From: a virus
Direction: 5' to 3' (one strand)
DNA length: 40,225 nt
Virus record (IMG/VR): IMGVR_UViG_3300032273_000004
Coordinates: 1 to 40,225 of that record
Shown: positions 1-40,225 of the stretch, one piece after another
Position numbering within the stretch: the first letter of the stretch is position 1
Layout: every line of letters starts with the position of its first letter
Notes under the pieces: generated by a model
What the model was told of the DNA's origin: nothing
What the model saw: only the letters and a program-made list of their open reading frames with translations
Databases searched by the model: none
Made by a program: the position numbers and the translations under genes

Positions 1-350
1 TTTGTTACCCAAGCACCGTTTACCCACTCATCAAAAGATGTGTTTGGCTTATCAAGGGTAAAACCGTTCTTAATCGCGCCTAGCTCAGTAACCGATTCAG
101 AAACCAAACAGTCAGACTCATCATAAGTGACAGAGCCCCGATGATCTTCGATATATTCTGAATCGATCGCTTTCCCTGACTTATCAAGTACCGCAATCAC
201 CGCAAAACCTTCTTTGCACTCTAATGGCTTACTTTGCAAGGCATCATGAGGAATATGATACATACCACCACGATATTCTGCTTTAACAGGTGGTAGAACT
301 TCTTTAGTTTGCTTGTTGATTGGGTAATAGTATTTTTCTAGATTACTCAC
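1..350 (-). CDS. Tail fibre assembly protein (G/Tfa-like), N-terminal part, cut by the window edge
   Basis: Reads from a GTG at 348-350 with a perfect AAGGAGGT Shine-Dalgarno to the window edge, about 116 codons. The N-terminus (SNLEKYYYPIN) and the end (FDEWVNGAWVTK) resemble chaperones needed to fold or attach tail fibres. It lies just downstream of the H fibre gene, as gene G does in P2. The matching C-terminal part is at 40008-40225 at the other end of the window. Joined directly the two are out of frame (K-Q-stop); two extra bases (or 5, 8, ...) would restore one frame, so the split is probably a linearisation or assembly artefact. Family assignment is from recall of conserved N-terminal residues. 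Confidence 0.75.
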   Translation of the reverse strand, partial: MSNLEKYYYPINKQTKEVLPPVKAEYRGGMYHIPHDALQSKPLECKEGFAVIAVLDKSGKAIDSEYIEDHRGSVTYDESDCLVSESVTELGAIKNGFTLDKPNTSFDEWVNGAWVT

Positions 351-359
351 AAGACCTCC

Positions 360-2054
360 TTAAATCACAATAGCCATTGCACGAGACACGTTTCGAGGAC
401 GAGTTTCTGCCGACCAACTCCCTCCTGGTGACAACGAGACGTCCTGTCCATAATGACCAGATATTGCGATCGAGCCAGTTGTTGGTGACCAGTTCACACC
501 ATCAGCTTGCATCCAGTATTGGTCATTAACCCCCCATAAACCTGACCCTGAAGCACCAGAACCTGTCGGCAATAAATGGTTGTGATGTTGGAGTGAATGA
601 TTTTCAAATGTATTGATTTGTCGACTTGGATTCACACCTCGCCCTTGGTCCAACACTCGCAAGAACTCACCACGAATTTCACCCGTATTAATAGTGCCCC
701 CACTAACTAGATGTGGGTAACGACGAGCTAAACGCCAATAAACAGCCGTAGGTAAATCTACGTTAATTTCCATCACCGCCCACTCTGGCGGTGTACTGTC
801 CAACCAAAAGAACGGCATCCCTACTTGATCACCAGTGTAAGGGATCCACCAAAATGGTAAGGTGTTATCAGTCCACCCCTCATGTCTATTTGCAGAATTA
901 GCAGGATTCTTCCCTTTACACGTTAGATTTGGGCCAGCGTACATCTGCATTGGAATAACTTCACCATTGATTTCAACGGTGCAGATTTCGCCTGTTTTGT
1001 ACACCCGATTAGCATCCCACGGAAGTCCCTGCCCCCCCTCTAACCTTGCCAAGACTTGTGAGAGGTTTCCCTCGTGATAAATCTTATGCAAACCAAACAA
1101 TAAAGGCTCATCAGGGGAAACGTAATCCGCCATTGAATCATTGATTTCAGCATTCAATACTGTTGAGGTTTGGTTATTGTAATAAGGAATAACTTTCAGC
1201 TGATGATTTGTAAAACTATTGTTATTTTCGAAAGATCCATGAAACGATATTCTTGCTTCTGGATTACCTGCATACGCAACTAATCCAATCCATGTTTGAC
1301 CATCTAAATCAAACGTTACAAGCTTAGTAACAATAGTGTTTAATTTTTGTTGCAAAACAAAGGAGTAGGCTTGCGTATCGCTGTAAGATGAAGCGCATAC
1401 CAAGTCTACTACCGTATTATACAACGATGATGTAGCGCCTCCTCTTCGAAATTTAAGACGACCATTCACCTCTGAACGATTCAGCTTTTGCCCAGCCATT
1501 GGCTTAGGAACAAGAGGAATCACTGCGTTCTCATAGACGCCCTTCCAGCCACATGGTTTTTCATGCGCAAAATTATCAGATTGATGCAATTCATTTATAT
1601 CATTCACATATTTACGCGTGGCAATCACGACATTCGGGTCAATCTTGATTTGCACAACATCGGCGGCCACCGCGTCATAAACCATCTCGAAAACCAGATC
1701 TTTAATGACACCGGCTTCGCCTGACGGCTTGAACGATGACGGCAAGTTACCGATAAAAATCAAATCGCCGTCATCATCAAAACAACCAACTTCGCGCAAA
1801 TACCACCCGCCGACGTTATGCGGGATCACCGCTTCCAACTCTATCCAAGTTGGCGCGCCGGCTTCTTCTTCGATTCGATTCGGCGGGCATTCATAGACTT
1901 GTTTTTTCAGCGCGGTTTCTTGGCCTGTCGGCTCATATTCCGCGCCATCCCCATCACCAAAGGCAACTCGGGTAATATCTACCTTTTGCCCTAGTAATGA
2001 CGCATTTCGCAGCTTTGCCGCGCCGACTACTGTCGGGATTGTACTGTAGTTCAT
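360..2054 (-). CDS. Tail fibre protein (P2 gpH-like)
   Basis: A 564-aa receptor-binding fibre. Residues 1-160 look like the conserved phage tail-collar/H N-terminal domain (start MNYSTIPTVVGAAKLRNASL) that docks on the baseplate. The C-terminus has the GEIRGEFLRVLDQGRGVNP...HNH...RPRNVSRAMAIVI pattern typical of the tip of collar-type fibres. It overlaps the stop of gene I by 4 nt (ATGA), implying coupled translation, and is followed after 9 nt by the assembly gene. The distal half is the part expected to set host range and is less G+C-rich to the eye than the first third, which would fit exchange of the tip module (inference). Confidence 0.88.
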   Translation of the reverse strand: MNYSTIPTVVGAAKLRNASLLGQKVDITRVAFGDGDGAEYEPTGQETALKKQVYECPPNRIEEEAGAPTWIELEAVIPHNVGGWYLREVGCFDDDGDLIFIGNLPSSFKPSGEAGVIKDLVFEMVYDAVAADVVQIKIDPNVVIATRKYVNDINELHQSDNFAHEKPCGWKGVYENAVIPLVPKPMAGQKLNRSEVNGRLKFRRGGATSSLYNTVVDLVCASSYSDTQAYSFVLQQKLNTIVTKLVTFDLDGQTWIGLVAYAGNPEARISFHGSFENNNSFTNHQLKVIPYYNNQTSTVLNAEINDSMADYVSPDEPLLFGLHKIYHEGNLSQVLARLEGGQGLPWDANRVYKTGEICTVEINGEVIPMQMYAGPNLTCKGKNPANSANRHEGWTDNTLPFWWIPYTGDQVGMPFFWLDSTPPEWAVMEINVDLPTAVYWRLARRYPHLVSGGTINTGEIRGEFLRVLDQGRGVNPSRQINTFENHSLQHHNHLLPTGSGASGSGLWGVNDQYWMQADGVNWSPTTGSIAISGHYGQDVSLSPGGSWSAETRPRNVSRAMAIVI

Positions 2055-2674
2055 GCAGCCCTCGGTGTTAATCGCGTGGTTTCTGTAATTCGTAACCCAA
2101 CAGCTAAATTAAGCTGGATTTGAGTGGTTAAGGTTTGTTGTTGTCTTGGCAAGATTCGAAGCCGTTCGCCAACCTTAGAGAACGCCGCCAAATGCAACTT
2201 GGCATCACTGCGCAAGTTGATTTTGACATCGAGCAAATGGAGCGTGGCGCGTTTAGCCGCATTGATCGAGTGACCAATTTCAAGCGCCATGTCTTCGGTG
2301 ATTGGTCTGTCTTTAGCAAAGACATCGACCCGGAACGTACACGGCTCACCCTCTGGCACCATTTCAAACCATTCGTAACACTTGGCATCAAAGCCTAAGT
2401 TTTTAATGGCCCGCTCAACGGCGGGGCGAGAACCTTTGATTCGGTGGTAATCAGGCGAATCGGCTGTTACTTGCCGCTGAATGTTTTCCGGCCAATCTGA
2501 TCGCCAGTAATCCACGGACAAAGCCCAGGCTAAATAAGGCAAAGCTTCTATCGGGCAATTGTTGGCATCCCACACCGTCGCGACGGGCGTTTTGATTGCA
2601 CTAAGGCGAGCCTCACCCGCTTCGTCGAGGTTCTTCTCTAGGTCCGATACGTTCGGGGGTAATATGGTTGTCAT
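2051..2674 (-). CDS. Baseplate protein, P2 gpI-like
   Basis: A 207-aa protein (MTTILPPNVSDLEKNLDEA...) in the I position between J and H. The region VWDANNCPIEALPYLAWALSVDYW is the hallmark of gpI-family baseplate wedge proteins: a Trp-rich segment after an initial helical region. It overlaps J by 4 nt and H by 4 nt, so all three are translationally coupled in one late operon. Length is close to that of P2 gpI. Confidence 0.9.
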   Translation of the reverse strand: MTTILPPNVSDLEKNLDEAGEARLSAIKTPVATVWDANNCPIEALPYLAWALSVDYWRSDWPENIQRQVTADSPDYHRIKGSRPAVERAIKNLGFDAKCYEWFEMVPEGEPCTFRVDVFAKDRPITEDMALEIGHSINAAKRATLHLLDVKINLRSDAKLHLAAFSKVGERLRILPRQQQTLTTQIQLNLAVGLRITETTRLTPRAA

Positions 2675-3507
2675 ACTTCCCTCACTGTAATCGTGATCCC
2701 GTTACATAACGGCACTTGATGTGCCTCGGCGACTTTGTCGGTCCAGTTGGTTAAATTCACTTTCTTAACGTTGCCGACCGTCATGGCATCTTTTAAGCCC
2801 GAATCCGAGACATAACCGCCGAACTTGTTTTCGTTCAACGTATAAACGGCCGCTTCTTCTAGTGCCCGTTGCTTAATAGCGGCTAAGTCGGCACCTTTTT
2901 CGACCAGTAATTCGGCTGTCACGGTATAGCGGATAAGCTCGGCAGAATACGCCGTGACTCGATCGCCCATTGGACGATATGGCCACACGTAATTTTCCAC
3001 CTTTCGACACAACTCATCGCTAGCCACGCCATCATTGGAATATGTCAGCAAGTAAAGCGACATCACCGCGGGGCTTGGTGAAATAGGCTCAACAAAGCGA
3101 ATGTCACTGTCTGCAGATAAGCCAAAGAACTGATAAGCCCCTGTAGGCCCTGCTACGCTGTAACCCTCTGGCGAAAGTTGCAGACGTATTTTGTATGACG
3201 TATCGCTTTCACCATCCAAACGAACAACCGGATCGCCTAATGGGGTTCGATAATATGTCGAACCTATATGATCAAGTTGCGGCCCCTTAGCGAACGCCAG
3301 CATGACGCCTTTGGCTTGTTCGTTGGCATCCTGGCGAACGTACATTTCACGATAGGCATAAGCCAACGCCGAACGATAAGACGGGTCCGACGGGGCGGCA
3401 TTTTCTAACGCGGCTTTTTCGGCAATATCTGCGACTATCTCATCGATAGGCACCTGATCAACCAAAGTTAACGGCGGTAATAGGTCGCGGTTAATCCCTT
3501 GAGACAT
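2671..3507 (-). CDS. Baseplate wedge protein, P2 gpJ-like
   Basis: A 278-aa protein starting MSQGINRDLLPPLTLVDQVP, with the typical J features: an N-terminal segment about an 'AEKAALENAAPSDPSYR' region, and a later VRLDGESDTSYKIRLQLSPEG stretch. It lies between W and I in the P2 order and overlaps W by 17 nt. Role: wedge component of the contractile-tail baseplate. Family membership is recognised by motif and position. Confidence 0.9.
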   Translation of the reverse strand: MSQGINRDLLPPLTLVDQVPIDEIVADIAEKAALENAAPSDPSYRSALAYAYREMYVRQDANEQAKGVMLAFAKGPQLDHIGSTYYRTPLGDPVVRLDGESDTSYKIRLQLSPEGYSVAGPTGAYQFFGLSADSDIRFVEPISPSPAVMSLYLLTYSNDGVASDELCRKVENYVWPYRPMGDRVTAYSAELIRYTVTAELLVEKGADLAAIKQRALEEAAVYTLNENKFGGYVSDSGLKDAMTVGNVKKVNLTNWTDKVAEAHQVPLCNGITITVREV

Positions 3508-3853
3508 CGATGATGATCCCCTCTAAAACGATGGGTTCGCCGTTATCCAAAAGCACCCCATACAAATCCAAGGTGACTTGGCCGTCTAGGCTAGATACGA
3601 CTTTCATGTCGGTTAAACGAAGATCATCTAACCCGTTTTTAGGGTTAGCGATACACTCGGCCACGCGGACATAACATTCCATTTCAAAATTTAGGTCGAT
3701 ATTCATATCAACCAACTCATGCAGCCGCGATCCATATTGACGCTCAACCACTAACGAGCCTTGTTCTGTTTCCAAAGCGTCGGTGATGCGCTGGCGCAAG
3801 TAATCGAGGCCGCCGATAACTTTGCCAGTTTGGCGATCGGTGCCTTGCTTCAT
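3491..3853 (-). CDS. Baseplate wedge protein, gp25/P2 gpW-like
   Basis: A 120-aa protein. The segment QRITDALETEQGSLVVERQYG...LHELVD is the core motif of the gp25-like lysozyme-related family that forms baseplate wedges. Its ATG at 3853 directly abuts an array of three 8-bp repeats (3854-3877). Sits between the small 3874-4071 gene and J. Confidence 0.9.
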   Translation of the reverse strand: MKQGTDRQTGKVIGGLDYLRQRITDALETEQGSLVVERQYGSRLHELVDMNIDLNFEMECYVRVAECIANPKNGLDDLRLTDMKVVSSLDGQVTLDLYGVLLDNGEPIVLEGIIIDVSRD

Positions 3854-3877
3854 TTCGTTAATTCTTTAATTCGTTAA
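3854..3877. repeat. Octamer array 1: three tandem TTCGTTAA/TTCTTTAA repeats
   Basis: Three contiguous octamers on the plus strand: TTCGTTAA, TTCTTTAA, TTCGTTAA. They fill the gap between the gpW start and the upstream small gene, whose stop codon lies inside the array. Same family as arrays at 18613, 25456, 25524, 26191, 30028, 30707 and 37878. Candidate site for the ribbon-helix-helix partition protein (inference). Confidence 0.75.
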
Positions 3878-4071
3878 ACGATTGGATGCTGGCCCGCACT
3901 GCTGCCAGATTGAATGTTTGCTTTACCGTTTGTGGTAATTTCATCGACCACCGCTTCGGCGATGGCTTTAGCCATAGGACGAACCCAGGAATGATCACCG
4001 GATTCATTCGCACCGGCACTGACCATATTGGCCACGATGCGATCTTCGAGGCTTTGCTTATCTAAGGCCAT
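3874..4071 (-). CDS. Small tail-region protein between V and W
   Basis: A 65-aa protein (MALDKQSLEDRIVANMVSAG...) found in the baseplate operon between the spike gene V and gene W. Its start shares one base with the stop of the upstream gene V (4071), so translation is coupled. It ends inside octamer array 1. Similar small open reading frames occur at this place in P2-like tail modules of marine gammaproteobacterial phages; function unknown. Confidence 0.7.
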   Translation of the reverse strand: MALDKQSLEDRIVANMVSAGANESGDHSWVRPMAKAIAEAVVDEITTNGKANIQSGSSAGQHPIV

Positions 4072-4640
4072 TATTTACCCGCCTTAACTTGCGTACTGCA
4101 GTCACTGTGTGGCTGGCCCGTAAACTGGCAAATATGCGCACCAGTAACGACGCCGTCACCTTCATTTAATTGAATGTCTTTCGCATCCGAATTGATTTTG
4201 ACGGTGCCTGTCGTGTTTACAGTCAAATTCTGTTGCGTGGTGACTTCGACGTCTCCCACATTGACCACATCGAGTTTGGACGACTCGCGGTCATGGACCA
4301 CCTTGGAACCATCCCCAAAGGCGATAAAGAACTCGTTCGGGTTTGTGGTCGGGGGCGGCCTGTCATTGTGGTAACTGCCGGGCCATACTTCCCCCAAACG
4401 CAGATCGCCCGGTGACAGCACCGTGACCCCTTCGTCTACTTCGGGGAACCACCACACCACCGCCTGACCGGAGCGCATTGGCTTAACCGGTAGCCACGCG
4501 GTAGACATCGGCTTTTCATCCGTGCCATAGGCGACTTTGACGCGCCAATTATTCGGGTCAATCTCGGACACCTTGCCACGCACATAAGACTGGGCGAACT
4601 GGCGTTCTAGTTCAGAGACACGTTCTTCAAGACTCCGGGC
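4071..4640 (-). CDS. Baseplate assembly protein / tail spike, P2 gpV-like
   Basis: 189 aa from the ATG at 4640, preferred because GGGAGGA lies 7 nt upstream and the protein then begins MARSLEERVSELERQF as gpV proteins do. An OB-fold region (RGKVSEIDPNNWRVKVAYG) is followed by a beta-rich stalk (DVEVTTQQNLTVNTTGTVKI) and a C-terminus containing HICQFTGQPHSDCS, a likely metal-binding needle tip with two Cys and two His. Role: membrane-piercing spike of the contractile tail. The gene overlaps its upstream neighbour by 14 nt. Confidence 0.9.
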   Translation of the reverse strand, partial: ARSLEERVSELERQFAQSYVRGKVSEIDPNNWRVKVAYGTDEKPMSTAWLPVKPMRSGQAVVWWFPEVDEGVTVLSPGDLRLGEVWPGSYHNDRPPPTTNPNEFFIAFGDGSKVVHDRESSKLDVVNVGDVEVTTQQNLTVNTTGTVKINSDAKDIQLNEGDGVVTGAHICQFTGQPHSDCSTQVKAGK

Positions 4641-5259
4641 CATTGGTTGGGTCCTCCCAGTCGGGCGTGATGGTAAAGTCCCCGCCGATGGTGATTTCAC
4701 CAGGTAGGAACTCTTTCGGGTCGAGCATCAACTCGCCGAGGTGAATACTTTGTTCAAATGACACGATCATCGAGTCATAACCCAGGGCTTTGTCGCTGCC
4801 TCCTTTCCCCGGCTTAAACATGCCTGGATAAATGGCCACGGAATCCTTAGCCACGGGTTTCACCCCGCGCTTAGACAGTCCCCAACTTTGGCTAGGAATA
4901 AGATCGTGTTCGATTTCTTTCTCGGTTGGCTCGCCGAACCCCACCACTTGCGAAACGGCTGCGGCTAAATTGCGCACCGCTAACGGCAGTTGGGGCGTTT
5001 TCTTCGACAAGATGCAATAGAACTGAAACGCACAATCGAACGCCTGGCGCCCTCCGGTGATTGCATCACCCGGCTTAGCCTCGACCATTTCAATCAAGAT
5101 GGCGGGTGTATCGATTTTAAACTTTTCGCCGTGAGTAATTTCGGTCGGGTCATAGAGTGCCACCGTATCGAGTTGTGGCAGACGTTTTTTAAGCTCGGCG
5201 ACCATGTTGTCGTGTAGCTCGGTAAAGTCTTTTAATACGTTGCTAGTTGCTTCGTTCAT
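4627..5259 (-). CDS. Phage tail/head-tail completion protein, unassigned
   Basis: A 210-aa soluble protein, mixed alpha/beta, no membrane segment. It lies between the Z-like gene (17-nt overlap) and V (14-nt overlap), exactly where tail terminator or neck proteins sit in lambda-head/P2-tail hybrids. The start MNEATSNVLKDFTELHDNMVAELKKRLP with later DTPAILIEMVEAKPGD resembles tail-completion proteins with an initial helix then beta-strands. The role as tail terminator is inferred from place and length only. Confidence 0.65.
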   Translation of the reverse strand: MNEATSNVLKDFTELHDNMVAELKKRLPQLDTVALYDPTEITHGEKFKIDTPAILIEMVEAKPGDAITGGRQAFDCAFQFYCILSKKTPQLPLAVRNLAAAVSQVVGFGEPTEKEIEHDLIPSQSWGLSKRGVKPVAKDSVAIYPGMFKPGKGGSDKALGYDSMIVSFEQSIHLGELMLDPKEFLPGEITIGGDFTITPDWEDPTNGPES

Positions 5260-5863
5260 GGTTCATCACATAGTTAATTTCTTGACCTAAGATCTTGCGA
5301 AACTGATCAGGAATACGGCTTTCAAAACGCCGAAACACTTCCGCGGCGAGATCGCTCACTTCAACGGCGACGTGTTGCACCGGAAAGCGACCACGAAGTT
5401 CGGGCGAAATGGAATTACTGTTCGGCTTACGTTTGCGGCCTGTCGTTGCATACTGGCCATTGTTACGACTTGCACGGATCCAGACAGCATCGTCATAACC
5501 GTACATGTCTCGAATAAAAGCGCCTTGGTATCGCCGTTTACCTAACGATACACCGGCGCGGGTTTGTCTCGCTTTTCCCGCTTTTTCCGCAAGGATGTTT
5601 GCGGTCCCCATCCATAAGATGGTGACTGCATCGGCGCCCTTGCCGACGGTCTTCAATGAGAAACGAGGTTTTAAGTTCTTTTGAGGTATCCCCAGTTGCT
5701 GCGAAAGCTCTCGCGCAAGTCGGGTATGCACCCAGCGCATGGTTTTTTTGATGGCCCGTGCACTCGCTTTTTCAAGCTGTTTTGGCGTAGCCTCAATCAT
5801 GGCACTGGCAAGCTGCAGTTCTTTGGCAAAGTTCAGATTGATGTTAACACCAGGTTCGGCCAT
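5243..5863 (-). CDS. Minor tail protein Z-like
   Basis: 206 aa from the ATG at 5863 (MAEPGVNINLNFAKEL), chosen because GGAGG lies about 9 nt upstream; an upstream in-frame start exists at 5908. The region EKASARAIKKTMRWVHTRLARELSQQLGIPQK is the signature of the prophage minor tail protein Z family, a basic helical connector-associated protein. It lies after the head-tail gene 5844-6236 and overlaps the next gene by 17 nt. Confidence 0.75.
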   Translation of the reverse strand: MAEPGVNINLNFAKELQLASAMIEATPKQLEKASARAIKKTMRWVHTRLARELSQQLGIPQKNLKPRFSLKTVGKGADAVTILWMGTANILAEKAGKARQTRAGVSLGKRRYQGAFIRDMYGYDDAVWIRASRNNGQYATTGRKRKPNSNSISPELRGRFPVQHVAVEVSDLAAEVFRRFESRIPDQFRKILGQEINYVMNHERSN

Positions 5864-6236
5864 TCCCATCGCCCTCCGGGCTTTGCTTTGCATGATCCGG
5901 TTGGTCACTCAAAAAGCAGTAACTCACGGCGTCATCTTTGGGATAACTGACCGTGACGAAATACTCTCGACCATCGACCAAAACGGACCAATCTGTCGGG
6001 CTTTCTGCGCAACCTTCCACATGCAGCGTTTCAACCACAATATGCGGTTGTTGCATTAAAAGATCTTGGCCGCTTTTGCCTCCGCCTTTGATTTCAACAT
6101 CCAACAATGGATTGCTGAACACGGCGTCCACTGGCTTCCATTCCCCCTCTGGCGGCCTAATTTTCACTTCGTGGGAACGCCCCAGACGACGAATGATTCG
6201 GCGACTGGCACGTTTAAAGGGGTCACGTTCACGCAT
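5844..6236 (-). CDS. Head-tail joining protein (FII-like position)
   Basis: A 130-aa beta-rich protein (MRERDPFKRASRRIIRRLGR...) immediately after the major capsid gene; start and stop overlap as TAATG. In lambda the corresponding place holds FI and FII, and the length fits FII, which forms the ring between portal and tail. The sequence does not show a motif that proves this, so the role is inferred from synteny. Confidence 0.6.
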   Translation of the reverse strand: MRERDPFKRASRRIIRRLGRSHEVKIRPPEGEWKPVDAVFSNPLLDVEIKGGGKSGQDLLMQQPHIVVETLHVEGCAESPTDWSVLVDGREYFVTVSYPKDDAVSYCFLSDQPDHAKQSPEGDGNGRTWC

Positions 6237-7252
6237 TAAGCGGCTGGTTCAGTTTTTGGTGTAAATTTGATGCGACGCACTGCCAGCGGGGAAGTACAAA
6301 GGTTCATCGGGTTTGATTGACCTTCCATATCGACGCCTTTGTCAAAGTCCTTCGCTTTCGACTTCACGTAATACGGCAAACCTTTGGTATTGACCGTTTC
6401 GTTATAGTTCGCTGGAGCAAATCGAGTTAAGAACAAACCAGGCTTACCTTCTGGCACCATCACGGCGCCATATTTCGCTGGCATTGGATCTTTATCACCG
6501 AATTTCTCGTCGTATTCTTCCCAGAATGCACCTTGCCAAGACACGCCACGGCGAACATCTTCGCGTAATGCTTCGCCGTTGTTGTAACGGGCGAACGCCT
6601 TATAAAAACTTTCGTTTTTCAGCATTTCATTAAAGAATTCTGGACGACAGAACACACGATGCGCTTTTGCTTTTGGGCCTTTGAGGTGTTTCTCTGAATC
6701 GCGCTTCACATCCAACATTTGGGTTGGAAGATCACCGTTAAAATCAATGGTGTTTTCGCCATCGGCTTCTTTCAGTTCAAACACTTTAAAAAGGTCCAGA
6801 ACCACCACGCCTTTTTTGTTGTAGACCTTGCCGAAGATGGCACCAAATCGGAAATATTCGATAGTCATATCGATGCTTTGGCGAATAATCTCGGCTTTCT
6901 CATCGATCACGTCTTGCAGCGATTCAAGTTCGTCTTCTTCGCCGAACGCGCGGCTATTTTGGATTTCATCGGCGAAAATGCTCGCCGGTACTGGTAGATG
7001 CAAAGCTTTAAACGTCACCAGTTTACGATCGGGATCATCCAACGGTTCGCCATCATCGCCGCGTGGTACGTCTTGAACCAATTGGATTTGGCCGTCTTTG
7101 TATTCAATTTCTACCGATGTCGTGCTGATACCTTTTTCTTCAAACAGTTTCAGCTCTGCCAGGCGGTTTTTTGGCACCGTGACGTTATTAATAGCCGCAG
7201 TCAGTTCGCGCAATGTGAACTTTTCAGACTCAAGCGCTTGTTGCATTTCCAT
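6236..7252 (-). CDS. Major capsid protein, lambda gpE family
   Basis: A 338-aa protein, the expected size for gpE. It starts MEMQQALESEKFTLRELTAAIN and contains the family pattern of a conserved N-arm and an E-loop region, plus FCRPEFFNEMLKNESFYKAF and a C-terminal MNLCTSPLAVRRIKFTP. It follows the decoration protein D after 40 nt, as in lambda. Role: forms the hexamers and pentamers of the capsid shell. Confidence 0.9.
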   Translation of the reverse strand: MEMQQALESEKFTLRELTAAINNVTVPKNRLAELKLFEEKGISTTSVEIEYKDGQIQLVQDVPRGDDGEPLDDPDRKLVTFKALHLPVPASIFADEIQNSRAFGEEDELESLQDVIDEKAEIIRQSIDMTIEYFRFGAIFGKVYNKKGVVVLDLFKVFELKEADGENTIDFNGDLPTQMLDVKRDSEKHLKGPKAKAHRVFCRPEFFNEMLKNESFYKAFARYNNGEALREDVRRGVSWQGAFWEEYDEKFGDKDPMPAKYGAVMVPEGKPGLFLTRFAPANYNETVNTKGLPYYVKSKAKDFDKGVDMEGQSNPMNLCTSPLAVRRIKFTPKTEPAA

Positions 7253-7265
7253 GTTGTTCTCTCTT

Positions 7266-7291
7266 TAAAAAATGGGAAATAAAATATCCCG
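7266..7291 (-). terminator. Weak hairpin plus T-run between D and capsid genes
   Basis: On the minus strand a short GGGA/TCCC stem with a 9-nt loop is followed by ATTTTTT. The stem is only 4 bp, so at best it is an attenuator between D and E. Confidence 0.3.
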
Positions 7292-7292
7292 C

Positions 7293-7649
7293 TTAACGCA
7301 GGACGATCTGTTTTTCAGCCAGTGCTGAAACGGCCGCTTCTTTTTGCACTTGCGTAATGCCTTCGGGCCACGTCATTTTGCTGTCGTACAGCGCACAAAC
7401 ACGAGCATGAGCCACCGCTTCGGTCGCTTCTACGCTATCAATGTGACCATATAGCACCAGTTCCGCCGTTTCGGCTTCTGTTGCGTCTGCTGCAATATCC
7501 AGTTGGGTGTAGGTGCCATCATCTTTTTTAGCGAGCACGGTGCCTGAAACATACGGACCGCCTACAACGACGATCCCATCTCGGGATACACGGTCGAGCT
7601 CGCCGGCTACGTGGGCGCCGATACGGGCGCGCATATGTGTGACTGTCAT
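7293..7649 (-). CDS. Head decoration protein, lambda gpD family
   Basis: A 118-aa protein, close to the 110 aa of lambda D, in the D position between the protease/scaffold and capsid genes. The pattern VTRDGIVVVGGPYVSGTVLAKKDDGTYTQL and ETAELVLYGHIDS matches the beta-tulip trimeric decoration fold (recognised by pattern). It stabilises the expanded capsid. Confidence 0.85.
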   Translation of the reverse strand: MTVTHMRARIGAHVAGELDRVSRDGIVVVGGPYVSGTVLAKKDDGTYTQLDIAADATEAETAELVLYGHIDSVEATEAVAHARVCALYDSKMTWPEGITQVQKEAAVSALAEKQIVLR

Positions 7650-7693
7650 GATTTTTTATCCTTACAGTGAAAGAGAAAGGGGAACGCCGATTG

Positions 7694-8188
7694 TTATCGA
7701 TTGGCGTAAATGGCTTTAGTATTAAGAGACGCGGTTTTATTGACCTTATCCGTCACATGGCGAGTCTGGTCGCCGCTTTCATCACTTGAGGCTTTCGCTT
7801 CATGGATAGCTTGACCGACCATCTTGATTGGGTCGCTCATATGAGCGGCTAACGTGTCGTAGCTGCCAGATAAACCCGAAGCGGCTAACGTGTCTTTCAG
7901 ACTCTTAGCCATCTTGATTTGACTTTCAGCACTCTCTAGCGTGACACCGTCACCAAGCAGCGAAGCCGATAGCGAAGGAATACCCGCTTCCTGGCATTGT
8001 TGAACCAACGTTGCCGCATTATCGACGGCCATCGCTGGCGACTCTTGTAACGCTTCAAGCACATCAGGGCGAAGCTCTGTTAATGCGCCTACAATCACCT
8101 GGGCGCTCACTTCTTCCGAAGCTGGTAACGAGAATGTCACTTCGTTATCGCTACCACCTTGCGCCGCGGCATTGGTATTTGTTGTCAT
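7694..8188 (-). CDS. Nested scaffold protein (Nu3-like), internal in-frame start
   Basis: Inside the protease gene an in-frame ATG at 8188 (MTTNTNAAAQGGS) is preceded by AAGAGG about 12 nt upstream. It would give a 164-aa protein made only of the helical scaffold half, as lambda Nu3 is made from within gene C. What is seen: start codon, SD-like stretch and the domain border at exactly this place. That it is used is inferred. Confidence 0.6.
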   Translation of the reverse strand: MTTNTNAAAQGGSDNEVTFSLPASEEVSAQVIVGALTELRPDVLEALQESPAMAVDNAATLVQQCQEAGIPSLSASLLGDGVTLESAESQIKMAKSLKDTLAASGLSGSYDTLAAHMSDPIKMVGQAIHEAKASSDESGDQTRHVTDKVNKTASLNTKAIYANR

Positions 8189-9031
8189 GGCGGGTGTTTT
8201 CCTCTTACTTAGCTCGGCGATAACGCCTTCCAGACTCCCAAGTTCGTGAGCCATACCTTTATCGACTGCAGACTGACCAATCAGGACAAAGCCGCAACCA
8301 AAATCATTAAGCACCTTTTCACGGGTGACATTCATATTTCGAGCAACACGATCGATAAACACATCGGATAGCTGATCAAGGTGGTCTTGATACGCTTTTC
8401 GACCTTTATCAGTCGTTGGATCTAAGCGCTTATCCGGCGACTGACTTGAAACGATTTCAATCGTTTCGTAACGGTCATCTTCTGACGCCTTACGGATTTG
8501 CATACTTAGCACCGTACCAATCGAGCCCACATCGCCCGTTGCATCGATGACAATCTTGTCCGCGGCCGAGGCGGACCAATACGCTGCAGAACAGGCCGAA
8601 CCACCTACATAAGACACAATCGGCTTTTGGCCGCGCGCTTTGTAGATCATTTCGGCGAATTCGTGGGTCCCTTTGGCATGACCGCCACCGCTGTCATACA
8701 CCAAAACGATCCCTTTCACTTTCGGCGAGTCCAATGCTTGATTGAACTCTTTCGCGAGTGTTTGGGTTGACGTTCCGCCGCATATGTCTTCAAACATGCC
8801 CGCGTAACGGGTGATCACGCCATTAACATGGATAAGGGCGACACCATTTCGGATCTCCATCCCTGGGGTGATCTTCTTACCATTCCGAGCCGCGACCGCT
8901 TCAATCAATGATTCGGACAACTCAAGGGTTGCGCGATCACGCCCTGCAATATTTCCCATTACCGTTAACGTGCGCGAATCCATCGCCCACGCTTCGGCCA
9001 TCAAGAAATCAAGCATGAATTTCTTAGCCAT
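7694..9031 (-). CDS. Head maturation protease (S49/SppA family) with C-terminal scaffold, lambda gpC-like
   Basis: 445 aa from the ATG at 9031 (MAKKFMLDFLM); a TTG two codons upstream is possible. Residues about 60-270 form an S49 serine-protease domain: GVALIHVNGVITRYAG, a YDSGGGHAKGTHEFAE strand-turn, and the nucleophile serine in GGSACSAAYW. The family uses a Ser-Lys dyad. Residues about 280-445 are low-complexity and helical, the expected scaffold part. The gene overlaps the portal gene by 8 nt, as lambda C follows B. Role: cleaves the portal/scaffold during head assembly. Confidence 0.9.
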   Translation of the reverse strand: MAKKFMLDFLMAEAWAMDSRTLTVMGNIAGRDRATLELSESLIEAVAARNGKKITPGMEIRNGVALIHVNGVITRYAGMFEDICGGTSTQTLAKEFNQALDSPKVKGIVLVYDSGGGHAKGTHEFAEMIYKARGQKPIVSYVGGSACSAAYWSASAADKIVIDATGDVGSIGTVLSMQIRKASEDDRYETIEIVSSQSPDKRLDPTTDKGRKAYQDHLDQLSDVFIDRVARNMNVTREKVLNDFGCGFVLIGQSAVDKGMAHELGSLEGVIAELSKRKTPAMTTNTNAAAQGGSDNEVTFSLPASEEVSAQVIVGALTELRPDVLEALQESPAMAVDNAATLVQQCQEAGIPSLSASLLGDGVTLESAESQIKMAKSLKDTLAASGLSGSYDTLAAHMSDPIKMVGQAIHEAKASSDESGDQTRHVTDKVNKTASLNTKAIYANR

Positions 9032-10520
9032 CTTCAATGGTCCCTTCTAGTGAATGACTGGCACTAAAAAGCCCGCCTAATTTGGCGGGCTCGTCGATGC
9101 CGTGTTTTTTACAAATTTTGTCCCACTTGGCCAACACTCGCGCGTTGGTTTCCATGTTGTCCTCGATGTCGGTGCCATACTCGGCCGCTTCTCTTTCCGC
9201 GTTCGATATATGCGACGACACCGCTTTGTTACGGGCGTTAATGTCTTGCTCTGGGTGTAAGTGACGCCAAGCGTCTGGACGAATATCTAAAGCCAAATAT
9301 GGCCAAGGGTTATCCGCAAAGCCTGGGGCCGATAACAAACCGACTGACACCGCCGTTTCAACCACCCAACGCCAGATCCCAAAAGCAACTTGGAACCCTG
9401 ACAGGTTGGTTTGGTCGAATGTGATCCCGCGGCGATACTCATTCAAGAATGCTCGAACTAAGCGGTCATTCAATCCCGACCAATCACCGGTTAACAATGG
9501 ATAAGGGATTTCTAGACCGGCCGACATCATCAGCGATTGCCAACGAACAAAATCGGCATAACCTTGACCCGTATCATCACCATCAAACAGATTCAATTTT
9601 TCGCCAGGCACACCGCGTAATATGGTGCCCGCACTGACTGATTCAGCCGTTGACGCCGGATCCGCTTCATCTGGGTACATTTCGCGGCCTGTTGCTGGGT
9701 CATATTCCCAATCAGACTCACCAAATGATTCACGGTACAAAAAGCCAGTAAACGCACTACGTTGACGCTTTCGCACCAATTCAGAATCATCGTATTCGTG
9801 AAAAGTTCGGTCTTTCAGTAACGCGGCGGCCGTTTCGGGCTCTCCACGAACTTGACCAGGGCGAGAGGGTTTATAGTGATGAATCACATCACGCGCCGGT
9901 ACTCGAATTAGCTGGTTTAAACTGACTGAGTCTAAGCCATCATCAGGATGTGACTTATAAAACCAATACGCGACTTTAACTTTTCCGTCGAACTCGACCC
10001 CTTGAATGATTCGACGGGTCGCGCTAATGCGCTTATTCAGTTCGTGCGGGCAAAAATCCGCCTCTAATAGTTCCACTTGCATCGGCAAACGCAGCCCCGA
10101 CGACAAACGACGGCGGACACGGCGAATAAACACTTCCCCCGACATGCGTCGAGACAAGACTGATAAATTCACGATCCCGCCGAAGTTCATATCCCCCCAA
10201 GGATCCAACTGCATGGCGACAATTTTCCAAAGCTTATTAAGCTCTGAACGGAAATCATCATCCTCAGCGGTAGACAGTAAAGTGAACCCCTTACCGACTT
10301 CGTTTGTGGTGTTTTTATTAATACCCGAACGCATTAACAGGCTATTGCGATAGCCCGCTCGGGTTCGGTTTCGTAATGGTTTCGCTGCAGAACTTAACGC
10401 GCGATTGGGTCCCATCGATGGCGCGGCCCAACCTACCGCCCTCGGGGCTTTGGTCGCCCCTTCATAGGGTTGCGAAGCGCGTAGCGGTTGACCATCAAGA
10501 CCAACGATAGAACTTTTCAT
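9024..10520 (-). CDS. Portal protein, lambda gpB family
   Basis: A 498-aa protein of the expected length. The N-terminus is rich in basic residues with NRALSSAAKPLRNRTRAGYRN, and the core has the family markers DFRSELNKLWKIVAMQLDPWGDMNF and SGEVFIRRVRRR. The C-terminal part contains QSLMMSAGLEIPYPLLTGD with many conserved aromatic residues. It forms the dodecameric ring through which DNA passes. Its last codons carry a strong intrinsic-terminator-like hairpin (9066-9090). It starts one base after the stop of W. Confidence 0.92.
   Translation of the reverse strand: MKSSIVGLDGQPLRASQPYEGATKAPRAVGWAAPSMGPNRALSSAAKPLRNRTRAGYRNSLLMRSGINKNTTNEVGKGFTLLSTAEDDDFRSELNKLWKIVAMQLDPWGDMNFGGIVNLSVLSRRMSGEVFIRRVRRRLSSGLRLPMQVELLEADFCPHELNKRISATRRIIQGVEFDGKVKVAYWFYKSHPDDGLDSVSLNQLIRVPARDVIHHYKPSRPGQVRGEPETAAALLKDRTFHEYDDSELVRKRQRSAFTGFLYRESFGESDWEYDPATGREMYPDEADPASTAESVSAGTILRGVPGEKLNLFDGDDTGQGYADFVRWQSLMMSAGLEIPYPLLTGDWSGLNDRLVRAFLNEYRRGITFDQTNLSGFQVAFGIWRWVVETAVSVGLLSAPGFADNPWPYLALDIRPDAWRHLHPEQDINARNKAVSSHISNAEREAAEYGTDIEDNMETNARVLAKWDKICKKHGIDEPAKLGGLFSASHSLEGTIEDG
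9066..9090 (-). terminator. Terminator-like hairpin inside the 3' end of the portal gene
   Basis: On the minus strand GCCCGCC-AAATTA-GGCGGGC is followed at once by TTTTT: a 7-bp G+C stem with a 6-nt loop and T-tract, the full signature of an intrinsic terminator. It is within codons of the portal C-terminus (EPAKLGGLFS), 42 nt before the stop and upstream of the protease, D and capsid genes. Confidence 0.6.
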
Positions 10521-10736
10521 TTATCGGATCCCTCTATCAACTCTTGCTACGATGCCCGATAGCGGGCTCATTCGACGACCTTTGTTCGCATTAATCACAC
10601 GAAACACATGGCGACGAGCCGCCCGTAATTCGGCAATAGAACGATATGTCACCTCGCGGCCGTCCATTTTGACGGTCAATTCACCGGTGGCGATGGCTTC
10701 GTCTAAAATGTCTAGGTCTTCTGTTGTTAAGGCCAT
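10521..10736 (-). CDS. Head-tail joining protein, lambda gpW family
   Basis: A 71-aa protein (MALTTEDLDILDEAIATGE...) between TerL and portal, the same place and size as lambda W (68 aa). The pattern LDEAIATGELTVKMDGREVTYRS with RSIAELRAARR is characteristic of the family. W joins the filled head before the tail docks. Confidence 0.92.
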   Translation of the reverse strand: MALTTEDLDILDEAIATGELTVKMDGREVTYRSIAELRAARRHVFRVINANKGRRMSPLSGIVARVDRGIR

Positions 10737-10746
10737 ATATCACTCT

Positions 10747-12807
10747 TTAGATGCTGGCACGACGACGACGGCGCTTTGGTTGCGCGACCATTTCGCCGTG
10801 ACTGGTTATCAATTCCGCACTTTCAGCGATTGGCACCGCCCAAGCGGGTGGGTTATCCCAGTCGATCCGTTCGGCTTTCTTCTCGTAAATACACGCCCAG
10901 TTATAAACAAACAGATCGAGCGTTTCGTTTCGCTTAGATATTTTGCGCCACTTGCCATCACTGCCCCGTTCTTCGGCGGTTAATTCGTCAAAGAACGATT
11001 CCGGCAACCAATCAGGAAAACGAACATAACGGCGCCCTGGTTGCTCACGTTCTAGCGAGGCGGACACCGTGTCCTTTATCCGGTCGGTATTCAGCAAGTA
11101 AACCGGAACATCACCGGCAACCGTTGTTTTTCGGTCGCTTCGTTTGGTGTTGTCTGGATACGATTTTAAAATCATGGGACCAGTACCGCGGCCCTTGATC
11201 AGCATGAATTTACGGGCTAAACCTTCTCGCTTAATCAGGCGATAAAATTCATACGCGTTATCGGTTACGCCATCCTCCCCCCCTGAATCACAAGAGGTCA
11301 GCATCACGGGCATTCGGCGACCGCTTCCATCTTCAAGTTCGTATGACTTGGTGATGACCTTGTCGATCAGCAATTCCCAATCTTCCAAGTAAGCAGCCGG
11401 ATTAACCCGAACGAATTTATCCGGGTCATCCGAGTGCAACCGCTTCGATTTTTGAATCGAAAAACGGTCAATGACTTGGTGTTCCAAATCGGGACCCCAA
11501 GCCAATACCGCAACGTCAAAACGGGCCGTTTTTGCACCCGCCTGGACATCCACGGCAGCGGTTAAGAACCGCGCCCAATCTGGCACAACACGCACACCTA
11601 AATCGGTGCGGCGCTCCATCAGTTTGGAACTGCTGCGGTCCTGGTTACGCGGCGGCGTAAACGGTTTGCCTTGGTCGGTGTTGACCGTAGCTTGAAGATC
11701 TTCGAGATTGCCGGTTTGCTCATATTGAGCCAGCGCAGCCAAGTATTTATAAACAAGTTCGTTCCAGGTCTGGAACGCAGCCGTGGGGCCTTTTTGCCAA
11801 AAGCTGGCGATATGGGTATCACGGCGCTCACCGGTGACGGTGCCGTTTTGGTCTATTTGACAACCTTCGGGCAACCAAATACCGGACTTGTTTTTCGCAA
11901 ACTTTAACGCGTCGCCTTTATAGGGCGTCGTTTCAAGCATCATTGATCCACAATGCGGACACCCCATAAACACCTCTTTCGAGGCTTTCGCTGGGTCGGG
12001 TTCGTCACGGTCCCAGTGCAATAACGGGAAATCCGGTTCGAACCACTCACCACAATCGAAGCATTGCCAATGAAACAAACGGCGATCACCTTGATTAAAC
12101 AAGGATAAAATCCCCTGTGTCGGGGGCGCTTCGTGGGGCGATGATGGGCGATAGTTGGGGTCGGTTATGTGAAAGCCTGGCGACCCTTCCGCTAATGTCA
12201 TGCCTGACGACATAAACGTTTGGGTTCGCTTTGAGGCCAGCAAGAACCCCGAACCTTCACCATCAACATCGAGCGGCATTCGGTCATAGTCGGTTAGTGC
12301 GACATATTTCCAGTCAGACGATGCAAAGACGTTCTTTGATGGCCAGCCAATTTTTAAAAAGTTACCGGCTTTAAATAGCTTGTCGTGTACGTTGTTATCA
12401 TGCGCCCTTGGCGACATGGCCGCGCGTATTTCAGCACTGGCATTAAACTCACGCGACAAGCGTTTTTTTGAATATTCCGCGGCTTTCTCTTGGGTGATTT
12501 GCACTAAGAGAAAATCAGCCGGGTTATTAACAATCGTGTCGCAAACCCAGCCATCGACGAGGCTCACGGTTTTAGACGTTCGCGCCGGACCAACAAACAC
12601 CACCGCGCGATATTTACGTGACTTTAGGCAATCCATAGGCTCATGGATATACGGCACTAAGTCCCCATCCCAGGGAACCATCGAGCCACCTTGATCAACG
12701 TGCAATAAACGGCGGGCGCTTTGAGATACGGGCTCACGATTGGGCGGCCGAATTAAACTAGCAACATCACGGCGAACTTTGCCCGGCTGTGCATAGCTAA
12801 GTTGCAT
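10747..12807 (-). CDS. Terminase large subunit, lambda gpA family
   Basis: A 686-aa protein, near the length of lambda gpA (641). The N-terminal ATPase has a deviant Walker A (AVVFVGPARTSKTVSL, about residues 68-83) and the conserved MDCL/KYRAVVF approach. A Cys-containing segment (WQCFDCGEWFEPDFPLLHW...CPHCG) is typical of the gpA family. The C-terminal nuclease region has the acidic motif FLTAAVDVQAG and later CDSGGEDGVTD. It cuts cos and drives DNA packaging. It overlaps TerS by 11 nt. Confidence 0.93.
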   Translation of the reverse strand: MQLSYAQPGKVRRDVASLIRPPNREPVSQSARRLLHVDQGGSMVPWDGDLVPYIHEPMDCLKSRKYRAVVFVGPARTSKTVSLVDGWVCDTIVNNPADFLLVQITQEKAAEYSKKRLSREFNASAEIRAAMSPRAHDNNVHDKLFKAGNFLKIGWPSKNVFASSDWKYVALTDYDRMPLDVDGEGSGFLLASKRTQTFMSSGMTLAEGSPGFHITDPNYRPSSPHEAPPTQGILSLFNQGDRRLFHWQCFDCGEWFEPDFPLLHWDRDEPDPAKASKEVFMGCPHCGSMMLETTPYKGDALKFAKNKSGIWLPEGCQIDQNGTVTGERRDTHIASFWQKGPTAAFQTWNELVYKYLAALAQYEQTGNLEDLQATVNTDQGKPFTPPRNQDRSSSKLMERRTDLGVRVVPDWARFLTAAVDVQAGAKTARFDVAVLAWGPDLEHQVIDRFSIQKSKRLHSDDPDKFVRVNPAAYLEDWELLIDKVITKSYELEDGSGRRMPVMLTSCDSGGEDGVTDNAYEFYRLIKREGLARKFMLIKGRGTGPMILKSYPDNTKRSDRKTTVAGDVPVYLLNTDRIKDTVSASLEREQPGRRYVRFPDWLPESFFDELTAEERGSDGKWRKISKRNETLDLFVYNWACIYEKKAERIDWDNPPAWAVPIAESAELITSHGEMVAQPKRRRRRASI

Positions 12808-13300
12808 CGGGTTCGACCTCTAATAATTTGATATAGAGTTGAGCGCGCAGCTCATCACTGACCCGTTCCAATTGTTCTAACTGGTCGGCGGTAAATAATC
12901 GACGGCGTTCCATGTTGTCGGGCAATGACTCACACCAACTGACCACCGCTTTTAAGGTTTCCGCCAGATCAAGACGATAATCACTATCTGGGATTAACTC
13001 GCCGATCTCCGTTTGGAACTTTAAGCGTTCGCGTTCGGACTGGAAAAAATCTTTCCTATCCTTGGGCGCCATCTTATTGGGGTTGTAATCGTCCTCGCTT
13101 TTATTGGTGGCTTCGGCTGAAAACAGCGCCGGACCAATATCCGCTAGGGCGTACAAATCCACACCTTTGGATTTTTTAACGGGCTTAATCTGGTTTTCTT
13201 TTAAACGCTTGCGAACCGTATCGCGGTGCAAGCCGAACGCCTCCGCTATCCGAGTAATATTCCAAGCGTAGGCGTCATTGATTGAACTCACGGTCCCCAC
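12797..13300 (-). CDS. Terminase small subunit, lambda Nu1-like
   Basis: 167 aa from the GTG at 13300, with AAGAGGTG 5 nt upstream. Residues 12-55 form the winged HTH that binds cos: WNITRIAEAFGLHRDTVRKRLKE, then DLYALADIGPALF. The middle is charged (PKDRKDFFQSERERLKFQ) and the C-terminal helical part would contact TerL. It overlaps TerL by 11 nt. A free-standing paralogue of the HTH half exists at 16751-16912. Confidence 0.9.
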   Translation of the reverse strand: MGTVSSINDAYAWNITRIAEAFGLHRDTVRKRLKENQIKPVKKSKGVDLYALADIGPALFSAEATNKSEDDYNPNKMAPKDRKDFFQSERERLKFQTEIGELIPDSDYRLDLAETLKAVVSWCESLPDNMERRRLFTADQLEQLERVSDELRAQLYIKLLEVEPDAT

Positions 13301-13390
13301 AAAAACACCTCTTAAGATAAGGTGATCCGAAGCGTGAAGGGCAGCGGTTAAAGGTTAACTTTTGTGGTCCCCTATTGCTTCGGATCAAAT
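13301..13390. other. Candidate cos region between Rz1 and terminase
   Basis: The only noncoding gap between the lysis genes and TerS, the place cos occupies in lambda. It holds an 11-bp perfect inverted repeat, TGATCCGAAGC at 13323-13333 and GCTTCGGATCA at 13377-13387, and in between GGTTAAAGGTTAACTTTTG, partly palindromic. The right arm extends into the end of Rz1. The nick positions cannot be read from the sequence. Confidence 0.45.
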
Positions 13391-13665
13391 TGGTTTGGCT
13401 GGATATGCTTTCCTTTCCAAGCGCGAATAAGTTTGAATCGCTTGTCACATTGAATAATGACGTCGATTAAGTTGTCGTTATCGACGGCCAGATCGGGATA
13501 ACTGGTCCCTTTAAATGGGGGAACCAAGCAATCCACGGTTAAAGCTTCGGGCGGATAACGATAAATGATTTCGGTTTTAACGGGGGGCGGTAGTTCTTTG
13601 CTGGCGCAACCGAATAAGCTCATCAGGCAAAGACAAATCACCCTCGCTTTGGCTTGCAGTTTCAT
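13372..13665 (-). CDS. Rz1-like outer membrane spanin lipoprotein
   Basis: A 97-aa protein with a signal peptide and a lipobox (LMSLFGCAS, Cys at about residue 20). The mature part has the proline-containing stretch ELPPPVKTEIIYRYPP that Rz1 proteins show. It overlaps the end of the Rz gene by about 90 nt in another frame, the usual Rz/Rz1 arrangement. It pairs with Rz across the periplasm for the last step of lysis. It is longer than most Rz1 proteins (about 60 aa). Confidence 0.85.
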   Translation of the reverse strand: MKLQAKARVICLCLMSLFGCASKELPPPVKTEIIYRYPPEALTVDCLVPPFKGTSYPDLAVDNDNLIDVIIQCDKRFKLIRAWKGKHIQPNQFDPKQ

Positions 13666-13951
13666 AGATGACCTTTTTCCTTTGTTGGTTGATCTGCTTT
13701 TGTTGTTCCAGGTCCTTTACCAACCCCGCAACAAGATCTTGTTCGAACTGAACGGCCGATGTGAGATCGGTCATTTTTTCGCGTTCGGCGTTCAAGTCTG
13801 CCGCGTATTGATTGTTGCTTTGCTCTAGCTGGCCTATGCGTTCATTGGCTTTCTGATAATCATCAGTAATGACGTTTAAGCGCCACAGCAAAACACCCGC
13901 GATGATGGCAAGAGCCATCAACGCAGCGATTAAAATTTTGTTTACCACCAT
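13577..13951 (-). CDS. Rz-like inner membrane spanin
   Basis: 124 aa from the ATG at 13951 (MVVNKILIAALMALAIIAG), preferred because AGGTG lies 6 nt upstream; the longer frame runs back into the endolysin gene. One N-terminal membrane anchor is followed by a long periplasmic coiled coil (residues about 28-100, rich in Glu, Gln, Lys). It follows the endolysin by 7 nt and overlaps Rz1. Confidence 0.85.
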   Translation of the reverse strand: MVVNKILIAALMALAIIAGVLLWRLNVITDDYQKANERIGQLEQSNNQYAADLNAEREKMTDLTSAVQFEQDLVAGLVKDLEQQKQINQQRKKVIYETASQSEGDLSLPDELIRLRQQRTTAPR

Positions 13952-13958
13952 AAGGCAC

Positions 13959-14549
13959 CTACGAACCATTACTAGAAAGGCAAATTTCCGTTTCTTTTTC
14001 ACGGCGAGAAATCAAGCCAGGCAGTTTTACACCGCCACCGTAAACCCAACGGTTTAATTGGTGACAGGCAAGATCATAATGACCCGTTCGGATTAAATGC
14101 CCGATGCGGGTTTCGGTCTTGTCTCGGTTATATCGAAACCGAGTGCAGCCGGTATTAAAAATAAACGAGGTGAACGCGTCGATTTGACCTTGTGATAATT
14201 CAGGCTTTCCCTTCGTGTCATAAAGGCAACGCTCGGACGCTTGAATATTTTTAATCCAGTCCTTGGCGATTTGCTCATCACTGGCGGGGGATTGAATGAC
14301 CCCGTGAGTGTTCCCGATCCCGTTCGTAATCAAACCCGAAGGGCAACGGTACGGATCGCGGCGACATCCCTCAGCGTTCCCAATCAAATCAAGCGCGCGA
14401 GGGGAAATCTGAACATCCGCAATCAATTGGCCGTCAATTTCAACGGCGCCAATTGATGAGGTGTAAGCAGGATCGGTGACAGACACGCCACCGGTGATCA
14501 ATGCGGCGATGGCTGTCACCGAACATAGCAGTTTTTTAAACTTACTCAT
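13959..14549 (-). CDS. SAR endolysin, GH24 lysozyme
   Basis: A 196-aa protein. The N-terminus (KKLLCSVTAIAALITGGVSV) is a weakly hydrophobic, Gly/Ala-rich signal-anchor-release segment. The catalytic motif of this class, E-8aa-(D/C)-5aa-T, is seen as E60...C69...T75 in NAEGCRRDPYRCPSGLITNG, so Cys stands in the Asp place. It cleaves peptidoglycan after release from the membrane. Additional Cys residues (C8, C62 and others) could form the disulphide switch seen in related enzymes (inference). Start shares one base with the stop of the holin gene. Confidence 0.9.
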   Translation of the reverse strand: MSKFKKLLCSVTAIAALITGGVSVTDPAYTSSIGAVEIDGQLIADVQISPRALDLIGNAEGCRRDPYRCPSGLITNGIGNTHGVIQSPASDEQIAKDWIKNIQASERCLYDTKGKPELSQGQIDAFTSFIFNTGCTRFRYNRDKTETRIGHLIRTGHYDLACHQLNRWVYGGGVKLPGLISRREKETEICLSSNGS

Positions 14550-14827
14550 TAACGGTCATCCTCAGCAAGAAGGGCAGACACCGAAGTTCGACCTTTTAGC
14601 TTTGATTCAAGTAAGCGGTGATTTTTCTCTTTGTAGTACCAGGTCAGAATAAAAGAAAAGATACCGAGAATAATACCGACAATGACACCAAGCTCATTCA
14701 CTGAAAAAGCACCAAGGAAGGCAGCAATACCACCAAAAAAAGCGGTTAGGCGATCACCTTTAAAAGCAAAGAATGAGGCGAACACCCCCGCTAAGGCTGT
14801 AAGCCATAATCGTTTTTTTTCAAGCAT
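14549..14827 (-). CDS. Holin, likely
   Basis: 92 aa from the ATG at 14827 (MLEKKRLWLTALAGVFASFF). An upstream ATG at 14872 sits directly on the T-run of the terminator and has no SD, so it is less likely. Three hydrophobic segments (about residues 7-22, 28-44, 48-66) are followed by a charged tail (KEKNHRLLESKLKGR). It lies immediately before the endolysin, as lambda S precedes R. Role: times lysis by permeabilising the inner membrane. Confidence 0.75.
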   Translation of the reverse strand: MLEKKRLWLTALAGVFASFFAFKGDRLTAFFGGIAAFLGAFSVNELGVIVGIILGIFSFILTWYYKEKNHRLLESKLKGRTSVSALLAEDDR

Positions 14828-14871
14828 TTTTGCACCATTGAATAGGCTTCCAAAGAGGCGGGCTTTAGGCA

Positions 14872-14905
14872 TAAAAAAAAGCCAATCGCAAAAAAGCAAT
14901 TGGCT
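14872..14905 (-). terminator. Intrinsic terminator ahead of the lysis genes (tR'-like)
   Basis: Minus strand: AGCCAATTGC, loop TTTTTT, GCGATTGGCT with one G-U pair, then eight T. The 10-bp stem lies between a candidate late promoter and the holin. The pR'-terminator-S-R arrangement is what Q proteins of lambda act on; a Q-type protein is encoded at 18805-19173. Confidence 0.85.
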
Positions 14906-15000
14906 TATAAGTGTGAAAATTGGGATTCACTAACAACGTCAGTTGGCTAGGCATAGTCTTAATGGGTCACTTCAAACGCAATAAAACCACGTTATAAAAA

Positions 15001-15040
15001 ACAATAAAGCAATAGCTCACGAAAAACAACATAAAGTTGT
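15001..15040 (-). promoter_or_regulatory. Candidate late promoter with ACAAC-N5-GTTGT operator
   Basis: Minus strand: TTGTTT (15029-15024), 17 nt, TATTGT (15006-15001), start near 14994, giving a leader of about 100 nt before the terminator at 14872-14905. The palindrome ACAAC-ATAAA-GTTGT at 15026-15040 overlaps the -35 and matches the palindrome in the cro promoter spacer. An outer inverted repeat ACAACATAA/TTATGTTGT spans 15026-15060. The region 14906-15082 holds no gene. Confidence 0.5.
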
Positions 15041-15082
15041 AAATATTTTCCTTATGTTGTTAGAAAGCCATTTTACATCACA

Positions 15083-15433
15083 TTAAAAGGGCGTGACGTG
15101 TCCGCCTTTCGATTTTTCGCCATCGTGACCCGTCACGCTTGGGCGGTTCAATTTTTCGCTTAGGAAGCCAACTAGGGCGGGAATGTTTAGCGCATTTGCC
15201 AAGGCTCGGACAAACTGACAAACGGCATCATGGAATTTTTGGAAAGGAAGCAAAGGATCCACCGCCTCCCCGCCTTTAATGTTCATGGCTAACCGTCTTT
15301 TCATGGTTCTTTCAAATTCTCGATTAAAGGCTTTATGCCACTTTGACGAACTATGACGCAACAAGGAATAAGTTAAACGGGGGCAGTACGTCCCTTTTTT
15401 ATGGGCGAGTTTTCTTCGATGGCTTAATCTCAT
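15083..15433 (-). CDS. Hypothetical basic protein upstream of late promoter
   Basis: 116 aa from the ATG at 15433 (MRLSHRRKLAHKKGTYCPRL), which has AAGGAG 8 nt upstream and overlaps the stop of the preceding gene as ATGA. Strongly basic N-terminal half, no clear domain, no membrane segment certain (QFVRALANALNIPALVGFL is mildly hydrophobic). It is the last gene before the late promoter gap. I do not recognise it. Confidence 0.6.
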   Translation of the reverse strand: MRLSHRRKLAHKKGTYCPRLTYSLLRHSSSKWHKAFNREFERTMKRRLAMNIKGGEAVDPLLPFQKFHDAVCQFVRALANALNIPALVGFLSEKLNRPSVTGHDGEKSKGGHVTPF

Positions 15434-15798
15434 AGTAATAGCTCCTTGCTCTGACGAGTACGCCAACATTCGCTATCCCCTTCGAACGTTCCTTCGCACC
15501 CTTCTGGTAATGGTGATTTGCACTTACCACAACAACCTAATGCGGCCAGTTGCTCCTGGTATCGCTTCGCGTCGTTTTGAATAAGTTCGCTTATGTATTC
15601 GCTTTCGCTGTAGGGCTCCCCCGATACCACTCGCGCATGGCGAAGGTGGCCCAACTGATCACGCACAGATTGGGGAAGTTCGATTTCTAGGCGGCTTATG
15701 CCAAGCGCGGCGCGACGTTCGGCCGAGGCTTGGCGAGAGCGGCGCTTCCTTTCGGTGGCGGCCTTGGTTTTCTTATCATCACTCGAAGTCTTAGCCAT
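15430..15798 (-). CDS. Ribbon-helix-helix-like protein with Cys motif
   Basis: 122 aa from the ATG at 15798 (MAKTSSDDKKTKAATERK), overlapping the holin-like gene end by 8 nt. The N-terminus is very basic. LEIELPQSVRDQLGHLRHARVVSGEPYSESEYISELI fits a strand followed by two helices, as in RHH DNA-binding proteins. The C-terminus has CCGKCKSP...C...C, a possible small zinc site. Probably a DNA-binding regulator or packaging accessory (inference). Confidence 0.6.
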   Translation of the reverse strand: MAKTSSDDKKTKAATERKRRSRQASAERRAALGISRLEIELPQSVRDQLGHLRHARVVSGEPYSESEYISELIQNDAKRYQEQLAALGCCGKCKSPLPEGCEGTFEGDSECWRTRQSKELLL

Positions 15799-16021
15799 TG
15801 TGCCCACTCTTAGCCAATAGCTGATCTTTCGGGATTTGGGACAGCACACGAAACACGGTCACTAATCCCGCTAACACAGCATTCAAGACCGCGTAAACCG
15901 TGACGCTCATGTAATCCTGCAGCGCGGGCAAGGTCGCAATCAAAACATTCACCAAGGCGATAGCCATCGCACACTGAACACTCCACAGTTTCCACGCTTC
16001 TTTCCAATTACTGATCAACAT
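15791..16021 (-). CDS. Holin-like small membrane protein
   Basis: A 76-aa protein with an amphipathic start (MLISNWKEAWKLWSVQC) and two membrane segments (about residues 18-36 and 43-60), then SQIPKDQLLAKSGHNG. The WKEAWKLWSVQ start is common to a family of small phage holin-like proteins near lysis genes. It overlaps both neighbours (14 and 8 nt). It could be a second holin or a holin antagonist of 14549-14827. Confidence 0.65.
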   Translation of the reverse strand: MLISNWKEAWKLWSVQCAMAIALVNVLIATLPALQDYMSVTVYAVLNAVLAGLVTVFRVLSQIPKDQLLAKSGHNG

Positions 16022-16715
16022 GTTTTTCCTCCGCTTGATTTTTATCTCCTAAGCGGGCACGACCAAGCGGACCTTGATCCGGTCCGATTTGTGACATGAC
16101 AGCAAAGGATTGACGCTGTAAGGCTTCGATTTGCATCAATAGCCCAATGATCTGAAAGTTGTTATTCGTAACACTTTGAGCGGCGAACGACGGATCACCG
16201 GCAATATTGAGAGACTTACGATTGATTTCTTCGCGTAACTTTTCAGTAAGCGATTCCAGTTTCCAGCCACTCGGATTTTCTCGGGACATCAGAACCGATT
16301 TTCCGCAAGGTTCACCCATCGCTTTGAAAGCAAAATCCAGCGCCGAACGGGCAACATGCCCAAAGTCTTCAGCGCGCATTTCCTCGGCAAAGTGATCATC
16401 AAGATCGGCCCCGGTCTTATGGCCTATTTCATGGGCGAAAAAATGCACTGCCATAGACAATTCAACATCTGGTGCCGCCCAGAAATGAATGCAACGATCG
16501 CCATCAATAAAACCCCAAACCTTTTGCAGTTCGATCCCTTCAAGCATATTTTCGGCGCTCAGATTCTCGACCGCTTCACCTTGACCATTCAAACCACCGA
16601 ACTCGCTATCAGCTAATTCTTTCAATGGGATTTCCCAATGCGCGGCCAATACGTCCGCTGCAGTGGAATAGCGCTTTGTTGTGAACGGGTTGTCGGGTTG
16701 TGTATTCTTTTCCAT
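16008..16715 (-). CDS. Putative zinc metallopeptidase with HEIGH motif
   Basis: A 235-aa protein. Residues about 88-125 hold the zinc motif HEIGH in VHFFAHEIGHKTGADL followed by EEMRAEDFGHVARSAL, in which a Glu at about 20 residues downstream could be the third ligand. This E-x2-A-x2-F layout recalls ImmA/IrrE-type peptidases that inactivate repressors, but the rest is not recognisable. An alternative is a structural or virion-associated peptidase. It precedes the holin-like gene with a 14-nt overlap. Start ATG at 16715. Confidence 0.6.
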   Translation of the reverse strand: MEKNTQPDNPFTTKRYSTAADVLAAHWEIPLKELADSEFGGLNGQGEAVENLSAENMLEGIELQKVWGFIDGDRCIHFWAAPDVELSMAVHFFAHEIGHKTGADLDDHFAEEMRAEDFGHVARSALDFAFKAMGEPCGKSVLMSRENPSGWKLESLTEKLREEINRKSLNIAGDPSFAAQSVTNNNFQIIGLLMQIEALQRQSFAVMSQIGPDQGPLGRARLGDKNQAEEKHVDQ

Positions 16716-16750
16716 TTCAATCCTTATTCACCTCAAGGGTGATTAGTTAA

Positions 16751-16912
16751 TTATCCAAACAAGGCAGGGCCAACCTGGGCCATGTCATACAGATCTTCGC
16801 GCTTTCTTCCCTTCATGGCCGAACACACGTTCGCCGCACGAAGGCGCTTTCTTACCGTGTCGCGACTTAGGTCGAACGTGACGGCTATTTGGGTAATGTT
16901 CATGTATCGCAT
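16751..16912 (-). CDS. Mini-HTH protein, paralogue of the TerS DNA-binding domain
   Basis: 53 aa from the ATG at 16912 (MRYMNITQIAVTFDLSRDTV), GGAA 9 nt upstream. It matches TerS residues 14-57 nearly end to end: NITxIAxxFxLxRDTVRKRL, then DLY-x2-A-x2-GPALF, but stops there, so it has no TerL-binding part. Function unknown: it could bind cos-like sites, compete with TerS, or regulate. It lies 36 nt upstream of the peptidase gene. Confidence 0.8.
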   Translation of the reverse strand: MRYMNITQIAVTFDLSRDTVRKRLRAANVCSAMKGRKREDLYDMAQVGPALFG

Positions 16913-17032
16913 CGGCGTTATTTCCAGTAAAAAAGGATCATTTCGGCACCTCTAAAGCCTTGCTGGATCTGGGATTCGTCAGTGATGTGGCTAGAGTGCT
17001 GACGGCGCATAGGAAATCCGAAAATTTCTGAA

Positions 17033-17059
17033 ATACCGCGGGCCTCGCACCCGTGGTAT
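17033..17059 (+). other. 10-bp inverted repeat in a 150-nt gap
   Basis: ATACCGCGGG - CCTCGCA - CCCGTGGTAT. All ten positions pair as RNA on the plus strand (one G-U); on the minus strand one pair is lost. No T-run follows, so it is not an intrinsic terminator. The gap 16913-17063 also has a GTCAG...CTGAC repeat (about 16998-17023). It lies near the integrase and the mini-HTH gene; attP or a binding site are possible, unproven. Confidence 0.5.
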
Positions 17060-17063
17060 CACT

Positions 17064-17240
17064 TTATTTCCCCAGGGTCCCCGGCTTTTCTGGTGGCGAT
17101 ACCCAAAGCGGGTTGCTGTCATAGCGGCGTTCTTCCTTATCAATCAATGACTTATCAAAGCCGCAAGCCTTGAGCCTTTGCTCATGCAATGCCGCTTCAA
17201 CCAGCACCGCGACCGTTGTTCTAAAGATTGTTTTTCTCAT
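17064..17240 (-). CDS. Small hypothetical protein downstream of integrase
   Basis: 58 aa, starting ATG AGA AAA at 17240 (MRKTIFRTTVAVLVEAALHE) and ending PPEKPGTLGK. A helical N-terminal half and charged middle, no domain recognised. It starts 39 nt downstream of the integrase stop, on the same strand, so it may be co-transcribed. Confidence 0.55.
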   Translation of the reverse strand: MRKTIFRTTVAVLVEAALHEQRLKACGFDKSLIDKEERRYDSNPLWVSPPEKPGTLGK

Positions 17241-17279
17241 GTTGTTTATTCCTCTGTGATAGATGCCCGCTTTGCTGGC

Positions 17280-18521
17280 TCACGCCGCGCAGACTCTTGG
17301 TTCATCTTGTTTGAATGATCTTGTCGATCTCGCCTCTGTCTCGTCGCGTAATGCCTGGAACCCTCGTTCATCTAACCACGCGTGATAACGGGCTAAGGCG
17401 TCGCGCATTGGACCCATGAATAACGATTGGTTATAGGCTTTGTCTTGTTTGCTCTGGGCATGGTTTAACAGGCGTTCACTGACGGAATTGTCTATCCCTA
17501 AATCGGTGCAAATGGTCTTTAAGGCTTTGCGGCAATCGTGGGCGCTCCACTCTTTATCACTGACGGTCTGAATGTGCTTTCTTGATGTGCTGTAACTTAA
17601 GGATCGAGCGTGACCGTGACCAGGGAACAGGAACACCCCGCGATAACCGGTTTCGATTTGCCAGGTGCGATAATCCTGTAACCATTGCGCTACTGGGTCC
17701 GTGATGGGTAGAACGTGCCAATCCCCTGTTTTGGTGTCCGCCATTGGTAAACGCCATTGACGGCCCACCATGTCGATGTGGCTCCACTTCGCGGCTAAGG
17801 TTTCGGTGATACGGGTGCCATGACACAGCAGCATGACAACCAAGCATTGCGTGACCGGATCACTTCCTAAGAGGGCTTTAAACAGTGGTTCGATGGCCGT
17901 GGCCAACAATCGCCCGTCTTTGGGTTCAATCGATACGGAAATGAAATCCGAAAACACCACGCCCGCTAATGGGTTGGACTCGATGCGCCCTAACTTATCG
18001 GCTTGGTTAAATGCTTGTTTTAATACGGATAACACCGACTTAACGGTCGCTAATGAATGGCTTTCTTGCAGTGGCCAGATCAAAGCGTCGTCCAATACTT
18101 GACGGTTAAGCGCTTCGATGGCCAAGTCGCCCAGGTGGGGCAATAGGTGGCACTTGATGGCGCTTTTGATGGTGGCCTTGCGGGTTTTCGAACGGTGGGC
18201 GTCTTTCTCGATGCGGCCTTGATACCAGTTCAGCACATCGCTTACGCTCTCGAACTCGGTGTGTAATAGATTGCTTTTGGTGTTAATGGCCAACATGGCC
18301 AGCTTTTCGGGTAAGACTTTCTTCACCGCTTTAACGGTTAACACGGGCCAGTAACCGAGCAGATACCAGCGATCACGACGCACCACATACCAAGAGCCCG
18401 TTTCACGATTTTGATGGAAGCGAAAGCGCAGCGGGAACGCCGGATCGCGCAAGGTTCGCACGGTGCCGGTGATTTCGCTTTTGATGTTCGTTTCTGAAAA
18501 AGTAATGACTTTGGTTTTCAT
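17280..18521 (-). CDS. int: Tyrosine recombinase / phage integrase
   Basis: 413 aa from the ATG at 18521, with GGGG 4-7 nt upstream; a TTG at 18551 would add 10 residues. N-terminal arm-binding-like part (RFRFHQNRETGSWYVVRRDR), core-binding SAM-like domain about 85-190 (SDVLNWYQGRIEKDAHRSKT), catalytic domain 200-390 with R in LLCHGTRITETLAAKW, K in MADTKTGDW, H-x2-R in SAHDCRKALKT, H in ERLLNHAQS and the Tyr in DKAYNQS. All catalytic residues are present. It is of the P4-like type. It is not a protelomerase: size and motif layout fit an integrase. Might integrate the phage or resolve plasmid multimers. Confidence 0.9.
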   Translation of the reverse strand: MKTKVITFSETNIKSEITGTVRTLRDPAFPLRFRFHQNRETGSWYVVRRDRWYLLGYWPVLTVKAVKKVLPEKLAMLAINTKSNLLHTEFESVSDVLNWYQGRIEKDAHRSKTRKATIKSAIKCHLLPHLGDLAIEALNRQVLDDALIWPLQESHSLATVKSVLSVLKQAFNQADKLGRIESNPLAGVVFSDFISVSIEPKDGRLLATAIEPLFKALLGSDPVTQCLVVMLLCHGTRITETLAAKWSHIDMVGRQWRLPMADTKTGDWHVLPITDPVAQWLQDYRTWQIETGYRGVFLFPGHGHARSLSYSTSRKHIQTVSDKEWSAHDCRKALKTICTDLGIDNSVSERLLNHAQSKQDKAYNQSLFMGPMRDALARYHAWLDERGFQALRDETEARSTRSFKQDEPRVCAA

Positions 18522-18612
18522 GGTGCCCCGGTTAAGACGCCAACCACTCAAACAACCAGTACACGGTGGGGAAGCTGACGCCTAATAAAATGAACTCTTG
18601 GATTTTTATCAC

Positions 18613-18644
18613 TTCATTAATTCTTTAAATCTTTATTTCTTTAA
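18613..18644. repeat. Octamer array 2: four tandem repeats
   Basis: TTCATTAA, TTCTTTAA, ATCTTTAT, TTCTTTAA in phase on the plus strand. It lies between the integrase start and the stop of the 53-aa gene 18641-18802. Confidence 0.7.
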
Positions 18645-18802
18645 AGGTCGAATAGTTGACGTAAACGGCGGCGTTCTTGAATGTCTTCAATTTGGCGGCG
18701 CGTTGATACGGCGTTACTGTCTACTTTAAAGCGTTGTTTTACACGCTCAGGATCGCGTAATTGATGGTTATTCACATGGCGCGGATCAGACGTTTTAAAC
18801 AT
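18641..18802 (-). CDS. Small basic hypothetical protein
   Basis: 53 aa, ATG at 18802 with GAAGGA about 7 nt upstream. Sequence MFKTSDPRHVNNHQLRDPERV...TRRQIEDIQERRRLRQLFDL is rich in Arg and Gln, mostly helical, with no known domain. It lies two bases after Q and before the integrase on the same strand. Could be a small DNA- or RNA-binding protein; function unknown. Confidence 0.65.
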   Translation of the reverse strand: MFKTSDPRHVNNHQLRDPERVKQRFKVDSNAVSTRRQIEDIQERRRLRQLFDL

Positions 18803-18804
18803 GG

Positions 18805-19173
18805 TTATTTCCTTCTCTTACTCACAGATTCAATCACATGATTGCGGGCCGTCTTTAAACGGCGTTTATAGGTGGGCAAGCTGATACCCTGACGATGGGC
18901 GCGTTTCAGTTGCGTGTTGTCGAGTGGGTTGCCTTGCGCGCCGTATTCGACCCGAAAGACCGTCGCCGCCGCTTGATTCTCTGCCGCCAAACGTAACACC
19001 GCCGATTCGACATCGGCTTCGAGGCAATCTAAAGCAGGACCCCCGCCGCTCCCGTAATTCATCACCCCTTGACACTCGATCAGCTTGCCCAAAATCGATT
19101 GGCTACTGGGCACCAATGAACCGCTATGCACCCAGCGCGCCCATTGGTCAAAGATGTCGTCCCAGTTGCCCAT
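18805..19173 (-). CDS. Q-type late antitermination protein
   Basis: 122 aa. MGNWDDIFDQWARWVHSGSL, then G-G-rich turn, LEADVESAVLRLAAEN, VFRVEYGA and a C-terminal HTH-like RAHRQGISLPTYKRRLKTARNHV match the pattern of lambdoid Q antiterminators (W-x-x-W start, D-x-V-E-x-A-V, Y-G-A, then a sigma-region-4-like HTH). It is the last of the early genes on this strand, as Q is in lambda. It would act at the late promoter/terminator at 14.87-15.06 kb. Confidence 0.7.
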   Translation of the reverse strand: MGNWDDIFDQWARWVHSGSLVPSSQSILGKLIECQGVMNYGSGGGPALDCLEADVESAVLRLAAENQAAATVFRVEYGAQGNPLDNTQLKRAHRQGISLPTYKRRLKTARNHVIESVSKRRK

Positions 19174-19180
19174 ATTCGGA

Positions 19181-19387
19181 TTACCTTACTTCAACGATAA
19201 ACATCGGTTGATTGTTGCCGTTGCGATGGTGGCTTGCCTTCGCCATTTGCGCGTTATGGTTTTTCACATACCAGGTGATATGGGTTTTCGTTGCGCCGGT
19301 GCGGATCGGCTTTTTGCCATATAGCGCTTCAAGTTGTTGGGCCGCGTCTTGTTCGTTTAATGCGACGAAACGGTTCTTAATGGTCAT
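19181..19387 (-). CDS. Early hypothetical protein
   Basis: 68 aa (MTIKNRFVALNEQDAAQQLEALYG...), overlapping the previous gene by 11 nt and followed 7 nt later by Q. An alpha-beta pattern with TKTHITWYVKNHNAQMAKASHH, rich in His and Asn. No family recognised. Confidence 0.6.
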   Translation of the reverse strand: MTIKNRFVALNEQDAAQQLEALYGKKPIRTGATKTHITWYVKNHNAQMAKASHHRNGNNQPMFIVEVR

Positions 19388-19619
19388 TCGCTGGGTCCTT
19401 CTTATTCATCCAGTCATTGAACTGACGGATCAGTTGTTGATAACGCTTGCCCGCTTCTGGGTTGGTGTTCAACTCACGACGGGATTGAATTTGGCACTGG
19501 GTTCGCAATGCGACCGCGGCTTGATTGGCATCTTGAACGGCTTGGTTAGTTAGCCACGCTAAAAAGCGTTGAAAGTTCGGACGCTGACAAAGTCGGGCGG
19601 CGCCTTGGGTGTATCTCAT
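19377..19619 (-). CDS. Early hypothetical helical protein
   Basis: 80 aa (MRYTQGAARLCQRPNFQRFL...), all-helical to the eye and basic, ending FNDWMNKKDPANDH. It resembles small phage early proteins of the Nin/replication-associated sort only in size and place. It overlaps both neighbours (4 and 11 nt). Confidence 0.6.
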   Translation of the reverse strand: MRYTQGAARLCQRPNFQRFLAWLTNQAVQDANQAAVALRTQCQIQSRRELNTNPEAGKRYQQLIRQFNDWMNKKDPANDH

Positions 19620-20035
19620 GCGGCCCCCTTGGTTCGACGGTCACGTTTACGGATGTAACACTCGGAATAGGCGTCGAGGGCGTCCAATACATGATCGGGA
19701 CGACTATCGGATTGACTGATCATCACATCCACCGGCTTAATGTCGAATTGGTGATACACCCCCGACAACGGGCCGTATTGATGGCACACAAACGCACCCA
19801 TTTGGCGCAACATGGCTTGTTCCTCGGCGCTATTGACGCCCACAACCAACGTGACCACTTCATCCGACCAACGACCTGACGTTTCGAGCTTAAGGCGACG
19901 AAGGCGTTCGTTTATGTCTGAAATGAAGCCCAGGTACACGCGGCGCACTCGGCTGGCTCCCAATTCATTGACCATTGCAAAGTGGAACGCGTCCGCTTCG
20001 CTTTCTTTCTCGCCCATCACCGCCATTAAAATCAT
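19616..20035 (-). CDS. Early hypothetical protein
   Basis: 139 aa, start overlapping the Cro-like stop as ATGA. Starts MILMAVMGEKESEADAFHFA; an alpha/beta pattern (DEVVTLVVGVNSAEEQAML, DVMISQSD) ends in a basic tail YIRKRDRRTKGAA. No recognised domain. Position suggests a gene of the first lytic transcript. Confidence 0.6.
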   Translation of the reverse strand: MILMAVMGEKESEADAFHFAMVNELGASRVRRVYLGFISDINERLRRLKLETSGRWSDEVVTLVVGVNSAEEQAMLRQMGAFVCHQYGPLSGVYHQFDIKPVDVMISQSDSRPDHVLDALDAYSECYIRKRDRRTKGAA

Positions 20036-20253
20036 GCCGCTCTCTCCGCTTGTTTCTGTTCGTATTCCAAATCGAACAAACTAAATTCCACTTTTCCGCG
20101 TGATACACGGCGGATCTTGTTGCGGCTTTTGGCTTTTGGAGATCGGCGAAAGTGAACCCATTCGTTCACTGACTTTGGGCTGACGTCGAGTTGCCTAGCG
20201 AGCCATGTTTGGCCGCCAAAACCCAACGTTTTGATCCAGTCTTGAAACCTCAT
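20032..20253 (-). CDS. Cro-like transcriptional regulator
   Basis: 73 aa, divergent from the CI-like gene. MRFQDWIKTLGFGGQTWLARQLDVSPKSVNEWVHFRRSPK is a compact HTH of the Cro/YdaS kind: short helices, recognition helix about SPKSVNEWVHF. It is the first gene of the lytic operon. Its promoter is TTGTCT-17-TAATCT (20311-20283), whose spacer is filled by ACAACGTTTTGTTGT. Confidence 0.75.
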   Translation of the reverse strand: MRFQDWIKTLGFGGQTWLARQLDVSPKSVNEWVHFRRSPKAKSRNKIRRVSRGKVEFSLFDLEYEQKQAERAA

Positions 20254-20282
20254 TTAGTTGTCCTTTCCGCGATTTGCGACAC

Positions 20283-20311
20283 AGATTAACAACAAAACGT
20301 TGTGAAGACAA
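20283..20311 (-). promoter_or_regulatory. cro (lytic) promoter with operator in the spacer
   Basis: Minus strand: TTGTCT (20311-20306), 17-nt spacer, TAATCT (20288-20283). The palindrome ACAAC-AAAAC-GTTGT lies at 20289-20303, that is exactly between -35 and -10, where a bound repressor would block transcription. A second copy of the ACAAC-N5-GTTGT palindrome is at 15026-15040. Confidence 0.7.
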
Positions 20312-20338
20312 TGATCGGGATGTGGCAATTTCCGCAAA

Positions 20339-20376
20339 TTGTGGTATTTTGTGGTATTATTACCTTTAACTATGAT
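20339..20376 (+). promoter_or_regulatory. Repressor promoter and 10-bp direct repeats
   Basis: Plus strand: TTGTGG (20349-20354), 16 nt, TATGAT (20371-20376). The -35 lies in the second of two perfect tandem TTGTGGTATT repeats (20339-20348, 20349-20358), one helical turn apart; a related TGTGGCAATT is at 20321. These are candidate sites for an activator or for autoregulation by the repressor. The remaining 20377-20450 is a leader. Confidence 0.6.
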
Positions 20377-20450
20377 GATTTAGGCATTTAGGCACGGTTC
20401 AAAAGTGCTACACGCCTAACAAAAAAAGGCTCATAAATAGGGCGTTAAAG

Positions 20451-21098
20451 ATGAGACAAGAGATAAAAGAAATCATTGGCGACCGACTCCGCTCACTACG
20501 ATTAGGCAAGGGTTGGACCGCAAAAGAAGCCGCTCGGGCCGCTACCGCTGTCGCTGGTACAAACATTTCACCAGGACGCTGGCAAAACTGGGAATGTGCT
20601 TCCCGGGCGCCTAGTTTGGAATTATTCCCTTACCTGGCGAAAACCCTCGATACTACGCCGGAATATTTGGCGGGTTGGAAAAATGAGCCAGGGATAGGCG
20701 TCGAAACCAATAAATACATACTGGCCAACCTTGAGCCAGGTGGAAGCAACGACGATATTGCTTTTAATGTCGAAGCGTTAAACCGTCACGGACTGCATGA
20801 GCACAAACTCAAACTGATCACCGTTAATGATGATGCCATGAGCACACACTTTAGCCGTGGTAATTTGGTCCTAGTTGACCGCTCAGACACCGACATCAAG
20901 GGCGCGGGTATTTATGCCCTAGAAAGTGACGGCGCGGTCTTCTTGCGTTACGTTCGTCGTGAACCTGGCATCGGCTTTGTGATGTATGCCGACGATGACA
21001 AACACGCACCAGAACGCACGTTCACCATTGATGACTTTGAACGCATCCAGGTTATCGGCCGTTACGTGTTTAAAGCCTCTTGGGCCACACTGAACTGA
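20451..21098 (+). CDS. CI-like repressor, protease dyad missing
   Basis: 215 aa. N-terminal HTH domain (residues about 8-75; GKGWTAKEAARAATAVAG...ISPGRWQNWECASRAPSLELFPYLA) and a C-terminal S24/LexA-like domain (about 110-210; LKLITVNDDAMSTHFSRGNLVLVDRSD...GIYALESDGAVFLRYVRREPG). In cleavable relatives the motif is GDSM and later a Lys; here the Ser is A129 (DDAM) and the Lys place is R166. So the dimerisation fold is kept but RecA-driven self-cleavage by the usual dyad is not possible. Start ATG has AGGG 8 nt upstream. Followed by a terminator at 21116. Confidence 0.85.
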   Translation: MRQEIKEIIGDRLRSLRLGKGWTAKEAARAATAVAGTNISPGRWQNWECASRAPSLELFPYLAKTLDTTPEYLAGWKNEPGIGVETNKYILANLEPGGSNDDIAFNVEALNRHGLHEHKLKLITVNDDAMSTHFSRGNLVLVDRSDTDIKGAGIYALESDGAVFLRYVRREPGIGFVMYADDDKHAPERTFTIDDFERIQVIGRYVFKASWATLN

Positions 21099-21115
21099 TT
21101 AAACACCTATCCAAA

Positions 21116-21138
21116 AGCGCGGGGAACCGCGTTTTTTT
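21116..21138 (+). terminator. Terminator after the repressor gene
   Basis: Plus strand CGCGG-GGAA-CCGCG followed by seven T. It ends the repressor transcript and separates it from the early operon starting at 21216. The gap 21139-21215 has no clear consensus promoter but holds several ACAAC half-sites (TTAACAACATTTTG, AAACAACAAATG, GACAACGCC). Confidence 0.8.
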
Positions 21139-21215
21139 AGCAAAAACTTAACAACATTTTGCAGTAGCTAAAAACAACAAATGCAAAGGTTAGACAACGC
21201 CTAAGGGAAAGCACC

Positions 21216-21491
21216 ATGAATACTGGCGAAGTAGCAACCATCACCATCCAGGGCCCGAAGGATTTACGCGCCGCCCAGCGGCAACAAATTCGCGCCTTAA
21301 ACCAAACCCAAGCGTTTCTTATTGGCGCGGGTTGTACTCTTGAAAAAGCCTTAGAAAGTGCCGAAATGGACGACGAAGCGCGCCGCCTTGTCAATTCTGC
21401 CTTTTTTCAACTGCAGCAAGTTGAAACGGAATGCGTAAAACTTCATGCACACATTGACGCCCTAACCTTTATTGGACACGGCCATGACTAA
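21216..21491 (+). CDS. Early hypothetical protein
   Basis: 91 aa (MNTGEVATITIQGPKDLRAAQ...), AAGGGAAAG upstream of the ATG. Helical, Gln- and Ala-rich, short CVKLHAHIDALTFIGHGHD end. No known domain. First gene of the rightward operon; its last bases overlap the next start by 8 nt. Confidence 0.65.
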   Translation: MNTGEVATITIQGPKDLRAAQRQQIRALNQTQAFLIGAGCTLEKALESAEMDDEARRLVNSAFFQLQQVETECVKLHAHIDALTFIGHGHD

Positions 21492-21837
21492 CGGAATATT
21501 GACCGCCCCAGGGATGGGGCTTAATTCCGACGAACTGGCCATCTTGGAAGGTCACGCCAACGGGAAACGCCCGAAAGAAATTTGTAACGAGCTCGATCTC
21601 ACCCCACCGGAACTAAGCCTTGCGGAACAAGACATCCGGTACAAGCTCGATGCGAAAACCACACCGCACATGATCAGCCGAGGCTTTCAACTCGGTTTAT
21701 TACGCGTGATGTGTTTAGTGCTCTGTTTCTGCAGCGTCATGGACCTTGACGATCAAGCTGTACGAACTCGAGTAAGGACAAGAACTCAACAAAGCCGAAC
21801 CGTCCGAACTGGACGAAAAGACACGGACCTATGCTAA
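21484..21837 (+). CDS. LuxR-type HTH protein with C-terminal hydrophobic segment
   Basis: 117 aa from the ATG at 21484 (MTNGILTAPGMGLNSDELA). Residues about 13-75 have the LuxR/GerE shape: LNSDELAILEGHANGKRPKEICNELDLTP, DIRYKLDAKTTPHMISRGFQLG. The next LLRVMCLVLCFCSVM is a membrane-like stretch with three Cys, followed by a basic Arg/Thr tail. There is no PAS or autoinducer domain. Similar short proteins are common in marine phages of gammaproteobacteria; target unknown. It resembles but is not VqmA of phage VP882, which is longer and has a PAS domain. Confidence 0.65.
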   Translation: MTNGILTAPGMGLNSDELAILEGHANGKRPKEICNELDLTPPELSLAEQDIRYKLDAKTTPHMISRGFQLGLLRVMCLVLCFCSVMDLDDQAVRTRVRTRTQQSRTVRTGRKDTDLC

Positions 21838-22073
21838 TGAAAAATAAACTAACAGATCTCAATAACCACTTATTCGCTCAACTCGAACGCTTATCCGATG
21901 AAAGCTTAAAAGGCGATGCTCTAAAAGAAGAAATTAACCGTTCAAAAGCCGTTTCCGGCGTATCTAAAGATATTGTCGCCAACGCTAGGTTGGCTTTAGA
22001 CGCTCAAATCGCGGTTGGTACTTCCATTCGTGAAGGCGATCTTCCTCAAATGATAGAAGGTCCAAAAGCATGA
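21837..22073 (+). CDS. Conserved small phage protein
   Basis: 78 aa from the ATG overlapping the previous stop (TAATG). MKNKLTDLNNHLFAQLERLSDESLKGDALKEEINRSKAVSGVSKDIVANARLALDAQIAVG is a helical protein type widespread in gammaproteobacterial phages and prophages, usually near replication or regulatory genes. Function not established. Overlaps the next start by 4 nt. Confidence 0.7.
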   Translation: MKNKLTDLNNHLFAQLERLSDESLKGDALKEEINRSKAVSGVSKDIVANARLALDAQIAVGTSIREGDLPQMIEGPKA

Positions 22074-22852
22074 GTCGTTTTATCGTGACCCACGACATGA
22101 AGTCATTCTTAAAGGCAGAATACCCAAAGCTGGACATCGAGGCGTTAACAGTGGCGTTTAATCATCGCTTTCATACAGAAAAAACACCTCAGCAAGTTAA
22201 AGCTATGGTTAAAAACCACCGCATTCGATGTGGACGAAAACAAGGTGAACTCACCAAAGGCAAATATTTCAGCTATACGCCAGAACAAGCCGACTTTATC
22301 AAAGTTGGTTATAAAAAATGGGCATTAGCTGAACTCACCATCCGATTCAATCAGCATTTCGATACCGATAAGACAGAAAACCAAATTCGAAGTTTTACCC
22401 GCAATCACGGTATTAAATCAGGGCGAACCGGTTATTTTACCAAAGGTCAAAAGCCGCATAACGCCGGAACTAAAGGCGTTATGAAGCCTAATAGCGGCAG
22501 CTTTAAAAAAGGGGCGAAACCCCACAATCACAAGCCCGTTGGGTCCGAGCGTACTAACGTCGAAGGCTACATCGAGATAAAGACTGCAGAACCAAATATC
22601 TGGGAACTTAAACAGCGCGTCGTTTACGAACAACATCACGGCGCGATCCCAACTGGCCACAATGTCCGCTTTCGTAACGGTGATCGCCAGGACTGCAGCC
22701 CAGACAATTTATTCCTAGTCGATAACCATGAAAACGCCCTATTGAATCAACGCTACAAACTGAATCACCAACCTTTAGAGCTTCGCGACACCCTCGTTTT
22801 GATGGCTCGTATTGATGTAAAAACGCAACGCTTGACGGAGAAAAACGCATGA
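22070..22852 (+). CDS. HNH endonuclease with duplicated HTH-like modules
   Basis: 260 aa. Residues about 20-60 and 75-115 are two copies of one module (FNHRFHTEKTPQQVKAMVKNH and FNQHFDTDKTENQIRSFTRNH, each ending in R/K-x-G-R), probably DNA-binding. A Gly/Lys/His linker (KGQKPHNAGTKGVMKPNSG) leads to an HNH_3-type domain, about 175-225: ELKQRVVYEQHHGAIPTGHNVRFRN, DRQDCSPDNLFLVDN, with the catalytic His in the HH pair. It may be a free-standing homing endonuclease or a phage DNA-processing nuclease. Overlaps neighbours by 4 nt, so it is an operon member. Confidence 0.8.
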   Translation: MSRFIVTHDMKSFLKAEYPKLDIEALTVAFNHRFHTEKTPQQVKAMVKNHRIRCGRKQGELTKGKYFSYTPEQADFIKVGYKKWALAELTIRFNQHFDTDKTENQIRSFTRNHGIKSGRTGYFTKGQKPHNAGTKGVMKPNSGSFKKGAKPHNHKPVGSERTNVEGYIEIKTAEPNIWELKQRVVYEQHHGAIPTGHNVRFRNGDRQDCSPDNLFLVDNHENALLNQRYKLNHQPLELRDTLVLMARIDVKTQRLTEKNA

Positions 22853-23463
22853 CGACCGCCACCGCTAAAAATCCCTCTCAACTGGTCAATCAATCCAGTG
22901 GTGCCGTGGAATATTACACCCCAAAAGTATGGACCGACGCCGCGCGTGAAGTTATGGGAAGCATTGAACTCGATCCGGCAAGTTCACTTGCAGCAAACTT
23001 TATAGTGATGGCGGATCGCTTTTATAGCCGGAAAGATGACGGGTTAAGTAAAGAATGGCAAGCCAATACGTTATGGATGAATCACCCATTCCATCGAGGC
23101 GAAAAAGCCTGTCCGACTAACCGCGACAAATGCAAGAAAAAAGCATGTGAAAAACGAGGCTACCACATCGACGAAGACATTCCGAACAATCTCGATTGGG
23201 TAGAAAAGCTCATCAGTGAATATCAAAACGGGAACGTCAAAGAAGCCATTTGTATCACGTTCGCTAATACGTCCGAAACCTGGTTTAGAAAACTGCTTCC
23301 TTACCCTCAGTGTTACCCAAACGGGCGCGTTCAATACTACAAACCGGACGGCACCATCGACAACAACGTCACTAAGGGAAGTTGTATCACCTACTTAGGC
23401 CCAAACCTCGACAAATTTAACGCCGTATTTAAGCACCTCGGCACAGTAAAAGTTTCAATGTAA
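22849..23463 (+). CDS. DNA N6-adenine methyltransferase (phage Dam family) with Cys-rich insert
   Basis: 204 aa. The family pattern is YYTPKVWTDAAREVMGSIELDPASS (AdoMet-binding) and motif IV, here WMNHPFH instead of the usual NPPY/F. An insert at about 82-105 (EKACPTNRDKCKKKACEKRGYH) has three Cys and a His that could bind zinc. Later AICITFANTSETWF fits the core beta-sheet. It may protect phage DNA from restriction. The His in motif IV is unusual. Confidence 0.75.
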   Translation: MTTATAKNPSQLVNQSSGAVEYYTPKVWTDAAREVMGSIELDPASSLAANFIVMADRFYSRKDDGLSKEWQANTLWMNHPFHRGEKACPTNRDKCKKKACEKRGYHIDEDIPNNLDWVEKLISEYQNGNVKEAICITFANTSETWFRKLLPYPQCYPNGRVQYYKPDGTIDNNVTKGSCITYLGPNLDKFNAVFKHLGTVKVSM

Positions 23464-23474
23464 GGACCCCGATA

Positions 23475-24344
23475 ATGGATAGCACCACTCAAGAACTAAA
23501 ACAACTCAGCACATTAAACGCCCTTGATCAATATGGCAGTGATGACCTATTAGCGGCGTTCCTGGCTGCATACAACCAACAAAACGCCGATTGGGATAAA
23601 ATGGTCAGCGAAAATCAACGTCTGCAGCAAGAACGCGACGGATACAAGCGCCAATGTGCCACCCAAAACGACGAGATCACCCAACTTAAAGAAGAAAACG
23701 ATTTTTGTCGTGGCATGGCATTGGAAGCCGAAGACATTGCGAACAAATCCACCGGATTACAGCAAGAACTTAACCGCTCTAAAGCAATGGTTCAAAGCCT
23801 ACAAAATGAGCTTAAAGAACTTAAAAAGCTCAACCCTAAGAAGCTGAAAGAACAGAATAAGCGCCAGCAAGCAAAAGCACTAGAAAACCAAAAACGCATT
23901 GGCCAGCAAGAACAAGCATTAAAAGACGCGTGCAAGGCTCTCAAGGAATCCAAAGCTGAAACAAACAAAGCTATTGGTAAGATCGCACAACTTCAAAAAC
24001 AACTATCACACGATACGGGCAGCGGTCTATATCACAACGATGCTCATCACCTCATCATTTGGCCACAGAAAACCAAGATGCAACGCCCAGACGGCAGCAT
24101 CTTCGAAGGGCGTTCGTTGCTGTACCTACACCAATCAGGCCGAGGCGGCTTAATTACTCACGATCCAGAAAACGGTTCTAAATTATGTGCAGCACCGAAA
24201 GGCGGCTTACGCCCTAGCACCGAAACAATCGAATTTGCTCAAGATTGGTTATACAAGGTTAACGAGCTGCAGGAAGGCACAGTTAAAGAAGAAGACATGA
24301 TACCGGTGAACTACAACGGCAATTTTGACGGAAAGGCGGCATAA
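23475..24344 (+). CDS. Coiled-coil phage protein
   Basis: 289 aa. Residues about 40-185 are a long coiled coil (heptads such as ENQRLQQERDGYKRQ, LQNELKELKKL, IGKIAQLQKQL). The C-terminal 100 residues are a compact domain (GLYHNDAHHLIIWPQKTKMQR, GRGGLITHDPENGSKL). Function unknown. SD AAGGA is 7-8 nt upstream. Part of the rightward early operon. Confidence 0.65.
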   Translation: MDSTTQELKQLSTLNALDQYGSDDLLAAFLAAYNQQNADWDKMVSENQRLQQERDGYKRQCATQNDEITQLKEENDFCRGMALEAEDIANKSTGLQQELNRSKAMVQSLQNELKELKKLNPKKLKEQNKRQQAKALENQKRIGQQEQALKDACKALKESKAETNKAIGKIAQLQKQLSHDTGSGLYHNDAHHLIIWPQKTKMQRPDGSIFEGRSLLYLHQSGRGGLITHDPENGSKLCAAPKGGLRPSTETIEFAQDWLYKVNELQEGTVKEEDMIPVNYNGNFDGKAA

Positions 24345-24353
24345 GGGGGAGTG

Positions 24354-24749
24354 GTGACAGAAAAAAAATTTAATCCTTTCTCAGTGGCAATCGTGGCCAC
24401 TGAAAAGGCAATCAAAGAACGCGAAAAGAAAATAACCGCCCAGCAACAAATAGAAAAGTTATCTATCGATCTTGAATATCGAGCAAAGTTGTTATTTGAC
24501 ATTGGTTACGCCGAGGGTAAATGCGAATTTCACCAGGGGCAGAAAAAGAAAGCCGCCGAAAAAGAACTGGCTGACCTAAAACGCCAGTTCAAGAGAGTCG
24601 AGAACGCTTACAGTCAGAAATCCACAGACTTGCTATTTAAATATGAAGACGAAGTTAACGACCTAAACCATGCGCTTCGCCAGTTAAAGCGCATGGAAAA
24701 CCAACACACCGAACGTTTAGCCTTTTTTGAGCTAAAACAAACAACTTAA
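24354..24749 (+). CDS. Coiled-coil hypothetical protein
   Basis: 131 aa from the GTG at 24354 (VTEKKFNPFSVAIVATEKAI); a GTG three bases before is also in frame. The purine-rich AAGGGGGA serves as SD. Two coiled-coil stretches, about 20-45 and 60-125, with a basic KKKAAEKELADLKRQFK core. No recognised function. Confidence 0.6.
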   Translation: MTEKKFNPFSVAIVATEKAIKEREKKITAQQQIEKLSIDLEYRAKLLFDIGYAEGKCEFHQGQKKKAAEKELADLKRQFKRVENAYSQKSTDLLFKYEDEVNDLNHALRQLKRMENQHTERLAFFELKQTT

Positions 24750-25078
24750 TGGATGCCAAGATGACAATACAATCAACAGAAGTTATACGCGATGAAGATG
24801 GATTTTGGACTCACCCACATTTGCCAGAATGGGACGAAGGAACCAAGAAAGAACAGATCGATGCTTGGTTTTCAAATAATGGAATGGGCTATCAAATTTC
24901 ATACATGGAATATGACGAGGACGAACTCATCGAACAATGGGCCGATGGGGACTTAACTAGCTGCAAAGCTTGGAACCCAACTTGTGATAAACCTGGTTCT
25001 TTTTTATTGTCCATACATGACACAGAAGAACATGGGCCAATAGCTCTCTTTGCAATTCCTAAAGGTGATAACAAATGA
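24749..25078 (+). CDS. Acidic hypothetical protein
   Basis: 109 aa with TAATG overlap at the start. Very acidic (YDEDELIEQWADGDLTS), Trp-rich N-terminus (EDGFWTHPHLPEWDEG). No recognised domain. Acidic DNA-mimic or anti-host functions are possible but nothing in the sequence proves it. Confidence 0.6.
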   Translation: MDAKMTIQSTEVIRDEDGFWTHPHLPEWDEGTKKEQIDAWFSNNGMGYQISYMEYDEDELIEQWADGDLTSCKAWNPTCDKPGSFLLSIHDTEEHGPIALFAIPKGDNK

Positions 25079-25410
25079 AAACAGACACTCCCGAAATAAA
25101 ACAGTCATTCGAACGCTTGAGCAAATCCGCGTTATGCTCTGGCGAACATGAATCAACATGCGAAGTAAGCCGAAATGACCTTAGTTCGATGTTACTGGCC
25201 TACCAATTAGAGCTTGGTAACAACCAGGACAAAGAAAAAGAATTCGTCGTCATCGCGGGTAAATACGATCCCGCTTTTGAAGATGGCGAAAACATCAAAG
25301 TCGCTTTTGATGAACTAACATTCGTTGAAGCACTAGAAAAAGCCGTCGAACTTAATAGCTACCCGTTTTGCTACATCGTTTATAAAGAACACCGCTTAAA
25401 CCTCAATTAA
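25075..25410 (+). CDS. Hypothetical protein, last gene of the early operon
   Basis: 111 aa, ATGA overlap with the preceding gene. Helical N-terminus (IKQSFERLSKSALCSG) and a beta-rich end (EFVVIAGKYDPAFEDGEN...CYIVYKEHRLNLN). No family recognised. A terminator follows 24 nt after its stop. Confidence 0.6.
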   Translation: MKTDTPEIKQSFERLSKSALCSGEHESTCEVSRNDLSSMLLAYQLELGNNQDKEKEFVVIAGKYDPAFEDGENIKVAFDELTFVEALEKAVELNSYPFCYIVYKEHRLNLN

Positions 25411-25433
25411 ACACAAGCGTGACCCGTCACACA

Positions 25434-25460
25434 AAGCGAGATTCTTATCTCGCTTTTCTT
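25434..25460 (+). terminator. Terminator at the end of the early operon
   Basis: Plus strand AAGCGAGA-TTCTTA-TCTCGCTT then TTCTTTATTT. The 8-bp stem plus T-tract closes the 21.2-25.4 kb operon. The T-tract is also the first unit of octamer array 3. Confidence 0.8.
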
Positions 25461-25487
25461 TATTTCTTTAATTATTTAATTCATTAC
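25456..25487. repeat. Octamer array 3, upstream of the par promoter
   Basis: Four octamers in phase on the plus strand: TTCTTTAT, TTCTTTAA, TTATTTAA, TTCATTAC. It ends 3 nt before the -35 of the parA promoter, the usual place of a centromere-like site for type Ib partition systems (family knowledge). Confidence 0.75.
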
Positions 25488-25490
25488 CCA

Positions 25491-25519
25491 TTTACAATAA
25501 GGACTTTTCGTCCTATTAT
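25491..25519 (+). promoter_or_regulatory. parA promoter with AGGACTTTTCGTCCT operator
   Basis: Plus strand: TTTACA (25491-25496), 17 nt, TATTAT (25514-25519). The 15-bp palindrome AGGACTTTTCGTCCT (25500-25514) fills the end of the spacer. The same palindrome is found at 29995, 30674 and 31221, each in the same place relative to a -10 TATTAT. Confidence 0.75.
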
Positions 25520-25523
25520 CACT

Positions 25524-25555
25524 TTCAAGAATTAACGATTTCTTTAATTAATGAA
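25524..25555. repeat. Octamer array 4, between par promoter and parA
   Basis: Octamers in phase, with alternating orientation: TTCAAGAA, TTAACGAT, TTCTTTAA, TTAATGAA. The last two lie just before the parA SD (GAAAGGA). Arrays 3, 4 and 5 flank the par promoter and genes. Confidence 0.6.
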
Positions 25556-25568
25556 AGGACGCCAACCA

Positions 25569-26210
25569 ATGGGAAAAAAAATAGGTGTAGTTTCGCAAAA
25601 AGGCGGCGTGGGTAAATCCACGGTTGCGCGCGCCCTAGCGACCGCTTATGCAAAATTCGAATGGGATGTGAAAATCGCAGATTTAGACATCAACCAATCA
25701 ACCAGCTATATGTGGCAAAAACGCCGTCTAGCCTCTGAAATTAATCCGGTTGTTTCAGTCGAATGTTTTGGCAACGTTGGCCAAGCACTCAAGCAAGCTG
25801 ACAACTACGATATGTATATCTTCGACGGCGCCCCACACGCCACCAAAGCAACATTAGAGATCGCCCACGCTTCGGACATGGTCATCATTCCTACGGGCCT
25901 CGCCCTCGATGATATGGAGCCTTGCGTCATTCTAGCGAACGACTTAGTCAAACAAGGGATCGATAGAAACAAGATTGTCTTTGTATTCTGCCGAACCGGT
26001 GACAGCAAAGCCGAGTTGCAAGATTCATTCGATTATATGGCCCAAACACCCTACAAGGCGATCGAGGCTCCATTACAAGAAAGAACCGCTCTAAGACGTG
26101 CCAGCGATAAAGGCCAAGCCGCTATCGAATGCCAATACAAAGGCCCACGCGAACAAGCTGAAAGCTTGGTTCAAGCCTTAATTGACAACCTTAACGAATT
26201 AACGAAATAA
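25569..26210 (+). CDS. parA: ParA-type partition ATPase (type Ib, small)
   Basis: 213 aa from the ATG at 25569 (MGKKIGVVSQKGGVGKST), preferred to 25551 because AAAGGA lies 9 nt upstream. Deviant Walker A SQKGGVGKST at residues about 9-18, switch-like IADLDINQSTSYMWQ at 38-52, and Walker B IFDGAPHATKATLE. It has no N-terminal HTH, so it belongs to the short ParA (ParF/type Ib) group that works with a small RHH partner. ParA moves plasmid copies apart over the nucleoid. Array 5 lies over its last codons, just ahead of the RHH gene. Confidence 0.9.
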   Translation: MGKKIGVVSQKGGVGKSTVARALATAYAKFEWDVKIADLDINQSTSYMWQKRRLASEINPVVSVECFGNVGQALKQADNYDMYIFDGAPHATKATLEIAHASDMVIIPTGLALDDMEPCVILANDLVKQGIDRNKIVFVFCRTGDSKAELQDSFDYMAQTPYKAIEAPLQERTALRRASDKGQAAIECQYKGPREQAESLVQALIDNLNELTK

Positions 26211-26222
26211 CGAATTAAAGAG
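26191..26222. repeat. Octamer array 5, between parA and the RHH gene
   Basis: TTAACGAA, TTAACGAA, ATAACGAA, TTAAAGAG in phase (reverse orientation). It overlaps the last codons of parA and ends 9 nt before the start of the RHH gene. Confidence 0.7.
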
Positions 26223-26231
26223 AGCCAAATA

Positions 26232-26480
26232 ATGACTTTGAACCCAGGAAAACCACCAAAGAAAAATCAAGGTAAAGGCGCCCCACCAGTGACCACAGAG
26301 GCGCCACACGGCCAAGAGAACACGCAAAAACCAGAAGGGGGCGCAAAGGCACCGCTTAACTTTAAAACTGACGAGGATTTCGTACACGAATGGAAAATCT
26401 ATTGCGTCACTCACAAGATTTCGCAAATTGACCAATTTAAAAAGATGTTTGAATTCTGGAAAGAAAATCATGGCGGCTAA
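26232..26480 (+). CDS. Small RHH-type centromere-binding protein (ParG/ParB-like)
   Basis: 82 aa. A disordered, Pro/Lys-rich N-tail (PGKPPKKNQGKGAPP) is followed by residues about 45-80, LNFKTDEDFVHEWKIYCVTHKISQIDQFKKMFEFWKEN: a beta-strand and two helices, the ribbon-helix-helix shape of ParG-type partners. The mobile basic tail is typical of ParG. It follows parA by 21 nt. Likely binds the octamer arrays and represses its own promoter (inference). Confidence 0.7.
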   Translation: MTLNPGKPPKKNQGKGAPPVTTEAPHGQENTQKPEGGAKAPLNFKTDEDFVHEWKIYCVTHKISQIDQFKKMFEFWKENHGG

Positions 26481-26566
26481 AAGCCGTTAGGTAGGACGCC
26501 CGGCGGTTGAAGTATCTCACCCCTACAACCGCCTGGCACACACAACACAACCAATGGGAATTAACT

Positions 26567-26734
26567 ATGCTGCAAGGTAATCATAACCTTTCGGGCGCTC
26601 TGCGTCTATCTGACCTTATGTTTCAACCCGTAGATCAAGTGATCGAGTATCTAAAAGACAAACCCGACGCAATGGGCGAAGCTATCGCAAAAATGTGTTA
26701 TCAGCACATCACCAACCACGGGGCGAATCAATGA
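26567..26734 (+). CDS. Small hypothetical protein
   Basis: 55 aa from the ATG at 26567 (MLQGNHNLSGALRLSDLMFQ), GGGAATT upstream; the earlier TTG at 26507 has no SD. Helical, acidic. The stop overlaps the next start as ATGA. Unknown function; next to the par genes. Confidence 0.55.
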   Translation: MLQGNHNLSGALRLSDLMFQPVDQVIEYLKDKPDAMGEAIAKMCYQHITNHGANQ

Positions 26735-27006
26735 AAATAGATTGCTTATCGCTACCGGATACATGCTTTAGTTGCCAACACTATCAACAAAAAGGATGGA
26801 AACACGACCAGTTCGCCCGAACGATTGATCGATGGGGTTTAAGTATCGAGCCAAGAAAGCAACGCTTTGGCCACTGCAAGAAAAATAGTTCGGATGTGTT
26901 TTGGAATGAAAAATGCGGGCAGTATCTACAAGATGAAGGGATCCACGTTCACCCCTGCCCGAAACGGCCCGTGCCGCTAGAACCGAGACAAGAACATTTA
27001 TTCTAA
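26731..27006 (+). CDS. Cys-rich small protein
   Basis: 91 aa from the ATG at 26731 (MKIDCLSLPDTCFSCQHYQQ). The Cys spacing (TCFSCQHYQ ... GHCKKN ... EKCGQYL ... HPCP) suggests a zinc site. Common in gammaproteobacterial phages and plasmids as a small conserved protein. Function unknown. Confidence 0.6.
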   Translation: MKIDCLSLPDTCFSCQHYQQKGWKHDQFARTIDRWGLSIEPRKQRFGHCKKNSSDVFWNEKCGQYLQDEGIHVHPCPKRPVPLEPRQEHLF

Positions 27007-27007
27007 T

Positions 27008-27039
27008 AAAAAGGCCGCTATGATAGCGGCCTTTCTTTT
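27008..27039. terminator. Bidirectional terminator between convergent genes
   Basis: GGCCGCTA-TGA-TAGCGGCC flanked by AAAAA on the left and TTTCTTTT on the right. It serves the plus-strand gene ending at 27006 and the minus-strand lipoprotein gene ending at 27038. Confidence 0.8.
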
Positions 27040-27385
27040 ATGACTTGTTAGCGCCCCAGCCCATTGTCTGAACGCAAGAAGCGACCAAGTGGTTCGTTTC
27101 TGCTTTCGACACGCTGATCGAGCTATCCAGGCAATCAACCAGCATTTGGGCGTTCTGCTTAAACTCTGGGCCTTCAACCAAAGCCCCATCAATTAACCAC
27201 CCATCTTTATTTAGGTTTCTAAGCCAAAAACCTGCAGTTCCTAACTTTCGCCCTGGTTGCGCTTCGCTCCATTGTTGACGATCGAGCCCTACCGAACTCC
27301 CATCATAAAGCCAATCACTATCCGGGTCACTACATCCAGACACAGCCCCGACCAATACCAGGGCGGCGATCATTCTTTTTATCAT
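27038..27385 (-). CDS. Small lipoprotein
   Basis: 115 aa. A signal peptide MIKRMIAALVLVGAVSGCSD ends with a lipobox whose Cys is about residue 18. The mature part has DSDWLYDGSSVGLDRQQWS and four further Cys. It could act in superinfection exclusion or lysogenic conversion; the sequence does not show which. It is the last gene of a leftward unit with the two small paralogues 27403-27896. Confidence 0.7.
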   Translation of the reverse strand: MIKRMIAALVLVGAVSGCSDPDSDWLYDGSSVGLDRQQWSEAQPGRKLGTAGFWLRNLNKDGWLIDGALVEGPEFKQNAQMLVDCLDSSISVSKAETNHLVASCVQTMGWGANKS

Positions 27386-27402
27386 CTTATCACCTAACCA
27401 AT

Positions 27403-27576
27403 TTAAGCTACTTCTAGTAACTCTTTAATTTCAACCATTAACCCTTTATTCAACAAGTTCGCCGCGCGAATCTCGTCGATGACATTATCATCGTTCTTAG
27501 TTAGGTTGTCCGCTACTGCCAAAATATTTAAAACCTGATCACACTTAGCCAAAACGGCCGCTTTGTTATTGCTCAT
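27403..27576 (-). CDS. Small protein, paralogue 1 of a tandem pair
   Basis: 57 aa from the ATG at 27576 (MSNNKAAVLAKCDQVLNILA), GGG 8-6 nt upstream; the longer frame to 27603 has no SD. By eye it shares about 25 residues with its neighbour 27720-27896: KC(D/E)Q(V/I)L-x-IL-x-V, (D)DN(V/I)-x-DE, AANLL-x-KGL, LxE. All-helical, amphipathic. A TATAAT -10 lies at 27623-27618 upstream. Confidence 0.7.
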   Translation of the reverse strand: MSNNKAAVLAKCDQVLNILAVADNLTKNDDNVIDEIRAANLLNKGLMVEIKELLEVA

Positions 27577-27610
27577 ATCAAACCCTTTAGTGGTAACAAT
27601 CATTTGTTAT

Positions 27611-27680
27611 GACCATTATATCCAGATTCCCAAACGCGCAAGTGATCACAGGTGTAGATCAGAAACCCCCGATAATGGTC
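27611..27680. promoter_or_regulatory. Region between the paralogues: TATAAT and inverted repeat
   Basis: Inverted repeats GACCATTAT (27611-27619) and ATAATGGTC (27672-27680) bracket the region. Minus strand TATAAT at 27623-27618 with a poor -35 (TTGCGC, spacing 15), as expected for an activated promoter. Candidate own promoter for paralogue 1. Confidence 0.4.
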
Positions 27681-27719
27681 CCTGATCCAAACTATAAAGA
27701 CCAAACTATCAGTCTTTTC

Positions 27720-27896
27720 CTAGTCCATTTCGACTAGATTATCCACCTCCAAAACTAAGCCTTTTATCAGTAAATTAGCGGCTAATACCTCATCGCAAAT
27801 GTTGTCACCTGATTTCGCTAAATCATTCTCAACTTGCAAAATCGCTAATATTTGCTCACATTTTGAATGAATAGAATTTTTATTGCCTTTAGCCAT
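27720..27896 (-). CDS. Small protein, paralogue 2 of a tandem pair
   Basis: 58 aa, ATG at 27896, GGAG 8 nt upstream. MAKGNKNSIHSKCEQILAIL...GDNICDEVLAANLLIKGLVLE is a helical protein. It is the first gene leftward from the XRE regulator. Candidate promoter TTGCCC (27949-27944), 17 nt, ACAATA (27926-27921), with the 24-bp palindrome centred about 90 nt upstream of the start. Function unknown; placement next to a TF recalls the TF plus small-protein lysis modules of marine phage-plasmids (family knowledge). Confidence 0.7.
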   Translation of the reverse strand: MAKGNKNSIHSKCEQILAILQVENDLAKSGDNICDEVLAANLLIKGLVLEVDNLVEMD

Positions 27897-27992
27897 TGTT
27901 ACTACTCCAACTAACGTATTTATTGTATTTATATGATTTTTAAGGGCAATTTAACCGCATAAGAAACAGCGTCAATAGGCTAGGACAAAATG

Positions 27993-28029
27993 GTCACTTT
28001 CTTGCAAGAAAGTGACAAAACTGTCACTT
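27993..28029. promoter_or_regulatory. 24-bp perfect palindrome (27993-28016) plus third half-site
   Basis: Half-site GTCACTTTCTTG and its exact inverted copy form a perfect 24-bp palindrome. A third half-site GTCACTT follows at 28023-28029. It lies between the divergent paralogue 2 and XRE genes, 25 nt before the XRE start. Probably the operator of that regulator, used for autoregulation and for activation of the small genes. Confidence 0.8.
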
Positions 28030-28041
28030 ATGAGGTGAACT

Positions 28042-28386
28042 ATGTCACATGAGCCTATAATCGAAGCGCTGAAAGTGCGTCGAGAAATGGCTGGGTTATC
28101 GCAACAAGAGATCGCAGACCTGGCCGGAATGAGTAAACGAACGTACCAAAGAATCGAACAAGGCGATTCAGACATGAAATTTAGTCAATATCGGGCAATT
28201 ATTCGCGTTTTGAAAACAACCGACCTTGATATTTCATTAGATATGATGGGGCTAGACAAAATAACAAGTTGGGATGTTGCCACAGCAACGCGGGTTTTAT
28301 CGCCAATCTTAAGGCGACACTTTGTCACTTTGCTGATCGAGCTGTATCGAGAATTCGAAGAATTGAAAGATAGGAAGACAAAATAG
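28042..28386 (+). CDS. XRE-family transcription regulator
   Basis: 114 aa, AGGTGA 4-5 nt before the ATG. Residues about 8-62 are a classic HTH: LKVRREMAGLSQQEIADLAGMSKRTYQRIEQGDSDMKFSQY. The C-terminal half (ILRRHFVTLLIELYREFEEL) is helical and may dimerise. It is transcribed away from the two paralogous small genes. Likely controls the palindrome at 27993-28016. Confidence 0.8.
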   Translation: MSHEPIIEALKVRREMAGLSQQEIADLAGMSKRTYQRIEQGDSDMKFSQYRAIIRVLKTTDLDISLDMMGLDKITSWDVATATRVLSPILRRHFVTLLIELYREFEELKDRKTK

Positions 28387-28646
28387 AAAACTGTATCAAT
28401 GAGCCCCAAAATTTGGTGCGTCATATGGTCATTATGGTAAATAGCCAAGTTTGGCCACTTTTTTGATAACTTGAACACGAAAAACAGTACAAACACGAAA
28501 AAGTTTAAGTTTTGTTTCTTTAACCGGTGATTTTTACTGGTTGTAAATTTGTTACAAAAAGACGTGTTTTTAGACAGGAAAATAAGCGGGGGGTATTTGG
28601 CGGCCGATTCACATCGAAACCGCCAAAAGATCAGGTTTTGTACTTG
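28387..28646. other. 260-nt gap without a gene
   Basis: AT-rich, no open reading frame with a start and SD. It holds a direct repeat ACACGAAAAA (28475-28500 area), an inverted pair AACCGGT/ACTGGTT (about 28522-28542) and an inverted pair TTTGGCGG/CCGCCAAA (about 28597-28629) with a 17-nt loop and no T-run. These could be regulatory for the convergent genes on either side. Confidence 0.5.
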
Positions 28647-29030
28647 TTACGCCTTCATGGCTAACAAGTCGCGCTTTTCCTGAATAGCCAGTTCAATTCC
28701 TTTCTCGTATTCTTCATCGCTCATTCGCTCGATAGAATCACGCGAGTTGTTTTTAAAAAATGCCTGGCGGCCTCCTTTATCAGCCATGTATTCAGTTAAC
28801 ACATTGACCACTGCAGCGTCACTTAACCCCGCAATAGATACACTACAGACATCATCAAGAATTGTCGCCAGCTTACTTTGCAAAGGTGCATCGAGATAAC
28901 CCCACATGCGGGCCACAGATGAAGATTTATCGTTAACGTCACCAGTCAACAACTGATAAACATAACTTTCGCTAGAGCTTCCACCACGGTTTATAAGACC
29001 TTTTATAATTAGGCGTTCGTAATGTTCCAT
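28647..29030 (-). CDS. Hypothetical protein, end of the leftward plasmid operon
   Basis: 127 aa (MEHYERLIIKGLINRGGSSSE...). Helical, ending EKGIELAIQEKRDLLAMKA. No recognised domain. It lies 58 nt downstream of the wHTH gene and probably belongs to the same transcript. Confidence 0.6.
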   Translation of the reverse strand: MEHYERLIIKGLINRGGSSSESYVYQLLTGDVNDKSSSVARMWGYLDAPLQSKLATILDDVCSVSIAGLSDAAVVNVLTEYMADKGGRQAFFKNNSRDSIERMSDEEYEKGIELAIQEKRDLLAMKA

Positions 29031-29088
29031 TTTCTATTCCTTATCAAAAATTGATATTTGTTCATCATCTTCGGTTTGAATGTCGAGT

Positions 29089-29376
29089 TCAGAGAGTGCG
29101 TTCTCGATAAATTTTGGCGGCGTCGTGACGGCCAACCCTGGTTAGCTGCATTGCTAAACTCAAATTTCGATAGCGACCCATTTCAATTAACCCACGACTG
29201 GCCAACACATGCAGACCTTTTCGAAAGTTAGACGGATCCAAATCGCCATCACGCGAACTTTCCACCATAGCCCGAACCTTCGACACACCAATCGGACCCA
29301 CTTTGTTTTTACTTTCCAGAATAGCTAACACAAATAACGCATCTTTCTGGTTTTTAGATAATCTGCTTTTCTTCAT
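29089..29376 (-). CDS. Winged-helix-type protein
   Basis: 95 aa. SKNQKDALFVLAILESKNKVGPIGVSKVRAMV, then SNFRKGLHVLASRGLIEMGRYRN, fits a winged HTH: three helices and a beta-wing. Basic. A plasmid-type regulator is a fair guess. Between the 67-aa gene 29414-29617 and 28647-29030. Confidence 0.6.
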   Translation of the reverse strand: MKKSRLSKNQKDALFVLAILESKNKVGPIGVSKVRAMVESSRDGDLDPSNFRKGLHVLASRGLIEMGRYRNLSLAMQLTRVGRHDAAKIYRERTL

Positions 29377-29413
29377 TTCTTAATCACCTTTCGAGTGAAT
29401 AATAAAATAACAC

Positions 29414-29617
29414 TTAATCTATCGATCGCGTATCACTCAATTCTAAATCTGGGTACTTATCCACCATTTCGGTGGATGGCTTGGGGGTAACTTCCGCGGC
29501 GCAATCACATAAATAATTAAACTCAGCCAGGGAAACAGGGGCGCCCAATACATTCGAGTTATCATCCACTTTCAACCCTCCGTAAATAGCCGCCCTCTCG
29601 GGCGACTTATCCAGCAT
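29414..29617 (-). CDS. Small acidic hypothetical protein
   Basis: 67 aa, start overlapping the previous stop (TAATG). Acidic, ends YPDLELSDTRSID. No domain recognised. Translation coupled to the 107-aa gene. Confidence 0.55.
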   Translation of the reverse strand: MLDKSPERAAIYGGLKVDDNSNVLGAPVSLAEFNYLCDCAAEVTPKPSTEMVDKYPDLELSDTRSID

Positions 29618-29940
29618 TAAAATAAACGAGTATTTAAGCCGGTCATTTCGGTAAAGGTGCGCTGCAGCATATCGGCATAGATACCCTGTTCGTTGGCCAG
29701 TTCGTTACATTCAAACTTACGAGGCATATATTTAAGGCCGCGGACCGTGTAAGTGTCAGATGGGTTTAAGATGATTTGAATTTTATTGATGCCATCTTTT
29801 ACATAGTGACGAGTGCGAGGAAGGTCAAACTGTAGGCCACTTTCAATAGCAACCACGTTTTTCGCGCCGGTCATAGCCACAAAGCGACCGCCGCCAAGCT
29901 GTTCAAGAATGGTTTTTGCAATGATTTGATTGTTAGTCAT
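29617..29940 (-). CDS. Conserved plasmid-type small protein (leader copy A)
   Basis: 107 aa from the ATG at 29940 (MTNNQIIAKTILEQLGGGRF); the longer frame is only a reading of the leader. VAMTGAKNVV...LPRTRHYVKDGINKIQIILNPSDTYTVRGLKY is a pattern I recall from small conserved proteins of proteobacterial plasmids and phages, function unknown. Preceded by leader copy A (29945-30018). The long frame includes the leader and would start at 30018, which is not credible. Confidence 0.7.
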   Translation of the reverse strand: MTNNQIIAKTILEQLGGGRFVAMTGAKNVVAIESGLQFDLPRTRHYVKDGINKIQIILNPSDTYTVRGLKYMPRKFECNELANEQGIYADMLQRTFTEMTGLNTRLF

Positions 29941-29944
29941 CGTG

Positions 29945-30018
29945 TTATCTCGGTTTTGGCCTTGGCACCTTGCCCGGCCTTCGAGATAAATAATAGGACT
30001 TTTCGTCCTACCTTGCAA
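29945..30018 (-). promoter_or_regulatory. Promoter plus leader, copy A
   Basis: Minus strand: TTGCAA (30018-30013), 17 nt holding AGGACGAAAAGTCCT (30009-29995), TATTAT (29995-29990), then a leader of about 45 nt: TTATCTCG ... CGAGATAA, with an inner GGCC/GGCC and GGCA/TGCC pairing. The CGAGATAA arm also holds the only SD-like bases (GAGA) 5-11 nt before the ATG, so the stem can hide it. Nearly identical to copies B and C. Confidence 0.75.
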
Positions 30019-30027
30019 GTATTTTCT

Positions 30028-30059
30028 TTCTTTAATTATTTATTTATTTATTTCTTTAT
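30028..30059. repeat. Octamer array 6, next to leader copy A promoter
   Basis: TTCTTTAA, TTATTTAT, TTATTTAT, TTCTTTAT, in phase on the plus strand, 10 nt upstream of the copy A -35. It overlaps the end codons of the 30040-30348 gene. Confidence 0.6.
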
Positions 30060-30348
30060 TCCAAATAGGCCCAAATCCGGCGCGCTCTGCCAGAATAGCC
30101 CACGCCGCGAAAGGGATTCGCTGCATGTTCGTTTTACGCCCTTCGGCTTTTGCTTTCTCGACCTCTACAGGATCAAAAGCGCACCATTTACGAACGCTTC
30201 TACCATCTGAAACCCCAACCAATGCCGCGGCCTGACTTCCCGTTAAACCGCATAGTCTTAAGATTTCGCGAACTTCTTCGCCTGTCGGTTGCGCCCAATC
30301 TAAACCAAAAGGGATTAGTGTTTCTGGGCGAATAATAGCATTTGTCAT
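30040..30348 (-). CDS. Small HTH-like plasmid protein
   Basis: 102 aa. QPTGEEVREILRLCGLTGSQAAALVGVSDGRSVRKWCAFDP is a helix-turn-helix-like pattern, followed by IPFAAWAILAERAGFG. Similar small proteins occur on gammaproteobacterial plasmids. Function unknown, DNA binding likely. Runs from 30348 to a stop inside array 6; shares the copy B transcript with the 76-aa gene 41 nt upstream. Confidence 0.65.
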   Translation of the reverse strand: MTNAIIRPETLIPFGLDWAQPTGEEVREILRLCGLTGSQAAALVGVSDGRSVRKWCAFDPVEVEKAKAEGRKTNMQRIPFAAWAILAERAGFGPIWNKEINK

Positions 30349-30388
30349 AATGGCACCATTTGGGGCGGCACTGCCGCCCTCTTTATCG

Positions 30389-30619
30389 TTAGTTGGCCAA
30401 CAAGGCGCTTACGCCTCGCCAGCTTTTATATTGTTTTTCGACGGCTTCAAGGCTGGCGAACTGTTTAATCCCCAGACCACGATAAGCGCGACGACTGGCA
30501 TTATCAGTAAACATTTCCCAATATTCACCCAAAGCATCCTCTTTGTGGCTAAGAGTCATCTTATTACCACGCGTTTCTAAATAGAATGTTTTGCTGTCTA
30601 ACTGAATGATTGCTTTCAT
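30389..30619 (-). CDS. Conserved plasmid-type small protein (leader copy B)
   Basis: 76 aa, ATG at 30619. MKAIIQLDSKTFYLETRGNKMTLSHKEDALG...WEMFTDNASRRAYRGLGIKQFASLEAVEKQYKSW has the look of small conserved plasmid proteins of unknown function. Preceded by leader copy B. Confidence 0.65.
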   Translation of the reverse strand: MKAIIQLDSKTFYLETRGNKMTLSHKEDALGEYWEMFTDNASRRAYRGLGIKQFASLEAVEKQYKSWRGVSALLAN

Positions 30620-30623
30620 CGAT

Positions 30624-30697
30624 TTATCTCGGTTTTGGCCTTGGCACCCTGCCCGGCCTTTGAGATAAATAATAGGACTTTTCGTCCTAAATTACAA
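30624..30697 (-). promoter_or_regulatory. Promoter plus leader, copy B
   Basis: Minus strand TTGTAA (30697-30692), 17 nt with AGGACGAAAAGTCCT (30688-30674), TATTAT, then the conserved leader. One base of the outer stem differs (TTATCTCA/CGAGATAA), weakening one pair. Otherwise the same as copies A and C. Confidence 0.75.
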
Positions 30698-30706
30698 GCG
30701 ATTACT

Positions 30707-30738
30707 TTCTTTAATTCTTTATTTCGTTAATTAAAGCC
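30707..30738. repeat. Octamer array 7, next to leader copy B promoter
   Basis: TTCTTTAA, TTCTTTAT, TTCGTTAA, TTAAAGCC (last one degenerate), in phase on the plus strand, starting 10 nt upstream of the copy B -35. Overlaps a weak hairpin GCCGA/TCGGC (30736-30750) that may end the 30828-31166 gene. Confidence 0.65.
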
Positions 30739-30827
30739 GAGCAAAGTCGGCGTTTTAACTTATGCAGATAAGCGAACACGGCGCGTAAAATCCACCGCAA
30801 TCACATTAGATTCCACCCTAACCGCCT

Positions 30828-31166
30828 CTAATGGCTCTTGAGGCGATTAATGGACTCAGCCAAGCCGTAACACTCTAAAGCCTCGTTAAGCGCTTCCTGA
30901 TTGAAATAAGCCGTAAAATGGTCGCAAAAATGATAAGGACCACTAACGTTAAACTCATCATCACGATAAAAGCACGTAGCATCGTGATAATTGTTTTCAT
31001 CTTTAAGCCATGCGATCACTTCTTCTGCAGTGACCAGGTGGTAGGCGCTCTCGTAGCTATCATCAATTTGCATTGATGATACGCGGCCAATAATGCCAAC
31101 GGCACTATTTAAAATAGATTGGATCTTCTTGGTAGCATTTTTACGAATCGTTTTGTAATCAGTCAT
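30828..31166 (-). CDS. Plasmid-type small protein (leader copy C)
   Basis: 112 aa from the ATG at 31166 (MTDYKTIRKNATKKIQSILN); the longer frame is only a reading of the leader. YHLVTAEEVIAWLKDENNYHDATCFYRDDEFN is an alpha/beta pattern, function unknown. Preceded by leader copy C. The region 30751-30827 after its stop has no convincing gene. Confidence 0.65.
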   Translation of the reverse strand: MTDYKTIRKNATKKIQSILNSAVGIIGRVSSMQIDDSYESAYHLVTAEEVIAWLKDENNYHDATCFYRDDEFNVSGPYHFCDHFTAYFNQEALNEALECYGLAESINRLKSH

Positions 31167-31170
31167 CGAA

Positions 31171-31244
31171 TTATCTCGGTTTTGGCCTTGGCACCTTGCC
31201 CGGCCTTCGAGATAAATAATAGGACTTTTCGTCCTAGCTTGCAA
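31171..31244 (-). promoter_or_regulatory. Promoter plus leader, copy C
   Basis: Minus strand TTGCAA (31244-31239), 17 nt with AGGACGAAAAGTCCT (31235-31221), TATTAT, then the conserved leader TTATCTCG...CGAGATAA before the ATG at 31166. No octamer array upstream, unlike copies A and B. Confidence 0.75.
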
Positions 31245-31289
31245 CTGTTTTTTTTGCGCCCAGAAGCGCACCCACAGAACCTACTTTCA

Positions 31290-31695
31290 AATGAGGACTA
31301 GCCCCGCAGGGATAAGCAAAGCACGAAGTGCAAGCGAAGCACCAAGCCGCTCGATGCGGTTCGGTAGACCATGATACTTAATCGGCGCGGTTAGTTACAC
31401 AGAGCGTCGTTAAATCTCGCCTTACTCTTCTGCTAGACCTCGCGAAGCGAAAGAAGGCTAGGTGATAGGCTTAAATTAAATACGAAAGGTTAAGGATTGG
31501 TTCCACTAGATAATCGTAATACTCGAAAGGATGACGGTCGGATGACAAAAGGAATGTTCAGCGCAGCCAGCTATTGCGATAAGCCTAATCAAGAGTGATT
31601 GATTAAAGCTGGCTGTTGGGGCCCGTTAAATTGTGCCCTATGTAGTAAAGGTGATCGATGTAGTTCAATCACAATTTAATGGGAGGTACTTGATA
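31290..31695 (+). ncRNA. Candidate large structured RNA (about 400 nt)
   Basis: No gene, but many nested pairings: GCAC-GAA-GTGC (31321-31331); AGCCGC/GCGGTT (31345-31361); CGGCGC/GCGTCG (31383-31388/31404-31409); CTAG-a-CCT/AGG-CTAG with an inner CGC-GAA-GCG (31433-31461); AGGCTTA/TAAGCCT at long range (31467-31473/31580-31586); AGCCAGCT/AGCTGGCT (31565-31572/31607-31614); 14-bp CCCGTTAAATTGTG/CACAATTTAATGGG (31622-31635/31670-31683). Three non-Watson-Crick pairs are G-U only if the plus strand is the RNA. The 5' and 3' ends and a promoter are not clear. It lies 3' of the Rep gene. Confidence 0.6.
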
Positions 31696-31699
31696 TATT

Positions 31700-31932
31700 A
31701 TGTTTCTTTTTAATTTGGGGGAATGTGCGCTATTTATAGAAGGGATCATACGCCAGTTAATGGAGGGTAGTTTGAAAGTTATCCACAAGCATGGTTAAAA
31801 GCATCAAAAATACGTAAGGAAATAGACGTGTATTATAGCATTTTACTCGCTAAGTTGCTGTAAATGCGGGGATTATTTAACGGAAGGATCGAGAAAATCC
31901 GCAACTAAGCGGCATGTTTAAAATGGGGGGAC
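31700..31932. other. Candidate replication origin (oriR-like) downstream of Rep, with DnaA box
   Basis: A noncoding stretch just 3' of the Rep stop. It holds the perfect consensus DnaA box TTATCCACA at 31779-31787, in an A+T-rich context, and an inverted repeat CGCTAAGTTGC/GCAACTAAGCG (31849-31859/31901-31911, one mismatch). In IncFII-type plasmids the origin with one DnaA box lies downstream of repA, the same layout. No iterons are visible. Confidence 0.6.
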
Positions 31933-32820
31933 CTAATAGGGTATGTCGGCGCAGTCGTCTACTGGGCCGGGGTCAGACTCTAACTCGCGAGACTTATACA
32001 GCGCCTTGATCTCTGCATGGCTAAAGCCCTGGTTCAAAAGGTTTAGCGTCTCTTCTGTCCGGTTCTGGGACTGCAACGAAGCTAACATTTCAGTTATTGG
32101 CTTCGTCACACGTTCGAATTTAGCATGGCTGCGTTGCTTGTTGCGTTTATCTCTGACCTTATCATCTACTTTACGGTAACTATCTAACTGCTCTTGCTCT
32201 GGCGTTTTCTCAAGCTGTTTGATTTGCTTTCTTTGTTTAGCCTTGGCGCGTTGCACTGTCACAAACTGACCAAGACCCAGCATTTCAAAGATCACCATAT
32301 TTAAACGTTTGATTGATGCTACACCACGATAAACAGGGCCGACATCACTGTCCTTTTCTTCTCTTTGTTCAAAAGAAAGGTAAAGGCCCGCGCGTTTTAA
32401 GCTGTAGATGCAATTATCAACAGTTCTTGATGGCATGTTAAGGCGATCAGCAAACAAGCTATTTTCACAGCGTTCTAACTTATGAGTGACTCGATCACGA
32501 ACACCAACGAGGTTTGATGCTAAGTCATAATGAAGGATAGCCGTCGCTAAAACCTTCATGGTATTAGCGTAATGATCAGCCCTATCGCAAATTCGAGTTT
32601 TTAGCTTACTGCGATTTTGGATACTTTGAAGGACCTCAGTCGCCGCTTGCAACAACACATAAGGAAGTCGTTCGCTAACGTCATAACCAAGGCTAGATGA
32701 TAGGTATTTCGCATTTTCTTCGGCGTTTTTCTTCGCCCATGCGGTTTTTTCTTGTTGCGAGTAGTCTCTAAACTCGTCAGCTAGGACTTTAGCCCTAGTT
32801 ACAGATACATTTTCTTTCAT
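31933..32820 (-). CDS. rep: Plasmid replication initiator protein, RepA (IncFII/IncI-like)
   Basis: 295 aa from the ATG at 32820 (MKENVSVTRAKVLADEFRDY); a TTG at 32856 is also in frame. The middle has a winged-helix part (LFADRLNMPSRTVDNCIYSLKRAGLYL) and VASIKRLNMVIFEMLGLGQF, the pattern of antisense-controlled theta initiators. The C-terminal third is basic and charged (KAKQRKQIKQLEKTPEQEQL), typical of the family. No SD is obvious, which fits coupled translation. Replication would start at oriR downstream. An alternative family with the same layout cannot be excluded. Confidence 0.75.
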   Translation of the reverse strand: MKENVSVTRAKVLADEFRDYSQQEKTAWAKKNAEENAKYLSSSLGYDVSERLPYVLLQAATEVLQSIQNRSKLKTRICDRADHYANTMKVLATAILHYDLASNLVGVRDRVTHKLERCENSLFADRLNMPSRTVDNCIYSLKRAGLYLSFEQREEKDSDVGPVYRGVASIKRLNMVIFEMLGLGQFVTVQRAKAKQRKQIKQLEKTPEQEQLDSYRKVDDKVRDKRNKQRSHAKFERVTKPITEMLASLQSQNRTEETLNLLNQGFSHAEIKALYKSRELESDPGPVDDCADIPY

Positions 32821-32847
32821 ACTGATGCTTTTTTTACCGTTTAAGGC

Positions 32848-32968
32848 TTGCAGCAATCAGGTACAACAAGTAAACTCTAATTTGTTATGTAGGGTTTTGT
32901 ATTATGCCGCCAAACATTAATACACTTGTTATTGCCCGATTAAAGAACCCCGCTTTTGCGGGGTTTTT
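32848..32968 (+). ncRNA. Candidate antisense RNA of rep (copy-number control)
   Basis: Plus-strand promoter TTGCAG (32848-32853), 17 nt, TAAACT (32871-32876), start near 32884; intrinsic terminator AACCCCGC-TTTT-GCGGGGTT-TTT at 32946-32968, so an RNA of about 85 nt. Inside, TGTATTA/TAATACA (32898-32904/32918-32924) makes a hairpin with loop TGCCGCCAAACAT. The opposite strand (rep mRNA) shows TTGGCG in its loop, the motif known from antisense-controlled IncB/IncI/IncFII-type replicons. The leader may also encode a 10-aa peptide from ATG TTT GGC on the minus strand. Confidence 0.65.
32946..32968 (+). terminator. Terminator of the antisense RNA
   Basis: AACCCCGC-TTTT-GCGGGGTT with TTT after it, then GCTTTTT. 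Plus orientation is stronger than minus, where TTCTTTAAT follows. Confidence 0.85.
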
Positions 32969-33086
32969 GCTTTTTAAACCTTTATTAATCTTCATCTTGC
33001 CCGCCTAAGTCGCCAAACCATAAGCCAACAAGCACTAAAACAACATTTCGCAATAAGCCTACCACACGATGCGGAAAGGATCACGC

Positions 33087-33114
33087 AAAAAAAGATCTGG
33101 TTATTTATCCAGAT
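33087..33114 (-). terminator. Terminator of the LexA-controlled gene
   Basis: Minus strand ATCTGG-ATAAATAA-CCAGAT followed by C and seven T. It overlaps the stop of the 33105 gene, so that gene is a single-gene unit. Confidence 0.75.
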
Positions 33115-33308
33115 TGGTCCGACTCGCCGTTCTTCTGGTCGAATCGCTTTAACTGCACTGCAGTTGCACTCGCCACCTTAATCGCTTGATGCAGTCCAGG
33201 ATCGCAAATTTCGCTATCCTCGCTTGCTGCCTCAATAAAACGTAATAATGCGGCCAAGTTATCGACTGTACCTGATCTCGTTCCGTCGTTTAAAGGGTTC
33301 ACGTTCAA
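33105..33308 (-). CDS. Small LexA-controlled protein, candidate SOS anti-repressor
   Basis: 67 aa from the TTG at 33308 (LNVNPLNDGTRSGTVDNLAALL), which has GGAG 8 nt upstream; a GTG at 33317 (70 aa) would have its SD touching the start. Helical, amphipathic (DNLAALLRFIEAASEDS, DPGLHQAIKVASATAVQLKRF), no DNA-binding motif. A near-consensus LexA box is at 33336-33355 over its TATAAT -10. It stands between the late tail operon and rep. As the repressor cannot self-cleave, a role like that of Tum (phage 186) or AntC (N15) is a fair inference. Confidence 0.7.
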   Translation of the reverse strand: MNVNPLNDGTRSGTVDNLAALLRFIEAASEDSEICDPGLHQAIKVASATAVQLKRFDQKNGESDQSG

Positions 33309-33335
33309 AATTTGCACTCCGATCGACTTTTATTA

Positions 33336-33355
33336 TACTGTTTATTTATACAGTA
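33336..33355. promoter_or_regulatory. LexA (SOS) box
   Basis: TACTGTTTATTTATACAGTA: the outer TACTGT/ACAGTA is perfect and the spacing CTGT-N8-ACAG is the gammaproteobacterial LexA consensus. On the minus strand the TATAAT at about 33338-33333 is the -10 of the downstream small gene, so bound LexA would block it. No good -35 is visible. Confidence 0.85.
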
Positions 33356-33428
33356 AGATTATGCACACAAAACCCCATCGGCATCAAGTTTATAACGTTT
33401 TTTGTCGATAAGGCTTTGTTGTGAATGA

Positions 33429-34400
33429 TTATTTAGGTATCACTAATTCGAGTGTTGTTTCTGAAATTCGATCACGTCCAACAAAGTGATCGGCGCCTTC
33501 AACCACCCATAGGCCATTGGCCACCGGCTTATGGTTTAGCACCTGGATTCGGAAGCCTACGCCCAAATGAGGGCTAAGCGGGCGAGTTAAAGAAAACGTC
33601 TTTTTCCCTCGTTGGCGTTCTTCCAGTTCAGCCGTAGCGGCTTTTAACGCCTCATCTTCGCTCATGTACTCCTGTTTGAGCGTCAATGAAGGCTCGCCGT
33701 CGCCGGCTTTCACCTGGCGTTTTTGTTGGGCAGGCTCATCAAACCAATGCGCCACCACCGATTGATAGTTGTCTCGCTCTTTGGTTACGATTCGACCCGA
33801 TGAGTTATGCGCGTCGGCGATCACTTCTAGCGGCATTTCCTGACCACTGGCGGTTTTTCCTTCCCCTTTCCCAGTCACCAGTAAACGTTCAGCGACTGGT
33901 TTTGCTATTGCGCCATATTGACGACCAAGGCGGGTTAATAGGTTTAAATCCGATTCGGCTTTCTGATCGATGTGCTCAAATTTAATCTTGGCCAGCTCAT
34001 CACTGATCACCGGCTGCAGATTGTTTTCACTGGCGAGCTGTTTTACCAAATCGCCATACGTGATGTTGTCAAAGGTTCGGTCTTTGGGCGCTTTAATATT
34101 CCCTTTTATATCTGCTGCAGTGCCATGAATGATCAAGTCGTCGTTATCGAGCGATTCTTCTAACTCTGTCACTTGATAAACACCTTTTGGGACCAGTGCT
34201 TTCCCCGTTCCGAGAGAAATAATCAACTTTGCACCGGTCGATAATGGTTTAATCACATTGCCGCGGTTATCCAGGGTAATTGTCACCGAGTCAGATTCAA
34301 CACCCGCCGCATCATGCAACGTCATACTTAAAAAGCGGTCTTGAATCTTCGCGGTGATATCGGCATCGTTGGCCATAATTTGATAAATCGGTGGTTCCAT
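33429..34400 (-). CDS. Baseplate hub / late control protein, P2 gpD-like
   Basis: 323 aa. MEPPIYQIMANDADITAKIQDRFLSMTLHD is the gpD start, and ESDSVTITLDNRG and YQVTELEESLDNDDLIIHGTAADI continue the pattern. It is the last tail gene (X, then D), as in P2. The name late control is historic; in tails this family is the hub between spike and tape measure. Confidence 0.92.
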   Translation of the reverse strand: MEPPIYQIMANDADITAKIQDRFLSMTLHDAAGVESDSVTITLDNRGNVIKPLSTGAKLIISLGTGKALVPKGVYQVTELEESLDNDDLIIHGTAADIKGNIKAPKDRTFDNITYGDLVKQLASENNLQPVISDELAKIKFEHIDQKAESDLNLLTRLGRQYGAIAKPVAERLLVTGKGEGKTASGQEMPLEVIADAHNSSGRIVTKERDNYQSVVAHWFDEPAQQKRQVKAGDGEPSLTLKQEYMSEDEALKAATAELEERQRGKKTFSLTRPLSPHLGVGFRIQVLNHKPVANGLWVVEGADHFVGRDRISETTLELVIPK

Positions 34401-34418
34401 ATTGACTCCATAACAGGC

Positions 34419-34634
34419 TTAATCCCATAAACTGATTGTGCTGGTATCTTCTGCCGGACCTAAATCGGGCAACTCGATCACAAGCCCCGCCGGAAGCACC
34501 GGACCATAAGCGGCTAACCCCGGGTTCGCATCGAGAACCGCTTCCACGGCTCTCGGACGTTCTCCGTAATACTGCGTACAAACCCAATCCAACATATCGC
34601 CGGTTCGGGTTCGATATTGTGTGTTAGAACTCAT
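34419..34634 (-). CDS. Tail protein X, LysM-like
   Basis: 71 aa. YRTRTGDMLDWVCTQYYG...VEAVLDANPGLAAYG is the LysM-like X pattern. Overlaps U by 11 nt and lies 18 nt before D. Confidence 0.9.
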   Translation of the reverse strand: MSSNTQYRTRTGDMLDWVCTQYYGERPRAVEAVLDANPGLAAYGPVLPAGLVIELPDLGPAEDTSTISLWD

Positions 34635-35040
34635 CTTCCCCCCACTCCGAGATTTTTAAGGTCCCTTTAATCACTAGCGGGATCCCGTCCTCGGTAAACT
34701 CCGTGTCGGTTTCTTCCAGGCTTTCGATACACCAAAGGCCAAGATCAGACCCGCCCAGGGCATTACTGCCAACTAGGCGGTGCGGTTTGCCCTGATCTGC
34801 TAATGCAGCCAAGCGGCTAAACATCAATAATCCGGCTTTATTTTCCGGAAAATGCGCAATGTTTAGCGTGATGGTGTCACTGTCGGGGCCGTGGAACTGT
34901 TTTGCTGGCTTTCGGCCGAGTCGGTTCTTTTTCGCCCAGGTCCATGATTTCGAGCGCTGTAGCTGCTGATACTGAACCGTGCTAATGCTAAAAAAGAAAT
35001 CACCCAGGGCCAACATGACCCCGTTTCGCAATACACTCAT
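34624..35040 (-). CDS. Tail protein U
   Basis: 138 aa, P2 gpU-like: MLALGDFFFSISTVQYQQLQRSKSWTWAKKNRLGRKP, then the FHGPDSDTITLNIAHFPENKAG core. Located after the tape measure, before X. Structural role in the tail tip. Confidence 0.9.
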   Translation of the reverse strand: MSVLRNGVMLALGDFFFSISTVQYQQLQRSKSWTWAKKNRLGRKPAKQFHGPDSDTITLNIAHFPENKAGLLMFSRLAALADQGKPHRLVGSNALGGSDLGLWCIESLEETDTEFTEDGIPLVIKGTLKISEWGEDEF

Positions 35041-35052
35041 AAACTAAGTTCC

Positions 35053-37362
35053 TTAGTCATAAATTGTTCCACGTTGACGACGTGAGCGGTCACGTTCTCG
35101 GCGGTCCATTTCTTCGGCAACACGACGCGCTAAGTCGTCTTGGCTTTCGCCAGGCTGCTGTACGATCTGGATTTTGTTTTCAGTTTGGTAGGTATTGGAA
35201 GCGCCACGGCTGGCACTGATCCCCGTTTTGGCTTGATAAGGCATCACCCCGCCACTGGCTGCTAAAGCCGGTGAACTGCCCGAGGTTGTCACCTGGCCAT
35301 TCATGGCAATGTTTTTAACGGCCGTTTCATCATCACCGAATAAGCTGTTCCACCATCCGGCGACTTTTCCCACCAGGGCGCCGATGGTTTCCATTGCTCC
35401 GGTGAACTTGCTGACAATGCCGTCCCACAAGTTGGTAAAGAACTCACCAAGCGGTTCCCAATACTTAATCACCAGGGCAACCACGCCGATCAACGCCATC
35501 ACAGCCAACACAACCAAGCCGATAGGGTTCGCATTCAGCGCGGCATTTAAGCCCCATTGAGCCACCGCCCAGGCTTTCGCACCAAACGCGAGCGCCTTTT
35601 GCATCGTGGCCATGATCCCCATTGATTGCATCGAGGTGATCATCGCGAAGTTATAGGCGATTTGAGCGGCTTTAACGGCAATCAGACCCGTTTTAAGGGC
35701 AATGATGGCCATAATGGCCCCGCCTATCATTTGGGTTAAGAATGGGAATTTCTCGGCAAAGCTGGCGATCATCATGGCCGCTTCGCCCACGGTATCAGTG
35801 ATAAACATCATCATCGGGGCGAACACTTTCCCCAGGGTGGCCGTTAAGTTCTGCACACGCTGGTTCATGCGCTGAGTCGATTCGGTTGGACCGTTTAAGA
35901 TCGCCGCGGCCATCTTGTTCGTGGTGTCCATACCGCCCTGCAGCGCGCCATTCATCGAGAGAATGTTTTCTTTTAGCTTGTCGGTTTCGGGATAGAGCAA
36001 CTTGATAAGCGCCATTGCTTCATCCGTCCCGAACGCCTTTTTAAGCTCCTGTTCTTCGACGGCGTCAATCGTATCGCCGTATTTACTTTGCAGCTCGGCG
36101 AGGATGTCGGGCATCCCTTTAAGCTGATTATTGGCATCAAGGAAGCTCAAACCCAGCTGATCACCGGCGCGGGCGGCAGACCCTAAGAACGCCTTATATT
36201 TCGTGGCCGCTTCACTGCCGGACATGGTCGCTTGTAACTGACCTAAAACGGAAAGCTGCTCCGCAAACGACACGTTAGCCGAAGTGGCTGCAGCACCCAG
36301 ATTAGAGATCGCCGAGCTCATGTTTTCGCCATCGGTTTTAAACGCTTGCACCGATGAGGCAATCCCGGCACTGAAATACTTACCGAATTGCATGTCCCGC
36401 TCTTGCTCGGACATTGCGTTCCAACCGGCAATCGTATCACCGCCAAACTTATCAAACTGCTTGCGGTAAATGCCGTAACCGGACGCGAACAAACTGGTCA
36501 TTTGGTCCGTGGTTGATTTCGTTGCGCCCGCAGTCATGGCCGCAATGCGGGTAAATTCGCCCACAGCGGCATCAGACAGCGACGAAATACCCGATTTGAT
36601 GTCGTAGCTTGCTGCGATAAATTCTGCTTGTGTGGTGCCCGCCCATTGGTTGGTAAAATCTTTTGCGGCTTGCGTGACCTCCTCGATACCCTCGGCACCG
36701 ATCCCCAAACTCTGAATCGTCCCCTGGGCGCTGGCCACTTCGCCATAACTATCGGTGAGCTGTTTCATCGCAAACACTGCAGCGCCCACCTTGGCGGTGT
36801 CCATTGCTGCAGACCCCATCAAGGCGCTGTTTTTATCGCGCAAGGCGGTGAGTTTCTTCTCACGCTGCGCCACCACTTCTAACTTGCGTTGCTGTTCCTC
36901 TAAGCGTTGATTAACTCGGGCGGTGTGGCGCTCTAACTGGCTGGTTGCCTGGCGTAAGTTTTTGGTACTCACTCCGGCCGCATTTAAGCGGGTACGCATT
37001 TCAGACAGTTGTGTGTTTTCTTTTTCGTGTTGCTTGGTGAGCTGCTGCGCTTCACGCTTGGCCCGGTTGAACTCATTAGTCAAAGCACGGCTAGGCGTTT
37101 CGGCCTGTTTGATCTGCTGGGCTAATTGAGCGACTTTCTTTTGCTGCGCATCGAGCGCGCGTTCGGTGTTGGCGCTTTCTCGTTTTAGCTGCTTGAAGGA
37201 TTCAAGATCGCCCGAGGTTTGCTGCAGTCGTTTAAGTTGCTTGTGCGTGTTCTCGATGGCCACCGCCGACTTTTTGCTTTGGTCGGTGACTTTCTGGAAT
37301 GGGGCGGTGTATTTATCCACCATTTCCATGACCATCGTCAGTTTATGTTTTTGATCGGACAT
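35053..37362 (-). CDS. Tape measure protein, P2 gpT-like
   Basis: 769 aa. Residues about 15-190 are a long coiled coil (KQLKRESANTERALDAQQKKVAQLAQQIKQ), then the conserved QGTIQSLGIGAEGIEEVTQAAKDF domain. Hydrophobic segments at about 520-630 (MIGGAIMAIIALKTGLIAV, NPIGLVVLAVMALIGVVALVI). It sets the tail length; 769 aa suggests a tail somewhat over 100 nm by the usual about 0.15 nm per residue (family rule). C-terminal tail DLARRVAEEMDRRERDRSRRQ is charged. Confidence 0.93.
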   Translation of the reverse strand: MSDQKHKLTMVMEMVDKYTAPFQKVTDQSKKSAVAIENTHKQLKRLQQTSGDLESFKQLKRESANTERALDAQQKKVAQLAQQIKQAETPSRALTNEFNRAKREAQQLTKQHEKENTQLSEMRTRLNAAGVSTKNLRQATSQLERHTARVNQRLEEQQRKLEVVAQREKKLTALRDKNSALMGSAAMDTAKVGAAVFAMKQLTDSYGEVASAQGTIQSLGIGAEGIEEVTQAAKDFTNQWAGTTQAEFIAASYDIKSGISSLSDAAVGEFTRIAAMTAGATKSTTDQMTSLFASGYGIYRKQFDKFGGDTIAGWNAMSEQERDMQFGKYFSAGIASSVQAFKTDGENMSSAISNLGAAATSANVSFAEQLSVLGQLQATMSGSEAATKYKAFLGSAARAGDQLGLSFLDANNQLKGMPDILAELQSKYGDTIDAVEEQELKKAFGTDEAMALIKLLYPETDKLKENILSMNGALQGGMDTTNKMAAAILNGPTESTQRMNQRVQNLTATLGKVFAPMMMFITDTVGEAAMMIASFAEKFPFLTQMIGGAIMAIIALKTGLIAVKAAQIAYNFAMITSMQSMGIMATMQKALAFGAKAWAVAQWGLNAALNANPIGLVVLAVMALIGVVALVIKYWEPLGEFFTNLWDGIVSKFTGAMETIGALVGKVAGWWNSLFGDDETAVKNIAMNGQVTTSGSSPALAASGGVMPYQAKTGISASRGASNTYQTENKIQIVQQPGESQDDLARRVAEEMDRRERDRSRRQRGTIYD

Positions 37363-37378
37363 ACAGGCCCCTTACAAA

Positions 37379-37417
37379 CAAAAAAAGGCCGGGTAATCCT
37401 GCAAAGGACTACCCGGC
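37379..37417 (-). terminator. Terminator between the E/E' genes and tape measure
   Basis: Minus strand GCCGGGTAGTCC-TTTGCA-GGATTACCCGGC followed by C and seven T. It overlaps the stop of the frameshift extension (37409) and lies before the tape measure start. Strong for an internal operon site, so it would cut expression of T, U, X and D unless antiterminated. Confidence 0.7.
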
Positions 37418-37827
37418 ATTTTGTGCTTCTTGCGCTTTTTCATGGCGCTCGATGGCGATGCGATGCCAGTCCATTAGTTCCCCTAACGGCATGGTTGCCG
37501 TGGTACTGGCATTAAAACCGGTGAACACCAAATAAATGTCGGCCTCCACCTCCATCACATCCGCCGGCAAGGGGTTTATTCCATGAAAAAACCCACGACA
37601 TCCGCGCTTACTGACGCAATGTCGGCAGGGCAAAGCGTGTCGAACTCGGCTTCGGTAATGTCAGAAATACGCGCCGTTAGCTTACGAATCTGAGTTACAT
37701 CCATACGCATGATCGCCATCAGTTCTAGACCGCGAAGGCTGCCCGAGTTTGGTTCTTGAAGATTGATCGAGGTGATTTCTTTCTCGCCACGTTTGATAGG
37801 TTTTTTAAGCTCTGTCACTTTAGCCAT
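37409..37827 (-). CDS. E+E' frameshift tail assembly chaperone
   Basis: Predicted fusion of gene E with the -1 frame open frame that runs to 37409. Ribosomes would slip on GGGTTTT (37594-37588) just before the E stop, giving about 140 aa with the added part FHGINPLPADVMEVEADIYLVFTGFNAS and so on. The E'-like part has no start codon with an SD of its own. Such fusions are conserved in long-tailed phages and bind the tape measure. Confidence 0.75.
37576..37827 (-). CDS. Tail assembly chaperone gpE
   Basis: 83 aa. TELKKPIKRGEKEITSINLQEPNSGSLRGLELMAIMRMDVTQIRKLTARIS is the E family pattern (tail assembly chaperone). Terminates 10 nt after the slippery site. The short form is the main product. 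Confidence 0.85.
   Translation of the reverse strand: MAKVTELKKPIKRGEKEITSINLQEPNSGSLRGLELMAIMRMDVTQIRKLTARISDITEAEFDTLCPADIASVSADVVGFFME
37588..37594 (-). promoter_or_regulatory. Slippery heptamer GGGTTTT for -1 frameshift
   Basis: In the zero frame it reads G-GGT-TTT (minus strand), a classical X-XXY-YYZ site. A -1 slip joins E to the downstream frame that ends at 37409. Followed by TTC ATG GAA TAA, then the extension. Confidence 0.75.
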
Positions 37828-37844
37828 GTTGACTATACTCCAAA

Positions 37845-37870
37845 TAAAAAACCCAGCGCGGGGCTGGGCT
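37845..37870 (-). terminator. Terminator between tube FII and gene E
   Basis: Minus strand CCCAGC-CCCGC-GCTGGG followed by six T. Next to octamer array 8. Confidence 0.7.
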
Positions 37871-37877
37871 TGTAAGA

Positions 37878-37909
37878 TTAAATAATTAACGATTTAAAGA
37901 TTTATTTAC
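37878..37909. repeat. Octamer array 8, between FII and E
   Basis: TTAAATAA, TTAACGAT, TTAAAGAT, TTATTTAC in phase (reverse orientation). Contains the stop of FII. Confidence 0.65.
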
Positions 37910-38418
37910 TGACCTAACGCGTTACGAATTTCTTCGTTTCGGTCTTTGCCATCAGCACCAACGAACTTGTTTCGCGGCTTGTCGATCTTGAGCATGGTTT
38001 TGCCATCAATTTCCATTTCGAAGAACTCAACATCGATCACCACTTTATTCGTGGCTTCACTACCTGGGGCCCATTCGTTGAACTCCAATTCGCGCCACTC
38101 ACCCGATGCACGGACAATCACGGTTTTGATTTCACCATCACGATCGAGCGCGCCGCGGAACGTCACCACTTCGTTACGACTCGAACGAGAACCCACCATG
38201 CCGATCACCTCTTTCGAGTAATCCGAGACGGTCACTTCCATTTCCATCGCTTCCAATTTGCCGACGCTGCGTTTCACGGTGCCACCAATACCAGCACCAT
38301 CAAAGTCGAGAGTTTTCATCACGACTTTAGGCAGCGTGATTTTGTTCGCCTTGCCGGCGTAACTGGTGTTTTTCAGAAAGGCGTTAAAATCTACCAATAC
38401 ACTTGGAATACCTGCCAT
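37906..38418 (-). CDS. Tail tube protein, P2 FII-like
   Basis: 170 aa. MAGIPSVLVDFNAFLKNTSYAGKANKITLPKVVMKTLDFDGAGIGG and EMEVTVSDYSKEVIGMVGS are the FII pattern. Stop inside octamer array 8. Polymerises into the inner tube; 11 nt after FI. Confidence 0.93.
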   Translation of the reverse strand: MAGIPSVLVDFNAFLKNTSYAGKANKITLPKVVMKTLDFDGAGIGGTVKRSVGKLEAMEMEVTVSDYSKEVIGMVGSRSSRNEVVTFRGALDRDGEIKTVIVRASGEWRELEFNEWAPGSEATNKVVIDVEFFEMEIDGKTMLKIDKPRNKFVGADGKDRNEEIRNALGQ

Positions 38419-38429
38419 CTGTCAGCCCC

Positions 38430-39908
38430 TTAACTAAAAATTTGTTCGTTGTAAGTACGGTTAACGTGCTGACGGAATGTCACACGTTCGGCCACGTCGT
38501 AGAACCCGAGGTCATAGTCAAAGAACACCTGACCGGTTCCGATCGCGTTGATGTTATCTTCGGTATCCACCCAGCAAAGACCGCCGCTGATCACTTCGCC
38601 CGTCAGGCGGCGTAAGAACGCGTTCACACGGCCCGTCACTGACTCGACATAGTTTTTAGTAACAAGGCGATCCACTGCGTCCTGGTGCGCTTCGTTAATG
38701 CTATCGCCGACAATGTAGCGAATACGTTGGTGCGGCAGCATGACGCCATTGGTGAGGCGGTTGCCCCATAGATGCCAACCACCCTTTTTATTTACGATGG
38801 TCACAATGTTGTTGCTGTTGAGCTGGTTCGCTAAGCAGCTTTTCGCACCTGGACCACTCGATACATAAGGAATATCGATCGCCGTGCCTTCAATCTCGTA
38901 GATCTTGCGGTTCGATGGTGAGTTCCAGTAACCCTCATCGTTATCAACACGCACAATATGACCGGCTACCGTGGCCGACATGTGGCGCTTAACCGTGGTT
39001 TTCTTGTCTGGGTCATAGACTGAAATACCACCGTGCAAGAAATACGCTTCGGCAAACTTACGCGCACGTTTGATCACGTTGCTGTAAGTGTCGTAATGGT
39101 CCGAGTCAATTAGGGCGATACCGTTAAGGTTTTTCGCTACGCTTTCCATCTTCTCGCCCACACTCGATAGGTGTGAGAACTCCGGAGCGATGATCAAGCG
39201 AGGACGAATCCCGAGCAGACCCTCGGCACCTTCCAAGGCGGCTAAGCCTGTCGTGTTACCGTTCTCATCCATCGAGCCGATCACGTTGGCTTTGGTGGTT
39301 GCTTCGTCGTTACCTTCGGCGACACGCACCACCACCACCACCGCGCCGGTTTGGTTGTAAATGTCGGTTAAGGCATCTTTTAACGTGCCATCACTGCCCG
39401 CTTTAGCGATCAGCTTGTCCGAGGTGACGAGCGTCGGCTTATTCAGTGGGAACGGCTCATTCTCACCGCCAGATAAATACACCTGGTAAGCGTATTCGAT
39501 GACGCCCGAACCATCACCGCCCGCGGCGGCCGTGATTAAGTCGTTCGCTGCATCGTCAGCGTTTAACGCGCTGGCAACTTCGGACGCGGTAGACGTGATC
39601 ACCCCATCAGCGCCAGTGGCTAAAGTGACTTGAATGGCATCGCCATCGAGGGCCACCGAAAGCGCGACGTCGTTCGCTTCTGGGTCAATCAGTTCGATAC
39701 TGATACCGTTGCCACGAGGACCCGTTTCAACCGCTGACACGGTCAGGGCGCTATTGTCTTCGCCCAGGGTTAGCGTGGCCGCGATAGCAGATTGAGCATT
39801 GGGCGCCGTTGCCACTAAACCGATAGTGGACGCGGCCAGGACTTCGATCGGGCGTGTCGTATCTGGTAGTAAATACGTTTCGGCACCGTGGAAATAATTT
39901 CCTGCCAT
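38430..39908 (-). CDS. Tail sheath protein, P2 FI-like
   Basis: 492 aa, somewhat over the P2 length (396), because of an N-terminal inserted domain about residues 40-150 (LTLGEDNSALTVSAVETGPRG...EIDPEAND). The FI core begins about NKPTLVTSDKLIAKAGSDGTL and includes WHLWGNRLTNGVMLPHQR and the C-terminal VNAFLRRLTGEVISGGLCWV. It forms the contractile sheath. Confidence 0.93.
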   Translation of the reverse strand: MAGNYFHGAETYLLPDTTRPIEVLAASTIGLVATAPNAQSAIAATLTLGEDNSALTVSAVETGPRGNGISIELIDPEANDVALSVALDGDAIQVTLATGADGVITSTASEVASALNADDAANDLITAAAGGDGSGVIEYAYQVYLSGGENEPFPLNKPTLVTSDKLIAKAGSDGTLKDALTDIYNQTGAVVVVVRVAEGNDEATTKANVIGSMDENGNTTGLAALEGAEGLLGIRPRLIIAPEFSHLSSVGEKMESVAKNLNGIALIDSDHYDTYSNVIKRARKFAEAYFLHGGISVYDPDKKTTVKRHMSATVAGHIVRVDNDEGYWNSPSNRKIYEIEGTAIDIPYVSSGPGAKSCLANQLNSNNIVTIVNKKGGWHLWGNRLTNGVMLPHQRIRYIVGDSINEAHQDAVDRLVTKNYVESVTGRVNAFLRRLTGEVISGGLCWVDTEDNINAIGTGQVFFDYDLGFYDVAERVTFRQHVNRTYNEQIFS

Positions 39909-39935
39909 GAGGTGTGATCTCCTTGTTACGGGTAA

Positions 39936-39960
39936 TAAAAAACCCAGCCGAAGCTGGGTT
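39936..39960 (-). terminator. Terminator 2 after the assembly gene
   Basis: Minus strand AACCCAGC-TTCG-GCTGGGTT then TTTTA. The second of two terminators in tandem between G and FI. FI starts 28 nt further on, so FI depends on read-through or on a promoter I cannot see. Confidence 0.75.
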
Positions 39961-39981
39961 CTGTGGGTTTAAAGTAGGTAC

Positions 39982-40010
39982 AAAAAAGCCCGCTGATTTA
40001 GCGGGCTTTA
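39982..40010 (-). terminator. Terminator 1 directly after the assembly gene
   Basis: Minus strand AGCCCGCT-AAATC-AGCGGGCT then six T. It overlaps the stop of the tail fibre assembly gene. Confidence 0.8.
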
Positions 40011-40225
40011 GTTAGTTGGCGGTGTTGGCCACGAGTTTTCTGTTTGGATTTTCTGTCGAGCGGCTAAGGCTTGTTGCTCTAGCTCATCCGCTTCGGCGAT
40101 GGCTTCCGGCGTTTTAATCAAATCACGTTTGATTTTTGCCTCATCGATGAGCGGGGTAACAACCTGAAAGTAAGCGGCTCGACGCGCATCATCTACCTGG
40201 TTATATTCAGCGATGTATTTATTGC
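40008..40225 (-). CDS. Tail fibre assembly protein, C-terminal part, cut by the window edge
   Basis: 72 codons from the window edge to a TAA at 40008-40010, frame entering as GC|AAT AAA TAC. The end (NKYIAEYNQVDDARRAAYFQ ... ENSWPTPPTN) is the typical C-terminus of the same family as 1-350; the two together would make about 190 aa, the usual length. It lies before FI as G does in P2. Confidence 0.75.
   Translation of the reverse strand, partial: NKYIAEYNQVDDARRAAYFQVVTPLIDEAKIKRDLIKTPEAIAEADELEQQALAARQKIQTENSWPTPPTN

Follow-up and report, generated by a model that had tools for sequence, protein, structure and literature searches.

The XRE regulator gene and the two tandem small-protein genes that diverge from it at positions 27403-28386 of virus record IMGVR_UViG_3300032273_000004 (40,225 bases, positions 1 to 40,225, here called the window) probably form a previously unreported branch of the TF63-type TF-smORF lysis modules. 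The first-pass annotation had suspected a new lysis-switch module, yet the type of system is already known: TF-smORF lysis modules of Vibrio phage-plasmids were described by Silpe 2023, the tested ones act on cI, and TF63-smORF63 is the nearest to ours (PMC10432266). What is new here is the small-protein family, its tracking of cI, a set of 12 repressors lacking the LexA-type cleavage machinery, the operator pair, and the natural single-copy states of the module. We consider it likely that this is a TF63-type phage-plasmid lysis-induction module working by the steps proposed below.

The TF-smORF discovery study set aside the class of temperate phages whose repressors cannot be cleaved. In every small-protein phage whose repressor was examined, the cleavage dyad is missing and the small protein co-varies with the repressor. 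In this way each phage has a concrete antirepressor candidate, and there are pairs whose specificity can be tested, while the operator pair and the natural one- and two-copy variants make the regulator, the operator and the duplication testable.

Genomic context

The window, a marine Vibrio phage-plasmid, encodes a contractile-tailed temperate phage, with genes for ParA, a tyrosine integrase, a cI-like repressor, and tail, terminase and portal proteins. A partition gene and phage structural genes thus stand together, as is characteristic of phage-plasmids, and the phage of the relative H905 (V. fischeri) was assembled as a separate circular contig. No protelomerase match was found among the larger window genes searched, the tyrosine integrase being present instead. 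The genes relevant to the module are as follows.

17280-18551, tyrosine integrase, 423 aa
20451..21098, plus strand, cI-like repressor, the predicted target, with an S24 domain lacking the Ser/Lys dyad and the Ala-Gly site
25551..26210, plus strand, ParA partition ATPase, which shows the module's position to be par-associated
27038..27385, minus strand, lipoprotein-like protein, 115 aa, with a weak signal/lipobox-like N terminus
27403..27576, minus strand, P1, the distal small protein and paralogue of P2, 57 aa
27720..27896, minus strand, P2, the xre-proximal small protein, 58 aa, modeled as a two-helix hairpin
28042..28386, plus strand, xre, TF63-like XRE/controller-protein-like regulator, 114 aa, with HTH_31/HTH_3 matches

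With ParA at 25551-26210, xre starting at 28042 and tail genes from about 33 kb, the module lies between the par and late genes; neither structured RNA nor tRNA was found in its region.

The lipoprotein-like gene starts 17 nt past P1 and is probably co-transcribed with it. Homologues occur in six related phages, on either side of the module: P1 and the lipoprotein-like gene are kept together in H905 and L019/L020, in HDW18 and pVPGX2 the gene is on the opposite side of xre, and no match to it turned up in the other members of the small-protein family searched. Because of this opposite placement and its being undetected in those members, the lipoprotein lies outside the conserved unit. The short gap and the joint retention would suit a lysogenic-conversion or superinfection-exclusion operon, in which the lipoprotein, P1 and P2 would all serve interaction with the host and the XRE would do no more than control their expression, but the shifting or undetected lipoprotein argues against such an operon, which also leaves the co-variation with cI described below unexplained, and we regard it as very unlikely.

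Besides, AT-rich repeats with an 8-bp period (TTTAATTC/TTTATTTC) occur at window positions 3849-3884, 18608-18643, 25451-25486, 30023-30066 and 30702-30737, one of them just upstream of parA, and are possible centromere or replication iterons. A 117-nt repeat is present three times (29937-30053, 30616-30732 and 31163-31279; 76-87% identical) and adjoins 31933-32856, the gene of a 307-aa protein with a match to a PHROG whose function is unknown. E110 carries an annotated RepA at a similar position, and the PhiPS02 protein at that place shows very weak similarity to the window protein.

A family of small proteins divergent from the XRE gene

Of 53 aligned residues, P1 and P2 have 26 in common (49% identity, E 1e-16), a result that agrees with the earlier description of tandem proteins of 58 and 57 aa having about 25 residues in common and diverging from an XRE gene (P1 and P2 on the minus strand, XRE on the plus strand). 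P1-type genes are under purifying selection, with dN of about 0.2 against dS above 1 for the window compared with H905 and L019; given this selection and the identity between the paralogues, P1 and P2 are real coding genes. The AlphaFold model of P2 is a two-helix hairpin with a pLDDT of 93.

A profile search of phages and plasmids led to an alignment of 18 members of this small-protein family (family A), every one of which adjoins and diverges from an XRE gene of the window type. The first-pass annotation had suggested looking for the family beside XRE genes elsewhere, and it was indeed recovered in further phages and plasmids, always divergent. Its view that the proteins are unlike known ones also holds: P1 and P2 match no Pfam or NCBIfam family above cut-off, comparison with known families and solved structures returned nothing significant, and the fold search returned only generic helical hairpins, none with E <0.001. 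Judged from sequence, the family, absent from the libraries searched and tied to this XRE, is a new element.

Homologues of toxin-antitoxin type, which the annotation had named as evidence against a lysis switch, did not appear, as P1 and P2 match no toxin, defence or restriction family. This bears on the idea of a toxin-antitoxin or restriction-controller remnant, where the XRE would be an antitoxin or C protein and the small proteins toxins or debris. Such a remnant is suggested by the DNA-binding domain of the XRE, which resembles those of HipB and C proteins, but sits badly with the absent family matches, with a gene order that is divergent rather than operonic, and with the strong purifying selection, and we find it extremely improbable.

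Copy number varies among the relatives. The P1 and P2 pair is found in the window and L006 only, P1-type genes occur alone and in single copy in H905, L019 and L020, and P2 is confined to the window, L006 and L007, the last having P2 alone. The duplication noted earlier is therefore real, but limited to the window and one relative. In L007, a deletion of 141 bp between two 9-bp repeats (AACCCTTTA, at 27440 and 27581) has removed P1, although this could be an assembly fault since L007 is a metagenome contig. The deletion and the single copies elsewhere are what one would expect of a transient duplication, with P1 redundant and being lost and the pair without regulatory meaning of its own; against this, apart from the doubt over the L007 contig, stand a P1 protein that is 100% identical between the window and L006, with synonymous nucleotide changes only, and the conserved upstream element that P1 has of its own. 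We consider transience rather unlikely.

Carriers are widespread, including K303-type oyster isolates, Vibrio plasmids of 35-41 kb and V. fischeri H905. In Vibrio phage K303 (L077), a family-A small protein and the XRE lie at 21691-22364, and the K303-type oyster phages have an integrase and ParA; the paper on the oyster phages mentions a TF and smORF for its linear group only (PMC13230959).

At other loci with XRE homologues, the equivalent place is taken by unrelated small ORFs of two families, one marked by 'LLLLHEAADLL' (L014-L016 and L018) and the other by 'AAAAEPGVV' (L022, L025, L092 and K243). The K243 member of the latter has 60 codons plus a stop, or 183 nt, the length given for smORF63. 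Profile comparison detected no similarity among the three smORF families, so that a common origin is unsupported. The Vibrio plasmids L088, L089 and L090 pair the XRE with a further unrelated divergent ORF of 56 aa (MKTEENLELLESAKGL...), a candidate smORF family.

The XRE regulator

Homologues of the XRE were found in 113 phage records, 102 of them from Vibrio, in 21 plasmid or replicon records (15 from Vibrio), in 20 IMG/VR contigs and in about 30 Vibrio species genomes. Its AlphaFold model (pLDDT 90) has ClgR, C.BclI, C.Esp1396I, C.AhdI and 5WOQ among the nearest solved structures, and its PDB matches also include the SinR/SinI complex 1b0n. Silpe et al. reported 1Y7Y, 2B5A, 3G5G and 5WOQ as PDB neighbours of TF63/TF72 (PMC10432266), and the neighbours of our model cover all four.

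The likeness of the window XRE to TF63 (WP_016786069) is drawn from these fold neighbours together with its 37% identity to the TF of K243. The isolate K243 is linear and has parAB, repA and, at the position expected for a protelomerase, a protein of 681 aa; this is the layout of phage 63. The linear phage-plasmid group TG89 of oyster phages carries homologues of the phage-63 TF and smORF (PMC13230959), and K243 would be a member of it. A VqmA-type regulator was ruled out by domain search, as only XRE-type HTH domains are present.

The small proteins co-vary with the repressor

Identities of the small protein were compared with those of cI, XRE and ParA across 13-14 phages by Mantel and partial Mantel analysis. 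The small protein correlates with cI (r 0.60-0.64, p <=0.0012) more strongly than with XRE (r 0.28-0.36) or ParA (r 0.28-0.35). Given ParA and XRE, the correlation with cI persists (partial r 0.57-0.58, p about 0.0005-0.0006), while that with ParA given cI is about 0; XRE and cI are uncorrelated with each other (r 0.03). From these values, the sequence of the small protein follows cI, 6-7 kb away, and not the adjoining XRE. The clearest case is L019, which in comparison with the window is 46% identical in XRE, 72% in P1 and 73% in cI, and E110 combines the ParA of one group with the cI and small protein of another. There are two exceptions: ED287, whose cI is 99% identical to that of K303 but whose small protein is only 42% identical, and L009, with 61% identity to PS02 in the small protein and 33% in cI. 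Taken together, the comparison points to cI (20451), the target suggested by the first-pass annotation, as the partner of the small proteins.

Given cI and ParA, a weaker correlation with XRE is left (0.36-0.44), which is expected from linkage and also from XRE as the target. The latter would make P1 and P2 SinI-like anti-regulators, helical hairpins that switch off the adjoining XRE in local feedback, with lysis decided elsewhere or via the XRE. Besides the residual correlation, the size and hairpin shape of the small proteins are those of SinI, and the XRE model also matches the SinR/SinI complex. However, small-protein similarity tracks the distant cI far better than the adjoining XRE, the XRE has been exchanged independently, as in L019, and the tested TF-smORF modules act on cI (PMC10432266), so that we hold the SinI-like alternative to be unlikely and prefer cI as the partner.

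A repressor predicted not to cleave itself

By cleaving itself, the repressor of such viruses ordinarily makes them responsive to DNA damage. In an alignment with repressors that retain the Ala-Gly site, Ser and Lys (those of ARM81ld, MAR, K243 and V. vulnificus Per2), that of the window shows Ala in place of Ser, Arg in place of Lys, and no cleavage site. In all 12 family-A repressors compared, Lys is replaced by Arg and the aligned site has no Ala-Gly, and in half of them Ser is missing too; they are therefore predicted to be without LexA-type self-cleavage, an alignment-based prediction that leaves room for SOS control via another factor. The study of Silpe et al. was limited to autoproteolytic repressors (PMC10432266). 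The records of L078 and L087 (VPHZ6 and pVPGX2) both show a cI-like gene that seems to be truncated or interrupted by a frameshift.

Putative paired operators and promoters

The intergenic region between P2 and xre and that upstream of P1 contain the following elements.

27615..27648, minus strand, predicted P1 promoter TGATCAC-TTGCGC-N15-TATAAT, its core recurring in relatives
27948..27975, minus strand, predicted P2 promoter TTGACG-N16-TAAATT, from a consensus scan
27981..27998, O1, operator-like dyad TAGGACA-AAAT-GGTCACT, its position and 31-bp partner spacing conserved in relatives
27993-28016, perfect 24-bp palindrome GTCACTTTCTTGCAAGAAAGTGAC, made of the right arm of O1 and the left arm of O2
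28011..28028, O2, operator-like dyad AGTGACA-AAAC-TGTCACT, centered at about -22 from the xre ATG

The perfect 24-bp palindrome pointed out between the divergent genes is there, being the sole spacerless palindrome above 14 bp in the window and never matched in shuffled windows; its center, placed earlier at about 90 nt from the first small-gene start, is in fact 108 nt from the start of P2, and 37 nt from that of xre. As such, the palindrome is retained only in L006 and L007, the two nearest relatives; it forms the inner half of a pair of dyads conserved more widely. Most relatives have TAGGACA-N4-TGTCCTA twice upstream of xre, with centers near -53 and -22 relative to the start codon and 30-32 bp apart. 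Paired-dyad scores of >=18 are seen at 12 of the 25 phage loci and at 18 of the 29 chromosomal ones, compared with 0.7% of shuffles; many loci match better than the window pair (P 0.0085). Scanning generically for dyads, whatever their sequence, yielded little signal, whereas the specific TAGGACA-N4-TGTCCTA pair did give one. On this pattern, the paired operators upstream of xre, conserved in phages and Vibrio chromosomes, are a new element. The palindrome also fits the pattern of a minus-strand terminator, a reading that we rejected because the genes on either side diverge and the operator pair occupies the same position.

With its center at about -52 relative to the xre ATG and at about -49 relative to the predicted start of P2 transcription, O1 abuts the predicted P2 -35 box, while O2 abuts the start of xre. 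By analogy with C proteins, such an arrangement is what one would expect if P2 is activated and xre regulates itself. TTTACA/TATTAT-like boxes are seen by eye in relatives at the place of the predicted P2 promoter. Regarding the claim that each small gene has its own promoter, the consensus scan remained at chance level (4 found against 4.0 expected), but the core of the P1 upstream element, GATCACTTGC, does recur upstream of the P1-type genes of H905, L019 and L020. The same element was considered as a cI operator and rejected, as its core was not found in the cI-cro region.

Comparison with known systems

The layout and location of the window module equal those of the functionally tested tf63-smORF63 of phage 63 from Vibrio cyclitrophicus 1F-97 (PMC10432266); modules of this type sit either between par and late genes, as here, or in the repA-telN stretch. 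In both, an XRE/C-protein-like regulator lies beside the par genes and ahead of the tail genes and diverges from an ORF of about 60 codons (about 50-60 in the defining range, as in the window), the regulators have the same PDB neighbours, and the repressor is the probable target. The window differs in that its small protein is of another family and duplicated; its repressor lacks the cleavage residues, although an autoproteolytic cI was a criterion of the discovery set and not of the mechanism; it has an integrase and no annotated or detected protelomerase; and it has its own operator variant with a perfect palindrome. Most known TF-smORF carriers are linear plasmids with telN/repA; the larger window genes searched include no such protelomerase.

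The logic of VqmA-Qtip in phage VP882, a regulator and a divergent small protein aimed at the repressor, had been proposed for the module and remains the best reading on the basis of architecture, regulator homology and fold, operator conservation and co-variation with cI; the regulator itself, however, is TF63/C-protein-like and not VqmA-like. It consists of the XRE domain only and, being without a VqmA-type sensor domain, has no known ligand, and the window small proteins match no family library. The XRE-LuxR-smORF systems of the Aeromonas phages ARM81ld and Apop likewise have a divergent smORF adjoining xre in the par region, but there is no LuxR gene in the window, BLASTP gave no alignment between the window and ARM81ld XREs, and the ARM81ld cI keeps A-G, Ser and Lys.

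With the C proteins C.AhdI, C.Esp1396I and C.BclI, the XRE shares the fold and the paired dyads upstream of its own gene. Unlike theirs, the module and its neighbouring genes include no restriction or methylase gene or domain, and it has a divergent antirepressor-like gene and extra C-terminal helices in the XRE. SinI/SinR of Bacillus also places a helical-hairpin small protein beside an XRE regulator, with the difference that the window small protein co-varies with cI rather than with XRE.

Proposed mechanism

We propose that the XRE binds, probably as dimers, to the two dyads 30 bp apart, such that occupancy of O1, just upstream of the leftward promoter, would activate P2, while O2, adjoining the xre start, would serve autoregulation as for restriction-modification controller proteins. 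P1 and P2 would be two-helix antirepressors that bind cI (20451) and inactivate it without cleavage, releasing the lytic genes. P1 may be the older copy, with its own promoter and the lipoprotein gene behind it, and P2 the copy under direct XRE control. As its catalytic Ser and Lys and its cleavage site are lost, cI should not self-cleave after DNA damage, which makes the small proteins the likely main route of induction. The activation of P2 by the XRE and the inactivation of cI by P1 and P2 are inferred from sequence and comparison, as are the trigger and the division of labour between the two proteins.

In this sense, we tentatively advance, while thinking it somewhat less probable than its contrary, a cleavage-independent switch with two inputs, in which P2 would be driven by the XRE and its cue, while P1 would answer to another signal at TGATCAC-TTGCGC. 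One small-protein family would then serve an entire group of circular Vibrio phage-plasmids, all with repressors that have lost the cleavage machinery.

In Vibrio chromosomes (L027-L055), the same XRE and paired operators are accompanied by a divergent ORF of some 103-112 aa, which belongs to no known family; these loci may represent a domesticated or cellular version related to the module.

Follow-up and report, generated by a model that had tools for sequence, protein, structure and literature searches.

What do two tandem small genes do where they lie divergent from an XRE regulator, beside the partition gene of a phage-plasmid? The window analysed here, 40,225 bases long, covers an entire virus record and has P2-like tail genes and a tyrosine integrase gene (17280-18551). 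An earlier note on this DNA took the locus for a possible new type of module, in which a regulator and a small antirepressor act on the repressor encoded at 20451. The functional part of this guess is the best-supported reading of the data given below. The module type is not new: an XRE gene with a divergent smORF beside par genes has already been described, and tested, in Vibrio phage-plasmids (PMC10432266).

Gene content of the module

The genes run in the order ParA, smORF2 and smORF1 (both − strand), XRE (+ strand) and then a replication-type gene (31933-32856), the last being named from its position and synteny. The features of the module are as follows:

25551-26210, + strand: ParA-family partition ATPase, the genomic context of the module; syntenic ParA genes occur in relatives
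27403-27576, − strand: smORF2, 57 aa, the distal gene, apparently of ancestral position and type; ortholog of the single smORF in Aliivibrio phage H905
27720-27896, − strand: smORF1, 58 aa, the XRE-proximal gene, apparently an added copy and predicted to form a helical hairpin (ORF list, family profile, AlphaFold2)
28042-28386, + strand: XRE/HTH regulator, 114 aa, TF63-like family (profiles, identity, predicted fold)

The XRE gene starts ∼1.8 kb past the end of parA, which places the module beside par; TF-smORF modules of the TF63/TF72 type lie either there or between repA and telN. The earlier description of two tandem ORFs of 58 and 57 aa, divergent from the XRE gene, was confirmed. Including the stop codons the ORFs measure 177 nt (smORF1) and 174 nt (smORF2), within the roughly 150-190 nt expected of the divergent ORF; an alternative in-frame start at 27603 would give a smORF2 product of 66 aa. 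A search of Rfam over the module region gave no match above the gathering scores.

A small lipoprotein-like gene (27038-27385, 115 aa, N-terminal VSGCS) lies immediately downstream of smORF2 and is kept in H905. Its only profile match, to LPAM_1, was sub-threshold.

The small proteins belong to a recognisable family

The two small proteins were said to share about 25 residues, and their alignment gives 46-47% identity, or about 27 residues. Each matches a single family profile with an E value of about 1e-22 or better. The claim that they are unlike any known protein was not borne out, as at least 16 further genomes or contigs contain relatives of the family. The search for the family beside XRE genes that the earlier note had called for showed that it recurs in Vibrio/Aliivibrio phage-plasmids. 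A divergent ORF of ∼53-62 aa lies next to an XRE gene in Aliivibrio phage H905, in Vibrio phages PhiPS02, K256 and K303, and in plasmids of V. sp. HDW18, V. alginolyticus, V. cidicii, V. parahaemolyticus and V. cyclitrophicus; the order ParA, divergent smORF, XRE is common to the four phages and to Vibrio plasmids. Residues D31, E36, L43 and E50 (smORF1 numbering) are invariant in the family alignment. A profile built on part of the family recovered the XRE-adjacent small gene in contigs outside the training set, and the smORF profile also gave a weak match in Motilimonas cestriensis (E 0.0014).

The AlphaFold2 model of smORF1 is a two-helix hairpin (helices 2-27 and 34-57; pLDDT 93.3). A structural search with this model returned generic helical hairpins only, none of them significant; a VP882 protein was among the matches, with an E value of 4.3.

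Both small genes are present together only in the window phage and one close relative, L006. Because H905 and the L039 phage carry a single small gene, of the smORF2 type, and lack smORF1, the latter looks like an added copy and smORF2 like the ancestral type. At 1395-1590 of L007, a 6.3-kb metagenome contig that is 93-94% identical to the window, smORF2 has lost most of its length to a ∼140-bp deletion with CCCTTTA repeats on its flanks, and smORF1 and XRE are intact. Each type is therefore found alone in some relative, although the L007 deletion could instead be an assembly fault.

A probable TF63-type regulator

Homologues of the XRE regulator were found by tblastn and profile searches in Vibrio and Aliivibrio phages and plasmids. 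The regulator is 36-44% identical, over nearly its full length, to the XREs of K242/L043/L046 and the V. chagasii type, the probable TF63-type proteins of this comparison; for TF63 (WP_016786069) the published threshold of homology is >35% identity across ≥70% of the query (PMC10432266). The XREs of the K242 and V. chagasii p2 type have ParAB neighbours and a divergent 183-nt smORF. Homologues of the phage-63 TF and smORF have been reported in the V. crassostreae linear phage-plasmid genus TG89 (PMC13230959), to which K242 presumably belongs. From the ParAB context, the 183-nt smORF and the TG89 report, the K242 and V. chagasii p2 XREs are probably of the TF63 type. A tree of 58 XREs, built on few columns, does not settle the deep position of the window XRE.

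The XRE was folded from an alignment of the window and the scanned loci only. The top Foldseek matches to the model were ClgR, C.BclI (2b5a), C.Esp1396I (3g5g), C.AhdI (1y7y) and 5woq, and all four of the structures named for TF63/TF72 in PMC10432266 (1Y7Y, 2B5A, 3G5G and 5WOQ) were among the matches.

TF63 lies between parAB and the late genes of V. cyclitrophicus phage 63 and activates a divergent 183-nt smORF, the product of which inactivates cI63 without proteolysis; homologues of TF63 were reported in 117 phages, some of them outside repA-telN loci (PMC10432266). The window shares with TF63-smORF63 and TF72-smORF72 (phages 63 and 72 of V. cyclitrophicus 1F-97) an XRE-like TF of the controller-protein/ClgR fold, a divergent smORF of 50-60 aa beside par genes, a phage-plasmid of the Vibrionaceae type and an S24-type cI. 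It differs from them in that its smORF is duplicated and belongs to a family distinct from the K242 type (probably the smORF63 type), its cI is predicted to be non-cleavable, and it has an extra small gene with a LexA box. It also has an integrase and no protelomerase, the search for TelN (PF16684) giving no match anywhere in the window record, and the linear-plasmid/TelN trait is not needed to define the module.

Two other systems are similar in part. In vibriophage VP882, the phage VqmA controls Qtip, a divergent small antirepressor, much as proposed here; VqmA is, however, a ligand-binding quorum-sensing receptor, and the 114-aa window XRE has no such domain. Nor did the searches made here bring up a link in sequence between the smORFs and Qtip. 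The XRE-LuxR-smORF modules of Aeromonas phages Apop and ARM81ld also have an XRE and a divergent smORF near par, but they carry LuxR, and no LuxR gene adjoins the window XRE.

An XRE and a small protein next to parA might also be a toxin-antitoxin pair or a plasmid-maintenance module. The XRE matches antitoxin-like HTH profiles (Y4mF/HipB-like) and the neighbourhood is partition-like, but these matches fall below the curated cut-offs, the genes are divergent rather than operonic, and the smORFs match no toxin-antitoxin, toxin or defence profile. Moreover, expression of smORF72 is harmless in hosts without the phage (PMC10432266). A maintenance module is thus very improbable, and the toxin-antitoxin/defence reading was rejected for lack of profile support. 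A metabolic role for the small proteins is likewise not supported.

Of 228 Vibrio genomes, 88 contain XREs of the regulator's family (L061-L083, mostly contig C2). Many of these XRE genes are apparently chromosomal, and many have a divergent small ORF of ∼50-113 aa that belongs to other sequence families.

The control region contains a conserved pair of boxes

Three elements were located between smORF1 and XRE:

27984-27999, + strand: box 1, GACAAAATGGTCACTT, at −58 from the XRE start; a similar pair occurs in 15 homologous loci
27993-28016: perfect 24-bp palindrome, GTCACTTTCTTGCAAGAAAGTGAC, between and overlapping the two operator-like boxes
28014-28029, + strand: box 2, GACAAAACTGTCACTT, at −28 from the XRE start; a similar pair occurs in 15 homologous loci

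The perfect 24-bp palindrome reported between the divergent genes is real and has no second copy: no other perfect palindrome of the window exceeds 14 bp, and none of 300 Markov simulations produced one of 24 bp or more. Its centre lies about 108 nt, rather than the 90 nt first given, upstream of the start of the first small gene, and about 37 nt ahead of the XRE start. The palindrome is present only in the window phage and its two near-identical relatives. As a conserved operator it was therefore rejected, being limited to this clade; the conserved element is the pair of boxes. A pair of GACAAAACnGTCCTAT-like boxes lies upstream of XRE in the 15 other loci, with a spacing of 31 bp in 14 of them and 30 bp in one. 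The window boxes GACAAAATGGTCACTT and GACAAAACTGTCACTT are spaced at 30 bp and read GTCACTT in their 3′ parts where the family has GTCCTAT; the interval that separates them is covered by the palindrome. The paired boxes are taken here as the putative XRE operator.

Each small gene had been credited with its own promoter. Promoter-like matches were found upstream of smORF1 only (27975-27948 and 27949-27922, − strand) and none in 27577-27719, ahead of smORF2, and the number of such matches was at the shuffle level (4 versus 3.0 ± 1.8). A promoter of its own for smORF2 is therefore not supported.

The XRE could instead act chiefly to repress its own gene and the smORFs, from twin sites of the controller-protein type whose boxes are nearly fixed in relation to the XRE start. 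The smORFs would then be induced when the XRE is titrated or inactivated; the wiring would be reversed, and the small proteins could still be antirepressors. In most loci the boxes occupy an autoregulation position, near −58 and −28 relative to the XRE start, and the fold resembles that of restriction-modification controller proteins. Such proteins both activate and repress from twin sites. Against a mainly repressive role, XRE-Apop activates its own operon, and TF63 and TF72 activate their smORFs (PMC10432266). We consider reversed wiring unlikely, while giving it some weight, and retain activation of the smORFs by the XRE as the preferred reading.

The repressor has lost its self-cleavage residues

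The predicted target of the small proteins and the gene divergent from it are:

20032-20253, − strand: Cro-like HTH protein divergent from cI, where the presumed lytic promoter begins (match to phrog_35, a transcriptional repressor, with E 2.4e-5)
20451-21098, + strand: cI-like repressor with HTH and S24 domains, predicted target of the small proteins; catalytic columns changed from Ser to Ala and from Lys to Arg

When aligned with E. coli LexA as the reference, the window cI has Ala at the Ser119 column and Arg at the Lys156 column. Among the 15 repressors of the group, all have Arg at the Lys156 column and nine have Ala at the Ser119 column. Because both the Ser and the Lys catalytic residues are replaced, the window cI is predicted not to cleave itself, and we regard its self-cleavage as unlikely. 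The PhiPS02 and p-ED287 repressors retain the Ser and might keep weak self-cleavage activity. A PDB sequence search with the window repressor gave no match.

The study by Silpe in 2023 covered only phages with autoproteolytic repressors (PMC10432266). The window repressor falls outside that selection, and the mechanism does not require an autoproteolytic cI. Without self-cleavage residues in the window cI, DNA damage has to take a different route.

A third small gene lies behind a LexA-type box

A candidate for this route was found between the replication-type gene at 31933 and the tail genes:

33105-33317, − strand: third small ORF, 70 aa with a GTG start, candidate SOS-controlled antirepressor; conserved family with a LexA-type box upstream
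33338-33353: perfect LexA-type box with the − strand sequence CTGTATAAATAAACAG, located 20 nt ahead of the GTG start codon

A single LexA-type box per 40 kb is not significant alone. In the family of the 33105-33317 ORF, however, the box is found just upstream in 13 of 13 cases, 12 of them perfect and one with a single mismatch. A small ORF linked to a LexA box is also present in the class-C phages L028, L048, L057 and L060 and in Vibrio phage MAR. The arrangement resembles that of the LexA-controlled antirepressors of the Gifsy phages (PMC3121763), where a LexA-type box precedes a small gene far from an uncleaved repressor; as in Gifsy, the box of the 33105 ORF is directly upstream of the gene. 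The window differs from Gifsy in that the 33105 gene would coexist with an XRE-controlled small protein.

In Vibrio phage vB_VpaM_MAR (VHML-like, linear), a LexA-type box precedes a 74-aa ORF divergent from XRE (L018 4445-4669) by 46 nt, so that here the XRE-side small gene may itself be SOS-controlled. In the H905 group, a 51-aa − strand ORF is preceded by a second perfect LexA-type box (L003 13089-13104, L030 8210-8225).

XRE-linked and LexA-linked small proteins are related in class C

We compared the XRE-linked and LexA-linked small proteins by profile, and the shuffle counts given here come from 60 shuffles per test on several family pairs, uncorrected. For class C, the profile of the XRE-linked smORFs ranked the LexA-linked ORFs 1-4, 9 and 15 of 1749 small ORFs, with a best E value of 0.0025 and a mean rank better than that of 60 of 60 column shuffles. 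The reverse search agreed, placing the XRE-linked set within the top 15 of 1749. These profile data support a relationship between the two kinds of small protein in class C. For the window class, the forward search gave a mean rank of 59 of 1745, equalled by 1 of 60 shuffles, the reverse search was equalled by 21 of 60, and hhalign of XRE-linked against LexA-linked proteins gave P 0.004; for the lineage of the window phage relatedness is thus only suggested. Cross-class profile comparisons of the XRE-linked and LexA-linked proteins detected nothing.

The 33105 ORF could be SOS-regulated and yet have another lytic role, for example in replication or host takeover, with no relation to smORF1 and smORF2. 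It lies between a replication-type gene and tail genes, it had no family match in a PHROG search, and its sequence link to the smORFs of its own lineage is weak. On the other side, a cI without its self-cleavage residues, combined with a small gene that carries a conserved LexA-type box, matches the arrangement of the Gifsy antirepressors, and the corresponding class-C genes are detectably related. A separate lytic role is a serious alternative, if the less probable one, to that of an SOS-driven antirepressor.

Homology of smORF1 and smORF2 to the K242-type smORF was rejected, 6 of 60 shuffles being equally good. As there is no clear similarity to that smORF, function is carried over to the window smORFs by gene context and not by sequence.

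A model for the switch

The mechanism proposed here for the smORFs is inferred from their anatomy and from tested relatives. The TF63-type XRE would bind the two boxes between the divergent genes and control its own promoter and, on some cue, would activate smORF1; smORF2 would be activated either directly by the XRE or by operon read-through. Both helical-hairpin proteins are proposed to bind cI(20451) and inactivate it without proteolysis, which would switch the phage from lysogeny to lysis, and the LexA-boxed gene at 33105-33317 would be the likely SOS-driven counterpart. We consider this model as a whole probable. On the best reading, a single non-cleavable repressor is the common target of small antirepressors under XRE and under SOS control; two different signals may thus meet at one lysis switch.

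The target of the small proteins could differ from the one proposed. They might act on the XRE, as feedback inhibitors, or on the repressor of a co-resident phage rather than on their own cI. Small helical hairpins could bind any partner, and the Gifsy and Fels-1 antirepressors do act on non-cognate repressors (PMC3121763). The tested smORFs of this module type, in contrast, are specific for their own cI (PMC10432266), and we regard another target as improbable; the cI at 20451 remains the favoured one.

The module belongs to a published kind of lysis switch. It stands out by its duplicated small gene, by a repressor predicted to be non-cleavable and by the third gene with a LexA box. Also new here is that the small proteins form a recognisable family and that the conserved control element is the box pair, not the palindrome. 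More tentatively, and at a little less than an even chance, we propose that repressor self-cleavage has been abandoned across a widespread group of Vibrionaceae phage-plasmids. These would leave lysogeny through pairs of related small helical antirepressors that act on a single repressor, one under LexA and so answering DNA damage, the other under a TF63-type XRE that senses a different cue, with the XRE-linked member duplicating and diversifying. If this is true, the TF-smORF lysis switch extends to phage-plasmids with a non-cleavable repressor, and the response of such phages to DNA damage and to a second cue would be explained. It would also give a sequence-based route to antirepressors, hitherto hard to recognise, by searching the same genome for two small genes, one with a LexA-type box ahead of it and one divergent from an XRE of the TF63 type. 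The cue of the XRE could then be sought with the help of a defined operator, a pair of GACAAAACnGTCCTAT boxes at 31-bp spacing.

A near-palindrome in four copies

A near-palindrome, AGGACTTTTCGTCCTA, occurs in four copies in the window (25501-25513, 29996-30008, 30675-30687 and 31222-31234) and was found too in relatives L006, L013, L039 and L041. One copy lies ∼40 nt upstream of parA; the other three are within 117-bp direct repeats (29937, 30616 and 31163), each close to a small gene's 5′ end. The copies are possibly a centromere, or the operator of a second regulator.

Follow-up and report, generated by a model that had tools for sequence, protein, structure and literature searches.

We analysed a viral DNA record of 40,225 bases from IMG/VR (the window) and find a small minus-strand gene (33105–33308) behind a perfect LexA (SOS) box, which probably encodes a LexA-repressed anti-repressor. 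Its proposed target is an S24-like CI repressor encoded on the plus strand (20451–21098) and predicted to be non-cleavable. Anti-repression is the best explanation because the anatomy of the locus, its conservation, a dead repressor, specific co-variation and a reported response to DNA damage point to it together. The gene appears to found an undescribed family, with no homology to AntC detected in a low-power hhalign comparison. A search of the open-licence literature found no description of the small-protein family, of its distribution in phage-plasmids or of its pairing with a pseudo-S24 repressor.

The window encodes P2-like tail genes, a GpA-type large terminase, an integrase, ParA and a plasmid-type Rep. 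Judged by Rep and ParA beside phage genes, the record is a phage-plasmid, and the virus is a plasmid-living element of marine bacteria. The small gene, delimited from its open reading frame, start choice, homologues and AlphaFold2 model, lies between the last tail gene, which is gpD-like (33429–34400), and rep (31933–32856, minus strand), the plasmid replication initiator that it adjoins. Rep has a match to phrog_25700 and a profile link to the rep genes of relatives. The first-pass annotation had placed the small gene alone between the late operon and rep; it is the sole short gene between the late tail genes and rep both in this record and in relatives. The immunity region contains the repressor gene, a divergent Cro-like gene of the YdaS/Cro family (20032–20253, minus strand) and, beside the repressor, a gene for a 91-aa product (21216–21491).

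The interval between the small gene and rep (32880–33075) contains a conserved CCGCATCGTGTGGTAGG element and a GC-rich hairpin, and recurs in relatives with different rep genes. It is probably a rep leader or an antisense-RNA copy control; a search of this leader against Rfam gave sub-threshold matches only. Elsewhere in the window, a 117-nt element occurs in three direct copies (29937–30053, 30616–30732 and 31163–31279; 76–87% alike to the first). Each has a promoter-like TTGCAA-TATTAT, a short palindrome (GGACGAAAAGTCC) and then a GC-rich leader hairpin, and two copies precede small genes, so that the element looks like a shared operator or leader. Two adjacent minus-strand genes (27403–27603 and 27720–27896) encode similar proteins of 58–66 aa with no significant family match.

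The LexA box (33336–33355, TACTGTATAAATAAACAGTA), identified by a motif scan and by its conservation in tabulated family members, matches TACTGT-N8-ACAGTA with no mismatches. It had been called near-consensus and is in fact perfect. It is the sole match in the window at two or fewer mismatches and has the only perfect CTGT-N8-ACAG core in the record; by chance, about 0.4% of 120-nt stretches in records of this kind would have such a core. We regard the box as a candidate LexA-controlled site, which LexA would be expected to occupy. A sigma-70 promoter, TTGATG-18-CATAAT (33358–33387, minus strand), lies directly upstream of the box, and an equivalent is present in most relatives. This conserved promoter stops 2 nt short of the box, which places the box over the transcription start and not over the −10 element. 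The earlier proposal that the box masks a TATAAT −10 is therefore rejected in favour of the upstream promoter, which has comparative support.

The open reading frame of 67–70 aa and its own terminator, both described before, are confirmed. The frame (33105–33317, minus strand) can start at GTG (33317, 70 aa) or at TTG (33308, 67 aa). TTG is the likelier start on sequence context, because it lies 8 nt after a GGAG ribosome site and is kept in close relatives, whereas GTG overlaps the GGAG. The intrinsic terminator (33095–33114, minus strand) consists of an ATCTGG/CCAGAT stem followed by CTTTTTTT; the stop codon lies inside the loop, and with the U-run the transcript is predicted to end at the stop codon.

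The 67-aa product is acidic (pI 4.6) and is modelled by AlphaFold2 as a helical hairpin (H11–29 and H37–65, pLDDT 80). The first reading recognised nothing like it, and searches agree: the protein and its relatives have no significant match in Pfam, PHROGs or NCBIfam, a PDB sequence search with the protein gave no match, and Foldseek of the model against PDB and BFVD returned nothing below E 0.9. None of 14 family members has a Pfam match to DinI.

Relatives found by tblastn are Aliivibrio phage H905 (77%), Vibrio phages including K256, K303 and PhiPS02, and five Vibrio plasmids. Contig scans extended the set to IMG/VR records and a contig from Paraglaciecola: the scan that used an alignment found Paraglaciecola and Vibrio HDW18, a scan of genome contigs with a single protein found no member, and a 14-member profile was too divergent for contig scanning. 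With the repressor as query, more distant phage-plasmids came to light, from Aeromonas, Edwardsiella, Pseudomonas, Halomonas and Vibrio. In a blind test on 6,261 open reading frames of 12 held-out records, the top seven matches of a profile built from eight Vibrio and Aliivibrio members were all homologous LexA-boxed genes (E 2e-8 to 0.04), and all seven sit between tail genes and rep. The family thus occurs in elements of seven genera (Vibrio, Aliivibrio, Paraglaciecola, Aeromonas, Edwardsiella, Pseudomonas and Halomonas). Among Vibrio-genus genomes, 3 of 227 carry a member, on contigs of about 37–43 kb; a sample of 369 genomes at class level yielded no member at E 1e-4 besides the centre genome itself.

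The regulatory region is conserved with the gene. A perfect CTGT-N8-ACAG core is present in all 19 tabulated members and begins 33 to 83 nt upstream of their start codons, and most of them have a TTGnnn-17/18-nnTAAT promoter directly ahead of the box. Boxes seen apart from this tabulation include that of Edwardsiella, found among the held-out-record matches, and those of two co-resident elements of a further Vibrio genome. The box of the Pseudomonas lundensis member spans the end of its record and departs from the core at one position (CTGT-N8-CCAG). Separately, in H905 and elements of the G005 type another LexA-like box follows closely on rep, some 1.6 kb past the start of the small gene (L006:6731; L031 and L032/L033); the window lacks it.

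The first-pass annotation took the repressor to be non-cleavable, and this holds as a prediction from its alignment with Escherichia coli LexA, VP882 cI and UmuD. In the window repressor the nucleophile Ser is Ala (DDAM), the catalytic Lys is Arg (VFLRYV) and the Ala-Gly cleavage site is Ala-Asn. Among partner repressors of elements with the small gene, the catalytic Lys is replaced by Arg in 16 of 16 and the Ala-Gly site is lost in 16 of 16; the nucleophile is Ala in 8 of 16, the window's included. The partner repressors are thus predicted not to undergo RecA-mediated autocleavage. Repressors were compared as sequences and single-chain models. The predicted structure of the window repressor, a weak model as a whole (mean pLDDT 73, pTM 0.48), has as its closest PDB match the CI repressor of phage 186 and its lambda hybrid (7jvt, 2fjr; E 2.9e-6).

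Other phage-plasmids show several combinations of repressor and box. VP882 has a repressor with intact Ser, Lys and Ala-Gly and no LexA box. The phiHAP-1 repressor has Arg at the Lys position in a by-eye alignment, and the element has a perfect LexA box before a non-homologous small gene, gp35 (95 aa, L068:28613-28928), between repA and the protelomerase gene. This locus is where VP882 keeps its SOS-independent vqmA-qtip module. VHML combines a degenerate repressor with the lack of a perfect LexA box, and in an E. coli phage-plasmid whose repressor is distant no LexA box is promoter-like; these two must use other means. The phage-plasmid of Serratia sp. JSRIV006, whose distant repressor has Arg at the Lys position, has a LexA box before a small, unrelated ORF of slightly fewer than 90 aa (L028:17378), perhaps an analogous replacement.

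Because the small gene adjoins rep, we tested for a role in replication. The protein could control replication from the position of CopB/RepA2 in IncFII plasmids or in the manner of Rop, so that SOS alters plasmid copy number. The gene does lie directly upstream of rep and its conserved leader region, and the rep genes of relatives match the RepA IncFII/L/M family. The hairpin model can also be superposed on ColE1 Rop (Z 6.9, 51 residues, rmsd 1.4), but VIA-align lists Rop among many helical hairpins, Z values below about 13 are uninformative for helical bundles, and hhalign profile comparison with Rop gives a probability of 0.1, with no match to the Pfam Rop family. Only the hairpin shape aligns, and the sequence profiles give no support to kinship with Rop; a weak residue resemblance (EICDPGLH and DICESLH) was set aside. 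The terminator of the small gene moreover precedes the rep leader. In distance matrices over 15 elements, distances of the small protein correlate (Pearson) with those of the repressor (0.91), the Cro-like protein (0.88), the product of the 21216 gene beside the repressor (0.88), the integrase (0.79), ParA (0.60) and Rep (0.47), the last being the lowest among genes held by most elements. The partial rank correlation with the repressor is 0.64 given the integrase (permutation p 2e-4, only a guide since the sequences are related) and 0.61 given the integrase and Rep, while the partial correlation with Rep given the repressor is −0.03. The contrast is clear: the adjoining rep does not co-vary with the small gene, and the immunity region some 12 kb away does. 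Exchange of rep tells the same story. One V. alginolyticus element has a distant repressor and a distant small protein, yet its rep shares 64% identity with the window rep; rep is exchanged freely, and the small gene keeps to its immunity type. An accessory role for the protein at rep is rejected for want of co-variation, and replication control in general is highly improbable.

Co-variation indicates the immunity region as the site of action, the repressor being the best fit. The Cro-like protein and the product of the 21216 gene co-vary almost equally, so the target could be another product of this region: the small protein might help Cro, stabilise an activator or act with the 91-aa product. 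The three genes move as a block, and co-variation therefore cannot tell them apart. We nevertheless think such an action unlikely, since a repressor that cannot be cleaved calls for an inactivator that depends on SOS, and no gene in the record other than the small gene has an SOS box. It is also quite improbable that the product is an SOS-timed host-takeover protein unrelated to CI, such as a DinI-like modulator of RecA or an inhibitor of cell division or replication. Such proteins are encoded by some LexA-boxed prophage genes, among them dinI beside the Gifsy anti-repressors (PMC3121763), and one relative (L010) has a LexA-boxed umuD. The family, however, has no match to DinI or any other domain, and a host target would leave unexplained both the co-variation with the repressor and the pairing with repressors that have lost cleavage.

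Comparison with close relatives constrains how an anti-repressor could bind. The tail genes and the small gene are 92–100% identical to IMG/VR records G003 and G004 (97% for the small gene), and the remainder, including the repressor, is 93–100% identical to G005 in nearly every gene compared. The window repressor is 98% identical to that of G005 and 75% to that of G003. From this pattern the window is evidently a recombinant, a recent mosaic with rep from a third source; one breakpoint falls around 32860–33105 and others within the late genes. Since the small gene and the repressor come from different lineages, any binding between their products must tolerate 25% divergence of the repressor. 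The Gifsy anti-repressors act on heteroimmune repressors (PMC3121763).

For anti-repression we propose the following sequence of events. In the lysogen, the CI-like repressor would keep the lytic genes off. Its S24 domain would no longer cut itself, so that RecA could not inactivate it directly. After DNA damage, RecA would trigger cleavage of LexA, which would leave the box, and the small gene would then be transcribed from TTGATG-18-CATAAT. The acidic hairpin protein would bind the repressor, with the oligomerising C-terminal domain as the likeliest point of contact; we infer both the binding and its site. The repressor would be released from its operators and lytic growth would start. PhiPS02 has been recovered from lysogens treated with mitomycin C, and its authors describe an ordinary cI (PMC12724201). 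By our comparison it is a family member, with a Lys-to-Arg repressor and a boxed gene, and its recovery with mitomycin C is the behaviour expected of one; the report does not tie it to the small gene or to LexA.

A more speculative extension, which we hold as a doubtful but possible one, is that the dead S24 domain serves as a docking site. One family of helical hairpins would then recognise the conserved pseudo-protease and not the operator-specific part of the repressor, and so would act across immunity types and co-induce co-resident phage-plasmids after DNA damage. One Vibrio-genus genome contains two co-resident elements of different types, each with its own LexA-boxed member (G076:C4 and G076:C5; L072 and L073), and this pair is a natural case for testing cross-induction.

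The likeness to 186 tum and N15 antC drawn in the first-pass annotation stands as a functional parallel, supported by the conserved box, the dead repressors, the 186 CI fold, the co-variation and the mitomycin C report on PhiPS02. Homology to AntC was undetected and Tum was compared by description, so the parallel does not extend to membership of those protein families. N15 is likewise a phage-plasmid, with a CB repressor lacking the Ser/Lys dyad and a LexA-boxed small acidic gene; we take AntC to be the 75-aa ORF behind the LexA box at 39564. It has no detectable sequence relation to the window protein (hhalign probability 0.3, E 0.23 over 21 columns, with low power against a single AntC sequence). 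N15 is also a linear plasmid with a telomerase, unlike the window record, which has a tyrosine integrase and in which no protelomerase was noticed. Phage 186 has its tum gene under LexA control, and Tum inactivates 186 CI, which is non-cleavable and whose fold is nearest to that predicted here. Tum is a protein of 146 aa in which the second half resembles DinI (PMC3121763), whereas the window protein has 67 aa and no DinI match and is encoded beside rep in a phage-plasmid.

GfoA, GftA and GfhA of the Salmonella Gifsy prophages are small, under direct LexA control, and bind non-cleaved repressors (PMC3121763). Like the window gene, their genes are small, LexA-controlled and outside the immunity region, and their action crosses between heteroimmune phages (PMC3121763). 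In LT2 the Gifsy-1/-2 repressor is a short protein of 136 aa without an autocleavage motif, whereas the window repressor keeps an S24 domain that is dead. The Gifsy genes adjoin dinI, and the window family is likened to them by description, not by sequence. Small proteins encoded near rep or par also inactivate cI in Vibrio phage-plasmids, as in the Qtip and TF-smORF modules of VP882 and phages 72 and 63 (PMC10432266). Their position in these linear vibriophage plasmids resembles that of the window gene beside rep, but they are SOS-independent and paired with autoproteolytic cI, whereas the window repressor is of the non-proteolytic class. Phages with non-proteolytic cI were left aside in that study of linear plasmid-like phages, because their SOS response is unpredictable from the repressor (PMC10432266).

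If the proposal is true, it would identify the trigger for a group of phage-plasmids in at least seven gammaproteobacterial genera and provide a sequence signature for annotation, with Aliivibrio H905 and PhiPS02 as isolated systems ready for tests. It would add another anti-repressor family beside Tum, AntC and GfoA, and support LexA-controlled anti-repression as a common alternative to repressor cleavage. Such anti-repression is already known; the protein family, its spread in phage-plasmids and its pairing with a pseudo-S24 repressor appear undescribed in the open-licence literature.
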